Under the pieces are notes generated by a model that saw only the letters and a list, made by a program, of their open reading frames with translations, did no database searches and was not told where the DNA came from. A program made the translations under genes and the position numbers. From NCBI GenBank assembly GCA_016870515.1, contig VGBL01000024.1, positions 1-33,601 on the forward strand: a stretch of DNA of 33,601 nt. The letters are read 5' to 3'. This DNA comes from Actinomycetota bacterium. Lineage in GTDB: Bacteria > Actinomycetota > Actinomycetes > S36-B12. Of the stretch, positions 1 through 33,601 are shown piece by piece. How positions within the stretch are numbered: position 1 is the stretch's first letter; the number at the start of each line of letters is the position of its first letter.

Positions 1-454
1 CGGCCTCGCGGGCGATGTTGGTGATGGCCTCCTGATCGAGTCCGACCTGGGCGAGGATCTCCTGCTGAGTGAACGCCGTGCCGAAGGTCTGGTTGAACCA
101 GGCCAGGCCCGATGCCGCGAGGACGGGCAGACTCTCGACGATCTCAATGACCTGGTCGACGAGCAGCTTGCCGAAGGCGGCGAAGAAGGCGACCAGGAAG
201 AGGACGACGCCACCCATGACGATGAGCGTCGCCAGGCCGCGCCGCATGCGCTTGCTGAGTCGGTCCACCGCGGGTGCCATCGCGAGGGCGAAGAACCACG
301 ACATGAGCACGGTGAAGATGACGCCGCCGCCGTCTTCGAGCAGGAAGAGGATGAACAGGAAAATGAAGACCAGGGCCATGACGATAAATCCGGCCCGCCA
401 GATGAAGCCGGAACTCACCGGCCAGCGGCTGGGTTCGGGTGACCCGGTCGACAT
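1..454 (-). CDS. AI-2E family transporter (PerM/YdiK type), N-terminal part, cut by window edge
   Basis: Reading from an ATG at 452-454 on the minus strand gives about 151 codons open to base 1, so the C-terminal half lies outside the window. After a short polar N-terminus (MSTGSPEPSRWP) there are two closely spaced hydrophobic segments, then a basic loop (DRLSKRMRRG), another long hydrophobic segment, and the start of a soluble stretch (LLVDQVIEIVESLP). This order is typical of the AI-2E/PerM permease family, integral inner-membrane proteins of roughly 350 residues; the substrate is usually unknown. It follows the DUF4345-like gene by 28 bases. However, a TAAGGT box sits six bases before the ATG, so it probably has its own leaderless promoter. 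Confidence 0.8.
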   Translation of the reverse strand, partial: MSTGSPEPSRWPVSSGFIWRAGFIVMALVFIFLFILFLLEDGGGVIFTVLMSWFFALAMAPAVDRLSKRMRRGLATLIVMGGVVLFLVAFFAAFGKLLVDQVIEIVESLPVLAASGLAWFNQTFGTAFTQQEILAQVGLDQEAITNIAREA

Positions 455-460
455 GCCAGC

Positions 461-466
461 ACCTTA
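461..466 (-). promoter_or_regulatory. -10 box TAAGGT placed for leaderless transcription of the AI-2E gene
   Basis: On the minus strand the order is TAAGGT, six bases (GCTGGC), then ATG. A sigma-A-type -10 at this distance would start the transcript at the first base of the start codon. No clear -35 was found. Confidence 0.5.
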
Positions 467-482
467 CTCCGTGCGGTGGTGC

Positions 483-808
483 CTAACGAGCGACAAGGAG
501 GAGCCCGCCTCCGACAACCTCGATGACGAGGTAGAGCGCGGCCACCTTCGACATGGACCGGTCGATGGCGGCAGAGACGAGTCGACCGGCTGCCATGCCA
601 AAGAGCGCAATCGCGACCGTGAGGGCAATGCCTTCGCGCAGGTCGGTGTTGACGACGGCATAGACGAGCGCGCCAGCGATGGCAACCCGAAGCCCCCGTA
701 GACCGCGCGCACCTCGCTGCGCCCCTCCGGCGTCAGGGCGGGGATGCCGAACTGGCGCGTGACGACGGTGGGGGAGACGAGGGCGACGAGGATGACGGCA
801 CTCAACAC
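483..808 (-). pseudogene. DUF4345-like small membrane protein, broken by a single-base frameshift
   Basis: From GTG at 808 the frame reads a hydrophobic start, then FGIPALTPEGRSEVRAVYGG, a pattern I associate with DUF4345-type four-helix membrane proteins. After that the frame turns into Ser/Pro/Arg-rich nonsense. The neighbouring frame continues with convincing hydrophobic sequence (VAIAGALVYAVV, then LREGIALTVAIALFGMAAG, then ALYLVIEVVGGGLLLVAR) and ends at a TAG at 483-485. Restoring one G in either G run (complement of 693-697 or 686-688) rejoins the two halves into about 109 residues. The GTG overlaps the upstream hydrolase stop by 7 bases, so the gene is translationally coupled. It is either a real pseudogene or a homopolymer sequencing error. 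The family name is from recall and moderately sure; the frame switch is clear. Confidence 0.7.
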
Positions 809-1593
809 GCCCCCATCCTCCTCACTGCGTCAGCGACCGCATCGGGGGCCTCGAGGGGCGCGAGGTGCCCGCACTGAGCGATCACCTCGATGCGCGCCTG
901 CGATGCGAGTCTCGCCAACGGCATGGCACTCTCCACGGGATACAGCTTGTCCTGGTCGCCCATGAGGATCACCGTGGGCACCTTGAGCTGGAGCAGCACG
1001 TCGCTCAGGCCAAGGAACTGTGTCATCGTCGTGCGCACCGTGGTGGCGGCGGCTCGCTTGTCGTAGGAGGGGAAGGCGCTCACAAAGGCCTCGACCCGCT
1101 CCGGGTGCGCTGCCTTCGTCGGCTCCGCGAGCATGGCGCGCGCGACACCCCGGCCCCAGAATCGCGTCGAGCCCATCAGTCGCGTGCCGAGCACCTGCAT
1201 CCGGTGGCCGCCGAGACTCGGTGACATCGGCACGTTCGCCATGACCACCCCGATGACCCGCTCGGAGTGCCGCACTCCCACGTGCGCGGCGACCTGTCCT
1301 CCCCAGGAGCAGCCGACGACGATGGCCCGCTCGATGCCGAGCGCATCCATCACCTCGACCACGGCATCGGCGTACTCGCCCGGCTGGACGCCCTCCTTTG
1401 GCGCGTCGCTCTGCCCGAAGCCCGGGCCGTCGATGCGGATGCACCGCCATCCGTCGCCGAGCGCGTCGCGGAGCGGAGCGTAGAAGCGGTGATCGGCGAA
1501 GAGCGATGGCCAGCAGATGACGGCCACGCCTGAGCCCTCGTCGGCTAGGGCCAGTGTGCCGACCGATGTTGGGATGCGCCGGTCAGCTGGCAC
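802..1593 (-). CDS. alpha/beta hydrolase fold protein
   Basis: A 263-residue protein with the full alpha/beta-hydrolase layout: a strand followed by an oxyanion-type segment (residues 25-35), DGPGFGQSD at 55-63, the nucleophile elbow GCSWGG with Ser96, an acid at Asp213 or Asp215 (MGDQDKLYP), and the catalytic His243 in QCGHLAPLEAP. It probably hydrolyses a small ester, lactone or C-C bond; the substrate cannot be read from sequence. There is no signal peptide, so it is cytoplasmic. Its start overlaps the 3' end of the upstream epimerase gene by 11 bases, and its stop overlaps the DUF4345-like start. This places it in the middle of the MMPL-epimerase-hydrolase run and argues for joint expression. 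Confidence 0.88.
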   Translation of the reverse strand: MPADRRIPTSVGTLALADEGSGVAVICWPSLFADHRFYAPLRDALGDGWRCIRIDGPGFGQSDAPKEGVQPGEYADAVVEVMDALGIERAIVVGCSWGGQVAAHVGVRHSERVIGVVMANVPMSPSLGGHRMQVLGTRLMGSTRFWGRGVARAMLAEPTKAAHPERVEAFVSAFPSYDKRAAATTVRTTMTQFLGLSDVLLQLKVPTVILMGDQDKLYPVESAMPLARLASQARIEVIAQCGHLAPLEAPDAVADAVRRMGAC

Positions 1594-2512
1594 GGCGGTA
1601 GTGCTCGATGATCTGGTCGAGGATCTCGCCCCACGGCGTCGGCTCGAGGCCGAAGGTCACGCGGGCCGCACTGTCATCGACGACGAACGGTCGGTCGCGC
1701 TGGTAGGCGGTCTCGGAGAGCTCTCGGATGGCGGGGGAGAAGAGGCCGAGCAGCTTCACCATCGCGCCGGGCAGTGACTTGACCGGCACGTGCGGCACCC
1801 CCGCGGTGTCGGCCAGGTCGTCGACCACCTGACGCTGGGTGCGCGGGGCGTTGCTCGGCACGTGCCAGGCCCGGCCCCAACCCCGCTCAGCCCCAGCCAC
1901 GGTGACGAGCAGTCGCGCGGCGTCTGCAGGAGCCGTCCAGGTGTGCTCGGCGTTCACCGAGCCGATCAGGCTCACCGACTTGCCCCCGAGGATGCGAGGG
2001 ACGACGCGGCTCGATCCGATGAGCGAGTTGTCGTTGGCGCAGATGTAGTCCGAGCCGCGGACCTCGGTCGCTCGGATGCGCCCCGCGTCGTGCGCGGCCT
2101 TGGCGTCCAGCCACATCTGCGCGCGCACGCGACCCTTGGTGCCCGTCGCTGCGAAGGGCAGCGCCTCGGACATGGGCCCGGAGACGGGGCCGTAGCCGTA
2201 GAGGTTCGAGCAGATGGCGAGCATCGCTCCTGTGCGCTCGGCGTAGGAGAGCATGGCCGCCGCCAGGGGAGGCCAGTCCTGCGCCCAGCGGTGGTACGCC
2301 GGATTGGCGCAGTTGTAGATCGCCGAGGCCTCGGGAGCGGCCAGGAGGAGTGCGTCGACACTCGCGGCGTCGGTGGCGACGAGTCGCACTCCGGGCAGGT
2401 CCGGGCCCGAGCCGTGCCGCGTGACCACGACGACGTCCTGGCCGTCATCGGCCAGGAGTCGTGCGACCTCCGAGCCCACGGGCCCGGCTCCGACCACCAG
2501 GTGCGTGCTCAT
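1583..2512 (-). CDS. NAD(P)-binding epimerase/dehydratase-like protein (atypical SDR)
   Basis: A 309-residue protein with an N-terminal Rossmann fold: GAGPVG at residues 8-13 follows the first strand (THLVV) and an acidic/basic turn follows the second. The rest matches extended SDR/epimerase proteins (SNLYGYGPVSG near 102-112, TWTAPADAARLL and DPRVTFGLEPTPW-type C-terminal features). The usual Tyr-x3-Lys catalytic pair is not evident: the equivalent region reads QMWLDAK. It may therefore be an atypical SDR that binds nucleotide without classical catalysis. The ATG at 2512 has a GGGAGG ribosome site. It lies 21 bases after the MMPL gene and overlaps the hydrolase, in the same operon. Confidence 0.85.
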   Translation of the reverse strand: MSTHLVVGAGPVGSEVARLLADDGQDVVVVTRHGSGPDLPGVRLVATDAASVDALLLAAPEASAIYNCANPAYHRWAQDWPPLAAAMLSYAERTGAMLAICSNLYGYGPVSGPMSEALPFAATGTKGRVRAQMWLDAKAAHDAGRIRATEVRGSDYICANDNSLIGSSRVVPRILGGKSVSLIGSVNAEHTWTAPADAARLLVTVAGAERGWGRAWHVPSNAPRTQRQVVDDLADTAGVPHVPVKSLPGAMVKLLGLFSPAIRELSETAYQRDRPFVVDDSAARVTFGLEPTPWGEILDQIIEHYRRAS

Positions 2513-2533
2513 GTGATCCTCCCTGAGTGCGGG

Positions 2534-4732
2534 CTAGCCCTCGCGTAGCCCGACGCGCGCATGCAGTCGCTTGAGCGGGCCGGGTGCCCACCAGTTGGCC
2601 TTGCCCGCGATGCGCATGAACGCCGGCACGAGCAGTGCGCGCACCACGGTCGCGTCGAGCAGGATCGCCACCGTCACGCCGAGGCCGAGCTGCTTGATGT
2701 TGGTCGCCGAGCTCGTGAGGAACGATGCGAAGACGATGGCGATGAGCAGGGCCGCTGCCGTGATGATCCGGCCGGTGCGCTGCAGGCCGAAGGCCACGGC
2801 ATCCGCGGTGTCCATGCCGGAGTCGTGCTCCTCCTTGATGCGCGACAGCATGAAGACCTCGTAGTCCATGGACAGTGCGAAGGCGATGACACCGATGAGG
2901 ACCAGCGTCGGCAGATCCACCGTCCCCGTCACGGTGTAGTCGCCCGTGAGCCACTGCAGGTAGCCGTTTTGGAAGACCCAGACCAGCACACCGAGCGTGG
3001 CACCGAGGCTGAGCAGGTTGAGGACGAATGCCTTGATGGGGATGAGCACGCTGCCGGTGAAGAGGAAGAGGACGACGAGCGTGGTGAGGGCGAGCCACAG
3101 CAGCACGATCCAGACGCGATCGAGCACGCTGGAGGTCGCGTCGTCCCACTGGGCTGCGGTGCCGCCGACGAGGGTCTCCTGCGCGGGTGAGGGGAGCTCA
3201 CGGATGTCGGCGACGAGCGCGGCGCCCTCGGGATCGATCGGGCGCACGCTGCTGATTGCTTCCAGGCGCACGGCATCGGCGGTCGTCCACGTGGTGGGAT
3301 CGGGGTTCGGTGCGACCACGGCCCCGTCGACGACAACATCGGTTGGTGTGGTGACGCGCTCGACGTCGGGCAGGAGCGAGATCTCCTCGGCATAGGCGAG
3401 GACGTCGGCATCGCTCGACGGCTCGCGCAGGATGATGTTGTGGGGCGCGCTCTCGTTGCCGGGGAACCGCTCCTGCAGGACCTGCCCGGCGGCCGCGGCC
3501 GGGTGATCCGGCGGCAGGGCACGCTCGTCCACCTGGCCGAACACGGCGCCGAGTGCTGGCGCAGCCAGCACGAGCAGGAAGGCGACCGTGGCGACGAGCA
3601 CGGGCCACGGATAGCGCATGACGAAGCGCGCGATGCTCGCCCACATGCCCGTGTCCTTGGGCGCGAGATCGCCGCGGCGCACCTTGAGGCGGTTGACGTT
3701 GCGGCCGAGGATGGCGAGCAGCGCGGGGATCGCGGTGAGCGCGCCGGCGATCGCCAGAAGGCTGACGGCGATGCCGGCGTAGGCGAAGGATTTGAGGAAG
3801 TACTGCGGGTAGATCAGCAGCGCGGAGAGCGCGAGGGCGACGGTGATCCCCGAGACGAACACCGTCTTGCCCGCGCTTCCGACGGTGGCGGCCACGGCAT
3901 CGGGCACGCTCTTGCCCGCGGCGAGCTCTTCTCGGAAGCGGCTGATGATGAGCAGCGAGTAGTCGATGCCGAGCGCGAGGCCCAGGCCCGTGACGAGGTT
4001 GAGGGAGAATACCGACACGTCGGTGACGGTCGACACGATCCACAGGGCGAAGAACGAGCCAAGGATCGTCCCGCCCGCGACCAGGAACGGCAGCCCCGCC
4101 GCCACGACTGATCCGAAGACGAAGAGCAGGATCAGCGCGGTGATGGGGATGGCGATGGACTCGGCACGTGCCAGGTCGCCGGTGATGGTGGTGGTGAAGG
4201 CATTGCCGACGACGTCACCGCCGAACGCATAGACGATGAGGTCGCCCTGCTCACCCGTGTAGGTGTCGACGATGTCCGTGCTGATCTGCGCGGTGTCGGC
4301 ACCGTCCTCGGCGTACACCAGTGCACGCGTGGTGATGCCGTCCTCGCTGAGCAGCGATGGGGCGCCGCCGGTGGACCAGTAGGACACGACCTCGGACACT
4401 CCGCTGACCTGGTCGATGTCCTCGAGCAGCTCCTGGGCCTGCGTCGCTGCAGCGTCCACGCCGTCGGGAGACTCGATGGCCAGGACGACGACGGGATCGC
4501 GCGCGCCGAACTCCTCTGCCAGTGCGGCGGCCGCGCGAGCAGAGTCGCTAGCGGGGTCGTCGAAGCCCTCGCTCTGCATGGCGCCGAAGACGCGCACGCC
4601 GAAGACACCGACGATCACGAAGACGACGAGGTAGCCGATGAGCACCGGCCAGCGGTGGCGCGCCACCCACCCGCCAAGGCGGTAGAAGGCCGGAGCCTTC
4701 ACGTCACTCGTCACCTGGACGGTCCCTGTCAT
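2534..4732 (-). CDS. MMPL family transporter (RND superfamily)
   Basis: A 732-residue inner-membrane protein with the MMPL plan: one N-terminal helix (29-50), a periplasmic/porter domain (about 55-190), a five-helix bundle, a second porter domain (about 400-525) and a second helix bundle. The proton-relay Asp-Tyr pairs of MMPL proteins are present: GIDYSLLI (Asp257-Tyr258) and SMDYEVFML (Asp623-Tyr624), each followed by the usual SR(F/I)xEE segment. Relatives export lipids, glycolipids or small hydrophobic compounds. It is first in the run with the epimerase, hydrolase and DUF4345-like genes, which hints that these modify or move the same hydrophobic substrate (inference). The ATG at 4732 has a distant GGGGAG; no cleaner start was found. 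Confidence 0.92.
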   Translation of the reverse strand: MTGTVQVTSDVKAPAFYRLGGWVARHRWPVLIGYLVVFVIVGVFGVRVFGAMQSEGFDDPASDSARAAAALAEEFGARDPVVVLAIESPDGVDAAATQAQELLEDIDQVSGVSEVVSYWSTGGAPSLLSEDGITTRALVYAEDGADTAQISTDIVDTYTGEQGDLIVYAFGGDVVGNAFTTTITGDLARAESIAIPITALILLFVFGSVVAAGLPFLVAGGTILGSFFALWIVSTVTDVSVFSLNLVTGLGLALGIDYSLLIISRFREELAAGKSVPDAVAATVGSAGKTVFVSGITVALALSALLIYPQYFLKSFAYAGIAVSLLAIAGALTAIPALLAILGRNVNRLKVRRGDLAPKDTGMWASIARFVMRYPWPVLVATVAFLLVLAAPALGAVFGQVDERALPPDHPAAAAGQVLQERFPGNESAPHNIILREPSSDADVLAYAEEISLLPDVERVTTPTDVVVDGAVVAPNPDPTTWTTADAVRLEAISSVRPIDPEGAALVADIRELPSPAQETLVGGTAAQWDDATSSVLDRVWIVLLWLALTTLVVLFLFTGSVLIPIKAFVLNLLSLGATLGVLVWVFQNGYLQWLTGDYTVTGTVDLPTLVLIGVIAFALSMDYEVFMLSRIKEEHDSGMDTADAVAFGLQRTGRIITAAALLIAIVFASFLTSSATNIKQLGLGVTVAILLDATVVRALLVPAFMRIAGKANWWAPGPLKRLHARVGLREG

Positions 4733-4799
4733 GTGGGTCAGCTCCCCGAGGTCGTGGTGGTTGCCGGACGGCTTCCCCGCGCGAGCAGCCAGATGCCGG

Positions 4800-5108
4800 T
4801 CGCCAGGCTACGTGATCGTCACCGTGCTTCCCGCCTCACTAGGCCAGGGCATCGCGCTGCTCGTCGCCTACGTCATCGGGCTCTGCGGCACCCTGCTCGC
4901 CATTGCCCTGCTTGGGCAGCGGCTTATCGGTGCGGCTCGCTGGGCCGCGGACCCGCACGGATGGTTCCGACGCGGCCTTGGGTGGATCTTCATCCTGGTG
5001 GGAATCGCCATCATCGCCGGATGGGATAAGGACCTACAGACCTGGGTGATTGAGAACTCGCCCATCCGTCCCTGGGAACTCGATTCGGAGTTCATTCCTC
5101 AGGGTTGA
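4800..5108 (+). pseudogene. C-terminal remnant of a CcdA-like cytochrome c biogenesis membrane protein
   Basis: About 100 codons encode two hydrophobic segments (VIVTVLPASLGQGIALLVAY and GLGWIFILVGIAIIAG) separated by a basic cytoplasmic loop, WAADPHGWFRRG. They end in DKDLQTWVIE and an acidic tail. From memory, these loop and tail motifs belong to the C-terminus of actinobacterial CcdA/DsbD-type thiol-redox membrane proteins. The upstream part with the redox cysteines and first helices is missing: the frame before base 4800 (Trp/Pro/Arg-rich) shows no family signal and runs into the MMPL promoter region. A GTG at 4812 could allow translation, but a two-helix stub is unlikely to carry electrons. 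It appears to be left over from a rearrangement that placed the MMPL operon here. Confidence 0.65.
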
Positions 5109-5115
5109 CGCGCCT

Positions 5116-5595
5116 CTACGCCCCCACGTCGGCGGGCGTGCCGCCGGTGATGCGCACCAACTCATCGAACGACGTCGGGAAGACGTAATGCGGGTGGCCG
5201 CCGGCCGCCCACACCTCATCGAACTCCGCGAGGTCCAGATCCACGATCGTGCGCAGGGGAGCGGGGTGGCCAATCGGTGCGACACCGCCAATGGCGAAGC
5301 TCGTCACCGCGCGTACGTCGTCGGCCGTTGCCTTGCCCACCTCGTCAACACCGAGAATGGCGGCGACTTTGGCGGTGTCGACACGGTGGCCGCCCGAGGC
5401 GACCACGAGCACCGCCTGCCCGTCGGCCATGAAGATCAGCGACGACGCGATCTGCGCGGGCACGATCCCGAGCGCATCCGCCGCCTCCTTGGCCGTGCGC
5501 GCCGAGTCATCGAGACGGCGTACCTGACCTGAGACCCCTGCGGCGGCGAGCGCCTCGCGCACGCGGATGACGGATTCCTGCTCCTGCTCAAACAT
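5116..5595 (-). CDS. YbaK/EbsC-family aminoacyl-tRNA deacylase-like protein
   Basis: A 159-residue protein spanning the whole YbaK/ProX-type domain. Family signatures seen are TAKEAADALG (34-43), VVASGGHRVDTAKVA (64-78) and the glycine/proline loop IGGVAPIGHPAPLRT (about 102-116). Family members hydrolyse mischarged aminoacyl-tRNA in trans. In well-studied members a Lys in the motif IVKSLVF is important for activity; here the motif is IASSLIF with Ser51 at that place. Many actinobacterial homologues also lack the Lys, so activity or substrate may differ. The gene is alone, convergent with the CcdA remnant (stops 8 bases apart). The ATG at 5595 has no obvious ribosome site. Confidence 0.88.
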   Translation of the reverse strand: MFEQEQESVIRVREALAAAGVSGQVRRLDDSARTAKEAADALGIVPAQIASSLIFMADGQAVLVVASGGHRVDTAKVAAILGVDEVGKATADDVRAVTSFAIGGVAPIGHPAPLRTIVDLDLAEFDEVWAAGGHPHYVFPTSFDELVRITGGTPADVGA

Positions 5596-5701
5596 GGGGC
5601 GTCACAACTCCCAGAAGGAATGGAGGGTGCAGACAGTGGGAAAGACCTTCACGTCGCACCTTCCGCTGGGCCGTCCTGACGGAGACTACTGGCTTTGGGT
5701 C

Positions 5702-7129
5702 CTAGCGCTTGACGGTGGTCGACTTCAACAGTTTCAGGGAGAAGTAGTCTCGAGCAGTGAGCGTCTTGCCTGTCGGTGCGTGGACCCAGTGGGTGACTTC
5801 GTCGTATCCGTAACTCTTGACCCCGGCGGGTACCTCAATGCCCTGATTGAGCGCCTGCGGGAATGCCTCTAGCAGTCCATCGAATATGGCGATCAGCATC
5901 TGGCACCCAAGGTCACCTGATCCGGTCACCTTCCATGCCGCACTCTGGAGTAGTCGGATGCGTAGCGTCCCATCGAGGTCGGTGCCTCCCACTTGATAAG
6001 GGAACGAGCCACCGGTCACGTTGGCGGAGCCCACCTGCGCCCACCCATCATCAGCATCATCATCAGCTTGCCAGCACGGGACGTTGGTGGCGTTGCTAAG
6101 AGTGAGCGGACCCCTGTCTTCACTCGTGATCTTTCCGAATTCCGCGTCGAAGGTGACCGGCCCCGTATCCATCGTGAGGTAGTCGCCGTTGTCCAACTCA
6201 ATTGAGGAACGCCAGCGGAACGAATACGTCTCCACGCAGCCGAGCGGGCGACGTCCCAGGTTGAGGGCCGCGGCAGCCGCCGCTGCCTCTCCCATGTCCT
6301 TCTGACTGGGCTCTGGTTCAACCCCCAAGAGCATCATGGCCATGGCTGCCTTGAAATAGCAGTTGACGGTCTGCTTGGTGTGTCGGCATCTCGAGCGGTT
6401 GTACTCGTTGTACGACCGCTTTGCCACCTCGCGCGCCTTGGCAAACATTGACTCGCTCGTGGACTCATCCCCGCCGAGCAACTGCAGTTGGGCGGCAAGA
6501 CGTAGCCAGTCGCCGATCGTCTGAGCCTGTCCGCCAGCCCCACTCTCGGCAAACTGCTTCATCACGGCCCGGGCCTTGTCAAGCGCCTGGGCCGCCAGAT
6601 CATCGTTGCCGAGCAGCTCGGCCTTGGCGCCAAGGGCAAGAGCGAATGGCACGTCGGATGGCAGGTCAAAGTCACTCAAGCCGAATCCAGAACACGCATC
6701 GGCGAGCCGTGGCTTTTGCCGGAGCGCGGTCGCATCGGCCTCGGGGACAGAGATCCCTTCGATTGCTCCGGACAGGTAGTCGAGTGCGGTCTGGGTGTCT
6801 CCTGCTTCGAAGTAGGTCTGAATCTCATCGAGGAGCGACTGCTCCCATTCCGCCACGGGCATAGTGCAGACACTGGGGGCGTTCTCGTCTGCCAGCGAGT
6901 TGGCTAGCGCTTGAGCGCGCGCAGGCCCGGCGGGGCGGGGCTTCTTGGCTTTGCCGACCACAATCGGCACCCTCGCGGCGTTTGCCACGTCAAACGCGAG
7001 GGGAACCGCATCAATGCACGCAGCTGCGGCGGGCGTTGCCGCGACAGAAGCGGTTTGCGTTGCGTGGGCAGCCGGGACCAGGCCAATGGCCAGGGCGGAC
7101 GCTGCTGTCAGGACCAGGATGTGACGCAT
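5702..7129 (-). CDS. secreted protein of unknown function with helical-repeat middle
   Basis: I do not recognise this 475-residue protein. The chosen start is ATG at 7129, which puts a good Sec signal peptide first (MRHILVLTAASALAIGL, cleavage after an AHA-type site around residue 23). An in-frame TTG at 7153 would add eight residues before it. The mature part has a Pro/Ala linker, then an all-helical region (about 90-270) with TPR-like pairs (YFEAGDTQTALDYL, LLGNDDLAAQALDKA, LLGGDESTSESMFAKA). A beta-rich C-terminal half follows, with several Cys (for example RRPLGCVETYSF and VPCWQADDDADDG), suggesting disulphides outside the cell. Its base composition looks visibly less GC-rich than the neighbours, so it may be an accessory or recently acquired gene. 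It is downstream of the MFS gene with a 77-base gap. Confidence 0.75.
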   Translation of the reverse strand: MRHILVLTAASALAIGLVPAAHATQTASVAATPAAAACIDAVPLAFDVANAARVPIVVGKAKKPRPAGPARAQALANSLADENAPSVCTMPVAEWEQSLLDEIQTYFEAGDTQTALDYLSGAIEGISVPEADATALRQKPRLADACSGFGLSDFDLPSDVPFALALGAKAELLGNDDLAAQALDKARAVMKQFAESGAGGQAQTIGDWLRLAAQLQLLGGDESTSESMFAKAREVAKRSYNEYNRSRCRHTKQTVNCYFKAAMAMMLLGVEPEPSQKDMGEAAAAAAALNLGRRPLGCVETYSFRWRSSIELDNGDYLTMDTGPVTFDAEFGKITSEDRGPLTLSNATNVPCWQADDDADDGWAQVGSANVTGGSFPYQVGGTDLDGTLRIRLLQSAAWKVTGSGDLGCQMLIAIFDGLLEAFPQALNQGIEVPAGVKSYGYDEVTHWVHAPTGKTLTARDYFSLKLLKSTTVKR

Positions 7130-7206
7130 GGTGCCCCCAGTGGTGCGTGCCAATTCTCAGACAACAGTGTGATCCCCGCATGAGGGGTTAGGCAAGGTGA
7201 AGGGGC

Positions 7207-8436
7207 CTACGCGTCGATGTCGTGGATGCTCTTCACCATCAGAACGCCGAGCGCCACGATGGTCATGAGCACCCATAGGCCCAGTAGCACCGGCATCACG
7301 CCCGTCCGCTCGGCGATGACGCCCGTGGCGAGCATGAAGATCGGCGGCATCGCATAGAAGAGTGAGGTCTGGATCCCGTACACCCGTCCCTGGGCATCGG
7401 GCTCCACGCGGCGCTGGACAACCGTGTTCATCAGCGGCTGCATCGGGCCCCACGCGAGCCCGATGGCGAAGCCCGCACCCACCATCAGCGGTAGCGGTGG
7501 CAGCAGGGCGACCGGCAAGTAGAAGACGATAGTCGCGACGAGTACGCCGCGCGCGATGTTGAGGCGCGTTACGCGCTTCGACAGCCACCCGTAGCCGAAC
7601 GCGCCGATGATGGTGCCACCCGATAGGGCTGCGAGGACGAGGCCGAGCGCCGTCGGCTCATCGAACTCGACGAAGTGGGCCGGCAGCAGCACCGACTCGG
7701 TGGGCAGGTAGATCGAGCCGAGGATCGTGACGGCGAGGATGAGCGCGCGCAGGGCGTGGTCGTTCCAGATGATCTTCACGCCCATGACGGCGTTCTGCCA
7801 GGCGCTCGGGTGGGCCTCGCCCGACTCCTCGCGCGCCGCCTTGGCCTCCTGGCCCGCGTCGCCGACATGCAAGAAGACGATGAGGATCGCCGAGACCACG
7901 AAGAGCACGAAGGGCACCCAGAACGCCGAGACAGGCCCGAGCGTGGCGATGAGGAGCGAGCCGACCAGCGGGCCGATGACCCACCCGATGCTGAAGACGC
8001 CCTCATGGATGCCGTTGAGTCGCGTCACGCCCATGCCGCTGGCCTCGGCCACGTCAGGGATGAGGGCCTTGCGCGCGGTGTAGCCGGCGGGATCGAAGAC
8101 GGCACCGAGCATCGCCAGGCCGATGATCCAGGCGATGTTGAGATCGGTGAAGAAGGCCACGATCGGGATCGCGGCGGCCGAGATGGCCGACAGGATGTCG
8201 GAGATGATGCTGACGATGCGCCGACCGAAGTGATCGACGGCCCATCCCGACAGCGGGGCAGCGAGGAATCCCGGAAGTGCGGAGATGGCCACGACGAGTC
8301 CGGCCGCCGCCACCGAGTCGGTGCGGGCGAGCACGAGCCAGGGCACGACGATCGTGACCACGCCGTTGGATATGCCCGACAGCAGGTTGGTGACCTGGAG
8401 CAACCCGATGGGGCCCCAGCGGATGCGCGAACTCAT
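7207..8436 (-). CDS. MFS transporter (drug/metabolite efflux type)
   Basis: A 409-residue inner-membrane protein with about 12 hydrophobic segments and a charged central loop (GDAGQEAKAAREESGEAHP) between the two six-helix halves. The MFS motif A is present after helix 2: SGWAVDHFGRR at residues 63-73. Helix 5 has a GWVIGPLVGS-type motif C, suggesting an exporter. Its ATG overlaps the P450 stop in an ATGA, so the two are translated from one message. A P450 coupled to an efflux pump points to oxidation and export of a small molecule or xenobiotic (inference). Confidence 0.92.
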   Translation of the reverse strand: MSSRIRWGPIGLLQVTNLLSGISNGVVTIVVPWLVLARTDSVAAAGLVVAISALPGFLAAPLSGWAVDHFGRRIVSIISDILSAISAAAIPIVAFFTDLNIAWIIGLAMLGAVFDPAGYTARKALIPDVAEASGMGVTRLNGIHEGVFSIGWVIGPLVGSLLIATLGPVSAFWVPFVLFVVSAILIVFLHVGDAGQEAKAAREESGEAHPSAWQNAVMGVKIIWNDHALRALILAVTILGSIYLPTESVLLPAHFVEFDEPTALGLVLAALSGGTIIGAFGYGWLSKRVTRLNIARGVLVATIVFYLPVALLPPLPLMVGAGFAIGLAWGPMQPLMNTVVQRRVEPDAQGRVYGIQTSLFYAMPPIFMLATGVIAERTGVMPVLLGLWVLMTIVALGVLMVKSIHDIDA

Positions 8437-9734
8437 GCGTGGACGGCAGCCCCTAGGCGCACGGGCAGCGCGCGCAGGCCGTGGATTATCCGGCCGGGAT
8501 TGGGCACTGGCTCACCGGCCAGTCGCCACGCCTTGGTGTCAGGGAAGCGCGTCAGGAGGTGGCGCCACGCGACCTCGGCCTCCATGCGAGCCAACGCCGC
8601 ACCGAGGCAGTGGTGAACGCCGAAGCCGAAGGCCAGGTGCCGGCGCGCATTGTCGCGGTGGATGTCGAAGCGATGCGGGTCGGTGAACACCGACGGGTCG
8701 CGATTGGCACCCACCAGCATCAGCACGATCGTGTCGCGCTCGCCGAGCACGCTGCCTCCGGGCAGGTCGATGGGAGCGAGCGCGGTGCGGAACGTGTATT
8801 GCACCGGCGAGACGTAGCGCAGCGCTTCCTCTGTCATGGCGGGGATGAGGTCGTGATCGGCGGCGACCTCGGCGAACTGGTCGCGGTGCTCCATGAGCAC
8901 CTGGGTGCCGGCGCCCAGGAGGTTGACGGTGGTCTCGAATCCGGCGAGCAGGATGAAGGAGGCCGTACCCACGATGTCGCGGTCGGTCAGGGTCTCGCCG
9001 TCGAGTTCGACCTGCGCCAGGGTCGACAGCAGATCGTCCTCGGGTGAGCTGCGGCGCTGGTGAAGCAGGCGCGAGAGGTAGGCGGTGAGTTGCGCGGAGG
9101 CGGCATCCATCGAGCGGGCGTGCCCGAGGCTGCGCGGCCGATCGAGGCCCTCGGCGAGGGTGTTGCCCCACTCCGTGAAGGTGTCGCGGTCGGCGAAGGG
9201 GACGCCGAGGATCTCGCAGATCACGGCCATCGGCAGCGGCGCCGCCCAGTCCTTCACCAGGTCGACCGGCCGATCGTCAGGCAGAGCATCGACGAGCTGC
9301 TCCGCCACTCGATCGGCGGCCTCGCGCCATGACTGCATGACGCGGTGGGTGAACGCCGGCTGCACCGGCTTGCGGATGCGCGTGTGGTCGGCGCCGTCCT
9401 TGGTGATGATCGCGTCGAGCAGAGGATCGATCCGGTCGGCCGGGGGCATCGGCCCCAGCAGGATGGCCTCGAGCGGATTGCGCGGCTCGGGAATATCGGC
9501 AGATGCAGCGGGCGACTTCAGCACCGTCGCACACACGTCGTAACTCGACGTATAGAACATGCCCCCGCGGCTGCGCACGACGGGCTCGGTGCGCAGGCTG
9601 TCGGCGAAGGCGACGAGGTCATCGCAGGTCTCGAGCCGGCCCCCGGGGTCGCCCAGGAGGGAGTAGGCGCGCGTGATGGCCCAGAAGAGGCCCATGGATG
9701 CGCCGACGTGCGCTTCGCGCTTGAGGTCGATCAC
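8433..9734 (-). CDS. cytochrome P450
   Basis: A complete 433-residue soluble bacterial P450. Landmarks are an I-helix oxygen-activation motif AGFETT (264-269), the ExxR pair Glu303/Arg306 (EALR), and the heme loop FGFGVHHCLG with the thiolate ligand Cys376. The I helix has Glu where many have Asp/Glu before the Thr, which is within the family range. Electrons would come from a separate ferredoxin and reductase; neither is encoded nearby. The substrate is unknown. The start is GTG at 9734, preceded by a TAGAGT box at a six-base distance and no ribosome site. It is therefore likely leaderless and heads the P450-MFS operon. Confidence 0.95.
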   Translation of the reverse strand: MIDLKREAHVGASMGLFWAITRAYSLLGDPGGRLETCDDLVAFADSLRTEPVVRSRGGMFYTSSYDVCATVLKSPAASADIPEPRNPLEAILLGPMPPADRIDPLLDAIITKDGADHTRIRKPVQPAFTHRVMQSWREAADRVAEQLVDALPDDRPVDLVKDWAAPLPMAVICEILGVPFADRDTFTEWGNTLAEGLDRPRSLGHARSMDAASAQLTAYLSRLLHQRRSSPEDDLLSTLAQVELDGETLTDRDIVGTASFILLAGFETTVNLLGAGTQVLMEHRDQFAEVAADHDLIPAMTEEALRYVSPVQYTFRTALAPIDLPGGSVLGERDTIVLMLVGANRDPSVFTDPHRFDIHRDNARRHLAFGFGVHHCLGAALARMEAEVAWRHLLTRFPDTKAWRLAGEPVPNPGRIIHGLRALPVRLGAAVHA

Positions 9735-9740
9735 CTGTTC

Positions 9741-9746
9741 ACTCTA
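9741..9746 (-). promoter_or_regulatory. -10 box TAGAGT for leaderless P450 message
   Basis: Minus-strand order is TAGAGT, GAACAG, GTG. The six-base gap puts the transcription start at the GTG of the P450 gene. Confidence 0.5.
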
Positions 9747-9760
9747 CGACCGGATGACCA

Positions 9761-11167
9761 TCACATGCGCCGGGGGATGAAGTCGTGGGACCCGACCTGC
9801 GCGGTCTCGGTCATGTAGCGCCGACCGAGGGGTGAGATCCAGATCGGGTCGGGTGGTCCCAGCGGATCGTGCGGGCCCTCCTCGCGAGCCTGCCACTTCG
9901 ACGCCTCGCGCAGCCGGTTGTGGCGCGGGCAGGTGGGAGACATGTCGGTCGCGCGCGTGCGACCACCCTCGGAGTGGGGCGGCAGGTGGTCGGCGTCGGC
10001 GCGCGATGACTTCACGCCGCACGACGGATGCTTGCAGTGCGGCTCGCGCGCGCGAATGAAGCGGGCAAGGCGCGCGCTCGGGAAGCGCCGGGAGCCCTCG
10101 TCGAGGAGTACGCCGGTGACGCCGTCGGTGACCCAGCGGATCCAGTCGGCATCGGCGGCCAGCGCCCTCGCCAGCTCGGGGTCGAGCGGGCCGTAGCCCT
10201 CGAGGTCCGCGGGATGGTCGGTCAGGCCGAACAACGTGTCGAGCGGCACTGTCACGCGGATCTGCACGCGCACCGGGTCGGTCACGGCTGCCTGCCCGGC
10301 GACGGCGTCGGCGCCCCCTGCGTCACCCGGTCTGCCAGCCACACGCGACTGACCCACCGGCGTCAGTCCGAAGGCCGCCAGCAGTGCGGCGTAGCGCCAC
10401 TGGCCGGCCGTGCGCTCATCGGACGCGTCGGCCTGGTCGTGCAGGAGTCGAGCGCGAGCCGCGATGAACTCGTTGAGTGCCACGGCATCAGGAGCGGGCC
10501 CGCGCGCGGCCACGCACGCCATGCCGTCGTCTTCGGTCCACAGGCTCACGTCGGTGCGATCACGTGCGGCACGCTGCCGACGCCGGGCCGCGGCCTCGGG
10601 GTCGAGGGAGACCACCACGCGCGCCACGCGCTCGCGCAGCCGCGCTGGCGGCAAGCGCCGGGCCCGGCGAATCAGTGCGTGGACCGCGCGTTCGCTCAGA
10701 TCCGCGCCTTCGGAATCGCACCGCCCCGACAGCACGCTCACGCCCTCGTAGATCTCGCGCGCCTGCGCGGGAGTGAGCCGGCCGCGCTCGACCTCGCGCC
10801 CCAGCACCGGCCAGCCGCGCACCAACGCCGTGGCCGCGTTGACCTTGTGGGTCGCCGTGCGCGGGGCGATGTGCAGCGCCGCCGCCACTTCATCGGCCAC
10901 CCACGACGCCTGATGCGACGACGTCATGCCCTCACCCGGTGACGTCGCCGACTCGACGGCCTCGACGACCGACACCAGCGCTCGCGCCTGGCGCATGTGG
11001 GCCCAGCCGATGAGCCGATCGGTCGCCTGGAGGTAGGCAACGCGCGCCGATCCCGACAGGTGATCGGGATTGACGCCGGCGAGAGCCTGGGCGAGCCGCG
11101 GACCGGGCGCGAGCGACTCCCACGGGTCGTCGCCCGCGGGGGTGATGTCGTCCCAGCCTTCGGCCAT
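9761..11167 (-). CDS. DUF222-type protein with C-terminal HNH endonuclease domain
   Basis: A 468-residue protein. The N-terminal two thirds is Ala/Arg-rich and helical, with the DUF222 pattern (SWVADEVAAALHIAPRTA near 87-104; LTPAQAREIYEGV). The C-terminus is an HNH nuclease: the zinc/fold cysteines in CKHPSC (378, 383) and CPRH (413, 416), the catalytic DADH (His394), and N417 in the HNRL segment. These proteins are numerous in actinobacterial genomes (the 13E12 family of mycobacteria is related) and are often linked to mobile DNA, but no mobile element is visible here. A TAGGTT box six bases before the ATG suggests leaderless expression. The region 10263-10340 encodes a variable Ala/Gly linker. 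Confidence 0.92.
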   Translation of the reverse strand: MAEGWDDITPAGDDPWESLAPGPRLAQALAGVNPDHLSGSARVAYLQATDRLIGWAHMRQARALVSVVEAVESATSPGEGMTSSHQASWVADEVAAALHIAPRTATHKVNAATALVRGWPVLGREVERGRLTPAQAREIYEGVSVLSGRCDSEGADLSERAVHALIRRARRLPPARLRERVARVVVSLDPEAAARRRQRAARDRTDVSLWTEDDGMACVAARGPAPDAVALNEFIAARARLLHDQADASDERTAGQWRYAALLAAFGLTPVGQSRVAGRPGDAGGADAVAGQAAVTDPVRVQIRVTVPLDTLFGLTDHPADLEGYGPLDPELARALAADADWIRWVTDGVTGVLLDEGSRRFPSARLARFIRAREPHCKHPSCGVKSSRADADHLPPHSEGGRTRATDMSPTCPRHNRLREASKWQAREEGPHDPLGPPDPIWISPLGRRYMTETAQVGSHDFIPRRM

Positions 11168-11173
11168 ATCGGC

Positions 11174-11179
11174 AACCTA
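11174..11179 (-). promoter_or_regulatory. -10 box TAGGTT for leaderless HNH gene message
   Basis: Minus-strand order is TAGGTT, GCCGAT, ATG at 11167. There is no ribosome site before the ATG, consistent with leaderless translation. Confidence 0.5.
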
Positions 11180-11281
11180 GATCGGGGGTCTGACAGCCGC
11201 CCTGACAGCGATCAGCACGCCTGTGGACAGGCGCGAACGCCTTCGCGGGGTTAGCGTGGAGACCGACCTCGGGAGGCCGTC

Positions 11282-11725
11282 ATGGCACGCGTTCACTTCA
11301 CCGTACGGCGGCACCTGCCGCTGCCGGCCCGCGTCGCCTTCGACGAGCTCGTGGACTGGCGCGGCCACGCCCAGTGGGTGCCGATGACGCGCGTCGTCAT
11401 CGAGAGTGGCGATGGTGGAGCGGGTACGACGTTCGTCGCGACGACCGGCCTCGGCCCGCTCGCGCTACCCGATCGCATGCGCGTGGAGTCGCTCGATGCC
11501 ACGCAGATGACGGTGCACATCGTGAAGATCGGTCCTGTGCTGACCGGCGACGTGCGTCTCGCGGTCGAACCCGTGACGGATGACAGCAGCGACATCACGT
11601 GGGATGAAGATGTCCGCGTGCCGCTCCTGCCCGGCTTCCTCTCTAGGCCCGTCGGTGCCGTGGCGCGCAAGGCATTCGAGGTGTCGATCGACCGCATGGC
11701 CAAGCGCGCTCGTCAGCGCGTCTAG
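11282..11725 (+). CDS. SRPBCC (START/Bet v1-like) family protein
   Basis: A 147-residue protein with the SRPBCC outline: N-terminal beta strand and helices (VHFTVRRHLPLPARVAFDEL), WRGHAQWVPMTRV (residues 23-35), alternating short strands, and a long C-terminal helix (FEVSIDRMAKRARQRV). Such proteins form a hydrophobic pocket that binds lipids or small ligands, or act as cyclases or stress proteins; this one's ligand is unknown. The ATG at 11282 has a GGGAGG ribosome site eight bases away. The gene is convergent with the methyltransferase, and the two stop codons share the four bases CTAG (11722-11725). Confidence 0.8.
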   Translation: MARVHFTVRRHLPLPARVAFDELVDWRGHAQWVPMTRVVIESGDGGAGTTFVATTGLGPLALPDRMRVESLDATQMTVHIVKIGPVLTGDVRLAVEPVTDDSSDITWDEDVRVPLLPGFLSRPVGAVARKAFEVSIDRMAKRARQRV

Positions 11726-12501
11726 ACGTCCCACCAGATGGCAGCGAGTCGGCGCGGCATGCCCGCGTCGGCCGCCTGCACGGCTGACGCCACATCATCG
11801 GCACGTGACACCGGCAGGCACAGGCGGATGCACGCCGACTCCGCCTGCGTGCGCGGATCGAGCGGAATGCGCTGCGTCACGTCGTCGTACTCGACCAGAT
11901 GCGCGTCGTACCCCGCATCGCGAATCACCTGCAGGGCATCGGTCGCCGTCGGTGACGTCGGGCGGTCGAGATCCCAGAACTGCTTCCACAGCGGATTCAT
12001 CCACGTAAGCGGATGAAGCACGGGAAGCTCGAGCACGACGCGACGGCGTGCGTGCGAGGTGAGCGCGTGGACGAAGGCGGGTAGCTCCCACACGTTGTAG
12101 GCGACGTGATGGCACACGACGACATCGGCTATCGGCGTACGCGCGGTAACGTCGGGCCAGTCGCCGAGGATCTCCTCGCTCGCAACGCCGCGCTTGTCAG
12201 CGGCTTCGGCGAAGGCGTCGAGCATGCCCTGCTGATGATCGACGCCGATCAGGAGCATCGCGGGCGGCACGAGCGCCAGCGCCGCGCGGCCGCCCCCGCA
12301 GCCGACATCGAGCACCGAGCCTCCCTCGGGCAGTGCCTCGCGCGCCGCGGCGTGCGCGGGGGAGTCGGGGATGGGCCCGTCGGGGGCCCGGAACTGCGCG
12401 ACCGGGTGGATCCAGGGGTCCTGGGGAGCCTGGGCCTGGATCGCCTCGGGGATGGCCCACGAGGCGAGGTCGTCGCGCCACTTCACGGCGGCGGTGCTCA
12501 T
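11722..12501 (-). CDS. class I SAM-dependent methyltransferase
   Basis: A 259-residue protein. Motif I, VLDVGCGGGR, is at residues 63-72, followed by the second-strand acid in LIGVDHQQGML (84-94). A post-motif GDWPDV and a fourth-strand segment (IADVVVCHHVAYNV, about 124-137) also fit the fold. The C-terminal part is irregular, with no motif that identifies a substrate. It is cytoplasmic. It is divergent from the SOS cassette, and the 98-base gap between the two starts holds the LexA palindrome, so damage could affect this gene too. A TAGGCT box six bases before its ATG suggests a leaderless message. Confidence 0.88.
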   Translation of the reverse strand: MSTAAVKWRDDLASWAIPEAIQAQAPQDPWIHPVAQFRAPDGPIPDSPAHAAAREALPEGGSVLDVGCGGGRAALALVPPAMLLIGVDHQQGMLDAFAEAADKRGVASEEILGDWPDVTARTPIADVVVCHHVAYNVWELPAFVHALTSHARRRVVLELPVLHPLTWMNPLWKQFWDLDRPTSPTATDALQVIRDAGYDAHLVEYDDVTQRIPLDPRTQAESACIRLCLPVSRADDVASAVQAADAGMPRRLAAIWWDV

Positions 12502-12507
12502 GCCGGG

Positions 12508-12513
12508 AGCCTA
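12508..12513 (-). promoter_or_regulatory. -10 box TAGGCT for leaderless methyltransferase message
   Basis: Minus-strand order is TAGGCT, CCCGGC, ATG at 12501. It lies 52 bases from the LexA palindrome on the other side of the divergent region. Confidence 0.5.
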
Positions 12514-12535
12514 GGCGGGAGTTATGCCCAGCCCC

Positions 12536-12565
12536 TTGACGGCTGTCGGACCCCGGGTCTATCGT
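12536..12565 (+). promoter_or_regulatory. promoter of the SOS mutagenesis cassette
   Basis: A -35 hexamer TTGACG (12536-12541) and a -10 hexamer TATCGT (12560-12565) are separated by 18 bases. The -10 abuts the LexA palindrome, and transcription would start near 12572, inside it. A bound repressor would thus block polymerase directly. Confidence 0.6.
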
Positions 12566-12582
12566 TCGAACACCTGTTCGAA
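12565..12582 (+). promoter_or_regulatory. LexA (SOS) box
   Basis: The 18 bases TTCGAACACCTGTTCGAA are two perfect 7-base inverted arms (TTCGAAC / GTTCGAA) around ACCT. They fit the Gram-positive/actinobacterial LexA consensus (CGAAC-N4-GTTCG) exactly. The box lies at the promoter of an operon for two translesion polymerases, 17 bases before the first ATG, the expected place for SOS repression. Confidence 0.9.
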
Positions 12583-12599
12583 TACCCGAGGAGATGCCC

Positions 12600-12821
12600 A
12601 TGTCCGGCCCGGTTCCCCGCCGCTTCACCTGGGAGGGGCGAGCGTACGTCGTTGCCGATGTGCTGGGGCACTGGGTCACCGGCACCCCCTGGTGGCACGC
12701 CCCCGCGGAGCCTGACGCCGACACCCATACCTGGCGGATCGAGGCCTCCAGCGGCCAGCGATCCGCCATCTACGACCTGTCCTGCTCGGCCGGCCACTGG
12801 TCGCTGTGCCGGGTGGCCTGA
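12600..12821 (+). CDS. DUF6504 family small protein, first gene of the SOS cassette
   Basis: A 73-residue protein with a compact beta-rich pattern: RRFTWEGRAYVVADVLGHW, then TPWW, then TWRIEASSG, YDLSCSAGHWSLCRV. Five Trp and the regular strand spacing suggest a small barrel-like fold. I recognise it as DUF6504, a family found beside translesion polymerase genes in actinobacteria; its biochemical role is not known to me. Two in-frame ATGs exist (12594 and 12600). The second is chosen because GAGGAG at 12588-12593 is six bases before it and would overlap nothing. It follows the LexA box directly, so SOS control is likely. Confidence 0.8.
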   Translation: MSGPVPRRFTWEGRAYVVADVLGHWVTGTPWWHAPAEPDADTHTWRIEASSGQRSAIYDLSCSAGHWSLCRVA

Positions 12822-12843
12822 GGACCCGAGGAGAGGAGACGCC

Positions 12844-13236
12844 ATGGCTACTGCCACCGCCGACCTGTTGACCGCCGCCCAGCGCGGCATCGCCGAGGCC
12901 GTCATCGCCGAGACCGCCGGTGAGCGCTATGCCCGCGCGCACCTGTCCGCCCTGCGCTCGGCGGCCGCGGTGCTGGCTGCTCGCGCGCAGCCGAGCAAGG
13001 GCCGTTCGCGATTGCGCAGCGTGTGGTCGGTGCTGCCCGTGGTCGCCCCGGAGTTCACCGAGTGGGCGACGTTCTTCGCGGCGAGCGCGACCAAGCGCAG
13101 CGCGGCCGAGGCCGGGCTGCCGGTCGTCACGCAGCGCGAGGCCGACGACCTGCTGCGCGATGCGGAGTCCTTCCACGACCAGGTGTGCAGCATGCTGCAC
13201 GTCGACCGGCAGCAGTCCCTGCCGGCCACGGGGTGA
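12844..13236 (+). CDS. SAV_6107-type HEPN domain protein
   Basis: A 130-residue all-helical protein. Key stretches are AERYARAHLSALRSAAAVLAA (about 27-47; an R-x2-R-x-H patch is present), RSVWSVLPVVAPEFTEWATFF and QREADDLLRDAESFHDQV. These match the SAV_6107 HEPN family encoded next to dnaE2 and dinB in streptomycetes and relatives. HEPN folds include RNases and nucleic-acid-binding helical bundles, but I see no canonical Rx4-6H catalytic motif with confidence. A structural or partner role in the polymerase complex is as likely. A purine-rich ribosome site (GAGGAGAGGAG) precedes the ATG; the gap to DUF6504 is 22 bases and to dnaE2 is 10. Confidence 0.8.
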   Translation: MATATADLLTAAQRGIAEAVIAETAGERYARAHLSALRSAAAVLAARAQPSKGRSRLRSVWSVLPVVAPEFTEWATFFAASATKRSAAEAGLPVVTQREADDLLRDAESFHDQVCSMLHVDRQQSLPATG

Positions 13237-13246
13237 GGCGCGTGCC

Positions 13247-16200
13247 GTGGACTTCGCCCATCTCCACGTGGCGTCGGCATACTCGCTGCGCTACGGCGCC
13301 TCGATGCCGGATGCACTCGTCGCGCGCGCGGCCGAGCACGGCCAGCGCGTGCTCGCGCTCACCGATCGTGACGGCGTCTACGGCGCGGTGCGGTTCGTCC
13401 GGGCCTGCGCGCAGGCGGGCCTGGACTGCGTCCTCGGCGTCGACCTGGCCCTCGATCTTCCACACGTCGATCGTCCATACGTCGATGGAGTGGGGCGACC
13501 CCTGCCTCCGGTCTCCCGTCCTCCAGACGAGGGAGCCCTTCGGGCTCCCGAGGGAGCCCTTCGGGTTCCCGTGAGGGGCGGTGCGTGGGTGGACCCCCGC
13601 CATCCACGCGCCGTCCTCCTCGCTCGTGGCAAGCGCGGCTGGGCATCGCTGTGCCGGCTGCTCACCGCCGTGCATGAGGCCCGCGGCGATGACGCGCGCA
13701 GTGACGCGCGCGGCGACGCGCGCGCGGTCGCCGCGACGTTCGAGCAGATCGCCGCACACTCCGAGGGCGTTGTCGCCCTGCTCGGGCCGGCATCGCCTGT
13801 GGTCGAGGCGCTTGCGCGGCGACGGCCCGACCTGGCCGATGCGGCGATCGGCCCGTGGCGCGAGGTGTTCGGCGATCGGCTGCATATAGAAGTAGTGAGC
13901 CATCGCGCACCGAGCGGCCCGCTCGCCACCGCGACGGCGGCACGCACGCTCGGATGGGCGCGCGAGCGCAGCATCGTCCCGGTGCTGGCCCATGCGGTGC
14001 GCTACGTCGAGCCGCGGCAGGCGCGCGTCGTCGACGTCCTCGACGCCTCACGTCGGCTCGTCGCCCTCGACGAGCGCCATCGCGACCGGCCCAATGCGCA
14101 GGGGTTCTTGGCATCGACGCCGTTCATGGCCGAGCTCGCCGACGAGATCGCCCGCGCCGCGGGGGCGGATCGGCGTACCGGCCGCGACCTGCTGGGTGCC
14201 GCGGCCCGGCTGGCGGGGGAGTGCACGCTCGACCCCGCGGCCGACCTCGGCATCGGCGAGGTGTTCGTCCCCGAGCTCGAGGTCGTCGTCGGCGATGCGC
14301 GGGCCGACGCCGACGCGATCCTGCGATCGCGGTGCGAGGGAGCGCTCGATCGCTATCACGGTGCCGACCGCATCGACGCGCGCCACCGACTGGAGTCCGA
14401 GCTGCGCACGATCTCGACGCTCGGCTTCGCCACCTACTTCCTCACCGTCGCCGAGGTCGTCGACCTCACCCGGGCGCGCGGCATCCGCGTGGCCGCGCGC
14501 GGGTCCGGCGCGGGCAGCCTGGTCAACCACCTGCTCGGCATCTCCGGGATCGACCCGATGAGTCACGGTCTGCTGATGGAGCGATTCCTCACCACCCTGC
14601 GTCGCCAGCTGCCCGACATCGACATCGATGTCGAGTCCGCGCGCCGGCTCGAGGTCTACGACATGATCCTCGAGCGGTTCGGCACCGAGCGCGTCGCGTG
14701 CGTGTCGATGATGGAGACCTACCGCGTGCGCCACGCCATCCGCGATGTCGGGGCCGCGCTGTCACTGCCGCCCGGCGAGATCGATGCGCTCGCCAAGGCC
14801 TTTCCCCACGTGCGCGCCCGCGACGCGCGCAGTGCCCTGCGCGACCTGCCCGAGCTGCGCGACTCCGGCCTGGGTCACATGACCGCGCGCGGCGAGCTCG
14901 ACCACTTCTGGGCCCTGGTCGAGGCACTCGACCGCCTGCCGCGCCACGTGGCGATGCACCCGTGCGGGGTGCTGCTCTCCGATGCCACCCTGCGCGATCG
15001 CACCCCGGTCGAGCCGAGCGCGCAGGGATATCCCATGAGCGCCTTCGACAAGGACGACGTCGAGGAGCTCGGCCTGCTCAAACTCGACGTGCTCGGCGTG
15101 CGCATGCAGTCCGCACTCGCCCATGCCGTCGCCGAGTTGGAGCGCATCGACGGCGAGCGCATCCACCTCGACGCCGTGCCGCTCGACGACCCCGGTGCCT
15201 ACGCCCTCGTGCAATCCACGCGCACCCTCGGCTGCTTCCAGATCGAGTCGCCTGGCCAGCGCGAGCTCATCGGCAAGTTCGCTCCCGAGACCTTCAACGA
15301 CCTCATCATCGACATCTCGCTGTTTCGGCCCGGCCCGGTGAAGTCCGACATGGTCACCCCGTTCCTCAAGGCGCGGCAGGGCTGGTCCGAGGCGGTCTAC
15401 CTCCACGACGACCTGCGCCCGATCCTCGCCGAGACCTACGGCGTCGTCGTCTTCCACGAGCAGGTGCTGCGCATCGTCGTCACGATGACCGGCTGCTCCC
15501 TCGCCGAGGCCGACGAGACCCGGCGCAGCATGGGCTCGCCGGGGGGCCAAGACGACGTGCGCGCCTGGTTCTATCCCGCGGCCCTCGCCCGTGGCTACGA
15601 CCTCGTCACCGTCGAGCGGGTGTGGGAGGTGCTGCGCGCCTTCGCCTCGTTCGGCTTCTGCAAGGCCCACGCCGCGGCGTTCGCACTGCCCACCTATCAA
15701 TCCGCGTGGTTCAAGGCCCACCATCCCGCGGCGTTCCTCGCCGGCATCCTCACCCACGACCCAGGCATGTATCCCAAGCGGCTCATCCTCGACGACGCCC
15801 GCCACTTCGGCATCGCCGTCCTCGGCCTCGACGTCAACGGCTCGGGCGCGACCTACACGATCGAGAAGGCGCCGGGCGACTCCTCCTACGGCATCCGTCT
15901 CTCGCTCGCCGATGTCAAGGGCATGAGCGGGGCCGAGATGGAGCGCATCGTCGAACGCCGGCCCTATGCCTCGCTGCCCGACTTCTGGCATCGCGCCGCG
16001 GTGAGCCAGCCGATCGTCGAGCGGCTCGTGCTCGCCGGCGCCTTCGACTCCCTCTACGCCATTGACCGCCAGCCGCTCGGGCTGCGACGCCGCGGCCGGG
16101 TCACCCGCCGCGACCTGCTGCTGCAGGCTGCCGACCTCGCGCGCGGCGGTCCGCGACGCACGCGGGCCGAGAGCGAGGTCGAGCAGCTCACCTTCGATGC

Positions 16201-16849
16201 GCTCGCGGTCGATGCGTCACCGGTCGCGAGTGGGCTGCCCGAGATGGGTGCGGCTGAGCGCGTGCGCGCCGAGCTGGAGGTGCTCGGCCTCGACGTCAGC
16301 CACCACATGGTCGACTTCTACGCGCCGATGCTCGATGCCCTCGGGGTGGTGCGCTCACGCGACCTGCTCGCCTGTCGCTCCAAGGCCGAGATCCTCGTCG
16401 CGGGGGTGAAGGTCGCCGTGCAGACACCGCCCGTGCGCAGCGGACGCCGCGTCGTCTTCCTCACCCTCGACGATGCGACCGGCCCGGTCGATGCGGCGTT
16501 CTTCGACGATGCGCAGGGCCCCTACGCCTCCACCATGTTTGGGTCGTGGCTGCTGCTGGTGCGCGGCGAGACGCGCCGCACCGGTCCGCGTGGCATCTCG
16601 ATGCGCGCGACCGGCGCCTGGGAGCTCAGCCAGGTGCACGACCTGTGGTCGAGCGGGGGAGTCGATGCCGTGCGCAAGATGCTTGCGCAGTCGCCGCGAC
16701 CCGAGCAGCCCACCGGCCCCCATCGCGTGCTCGTGCATGCCAGCGGGTTCCGCCAGTCGCCCTACGCCGACATCCGCCCCGCGGGCGAGGACCCGACCAA
16801 GGCGCCGGCCAAGCTCTGGCACTCCAGTCCCGGCAGCAGCGGGTGGTAG
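13247..16849 (+). CDS. dnaE2: error-prone C-family DNA polymerase alpha subunit (DnaE2/ImuC-like)
   Basis: A 1,200-residue polymerase. The start is GTG at 13247, just before the first PHP strand (DFAHLHVASAYS), 10 bases after the HEPN gene. The PHP domain (1-280) lacks metal ligands: the usual D of YSLxDG is Tyr16 and the H of TDH is Arg41, so proofreading by PHP is unlikely. The palm carries LPDIDID (Asp457, 459, 461) and KLDVLG (Asp614), so polymerase activity looks intact. The fingers, with a typical GFCKAHAAAFA segment, and an OB-fold follow (about 1030-1110). QLTFD at 980-984 may bind the beta clamp. An unusual repeat-rich stretch lies around 80-110. It makes the translesion extender of the SOS cassette. 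Confidence 0.92.
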   Translation: MDFAHLHVASAYSLRYGASMPDALVARAAEHGQRVLALTDRDGVYGAVRFVRACAQAGLDCVLGVDLALDLPHVDRPYVDGVGRPLPPVSRPPDEGALRAPEGALRVPVRGGAWVDPRHPRAVLLARGKRGWASLCRLLTAVHEARGDDARSDARGDARAVAATFEQIAAHSEGVVALLGPASPVVEALARRRPDLADAAIGPWREVFGDRLHIEVVSHRAPSGPLATATAARTLGWARERSIVPVLAHAVRYVEPRQARVVDVLDASRRLVALDERHRDRPNAQGFLASTPFMAELADEIARAAGADRRTGRDLLGAAARLAGECTLDPAADLGIGEVFVPELEVVVGDARADADAILRSRCEGALDRYHGADRIDARHRLESELRTISTLGFATYFLTVAEVVDLTRARGIRVAARGSGAGSLVNHLLGISGIDPMSHGLLMERFLTTLRRQLPDIDIDVESARRLEVYDMILERFGTERVACVSMMETYRVRHAIRDVGAALSLPPGEIDALAKAFPHVRARDARSALRDLPELRDSGLGHMTARGELDHFWALVEALDRLPRHVAMHPCGVLLSDATLRDRTPVEPSAQGYPMSAFDKDDVEELGLLKLDVLGVRMQSALAHAVAELERIDGERIHLDAVPLDDPGAYALVQSTRTLGCFQIESPGQRELIGKFAPETFNDLIIDISLFRPGPVKSDMVTPFLKARQGWSEAVYLHDDLRPILAETYGVVVFHEQVLRIVVTMTGCSLAEADETRRSMGSPGGQDDVRAWFYPAALARGYDLVTVERVWEVLRAFASFGFCKAHAAAFALPTYQSAWFKAHHPAAFLAGILTHDPGMYPKRLILDDARHFGIAVLGLDVNGSGATYTIEKAPGDSSYGIRLSLADVKGMSGAEMERIVERRPYASLPDFWHRAAVSQPIVERLVLAGAFDSLYAIDRQPLGLRRRGRVTRRDLLLQAADLARGGPRRTRAESEVEQLTFDALAVDASPVASGLPEMGAAERVRAELEVLGLDVSHHMVDFYAPMLDALGVVRSRDLLACRSKAEILVAGVKVAVQTPPVRSGRRVVFLTLDDATGPVDAAFFDDAQGPYASTMFGSWLLLVRGETRRTGPRGISMRATGAWELSQVHDLWSSGGVDAVRKMLAQSPRPEQPTGPHRVLVHASGFRQSPYADIRPAGEDPTKAPAKLWHSSPGSSGW
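13529..13570 (+). repeat. two tandem 21-base palindromic units inside dnaE2
   Basis: Two 21-base units, GAGGGAGCCCTTCGGGCTCC(C) and the same with one C-to-T change, stand back to back and encode EGALRAP and EGALRVP. The first contains a perfect 8-base-pair stem (GGGAGCCC / GGGCTCCC) with a three-base loop. It looks like a terminator stem but has no T run, and it lies inside an open reading frame. Confidence 0.85.
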
Positions 16850-16865
16850 GCGCGAGGATGGACAC

Positions 16866-18104
16866 GTGAGCCGGAGCCAGCTGCGCAGGGTGGCGGGTGC
16901 GACCGGCCTGGGCTCCGACGACACCGGCTGCACGATCCTGCACGTCGACATGGACGCGTTCTACGCCTCCGTCGAGCTCATCACCCGACCCGAGTTGCGC
17001 GGCAAGCCCGTCATGGTTGGCGGCGGCGGCCGCGGCGTCGTGCTCTCCGCCACCTACGAGGCCCGCGACATGGGCGTGCACTCCGCCATGCCGATGAGCC
17101 GCGCGCGCCGCATCGCCCCCGACGCCATCGTCATCGAGCCCAGCCACCACCGCTACGCCGAGGTGAGCGCGGGCGTCATGGCGCTGTTCAACTCCATCAC
17201 CCCGCTCGTCGAGCCGCTGAGCCTCGACGAGGCCTTCCTCGACGTCTCCGGGGCACTGCGCCGACTCGGCTCTCCCGCCGCCATTGCCGAGCTCATCCGC
17301 GCGCGCGTCTACGACGAGCAGCGCATCACCTGCAGCGTCGGCGTCGCGCCCACGAAGTTCGTGGCCAAGCTGGCGTCCACGCAGGCCAAGCCCGACGGCC
17401 TGCTCGTCGTCCCCGCCGACGCGGTCACTTCGTTCCTGCACCCACTGCCGGTGGCCGCCCTGTGGGGAGTGGGCGAGCGCACCGAGGAGCGCCTGGTCTC
17501 CCTCGGGCTGCGCACGGTCGGCGACCTCGCCCACACGCCCGTCGACACCTTGATCCGCGCCCTCGGGCAGGCCTCCGGCCAGCGACTGCACGACCTAGCC
17601 TGGGGCCTCGACGATCGCGATGTCATCCCCGACGCGGCCGAGAAGAGCATCGGCAACGAAGAGACGTTCGCGCGCGATATCGACGACCCCCAACTCATCC
17701 ACCGTGAGCTGCTGCGCCTGTCGCAGAAGGTGGCGGCGCGCGTGCGCGCGCACGAGGTGCTCGGCCGCACCGTCGTCATCAAGGTGCGCTTCGCCGACTT
17801 CACCACCATCAGCCGTTCGCGCACACTGTCCGAGCCCACCGATGTCGGCCAGGAGGTCTACGAGGTTGCCCGCGACCTCTACGACGCCCTCGGCCTGCAG
17901 CGGGCGCGCGTCCGCCTGGTCGGCGTTCGCCTCGAGGGACTCGTGGGCGACGGCGAGCGCGTGGAGCAGCTCACCCTCGACGACGGCCTGACCGGCCCAT
18001 CGACCGCCGACCGGCGGGCTGCCGAGGTCGCGGCCGACCGACTGCGCGATCGCTTCGGGCACGAGGTGGTCCGGCCCGCCCGCTTGGTAGGGGAGACAGA
18101 GTGA
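16866..18104 (+). CDS. dinB: DNA polymerase IV (Y-family translesion polymerase)
   Basis: A 412-residue Y-family polymerase with all catalytic acids: HVDMDAFYASVE (Asp28; steric-gate Tyr33) and LSLDEAFLDVSG (Asp121-Glu122). Helix-hairpin-helix residues (LWGVGERTEERLVSLG) are at about 200-215 and the little-finger domain is at about 245-360. QLTLD at 368-372 is a good beta-clamp motif. Having a complete active site separates it from ImuB, the inactive Y-family adaptor of other mutasomes. The start is GTG at 16866, 16 bases after the dnaE2 stop. Being last in the LexA-controlled run, it should be made with DnaE2 on damage; together they could insert opposite and extend past lesions. Confidence 0.93.
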   Translation: MSRSQLRRVAGATGLGSDDTGCTILHVDMDAFYASVELITRPELRGKPVMVGGGGRGVVLSATYEARDMGVHSAMPMSRARRIAPDAIVIEPSHHRYAEVSAGVMALFNSITPLVEPLSLDEAFLDVSGALRRLGSPAAIAELIRARVYDEQRITCSVGVAPTKFVAKLASTQAKPDGLLVVPADAVTSFLHPLPVAALWGVGERTEERLVSLGLRTVGDLAHTPVDTLIRALGQASGQRLHDLAWGLDDRDVIPDAAEKSIGNEETFARDIDDPQLIHRELLRLSQKVAARVRAHEVLGRTVVIKVRFADFTTISRSRTLSEPTDVGQEVYEVARDLYDALGLQRARVRLVGVRLEGLVGDGERVEQLTLDDGLTGPSTADRRAAEVAADRLRDRFGHEVVRPARLVGETE

Positions 18105-18115
18105 GGCGCCGGGCG

Positions 18116-18121
18116 TAGGGT
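18116..18121 (+). promoter_or_regulatory. -10-like TAGGGT upstream of an acidic reading frame without start codon
   Basis: GAGACA (18093-18098), 17 bases, then TAGGGT. Six bases later stands GCG in the place where a leaderless gene would have ATG or GTG. It may serve a short RNA or a decayed gene. Confidence 0.3.
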
Positions 18122-18127
18122 TCGGAC

Positions 18128-18217
18128 GCGACGACCGATCCCCAGGACGAGGCGCCCGCGGACGACCTCGACCAGGTCACGGGCGGCGAGGAAGAGCTGG
18201 ACCCGCACCCCGAGTAG
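18128..18217 (+). pseudogene. possible 29-codon acidic peptide frame with GCG in place of a start
   Basis: Twenty-nine codons ending in TAG encode an acidic peptide (TDPQDEAPADDLDQV, then TGGEEELDPHPE). Third positions are almost all G or C, as in the real genes around it. No ATG, GTG or TTG opens it; the codon six bases after a -10-like box is GCG. It may be a lost start codon, a non-canonical start (ACG is next), or chance. It fills most of the 215-base gap between dinB and the DUF3040 gene. Confidence 0.3.
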
Positions 18218-18258
18218 GGGTAGCCCTAGGGCGCCACGGGCCAAATGGACCCGCTGGG

Positions 18259-18287
18259 TTTCCAGATCGCCCAGGTCTGCCTATCCT
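18259..18287 (+). promoter_or_regulatory. promoter of the DUF3040 gene
   Basis: TTTCCA (18259-18264) and TATCCT (18282-18287) are 17 bases apart, a fair sigma-A-type promoter. The transcript would start near 18294 and carry the strong ribosome site AAGGAGGGG (18307-18315) before the GTG. Confidence 0.5.
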
Positions 18288-18319
18288 GGGGGGACCATCA
18301 ATCGGCAAGGAGGGGTGAG

Positions 18320-18715
18320 GTGCCGCTTTCCGAGCACGAGCAGCGTCTGCTGGAGCAGATGGAGCGCGCCCTCTATGCCGAGGACCCCAAGTTCGCCACC
18401 TCCCTGCGCAGCGGCCCAGGTCGGGCCAGCCGCGGGCGCGCCGCCCTCGGCGTGCTCGTCCTCTTCGCGGGCGTGGCCATGCTCATGGTCGGTGTCATCA
18501 TCCCCGCGATCGCCATCGGCGTCGCCGGGTTCGTCGTGATGATCATCGGTGCGGCGCTCGCCTACTCAGGACTGCGCAACCGCCCCGCAGCCAAAGCTAC
18601 GACCGCCGAAGGTGCTGCCCCCGCCGCATCGGCGAAGTCACCGAAGCAGTCGAGCGGCTTCATGAATAAGCTCGAGGACCGCTGGCGTCGTCGCCGCGAC
18701 CAGGGCCAGCAGTAG
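18320..18715 (+). CDS. DUF3040 membrane protein
   Basis: A 131-residue protein. The N-terminal motif PLSEHEQRLLEQMERALYAEDP is the hallmark of DUF3040. It is followed by a basic stretch (GPGRASRGR) and two adjacent transmembrane segments (about 45-65 and 68-88), then a Lys/Arg-rich cytoplasmic tail. The function is unknown; family members are small actinobacterial membrane proteins often found near cell-wall and division genes. The start is GTG at 18320, five bases after AAGGAGGGG. Its last 56 bases overlap the 3' end of the convergent transglutaminase gene. Confidence 0.88.
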   Translation: MPLSEHEQRLLEQMERALYAEDPKFATSLRSGPGRASRGRAALGVLVLFAGVAMLMVGVIIPAIAIGVAGFVVMIIGAALAYSGLRNRPAAKATTAEGAAPAASAKSPKQSSGFMNKLEDRWRRRRDQGQQ

Positions 18716-21047
18716 TCGCCGGTTCCGGCGCACCCCATCCCGTATCCCGGATCGTCATGGGCGGTGCGTCGCGCCTGAGCGATGCCGGCATCAGCGCGGC
18801 CCGGATCCGCACACCCCGGGCCGAGACGCGGCGTACGCCGTGGAGGACCGTGCGGATGTCGCCGCGCAGCTCCGCCGCGGAGGGCTCGGCGCCCACGGCG
18901 GCACGCGGCGCATAGCGGGCACGCTCCACCGCATTGGCCAGTCGAGACAGCGCATCGAGCTCGCCCTCAGTGAACCGCAACTGATGCGCCAGGCCGCGCG
19001 CGGCATTGCGCGGAGTTGCCGACAGTGGCCACGACCAACCCAGATCGCGCACTGAATCGGCGAGCTCGCTCCATGCGCCCTCCACGCGCGTCGCGCCATC
19101 GGCCGAGCGCAGGCGTCGGCGGCGGCGCAGTGCGATCGCCGCACTCGGCGCACAGGCCAGCAGGGCAAGGAGCCCGAGGGGGAGCAGCACCGCCCACAGC
19201 GGAAACGCCGGGCCGGCGGCTCCGAGTGGGGGTACGGCCCCGAGTCCCTCGCGTTCCTCGGGCGGAATGCGCCGGTCGGCATTGGGCTGCGTCTGGTTGT
19301 CGGTGGCGGCGTCCCCGTCGGTGGAGTTGTCGCGTGGCTCGGTGTAGTCGGGCTGGGCCACTCCGCCGCCGGCATCGGAGCGCGGAGTGGGCTCGAACCA
19401 CACCCAGCCGACGCCTTCGAACCACAGTTCGGGCCACGCGTGCGCGTTGCGTGCGTGGACGACTCGCTCGCCACCCTCCTGTCGGCCGCCGGTGAACCCG
19501 ACGACGACGCGCGAGGGCAGGCCCACCGCCCGAGCCATCAGCGCCATCGTGCCGGCGAACTGCTGGCAGTAGCCGACGCGCTCGTCGAGGAACGACTGCA
19601 GCGGATCTGCGCCCTCGGGTGTGGTCACGCTCGTGCTGTAGACGAAGCCGCCGTCTTGCGTGAACCACCGCACCATCGCCAGCGCCTTGGCATAGGGGGT
19701 GTCGGCCTCGCGGGTGACCTCGCGCGCCAGTCGGTCGAGATCAGGGGTCAGGCCGGGTGGCAGCGCGAGCAGTTGCTCGACCGAGGGATCAATGGCGTCG
19801 TTGGCGGCGCGAAGTTCATCGCGCGTGGGCGAGACCTGGTAGGACGCAACGCGGTAGGACGTCCCCTGGCTCGACAGTCCAGCACCCGAGACGGTGCGAG
19901 TGGCGGTATCCCACACCCAGCCCGCGTCGAGGTCGCCGTCGATTCCGCTGAGTTGTGCCGCGGCGTAGGGCACGGGCAGCTGGGCGTTGTCCAGATCGGT
20001 GATGGCGACGTCGTAGGTGGTGGCGCTCACGTCGGCGACCGCCGGCACGTCGGGGATCCCGATGTTGTCGGTGGCAGGCACCGGTAGCGGACTGGCGAGC
20101 GGGCGCCAGGTCACGCCGTCAAAGCGCTCGAGCGCGACCAGTCGCAGATAGGGACGAGACTCGGCATCGGTCGTGTAGCGAAGCACCTCGCGCTGCGGGT
20201 TGTCGACGAGGTCACGACGTAGGGAGGCAAAGGGGTCGATGGTGATGGGCCCTGAGCCCGTGCCTGCCGGGCCGCCCGCGGCCGTGCTCACGTAGACGGG
20301 CTCGGCAAGGCCAGGAGCGAGGGCTGGCAGCAGGAGGGCCGCCAGCACGGCAAGTACGCCCACCTGGAGGGCCGCGGCGCCCCCGCCGCCGGTCGCACGC
20401 GCCGGGCGCGTTGCGGGCGAGCGACCCGGTCCGCGCGGGCGCACAGTGAGCAGGGGTCCCCACGACCGAGTGTCGGCGCGGGTGTCAACGGCGAGGAGCA
20501 CGAGCCAGCCGGTCACCGCGAGCGGGAGCAGCCACCAGGCGACGCCGCCGCGGACGACCGCCGCGGGGAATGCATAGAGGAGGAGGAGGGGGAAGCCGGC
20601 CAGAGCGGGCAGTCGCAGTGTCACGCCGATCACGTCGACGATCAGCGAGACGAGGCCGACCCCCGCCATGGCGAGGTAGATGAGTTCGGGGGTGGTGGGC
20701 ACCGGGGGCACCGCCGCGTCGGCGACGACGAGGGACTCGCGAGTGAACACCTGGAGCTGCTCGAGGGCGACGGGCCCGGGTAGGAAGCCGAGCGCGGCCT
20801 GGGGTTGCGCGAACTGGATGGTGAGAAGGGTGAGCAGGACGGCGAGCTGCAGCAGCGGTTGCACGGGAGCGGGGACCTTGGCCGCCCTCGCGATGGCTCC
20901 GGTCAGGGCCATTGCCGCGATGATGGCGAGCACGGGCACCACCCAACGGGCCGAGTCGAACAGCGGCACGAGGGTGCTGGCCGCGCACATGATGGCCAGG
21001 GCTGCTGCAGCAGAGGCCGCCGGGCGCGCCCTGTCGAGTGCCTTCAT
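18660..21047 (-). CDS. TgpA-like transmembrane transglutaminase-domain protein
   Basis: A 795-residue protein. The start is ATG at 21047, chosen because it forms an ATGA with the DUF58 stop and begins a membrane protein at once. About six helices fill residues 10-250, then an extracytoplasmic part carries the transglutaminase core: Cys494 (DERVGYCQQFAG), His537 (NAHAWPE) and Glu552 (WFEPTP, where Asp is common). A helix near 615-640 follows, then a cytoplasmic Arg-rich tail with a DUF4129-like helical region (about 690-740). Family members act at the cell envelope as putative protein cross-linkers or proteases. It is the last gene of the MoxR-DUF58-transglutaminase operon, a conserved trio in actinobacteria. 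Confidence 0.9.
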   Translation of the reverse strand: MKALDRARPAASAAAALAIMCAASTLVPLFDSARWVVPVLAIIAAMALTGAIARAAKVPAPVQPLLQLAVLLTLLTIQFAQPQAALGFLPGPVALEQLQVFTRESLVVADAAVPPVPTTPELIYLAMAGVGLVSLIVDVIGVTLRLPALAGFPLLLLYAFPAAVVRGGVAWWLLPLAVTGWLVLLAVDTRADTRSWGPLLTVRPRGPGRSPATRPARATGGGGAAALQVGVLAVLAALLLPALAPGLAEPVYVSTAAGGPAGTGSGPITIDPFASLRRDLVDNPQREVLRYTTDAESRPYLRLVALERFDGVTWRPLASPLPVPATDNIGIPDVPAVADVSATTYDVAITDLDNAQLPVPYAAAQLSGIDGDLDAGWVWDTATRTVSGAGLSSQGTSYRVASYQVSPTRDELRAANDAIDPSVEQLLALPPGLTPDLDRLAREVTREADTPYAKALAMVRWFTQDGGFVYSTSVTTPEGADPLQSFLDERVGYCQQFAGTMALMARAVGLPSRVVVGFTGGRQEGGERVVHARNAHAWPELWFEGVGWVWFEPTPRSDAGGGVAQPDYTEPRDNSTDGDAATDNQTQPNADRRIPPEEREGLGAVPPLGAAGPAFPLWAVLLPLGLLALLACAPSAAIALRRRRRLRSADGATRVEGAWSELADSVRDLGWSWPLSATPRNAARGLAHQLRFTEGELDALSRLANAVERARYAPRAAVGAEPSAAELRGDIRTVLHGVRRVSARGVRIRAALMPASLRRDAPPMTIRDTGWGAPEPATTAGPGRGDDASGPRAYS

Positions 21048-22276
21048 CGGGCACCGACTCGAAGATCGGCCACGGCAGCGCGCCAGGCAGCGGCCACCGA
21101 CGCCGGGCGTGAGGTGACCACGGCTGCCTGCCAGCCCGCAGCGCGCAAAGTCGCGCAGGTGTGACCTGCCGCAAGCGAATCGGGGGCAAACCACGCGGCG
21201 GTATCGGTGACGAGCGCAAGACCCAGATGGCCGGCCGAGCGAGCTGCACGGCCGGCCAATGCTGCGGTGATGTCGGCGTCGCTGGCGACGGCTGCGATGA
21301 CCAGTTCGTCGCGGACCGGAGGTACATTGACCTCAGCTGCTGGCCACGCTTCGACCAACGACAGCGTGGTGAGCACCTCGGCTTCGCCCACGTCACCGCT
21401 CCCCGCGCTGACCAATGTCCGGCCGTCGGTCGTGATGAGTCGCACGCTCCAGCCGCGACGCAATAGGTGCACCGCGGCACTTGCTCCCGCGCTCAGTGTG
21501 CGTTCGAGTGATGATGCCGCGCCGTCGCCGCCGTGACGGGGCCCTCGCAGGTCGATGAGCACGCTCGCGCGATTGGTCCACGGCACCTCTTCGCGACGCA
21601 CCATGAGTTCATCGATGCGGGCCGACGCCCGCCAGTGAATGCGCCGGAGGTCATCGCCGTGGCGGTACTCGCGGGGCACCACGTCGTCGTCTCCGCGAGC
21701 GGCCAGGGCCAGTGACGTGCCCTCGCCACGCCCCCTGGCCTCCGCTCCCATGACGGCACCGTCCAATTCCTCGATCTGTGGCACCACGAGTACCGGCGTC
21801 GTCGTCCGGAAGGTGCGGGTCAGGCGCACGAGGCCGAAGGGATCGACGGCGGTGATCGATAGCGGACCGAGTTCATAGCGTCCGCGTCGGGCCGCTGGGA
21901 GTGGGTAGGTCGTGATCCGCGATCCGGCCGCCTCGACGCGCTCGAAGATGCGCGTGGCAGGCGGGCCAAGCTGGGGCGGCATGGCATCTGACAGGAGCAG
22001 GGTGCCCGTGCGAGAGCGAGACAGGTTGGTGATCGTCAACTGCACTTCGCCGACGGTGCCCACCGGCACCTGCGGGGGTGTCACGCTCCTTTCGGCACCG
22101 AGGCGGAAGTGTGTGCGAGCCACGAGCACCACGCAAACGCACGGCAGGGCAAGCAGGAGGATCGCAATGCGGAGCAGGTCACGCTGCTCGGAGATGAGTG
22201 CGCCGACACCGAGGCCGAGTCCGACGGCAATGAGGCCCTTGCCGCGGAAGGTCAGTCCGCGCAGCGCGCGCTTCAC
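21044..22276 (-). CDS. DUF58 domain protein
   Basis: A 410-residue protein with two N-terminal transmembrane segments (about 13-30 and 33-52), a beta-sandwich-like region (60-150), and the DUF58 signature REYRHGDDLRRIHWRASAR (about 195-213). A von Willebrand-like beginning (SVLIDLRGPRHGG) follows. DUF58 proteins are encoded with MoxR ATPases and are thought to work with them in assembling or maturing envelope complexes. Both ends are ATGA overlaps with the neighbours, so the three proteins are probably made in fixed ratio. Confidence 0.9.
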   Translation of the reverse strand: MKRALRGLTFRGKGLIAVGLGLGVGALISEQRDLLRIAILLLALPCVCVVLVARTHFRLGAERSVTPPQVPVGTVGEVQLTITNLSRSRTGTLLLSDAMPPQLGPPATRIFERVEAAGSRITTYPLPAARRGRYELGPLSITAVDPFGLVRLTRTFRTTTPVLVVPQIEELDGAVMGAEARGRGEGTSLALAARGDDDVVPREYRHGDDLRRIHWRASARIDELMVRREEVPWTNRASVLIDLRGPRHGGDGAASSLERTLSAGASAAVHLLRRGWSVRLITTDGRTLVSAGSGDVGEAEVLTTLSLVEAWPAAEVNVPPVRDELVIAAVASDADITAALAGRAARSAGHLGLALVTDTAAWFAPDSLAAGHTCATLRAAGWQAAVVTSRPASVAAAWRAAVADLRVGAR

Positions 22277-23268
22277 GGACCTGCGGGAACCGGCACGCGC
22301 TCCACGGTCTCGGCCACGACCGCGGCGGGCGTGATGCGCGCCAGGTGAGCGTCGGTGCTCAGCAGGAGCCGATGGGCGAGCACGGGGCCGGCGAGGCGCT
22401 GCACGTCGTCGGGCAGGGCGTAGGAGCGACCCGCCAGGGCGGCCGACGCACGGGCGGCCCGCACGAGGTGGAGGGCCGAGCGGGGTGAGGCGCCGAGCCG
22501 CACCCGCGGGCTCGTGCGCGTGGTGGCAACGAGGTCGACGATGTAGGCGTGCAACGCGGGGGAGACGTGGACGCGGCGCACGGCCTCGATCATCTCTCGC
22601 ACCTCGGTCGCGTCGGTGACCGCCGTGATGCTCTCGAGCGGGTCATCGGCGCCGTGGGACTCCAGCAACGCGATCTCGCTGTTGCGGTCGGGGTAGCCCA
22701 TGTTGACGCATGCCATGAAGCGATCGCGCTGCGCTTCGGGCAGGGGATAGGTGCCCTCCATCTCGGCGGGGTTCTGCGTGGCTATCACCATGAAGGGCTG
22801 GCCAAGGAGGTAGGTGGTGCCGTCGACGGTGACCTGGCCTTCCTCCATGCATTCGAGCAGTGCCGACTGAGTCTTGGGGGAGGCGCGGTTGATCTCGTCG
22901 CCGACGACGATGTTGGCGAAGATGGCGCCGGGCTTGAACTCGAAGTCGCGGGTGTCGCGGTTGTAGACGTTGACGCCGACGACATCGCTGGGCAGCAGGT
23001 CGGGTGTGAACTGGATACGACGCACTGAGCAGCCCAGGGAGCGGGCCAGGCTCTTGGCGAGCATGGTCTTGCCCACGCCCGGGACGTCCTCGACCAGCAG
23101 GTGTCCGCCGGCAAGGAGCACCGTGAGGGCCGTCTGCACGGTCTCGGGCTTGCCGGAGATCACCGTCTGGACGGACGTCCGTACGCGGGAAGCGGCAGCC
23201 AAGTCCGACGGGGGTGGCTGCGCCGACCCGCCGGACCGGGGAGCCGTCGTCTCGGGGGTCGAGGTCAC
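22273..23268 (-). CDS. MoxR-type AAA+ ATPase
   Basis: A 331-residue AAA+ protein. Walker A DVPGVGKT is at 61-68, Walker B IVVGDEINRA at 120-129, sensor 1 VIATQNPAEMEGTYPLPEAQ begins at 161, and a C-terminal lid with VRLGASPRSALHLVRA follows. MoxR proteins act as chaperone-like ATPases with DUF58 partners. The start is placed at GTG 23268, since nothing upstream in frame looks coding and GAGAAT stands six bases before it, close to a leaderless promoter. A longer form would begin with TTG. First of three coupled genes; divergent from the MaoC gene. Confidence 0.92.
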   Translation of the reverse strand: MTSTPETTAPRSGGSAQPPPSDLAAASRVRTSVQTVISGKPETVQTALTVLLAGGHLLVEDVPGVGKTMLAKSLARSLGCSVRRIQFTPDLLPSDVVGVNVYNRDTRDFEFKPGAIFANIVVGDEINRASPKTQSALLECMEEGQVTVDGTTYLLGQPFMVIATQNPAEMEGTYPLPEAQRDRFMACVNMGYPDRNSEIALLESHGADDPLESITAVTDATEVREMIEAVRRVHVSPALHAYIVDLVATTRTSPRVRLGASPRSALHLVRAARASAALAGRSYALPDDVQRLAGPVLAHRLLLSTDAHLARITPAAVVAETVERVPVPAGP

Positions 23269-23345
23269 CTGAGGATTCTCACCCGAGAACGCCAAGGAGG
23301 CCACCCTGGGGGACCGGCCGCCATCGCAGGCGGGAGGATGCCCCC

Positions 23346-23882
23346 ATGGCAACCGTGCACCCGGCCCAGTTGGGCCGATTCTTCGAGGACTATGTCGTCG
23401 GCGACACCTACCAGCATCCGTTCGGCCGCACGATCTCGGAGACCGACTCCACGTGGTTCACCCTGCTGACCTGCAACACCAATCAAAACCACTTCAATGC
23501 CCACCTGGCGCAGTCCAACCCGATCACCCAGGGGCGCATCATCGTCAACTCGGGACTCACGGTCGCCCTGGTGCTGGGCCTGTCGGTCATCGACATGAGC
23601 CAGAACGCCGTGGCCAACCTCGGCTGGACCGACATCAAGCTCACGCACCCGGTCTACGTGGGCGACACGATCTACGCCGAGAGCATCTGCATCGACAAGC
23701 GCGAGAGTTCGTCGCGCCCAAAGATGGGCATCATCACCATGAAGACCCGGGGGCTCAACCAGGACGGCGACGAGGTCGTCTCGTGGGTCCGCACGGTGAT
23801 GATCCCCAAACGGTCGTCGGGCATCGGGCAGGACTACTTCCCCGAGGCCAAGTCCGGCCCGCTGGCGATGCCGGAGGCGTGA
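23346..23882 (+). CDS. MaoC family dehydratase (hot-dog fold)
   Basis: A 178-residue protein with a single MaoC hot-dog domain. The hydratase segment is FTLLTCNTNQNHFNAH (38-53), in which Asn44 and His49 form the N-x4-H version of the active-site pair seen in mesaconyl-CoA-hydratase-like members. SNPITQGRIIVNSGLT (57-72) is the conserved following loop, and VYVGDTIYAES (about 105-115) closes the fold. It probably hydrates or dehydrates an acyl-CoA; the exact substrate is unknown. The ATG at 23346 has GGGAGG eight bases before it. No pathway partners lie beside it. Confidence 0.9.
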   Translation: MATVHPAQLGRFFEDYVVGDTYQHPFGRTISETDSTWFTLLTCNTNQNHFNAHLAQSNPITQGRIIVNSGLTVALVLGLSVIDMSQNAVANLGWTDIKLTHPVYVGDTIYAESICIDKRESSSRPKMGIITMKTRGLNQDGDEVVSWVRTVMIPKRSSGIGQDYFPEAKSGPLAMPEA

Positions 23883-23904
23883 TGGCGAGGGTGCGCCGCA
23901 GGTC

Positions 23905-25161
23905 CTAGGGACTGGGCTCGCGCGGCGGCACCGGCGGTGGCACGTCGCACGTGCGCCCGGCCGGGCGATCCGCGAAGCGATCGGCGATCCACGTGACCAC
24001 CTGTGGTCCGGCGGTGATGGCCGCCTCCATGTGGTCGACATCGCCCATCCACAGCATGGAGAGCGTTGATCCGGCATTGCACCACTTCTCCTGCAAGATC
24101 GCGTTGGGCCAGGGCAGGACGACCTGGTCGGCCAGGCCCTGCGCAACCATGACCGGCATGTCGCGAGGCAGCGGCCCGGGCGTCTGCTGGTCGACGACGG
24201 CCTTCCACTGCGGCTGCGTCAGCGGGTTGACCTCGAAGAACGACTGCCCGAGCTTGCTGCGCGCAAGGCCCTCTAGGGCGCCCAGATCGATGCACTCCTC
24301 GGCGATGCGCTCGTAGTTGTTGATGCCCGCCTTCGTCACGACCCCGTCGAAGGGAAGGGAGGGCTCGATGGCGCTCCAGGCAATGGCCGCCTCCGGGCCG
24401 ATGACCCAACCCACGGCCCCCGCCCACTGGGCATCCACGATGGGGGTGAGTTCGGCCGCGGGTGCGGCCGCGGCGACACCGACCAGGTCGAGGTCGGGTG
24501 CCTTGGCGCGCGCCAGTGCACCGGCCCACAGCGCCGAATGTCCACCCTGCGAGTGACCGTAGACGGCGTAGCGGTTGCTCGCCTGTGCCTCGGGCCACGA
24601 GCGGATCGCACGGACGGAGTTGACGACGTCGTTGACCTCGGCCTCGGCCACGAGGAAGAGCTCGGGCCCCGGCGTGCCAAGGCCGACGTAGTCGGTGGCC
24701 ACGACGACCCACCCGAGCGTGAGCATCTGCTCGAGCCAGCCGGACATGTCGTTGGTTCCGCGCGGTGAGCGCGATGGCGCGCAGGCGTCGCCCATGCCGA
24801 CCGTGCCGTGCGCCCACGCCACGACGGGGCGGCCTTCGGGAGGCGCGGGGGAATCGGGGACGAAGACCATGGCGCCGGAGACCGCAGGGGTGCCATCGGG
24901 ACGCTCAGACACATAGAGCATGCGGTAGGCGCGGGCACCCTGGAGCTCGAGAGAGTCGGCGGTGTCGGGGAAGGTGAGCGGGGCGGTCCGGATCACCGAT
25001 CCGGGCGCGACCAGCACGGCCGGAGGCTCGTAGAAGGGGGCGAGCTCTGCCTGCGCCGAGCGGTCCTGGCGCACATTCCCCATCACCACCGCCAAGGACG
25101 TGACGGCCCCGGCCAGCAGGATGGCGATGAGGACCAGGAGGACGTTGCGGCCGGGCTTCAC
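23905..25161 (-). CDS. secreted or membrane-anchored lipase/esterase (secretory lipase family)
   Basis: A 418-residue alpha/beta hydrolase. An N-terminal hydrophobic stretch (7-27) acts as signal peptide or anchor. The oxyanion segment AWAHGTVG is at 115-122, the nucleophile GHSQGG has Ser204, the acid is Asp345 (QGLADQVV) and the base is His377 (GDVDHMEA). The size, the ACAPS-type Cys near 127 and the overall order fit the secretory lipase (LIP) family, with Cys pairs that could form disulphides outside the cell. It ends in a Pro-rich tail. The start is GTG at 25161 with a TAGTCT box six bases upstream, so leaderless. Confidence 0.9.
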   Translation of the reverse strand: MKPGRNVLLVLIAILLAGAVTSLAVVMGNVRQDRSAQAELAPFYEPPAVLVAPGSVIRTAPLTFPDTADSLELQGARAYRMLYVSERPDGTPAVSGAMVFVPDSPAPPEGRPVVAWAHGTVGMGDACAPSRSPRGTNDMSGWLEQMLTLGWVVVATDYVGLGTPGPELFLVAEAEVNDVVNSVRAIRSWPEAQASNRYAVYGHSQGGHSALWAGALARAKAPDLDLVGVAAAAPAAELTPIVDAQWAGAVGWVIGPEAAIAWSAIEPSLPFDGVVTKAGINNYERIAEECIDLGALEGLARSKLGQSFFEVNPLTQPQWKAVVDQQTPGPLPRDMPVMVAQGLADQVVLPWPNAILQEKWCNAGSTLSMLWMGDVDHMEAAITAGPQVVTWIADRFADRPAGRTCDVPPPVPPREPSP

Positions 25162-25167
25162 GCCGCC

Positions 25168-25173
25168 AGACTA
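25168..25173 (-). promoter_or_regulatory. -10 box TAGTCT for leaderless lipase message
   Basis: Minus-strand order is TAGTCT, GGCGGC, GTG at 25161, the leaderless arrangement. Confidence 0.5.
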
Positions 25174-25191
25174 GGCGGTGCGGTCGCCGTC

Positions 25192-25673
25192 GTGCGTAGT
25201 CTTGAGCCACGCAGAGCTCATTCCGCAATCGCAGCGATCATCGCGACCGCCGTGCTCGTCGTGCCGGCGGCCGAGGCATCGGCGAATCCGGTATTCGAGT
25301 TCGACTACCGATCATCCTCGTCCGTGGTGAAACTCGCCGACGGCACGTGGCTGATGATGACCTCCGACATTCCATCGGGCAAGACGTCCGGACCCTCGCC
25401 AAACCGACCGTGTCCTTCGCCAAGTCGAAGGCGACGGTGTCGTGGCAGTTCCCCGTGGGAGCCGCGACGCCCGACGGCTTCATCATCGAGCGCAAGAGCG
25501 GCTCCGCCTGGGTGCAGGGGGCCGGCGTGGGGGCCGACAAGCGCAGGTTCGTGACCACCGTGGCCTCGCTAGGCAAGAAGGCGGGCAAGAAAGTGACGGT
25601 CAGAGTGGTGGCCATCCTGGGAGACCAGCGCGCCGAGTCACCGTCGGCGGCAGCGCGCGTGCCGAAGCGCTAG
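25192..25673 (+). pseudogene. small secreted beta-domain protein broken by a single-base frameshift
   Basis: From GTG at 25192 one frame gives a clean signal peptide (SAIAAIIATAVLVVPAAEASA) and a start of mature protein (FEFDYRSSSSVVKLADGTW). Around 25390 the sense moves to the next frame, which continues as KPTVSFAKSKATVSWQFPVG, then GFIIERKSGSAW, then VTVRVVAILGD, a fibronectin-III-like strand pattern, ending at TAG 25671-25673. One extra G in the GG at 25390-25391 would rejoin the halves into about 160 residues. It is either a recent pseudogene or a sequencing error. Its stop shares CTAG with the convergent SRPBCC gene. Confidence 0.7.
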
Positions 25674-26146
25674 TTGCTCTCCAGGTCGGCCTTCAAGGCA
25701 TCGAGCGTCGCGCGCATCGTCTGTCGATTGCGGGTCGCCGCGTCGTAGCCGCGTCCGACGGGCAGGCCCGCCGGCTTGGCGAGCACGCCCAGCACTCCGT
25801 CGCGGCGGTCGGTCCACCGCTGGGTGACGCGGGTACACCCGTCGGGCAGTGCCTCGAGCTCGAAGGCCCACCGCGCGATCGGGAACGGCCCGACGTTGAC
25901 GTCGAAGGCAAAGCGCCTCTCGCTCTGGGCCACCACGACGCGGCACTGGGTGCGCCACGACAGGCGCGCCCTGTTGAGCCCCGTGAAGCGATCGCCTACC
26001 GCCCATGCCCCGGTGCCGGAGTTACGCATGGCGCCGGTGGCCTCGGGGCTCCAGCGACCGTATTCGCAGGGGTCGCTGACGGCCGACCACACCGCGGAGG
26101 CGGGCGCATCGATGGTGACGATCTCGACGACCTCGTAGGGGCTCAT
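25670..26146 (-). CDS. SRPBCC family protein
   Basis: A 158-residue protein with the polyketide-cyclase/SRPBCC pattern: VVEIVTIDAPASAVWSAVSD (6-25), YGRWSPEATGA, GDRFTGLNR, a strand-rich middle (RRFAFDVNVGPFPIARWAFE) and a C-terminal helix (RNRQTMRATLDALKADLE). It likely binds a hydrophobic ligand; nothing defines it further. It starts one base after the stop of the small upstream protein, so the two are co-translated. It is unrelated in detail to the other SRPBCC gene in the window. Confidence 0.85.
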   Translation of the reverse strand: MSPYEVVEIVTIDAPASAVWSAVSDPCEYGRWSPEATGAMRNSGTGAWAVGDRFTGLNRARLSWRTQCRVVVAQSERRFAFDVNVGPFPIARWAFELEALPDGCTRVTQRWTDRRDGVLGVLAKPAGLPVGRGYDAATRNRQTMRATLDALKADLESN

Positions 26147-26147
26147 G

Positions 26148-26453
26148 TCAGTCCTTGACGAAGATGTGGACGAGGTCGAGGTGCTCGCGGATGGGCTCCT
26201 GCGTCAGGTGGGGGGCCACTCGCTCGCGGAAGCGCACGAAGATGCTGTCGTCGACGACATCGAGCGCCTCCATGTTGGACTCGAAGATCCCGATGCCGCG
26301 GATCACGCCGCCCTCGCGATCGCCGGTGACCAGGATCAGGTCCTCCGACGGGTTGAGGACGCCGAACTCGTCGGCGAAGGTGATGTAGGCGTCGAGGACC
26401 TCGTCGAACGCCTCGGGCTTGACGAACATCGTGTATTCGATGACGGTGCTCAT
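26148..26453 (-). CDS. small alpha-beta protein, possibly a dimeric ferredoxin-like (ABM-type) fold
   Basis: A 101-residue cytoplasmic protein: VIEYTMFVKPEAFDEVLDAY at 4-23, a hydrophobic strand DLILVTGD, GGVIRGIGIFES, then a helix and a C-terminal strand LDLVHIFVKD. The strand-helix-strand pattern resembles antibiotic-biosynthesis-monooxygenase or dimeric alpha-beta-barrel proteins, but I do not recognise a family. A GGGAGG ribosome site precedes the ATG at 26453. It is co-transcribed with the SRPBCC gene that follows one base later, which suggests that both act on the same small molecule (inference). Confidence 0.7.
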   Translation of the reverse strand: MSTVIEYTMFVKPEAFDEVLDAYITFADEFGVLNPSEDLILVTGDREGGVIRGIGIFESNMEALDVVDDSIFVRFRERVAPHLTQEPIREHLDLVHIFVKD

Positions 26454-26489
26454 GGGCCTCCCGATTGGTTGCCACAGACTAGGGCCCGG

Positions 26490-27584
26490 CTAATGGTGGG
26501 CGATGGGGAGGGTGCCCAGATCGTGCTCGATGATGTCCCGGTCCTCGTTGTCGAGGTCGACGGCGATGCGATAGGCGAGGTTGCGTTGCTCGCGAGCGGC
26601 GTCCATATCGCCGAGCATGGCGTACGCGCGGGCCATCGCCTCATGTGCCGAGGCCGGTATGAAGTCCTCCACGCGTTCGGACTCGGCGATGTCGAGGCAG
26701 CGCTGCGCGTGGAGTAGGGCGAGGTCGCCGTGGCCGAGCACCGCGTGGACGCGACTGCACTGCCACTCGCCGATCGCCCACTGGGAGGCTGCACCGACGC
26801 GTCGCCAGTGCCACAGGCTCGCCTCCGCCGTGGCCACCATGGCCTCATCGTGAATGGCGGTGCGCGCATCCATGTCGAGGTAGGTCCACGTGAGGTGGAA
26901 CAGGTCCATCGCGATCTGGCGCTCGCTTTCGATCGACAGGGTGTCGGTGCCGAGGCCGGTGATGATGCGCGGGCCGGCGGGGGTGTGGTAGGCGGCGATC
27001 AGGTGGGGGGTGAGATCCGCGGAGACGGCGATGGGGCCCACTGCGCCGAGGGAGTCCAGGTGGCGGCGCACGCGATCGACATCGGGGTGGGCCAGGGTCA
27101 GCGAGATCAGGCGCGCCTCGCTCGCGGGGAGGCGGAGCGCAACGGGGTCGCCGTCCCATTCGATGATGTGCGGCCCCACTCCGTCGAGGGGGAGTCCGCC
27201 ATCGGCGGGAAGGGTGATGCGCCAGGTGAGCGCATCGCGCGCCATCTCGGTGACGGCCCCGGGCGCTTCGGTGCTCGCACTTGCCGTCGCCGCGATGTCG
27301 GGGGAGCGCAGCACCCAGGTGGCCAGGTGTGTCTCCTGCGCGTGATCGAGGTCGAACCAGCGGGGGCGGTCGGGTGCCGGGGCGGCGGGGTCGATGGCGA
27401 TGACCTCGGCGTAGGTCGACTCGCCCGTGCGCACGACGCGGTTGTGCGTTGCCATCCGCGCGTGCGCACCGCCGCCAGCGACGGGGACCCCCAGCCGTTT
27501 GTCGAGCCACGTCGCTCCTGCCTCGAGGTCCGGTGACGTGACGACCACATGATCGATAACGGTGGGTGGCACGGGCTCGGGCAC
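26490..27584 (-). CDS. VOC/glyoxalase-like domain fused to a C-terminal helical-repeat domain
   Basis: A 364-residue two-part protein. Residues 8-212 look like a glyoxalase-like VOC domain: IDHVVVTSPDLEAGATWL, a central PRWFDLD, and a second half with ARLISLTLAHPD. Residues 222-360 are all helical and TPR-like (FHLTWTYLDMDART, then WAIGEWQCSRVHAVLG, then AMARAYAMLGDMDAAREQR). As I recall, this second part occurs alone as a short actinobacterial protein. The role of either half is unknown. The start is GTG at 27584 with TAGCCT six bases before it, so leaderless. It is divergent from the TauE gene with only 41 bases between. Confidence 0.8.
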   Translation of the reverse strand: MPEPVPPTVIDHVVVTSPDLEAGATWLDKRLGVPVAGGGAHARMATHNRVVRTGESTYAEVIAIDPAAPAPDRPRWFDLDHAQETHLATWVLRSPDIAATASASTEAPGAVTEMARDALTWRITLPADGGLPLDGVGPHIIEWDGDPVALRLPASEARLISLTLAHPDVDRVRRHLDSLGAVGPIAVSADLTPHLIAAYHTPAGPRIITGLGTDTLSIESERQIAMDLFHLTWTYLDMDARTAIHDEAMVATAEASLWHWRRVGAASQWAIGEWQCSRVHAVLGHGDLALLHAQRCLDIAESERVEDFIPASAHEAMARAYAMLGDMDAAREQRNLAYRIAVDLDNEDRDIIEHDLGTLPIAHH

Positions 27585-27590
27585 GCGAGC

Positions 27591-27600
27591 AGGCTAACGT
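27591..27600. promoter_or_regulatory. overlapping divergent -10 boxes of the VOC and TauE genes
   Basis: On the minus strand TAGCCT (27591-27596) is six bases from the VOC GTG. On the plus strand TAACGT (27595-27600) is placed for a short leader before the TauE ATG. The two boxes share two bases, so the polymerases may exclude each other. Confidence 0.4.
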
Positions 27601-27625
27601 CGGCGCCTTCGGCGAAAGGACGCGG

Positions 27626-28441
27626 ATGGATGCGACGGCGGGCGGCCCGAGGCTGCTGCTGACCTATGTCGGGGCGGGTGCGCTGGCCGGCACCCTCTCG
27701 GGGCTCCTCGGCGTCGGCGGGGGAATCGTCCTCGTGCCGCTGCTCGTGCTTGTCCTGAAGTGGGAGCACAAGCCGGCCCAGGCGACCGCTCTCGTCCTTG
27801 TCTCGATGGCCGCGCTCGCCGGGGTCTGTGGCTACGCCCTGTCGGGGGACGTGGCCGTCGTCCCGGCCCTGTTCATCCTGATCGGTGGCCTCGTCGGTGC
27901 GTGGGTCGGCGCGATCGTCGTGCAGCGCGTGCACTCGTACGTGCTTCAAGTGGCCTTTGGCATGGTGATGATTGCCGCGGCCGTTCGCCTCGCCTGGCCG
28001 GTGGGACCCGGCGGCGTGCCCATCGATTCGTCCCCGGCCCTGACGCCGGCGCTCACCGTCGCCTTCGTCGTCAGTGGCCTGGCCATGGGCCTGCTCTCCG
28101 CTCTCTTCGGCATCGGTGGCGGCATCGTGCTGGTCCCGATACTCGTCACCCTGCTGGACTTCGATCAAAAGCTCGCGGCTGGCACCTCGCTGGCCGTCAT
28201 GATCCCGATTGCCCTGCTCGGCGCGCTTCGACTGTCGCGAGCGGGGCTGACCCAGTGGTCCGCGGGATGGCGCATCGGCCTGGGCGGACTCGTCGGCGGA
28301 CTCGTCGGCGCCCAAATGGCACTGCGGCTGCCCACCGAGGTGCTCGCTTGGATCTTCGGTGCGCTCCTGGTGTTCGTGGGGGCTCGGATGATCTGGACAG
28401 GCGTGCGCACGGGACGGGAACTGCGCGAATCGCCTGTTTGA
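27626..28441 (+). CDS. TauE/SafE family sulfite/anion exporter
   Basis: A 271-residue protein with eight or so hydrophobic segments in two halves. Each half starts with the TauE/SafE motif: GLLGVGGGIVLVPLL (about 27-41) and ALFGIGGGIVLVPIL (about 160-174). Family members export sulfite, sulfoacetate or other organosulfur anions, or act as general anion permeases; the substrate is not decided here. The ATG at 27626 is chosen because AAAGGA stands five bases before it; an in-frame GTG at 27566 would overlap the divergent gene. It is alone and followed by a hairpin (28463-28486). Confidence 0.9.
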   Translation: MDATAGGPRLLLTYVGAGALAGTLSGLLGVGGGIVLVPLLVLVLKWEHKPAQATALVLVSMAALAGVCGYALSGDVAVVPALFILIGGLVGAWVGAIVVQRVHSYVLQVAFGMVMIAAAVRLAWPVGPGGVPIDSSPALTPALTVAFVVSGLAMGLLSALFGIGGGIVLVPILVTLLDFDQKLAAGTSLAVMIPIALLGALRLSRAGLTQWSAGWRIGLGGLVGGLVGAQMALRLPTEVLAWIFGALLVFVGARMIWTGVRTGRELRESPV

Positions 28442-28462
28442 GGGCGTTCCTTACGACTTCAT

Positions 28463-28486
28463 GGGGGATTGCATGAGACGTCCCCC
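28463..28486 (+). terminator. hairpin after the TauE gene, possible terminator
   Basis: GGGGGA (28463-28468) pairs with TCCCCC (28481-28486) around a 12-base loop, 22 bases after the TauE stop. There is no T run, so termination is only a guess; it may instead belong to the RNA region that follows. Confidence 0.35.
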
Positions 28487-28530
28487 TGAACCTTGGAGTT
28501 TCTCCCGTGGCCCAGGGGCGGCGTTCGGGT

Positions 28531-28600
28531 TACGGTAGGAGCACCCCTCGTCAGATCCCCCCCGAACTGGCGAGGGGTCCTTCCATGCCCGCCTAGGTCA
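28531..28600 (+). ncRNA. candidate small RNA with C-rich loop (6C-like), about 28543 onward
   Basis: A 12-base-pair stem (28543-28554 with 28567-28578, one G-T wobble) holds a 12-base loop containing seven consecutive C (28557-28563). TACGGT (28531-28536) stands six bases before the first stem base, as a -10 box would. The actinobacterial 6C RNA has hairpins with runs of six or more C in the loop. Only one such hairpin is seen here, and the downstream end is not clear. The 300-base gap between the TauE and SGNH genes holds otherwise only the weak short frame at 28593-28673. Confidence 0.4.
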
Positions 28601-28673
28601 GTGGCCGGGGGTAGCGATCGCGGAGCAGTTCGAACTCCAACAGCAGGCGCTCATCGTGATCGGTGAGGGCCAC
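28593..28673 (-). CDS. possible 26-residue peptide, low confidence
   Basis: A GTG at 28673 opens 26 codons (LTDHDERLLLEFELLRDRYP in the middle) ending in TAG, with GC-rich third positions and a weak GGGAG overlapping the start. It could be a small protein or the end of a lost gene. I recognise no family. Confidence 0.2.
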   Translation of the reverse strand: MALTDHDERLLLEFELLRDRYPRPLT

Positions 28674-28741
28674 TCCCGCGTGCAGCGCCGAGTGGGTAGC
28701 GACCCGCCGGTTGGGGTTACGCCGCAGGGCGCCCCGAGGTC

Positions 28742-29398
28742 CTACGTCCCCGCTCGCATGACCTGCTCGGCGTAGGACGCGAATGCCTTGCAGCCATCCT
28801 TGGTCATGCTGCCGTCGGCGTTGAGCCACTCAGGGTTGGTCATCGAGAGGGCATTCCAGCTAAAGATCCGGACGTTGGGGTAGGTCTCGGCCAGGCCAGT
28901 GATGGCCGCGTTGGTGTCCTGCTCGAAGGTGTATCGCTCAGGATCGTCGGGCACTTGGATAGTGGTCCATACGACCACGCGATCCGGACCAAGAATCTTC
29001 ATCAGCCCATCGAGTTCGCTCGCGGTGGCCCCACCATTGGCGCCGAGGTGGATGAGGACTCCGCCGGGAATGCTGTCGTCGATGGCGCGTAGGTCGAAGG
29101 CGACGGCGTCGACGCGTCGGTCGGAGACCGCATCGACCTCGAAGCCCAGTTTGCGCAGGCAGGGCTTCACGCTGACCAGCACATAGTCCCCGAAGGCCAG
29201 CACCTCACCGGTGTAGGGGCTAGGAGCCGAGGGCAGCGCACCGGGCGACGACGTCGACGCAACGACAGGCGTCCGGGCGGGCTCGACTTGCGGATCTGCC
29301 GACAGGGGCCCCCCGGCCACGAGAATGGCTGTCCAGATGCCCGCGGTGAACGCAACGAGCATCAGCACGACAAGACCGAGGGTCCGCACCCAGTCCAT
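28742..29398 (-). CDS. membrane-anchored SGNH-like domain protein without catalytic Ser and His
   Basis: A 218-residue protein. One N-terminal helix (8-30) and a Pro/Ser/Ala linker (to about 65) lead into a domain like the extracytoplasmic SGNH unit of OatA-type O-acetyltransferases: LAFGDYVLVSVKPCLRKLGF, VDAVAFDLRAI, VLIHLGANG, VVVWTTIQVPDD, and a C-terminal DGSMTKDGCKAFASYAEQV. In active members block I reads GDS and the C-terminal motif DGxH. Here the Ser is Tyr (GDY) and the His is Met (DGSM), so hydrolysis by the usual triad is impossible. It may bind cell-wall glycan or a partner instead. A TACATT box lies ten bases before the ATG. Confidence 0.75.
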   Translation of the reverse strand: MDWVRTLGLVVLMLVAFTAGIWTAILVAGGPLSADPQVEPARTPVVASTSSPGALPSAPSPYTGEVLAFGDYVLVSVKPCLRKLGFEVDAVSDRRVDAVAFDLRAIDDSIPGGVLIHLGANGGATASELDGLMKILGPDRVVVWTTIQVPDDPERYTFEQDTNAAITGLAETYPNVRIFSWNALSMTNPEWLNADGSMTKDGCKAFASYAEQVMRAGT

Positions 29399-29473
29399 GG
29401 CACATCCGAATGTAGTGGCGTGCTATGGCCCCGTCAGTGAAATGCGCGTCGCGCCCTGCGGGAAAACCTCGAT

Positions 29474-29962
29474 CTACGAGGACGCAAGCAGCGGAGTGAT
29501 GTCGGTGACGATCTCGCCCGGCTTGGTCTTGGGCGCGTAGCGCTTCACGGTGGTGCCGTCGGGGGCGACCAGGAACTTCGTGAAGTTCCACTTGATGGAG
29601 GATCCGAGGAGCCCTCCGGCGCGCTCTTTGAGGAAGGCGAAGACCGGGTGGGTCGACTTGCCGTTGACGTCGATCTTGGTGGATAGGGGGAAGGTCACAC
29701 CGTAGTTGACGCGGCAGAACTCCTCGATCTGAGTGTCATCGCCGGGCTCTTGATGAGCGAACTGATCGCAGGGGAAGCCGAGGACGACGAGCCCCTGCGG
29801 GCCGAGCTCCTCGTGCAGCTTCTGCAGGTCGTCATACTGCGGCGTGAAGCCGCACTTGCTCGCGGTGTTGACGACGAGCACGGGCTTGCCGGCGAACTCA
29901 GACAGTTGAACCTGCTTGCCGTGGTTGTCGATGAAGGAGAGGTCATAGAGGGAGTCGGCCAT
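29474..29962 (-). CDS. glutathione peroxidase family thiol peroxidase
   Basis: A 162-residue thioredoxin-fold peroxidase. The peroxidatic residue is Cys37 in NTASKCGFT (Cys, not selenocysteine). The second conserved block reads GFPCDQFAHQEPG (62-74), where most members have NQFGGQEPG; the N-to-D and G-to-H changes are unusual. WNFTKFLV (in the C-terminal third) is the third block, and Cys83 (EEFC) may resolve the disulphide. Actinobacteria usually lack glutathione, so thioredoxin is the likely reductant. It is divergent from the DoxX-like gene with 29 bases between starts. Confidence 0.93.
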   Translation of the reverse strand: MADSLYDLSFIDNHGKQVQLSEFAGKPVLVVNTASKCGFTPQYDDLQKLHEELGPQGLVVLGFPCDQFAHQEPGDDTQIEEFCRVNYGVTFPLSTKIDVNGKSTHPVFAFLKERAGGLLGSSIKWNFTKFLVAPDGTTVKRYAPKTKPGEIVTDITPLLASS

Positions 29963-29978
29963 GCCGCTACTCTCCCAC

Positions 29979-29984
29979 TATCCT
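29979..29984 (+). promoter_or_regulatory. -10 box TATCCT for near-leaderless DoxX-like gene
   Basis: TATCCT is seven bases before the GTG at 29992. The transcript would start at or next to the start codon, though GCGGAG could also act as a weak ribosome site. Confidence 0.4.
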
Positions 29985-29991
29985 GCGGAGC

Positions 29992-30423
29992 GTGCCTGAT
30001 TCCCGATCAGCAGACGCCCTGCCGACGGTTGGCCGCGTGGGCCTGGCCGCCGTCCTTCTCATTGCCGGGATCGGGCACTTTCTCTCCCATGACGCCTTCC
30101 TCGCCCAGGTTCCCCCGTGGATGCCCCTGCCGTCGGCCGTCGTCTACGTCTCGGGTGTCGTCGAAGTGGCCCTCGGCCTCGCGCTCCTGCTGGTCGTGCG
30201 GCACCGGGCCGCGGTCGGCTGGGTGGTGGCGGCCTTCTTCGTCATCGTCTTCCCCGGCAACATCTGGCAGTTCATCGAGGGGCGCGATGCCTTCGGGCTC
30301 GACACCGACGCCGCCCGATTCATTCGACTGCTCTTCCAGCCGGTGCTCGTCGTTTGGGCCCTGTGGTGCACCGGTGCCCTGGCCCAGATTGCCCATGGGC
30401 GCGCCAGGCCTGCCGGTGAGTGA
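29992..30423 (+). CDS. DoxX-like membrane protein
   Basis: A 143-residue protein with four hydrophobic segments: VGLAAVLLIAGIGHFLS (15-31, with the GIGHF motif seen in DoxX-like proteins), VVYVSGVVEVALGLALLL, VVAAFFVIVFPGNIWQF and LLFQPVLVVWALWC. DoxX-like proteins are small inner-membrane proteins tied to redox or thiol stress in some bacteria; the precise job is unclear. It is divergent from the glutathione peroxidase, which would fit a redox theme, and is followed after six bases by the lipoprotein gene, so it may lead a three-gene operon with the molybdopterin enzyme. Confidence 0.8.
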   Translation: MPDSRSADALPTVGRVGLAAVLLIAGIGHFLSHDAFLAQVPPWMPLPSAVVYVSGVVEVALGLALLLVVRHRAAVGWVVAAFFVIVFPGNIWQFIEGRDAFGLDTDAARFIRLLFQPVLVVWALWCTGALAQIAHGRARPAGE

Positions 30424-30429
30424 CAGGGT

Positions 30430-30909
30430 GTGAGCGTGCGCCGTCACGTTCGCCGGGCTACGGCCGTCGCAGCACTGGCCTTCGCGCTGTGCGCCTGCTC
30501 GGGCAATACCGACAGATCCGTGGCGGAGCCGACCGCTGACGCCACAGACAGGATCGACTGCGCGATCACACTCAACGCGATGGGCGAGTACGGCACGGCC
30601 GTACTCGACCTCGCCGCCAGCGTGCAGGCCAATGACTCGATGTCGGCGATCGCCGCAGCCGACGCCATGCTCTACGCCATCGGCCAGCTCATGCCCACGA
30701 TCGAGGCGGTCGGGGAGCCCGCCGAGGAGTTTGCCGCGCACGCCTGGGCGGTGGCCGCCCTGATCAAGAGCTCGGCAGCCAACGGCACCTCGATGCAGGA
30801 GACCCTGCCCAAGATCACCGAGGCCTTCAAGGACCCCGCCTTCGACACCGGCGGCGATGCCCTTCAGGACTACGTCGACACCCGGTGCCCCGCGCCGGCC
30901 CAGGAGTAG
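30430..30909 (+). CDS. putative lipoprotein, unknown function
   Basis: A 159-residue protein with a basic start (RRHVRRATA), a hydrophobic core, and a lipobox LCAC ending at Cys23, followed by a low-complexity polar spacer (SGNTDRSVAEPTADATD). The rest is helical (AVLDLAASVQANDSMSA, LQDYVDTRC near the end), with Cys at about 44 and 153 that could pair. I recognise no family. The start is GTG at 30430. It sits between the DoxX-like gene and the molybdopterin oxidoreductase with 3-6 base gaps, so it is probably part of their operon, exposed on the outer face of the membrane. Confidence 0.75.
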   Translation: MSVRRHVRRATAVAALAFALCACSGNTDRSVAEPTADATDRIDCAITLNAMGEYGTAVLDLAASVQANDSMSAIAAADAMLYAIGQLMPTIEAVGEPAEEFAAHAWAVAALIKSSAANGTSMQETLPKITEAFKDPAFDTGGDALQDYVDTRCPAPAQE

Positions 30910-30912
30910 CCG

Positions 30913-33066
30913 ATGAGCGTCCACTACCGATCGTGCAATCTGTGCGAGGCCTCGTGCGGCCTGGAGATCACCGTCGAGGCCAACCTCGTCATCGGCATCC
31001 GTGGCGATCATCACGACCCGATGAGCCGCGGCTACCTGTGCCCCAAGGGTGTGGCATGGCAGGACCTGCACAACGACCCCGATCGGCTGCGCCATCCGGT
31101 GCGACGCACGGCCACGGGCTGGGAGCGGATCGGCTGGGATGAGGCATTCGATCTCGTGGCGTCGCGGCTGCTGCAGACCAAGGAGCAGCACGGCGGCGAT
31201 GCGATCGCGTTCTACCTCGGCAATCCCATCGCTCACGGGTGGGGGCCGATCATCCTCATCCCGATGCTGCTCAAGGCGCTGGGCACAAATCAGCGCTACT
31301 CCGCCGCCAGCGTCGATCAGCAGCCGCAGCACCTGCTGAGCTACCTGCTCTTCGGCTCGCCCCTGCTGCTGCCCGTGCCCGATGTCGACCGCACCGACTT
31401 CCTCCTGGTCGTCGGCGGCAACCCGCTGGTGTCCAACGGTTCGATCATGACCGCCCCCAACATCAAGCGACGCCTCGAGGGGATCCGTGAGCGCGGCGGT
31501 CGCGTGGTCGTCGTCGACCCACGCCGCACCGAGACGGCGCGCATCGCCGACGCGCACCACTTCATCCGGCCGGGCACCGACGTCTACCTGCTCGCGGCCA
31601 TGGCCCAGGTGCTCTTTGCGGAGGGCGTGGTGAAGCCCGGTGCGGCAGCGGCCTACGTCGACGGCATCGAGGCGGTCGGCCGCATGGTGTCGCCGTTCAC
31701 CCCGGAGGCCGTGGCCGAGGTCACGGGGATCGGGGCGGAGGAGATCCGGCAGTTGGCGCGCGACTTCGCCGGCGCGAAGCGCGGCGCCGTCTACGCGCGG
31801 CTGGGGGTGTGCCAGACCGTCTACGGCACGAGTGCCTACTGGCTGGTGCACGTCCTCAACGTCCTGGCGGGCCGGCTCGACGTGCCCGGCGGCTGGATGC
31901 TCGCGACCCCGGCCTTCGACCTGCCGGTCATCGGCGCCAAGACCACCGATCTCATCGGCTACGACCGCTGGCGCTCGCGCGTGCGCGGCATCCCCGAGGT
32001 GGCTGCTGAGTTCCCGACCGTCACCCTCGCCGACGAGATCCTTACGCCGGGCGACGGCCAGGTGCGCGCCATGGTGATCGTCGCGGGCAACCCCGTGCTC
32101 ACCGTGCCCGACGGCCGCCGCGTCGACGAGGCATTGGCCGACCTGGACTTCCTGGTGTCGGTCGACTACTACGTCAACGAGAGCAATCGCCACGCCGACG
32201 TGATCCTGCCGCCGACCGCCGCTCTCGAGCGCGAGGAGTTCGACGTCGTCTTCCCGGCCGTCAGCGTGCGCAACCACGTGCGCTGGGGCCCGCAGGTCCT
32301 GCAGCCCGCTCCCGACACGCGCTCAGATGCCGAGATCCTCATGGCCCTGCTCGTCCGTATCGAGGCGTCCACGATGGGACCGCGCCGGGCGCAGGCACTC
32401 GATCGGGCGCGGCGGCGGCTTCTCCCGCGCCGGCTCGTCGACATCGCCTTGCGCATCGGCCCGTGGGGGATTCGCCACGGACGCCGACTCTCGCTGCGCA
32501 AGGTGCAGAAGTATCGACATGGCCTCGACCTGGGCCCGCTCGAGCCGGTGCTGCCGGGGCGCCTGATGACCGAGGGCAAGCGCATTCGGCTCGACCACCC
32601 GGTGGTGGTGGCGGACTGGCCCCGCGTCGTGGCAGGCCTGGAGAGCGCGCGGGCGGATGCGGCGGGAGACGGGCTGCTTCTCATCGGACGTCGCCATCTG
32701 CGCAGCAACAACTCGTGGATGCACAACAGCGAGCGACTGACCTCCGGCAGCAATCACTGCTCACTGCTGATGAATCCTGCAGATGCTGCCGTGCGCAGCC
32801 TGCACGAGGCCGACGAGGTCTGCGTGGGATCGCGAGTGGGGGAGATCGCCGCCCAGGTGGCCATCACCGACGACGTGATGCCCGGTGTCGTGTGCATGCC
32901 CCACGGCTGGGGGCACGGATCGCGCGATGGGGTGGGCTGGCAGCACGCGGCGGCGCAGCCCGGCGCTAGCGTCAACGACATCACCGACGACCTGCGCTAC
33001 GACCCGGTGAGCGGCAACGCGGCCGTGACCGCGCTGCCGGTGACCGTGCGCGCGGCAGCCTCCTGA
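30913..33066 (+). CDS. molybdopterin-dependent oxidoreductase (DMSO-reductase family)
   Basis: A 717-residue enzyme. The N-terminal [4Fe-4S] site is C8-x2-C11-x3-C15-x27-C43 (CNLCEASC, then YLCPKG). Molybdopterin-binding domains follow, with LVVGGNPLVSNGS (about 168-180), VVVVDPRRTETA (about 197-208) and IVAGNPVLTVPDGRR (about 392-406), then a C-terminal dinucleotide-binding domain (SNNSWMHNSERL, about 597-608). At the place where formate dehydrogenases have Cys or Sec, the sequence reads VDQQPQH (134-140), so no Cys/Sec ligand is evident. There is no Tat signal, so it is cytoplasmic. Substrate unknown. GGAG in the end of the lipoprotein gene serves as its ribosome site. Confidence 0.93.
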   Translation: MSVHYRSCNLCEASCGLEITVEANLVIGIRGDHHDPMSRGYLCPKGVAWQDLHNDPDRLRHPVRRTATGWERIGWDEAFDLVASRLLQTKEQHGGDAIAFYLGNPIAHGWGPIILIPMLLKALGTNQRYSAASVDQQPQHLLSYLLFGSPLLLPVPDVDRTDFLLVVGGNPLVSNGSIMTAPNIKRRLEGIRERGGRVVVVDPRRTETARIADAHHFIRPGTDVYLLAAMAQVLFAEGVVKPGAAAAYVDGIEAVGRMVSPFTPEAVAEVTGIGAEEIRQLARDFAGAKRGAVYARLGVCQTVYGTSAYWLVHVLNVLAGRLDVPGGWMLATPAFDLPVIGAKTTDLIGYDRWRSRVRGIPEVAAEFPTVTLADEILTPGDGQVRAMVIVAGNPVLTVPDGRRVDEALADLDFLVSVDYYVNESNRHADVILPPTAALEREEFDVVFPAVSVRNHVRWGPQVLQPAPDTRSDAEILMALLVRIEASTMGPRRAQALDRARRRLLPRRLVDIALRIGPWGIRHGRRLSLRKVQKYRHGLDLGPLEPVLPGRLMTEGKRIRLDHPVVVADWPRVVAGLESARADAAGDGLLLIGRRHLRSNNSWMHNSERLTSGSNHCSLLMNPADAAVRSLHEADEVCVGSRVGEIAAQVAITDDVMPGVVCMPHGWGHGSRDGVGWQHAAAQPGASVNDITDDLRYDPVSGNAAVTALPVTVRAAAS

Positions 33067-33067
33067 C

Positions 33068-33583
33068 CTACGGGGCCTTGATCACCTTGATCTGCGGCAG
33101 GGGATACAGGGGCGGCGAGGGCTGGTTGGCCGTCGCGGGACCGTCCGGCACGTCCCACACATTGACCTCGCCCTTGCACTTCTGCTTGACCGGCACGCCG
33201 TAGACGCCCGCCTTGGCGGGCCAGCCGATGGTCAGGGGGAAGTAGGTGGGGGAATTGAAGGCCGGCCGCGTGCCGGTGAGCGTGTAGACGACCTTGGCGG
33301 AGCCGCTCGAGGAGCGCTTCGTGGAGACCTTCCAGCCGTCGACTTTCCCGGGCTGCACGGTGCGGAAGGACGCGTCGAGGTAGACGACCACCGTGTCGAT
33401 GCCGACCTCATTGGCCAGGCAGCCGTGCTGGAGTTCGAGCCTGATGGTGGATGTGCGGCCGGCGTACGCCGGATCACCCTCGAGGTCGACGATGGCGTGA
33501 GCCGAGGCCGGCCCTGCGCTGACGACGACAGTGCAGGCCGCGATCGAGGCGATGATCGAGGCGCGGACGAATCGAGTATTCAT
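33068..33583 (-). CDS. YcnI-like (DUF1775) secreted copper-binding protein
   Basis: A 171-residue secreted protein. The signal peptide ends at ASA (26-28), leaving His29 as the first mature residue (HAIVDLEGDPAYAG), as in YcnI where the N-terminal His binds copper. The beta-sandwich that follows includes GCLANEVGIDTVVVYLDASF, the Trp-containing DGWKVST, and FPLTIGWPAKAG. The WDVPDGPATANQPSPPL motif is also typical. YcnI proteins take part in copper handling outside the membrane, often next to CopC/CopD genes, which would lie beyond the window. It is convergent with the molybdopterin gene (stops one base apart). Confidence 0.9.
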   Translation of the reverse strand: MNTRFVRASIIASIAACTVVVSAGPASAHAIVDLEGDPAYAGRTSTIRLELQHGCLANEVGIDTVVVYLDASFRTVQPGKVDGWKVSTKRSSSGSAKVVYTLTGTRPAFNSPTYFPLTIGWPAKAGVYGVPVKQKCKGEVNVWDVPDGPATANQPSPPLYPLPQIKVIKAP

Positions 33584-33601
33584 GCGGCCACTGTCCTACA
33601 T

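Follow-up and report, generated by a model that had tools for sequence, protein, structure and literature searches.

A conserved C-loop hairpin between tauE and pucR in an actinobacterial genus: a candidate one-armed, relocated 6C-type small RNA

The DNA analysed here, a stretch of 33,601 nucleotides from an Actinomycetota bacterium (hereafter, the window), contains a stable hairpin with a run of cytosines in its loop, located behind a transporter gene and directly downstream of a promoter-like box. The question raised by this locus is whether the hairpin is the product of a gene of its own and, if so, whether it belongs with the 6C small RNAs of actinobacteria, as a preliminary description had suggested. 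Judging from sequence comparison, we put the probability at close to two in three that positions 28531-28590 are a free-standing gene for a 6C-type small RNA, one-armed and relocated, that would pair with G-rich ribosome-binding sites.

The hairpin, the predicted body of the small RNA, occupies 28543-28578 on the + strand, with stem arms at 28543-28554 and 28567-28578 and a predicted RNA 5' end at 28543. Folding from this position gives -23.7 kcal/mol (z -5.1), which is equalled by 0 of 200 shuffles. The loop motif GATCCCCCCCGAAC (28554-28567, +), the predicted seed, holds the seven C first described as lying in the loop; the run is indeed seven long (28557-28563), but in the fold six of them are unpaired and the first C pairs with G. 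The -10-type box TACGGT, of the form TAnnnT, is found at 28531-28536 (+), and the stem starts at 28543, the seventh base after it, exactly as originally noted. A hairpin scan of both strands identified this as the sole hairpin of the window with a C6+ loop and 8+ pairs. Its score is matched by one of 200 dinucleotide-shuffled windows and is thus, alone, only moderately rare, so the case is carried by comparison with relatives. The + strand of the window has 17 TAnnnT sites in all. Between 28300 and 28800, neither a sigma-70-type box pair nor a -35 box was found, and there is no terminator-like site on either strand; the 3' tail (28579-28590, +) has no T run, and the relatives were judged by eye in this respect.

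The hairpin has been found by DNA search in five of 40 relatives, all of the same genus and with the window's own genome counted, and searching all 11 genomes of the genus for the motif adds a sixth, G010. A covariance model built from these six orthologues recovers the same six in the genus. The hairpin is therefore present in 6/11 genus genomes, each time between tauE and pucR, which corresponds to all six genomes with a readable tauE-pucR interval and to six of the seven with readable bases behind tauE. Behind tauE, G001 and G002 run into a contig end, and a search at E 1e-15 gave no transporter match for G005 or G009. G004 has 173 readable bases behind tauE with no such hairpin on the + strand, and no PucR match. 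On the reverse strand of this genome, a C6-loop hairpin in the opposite orientation has been observed directly behind the TauE gene (L127, G004:C222).

The 14-base loop motif, GAT-C6/7-GAAC, is exact in five of the six orthologues, which have C7, and one C shorter in the other, which has C6. Both partners have changed in 7 of the 15 stem pairs, and 96.6% of the cells are paired, in what is a small set of six sequences. Neither the both-side-change count nor the share of paired cells is reached by any of 500 shuffles, while another of the five covariation measures, the count of further pair types, is reached by 80 of 500. A TAnnnT box lies 23-27 bases before the loop motif in five of the six (TACGGT, TAGCGT, TACGGT, TACCGT and TACGGT), its middle bases varying, and when transcription is taken to start six bases downstream of the box, the RNA opens with the first base of the stem in each of the five folds. 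The box of G010 (TAGGGT) is farther away, 49 bases upstream, with a small 5' hairpin lacking a C run in between. A conserved RNA element on the + strand is well supported by this pattern of sequence change. A DNA-level element, for example a protein-binding inverted repeat, would agree with an inverted repeat at an intergenic site and with the partly shared blocks further upstream, but three cells are U-G pairs when read as the + strand and would become A-C on the opposite one, the conserved loop is asymmetric, and the covariance model has a single match in the window's genome (G000). We regard this explanation as very improbable.

All six orthologues lie in one neighbourhood, formed by a glyoxalase-like gene, the TauE/SafE gene, the hairpin and a PucR-type gene, followed, where the sequence reaches, by an SGNH-like gene, a name assigned without a Pfam match. 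In the window, the TauE/SafE-type transporter gene is at 27566-28441 (+; PF01925, E 4.4e-46), with the hairpin downstream, and the PucR-type gene is represented by a C-terminal remnant at 28593-28676 on the - strand, with its stop at 28593 and an open frame that continues to about 28745. The 300-base gap in which the hairpin was first placed does lie between two open reading frames (28442-28741), but its right part contains this remnant, which ends at the stop at 28593. The assignment is based on 25 residues (about 28602-28676) that align to the PucR of G008 with a score of 89 (shuffled maximum 52) and 22 residues that align to that of G007 with a score of 70 (shuffled maximum 50); the alignment to the PucR of G006 scores 54, below the shuffled maximum of 62. 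No PucR match was obtained in the window's genome at E 1e-40, and the gene is full-length and stop-free in five relatives of the genus (G003, G006, G007, G008 and G010).

This arrangement raises the possibility that the hairpin is a transcription terminator common to the convergent tauE and pucR, with an incidental C run. The stem is very stable and GC-rich, in the orthologues it stands in convergent orientation some 10-80 bases past the pucR stop, and tauE of G004 is followed by another hairpin. On the other hand, the window has no T run here on either strand, no part of the element is better conserved than the loop, the TAnnnT box is kept at a near-constant distance, and in G010 another predicted gene, oppositely oriented, separates the hairpin from tauE (by crude gene calling). 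Moreover, hairpin, loop and box are all intact in the window's genome although pucR has decayed to a remnant, which argues against a role solely as the terminator of pucR. A common terminator is, on balance, unlikely.

Outside the genus, the covariance model matches 9 of 85 genomes of the family at E 0.1, and a C-loop is present in seven of these, namely the six orthologues and G055, a member of another genus. In the order of the host, presumably Nanopelagicales, 11 of 166 genomes match at E 0.01, comprising the same seven, G113 and G114 with a C7-loop hairpin, and two without; in the class, 3 of 394 match at E 0.003, and only the window's own match is of this type. The searches at all three scales were run with stricter filters and may miss weak members. 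G113 and G114 belong to another family of the order, and neither tauE nor pucR was matched within 1.5 kb of their hairpin. The C7-loop hairpin recorded for two genomes in another of the order's families (L120:1501-1550, and L121 on the reverse strand) is GGTTCCCCCCCGTCC, and its tail CATGTCCG resembles the CATGCCCG that follows the hairpin in G003, G007 and the window. Two genomes from a different genus of the family (L092, G100:C9; L099, G099:C57) have a long hairpin with CCCCCC in its loop, possibly a further C-loop RNA. Matches in G065, G067, a second place in G006, G107, G119, G394 and G442 were read and rejected, as they have no C6+ loops. A G005 hairpin with a GTTCCCCCCGAAC loop (L162, reverse strand, about 1510-1555) was not counted; by eye, it precedes an RBS-like stretch and an ATG, and it lies beside a TetR-like open reading frame.

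The element of G055 has two C-loops. Its hairpin, GGCCCCTCGCAGGTTCCCCCCCGTACCGCGAGGGGCC, is near-identical to that of G006 and stands after a second C7-loop hairpin and TAGGGT. The resulting RNA with C7 in both loops (L102:3976-4057) scores 30.1 bits with the 6C model (E 0.03 over all families), below the Rfam cut-off, and was not listed by a 6C search of the family's genomes with stricter filters. No tauE match is present in the 4.2 kb examined, though this contig stops 147 bases past the hairpin.

The same relatives bear on whether the hairpin is instead a small RNA derived from the 3' UTR of the tauE mRNA, or a cis element of it, with no promoter of its own. In five of the six orthologues it is on the same strand as tauE and directly downstream of it, and a precedent exists in M. 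tuberculosis, where F6 is described as co-transcribed with the upstream fadA2 (PMC2764107). Such an origin, however, does not account for the conserved box, and it is at odds with the oppositely oriented predicted gene of G010 and with G055, where the C-loop hairpin occurs with no tauE match, though on a contig that ends soon after it. We judge this origin quite unlikely and retain a small RNA with its own start as the preferred reading.

The region between tauE and the box has also been considered. The second hairpin of the preliminary description, at 28458-28490 (+), has a z of -1.9, with 11 of 200 shuffles equally good, and its stem is absent, by eye, from the minimum-energy folds of four relatives. 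The proposal of one conserved stretch from 28460 onwards is therefore not upheld as a unit; the upstream hairpin may be where the transporter mRNA ends. TACGGT was also considered as the 3' arm of an upstream stem, as the window folds in a 150-base stretch, and was rejected on the folds of four relatives, which do not form it. Likewise, a 25-codon open reading frame ending at the TAG behind the box is, by eye, not preserved in G008. Partly common upstream blocks were observed by eye in the window (28458-28518) and in L002-L005, with a TGCAC-like block about 60 bases before the box and TTTCTCC or TTCGACAG 24-33 bases before it. These shared blocks might be activator sites.

If the locus is a small-RNA gene, the following mechanism is plausible. 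The TAnnnT box would direct transcription to begin at the base of the stem, and selection would act on the hairpin as a + strand RNA with a near-invariant C6-7 loop; both steps draw on the comparison of orthologues. A stable RNA of roughly 40-60 nt would then present six single-stranded C in a rigid loop, and these may pair with runs of G at or close to ribosome-binding sites, mostly repressing translation, in the manner of mycobacterial 6C/B11. For B11, pairing of the C-loops with ribosome-binding sites has been described, and in M. abscessus the repression of a reporter survives the mutation of either loop alone and is lost with both (PMC10470900), so one arm can be enough. In the window's genome, CGGGGGG followed by ATG after 3-11 bases occurs at 33 sites, against 18 for the reversed pattern, a weak target signal. 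Of the 30 of these loci that were read, two or three resemble gene starts, and the clearest, that of a PPDK_N protein, is not claimed as a target. If this reading is true, the RNA would act in trans as a bacterial regulator of very small size, its entire recognition part being a fixed GAUC6-7GAAC loop, and a lineage naturally carrying a single arm would put the redundancy of the two 6C loops to an evolutionary test. It would also show that the Rfam models miss C-loop RNAs of uncultured actinobacteria.

With respect to known families, Rfam yields no match above the gathering threshold, for any family, in the window or at the orthologue loci. The check proposed with the first suggestion of a 6C-type RNA, a run of the 6C covariance model, thus came out negative at gathering level; in a permissive search, 6C (RF01066) ranks second at the locus with 17.3 bits (E 9.8), against a threshold of 47. 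None of 40 and none of 85 genomes passes this threshold, and a C. glutamicum control likewise scored below it. The top family at the locus is F6 (RF01791), with 22.6 bits (E 0.14) against a cut-off of 46. F6 is listed for only three of the six orthologues (the window, G008 and G010), an F6 search of the 11 genus genomes places none above the cut-off, and the tauE-pucR locus is not listed for the window's genome. In the same genome, a long perfect palindrome ending GAGAGCCCCGCGACC...GGTCGCGGGGCTCTC and lacking a C-loop (L161, G000:C2:199076-199115) scores higher with the F6 model, at 29.4 bits, and the F6 score at the hairpin therefore says little. At the G010 locus, sodF_sRNA (30.7 bits, E 0.22) stands above F6. 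Other matches of the 6C model in the family (ten loci folded) include some C-loop hairpins, and none except that of G010 is at tauE-pucR.

The gene ssd, which we take to be Rv3660c of M. tuberculosis, served as a reference point for the 6C location. In the window's genome, ssd (TIGR03815) is on contig C1, with no C-loop hairpin within 1.5 kb. Thirty ssd loci, the best matches of 40 genomes, were scanned for C5+ hairpins, and eight gave matches. Five of these, all in sister families, have two 6C-like arms; the RNAs of G025, G030 and G038 reach 39-45 bits with the 6C model, below the cut-off, and those of G034 and G036 come from the hairpin scan. The other three (G029, G027 and G019) have hairpins that are, by eye, unlike 6C, and G019 is the only one among the family's 19 loci. 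The hairpin is thus 6C-like and is best read as a one-armed, relocated 6C-type RNA. The first suggestion stands to the extent that a C-loop RNA with its own start is backed by the near-invariant loop, the covarying stem, the TAnnnT spacing and the relative in G055, but the RNA is no standard 6C member, having one arm, another location and a sub-threshold score. We infer descent from a two-armed 6C-type RNA by loss of the 5' C-loop arm, away from ssd; G010, with its 5' hairpin lacking a C run, is a possible intermediate. More tentatively, and at somewhat less than even odds, these RNAs may constitute a distinct family, in which 6C is reduced to its 3' arm, removed from ssd, and set with the promoter box directly against the stem, G055, G010 and the window type being successive stages.

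The literature searched on small RNAs of the host's order and on 6C RNA in freshwater actinobacteria describes no such RNA and is confined to mycobacterial work. F6 is similar in being a short RNA with a C-rich loop hairpin; it is described with a dominant form of 58 nt and a SigF promoter motif (PMC8557902), and a location at fadA2-fadE5 (PMC8628891). A search by eye for a sigma-F motif at the hairpin revealed none at the proper spacing. The Streptomyces RNAs scr5583 and scr1434, described as conserved and highly expressed with C-rich loops (PMC3765725), are likewise actinobacterial and are likened to the present hairpin by description only. With 6C RNA, the hairpin shares its actinobacterial origin and a stable stem with a C6+ loop, the C6-7 run being found in the single arm present. 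The name 6C refers to two stem-loops (PMC4046766), whereas a single stem follows the box in five of the six orthologues here. Finally, 6C/B11 adjoins ssd, the M. tuberculosis B11 being placed between Rv3660c and Rv3661 (PMC8628891), while the present hairpin lies between tauE and pucR.
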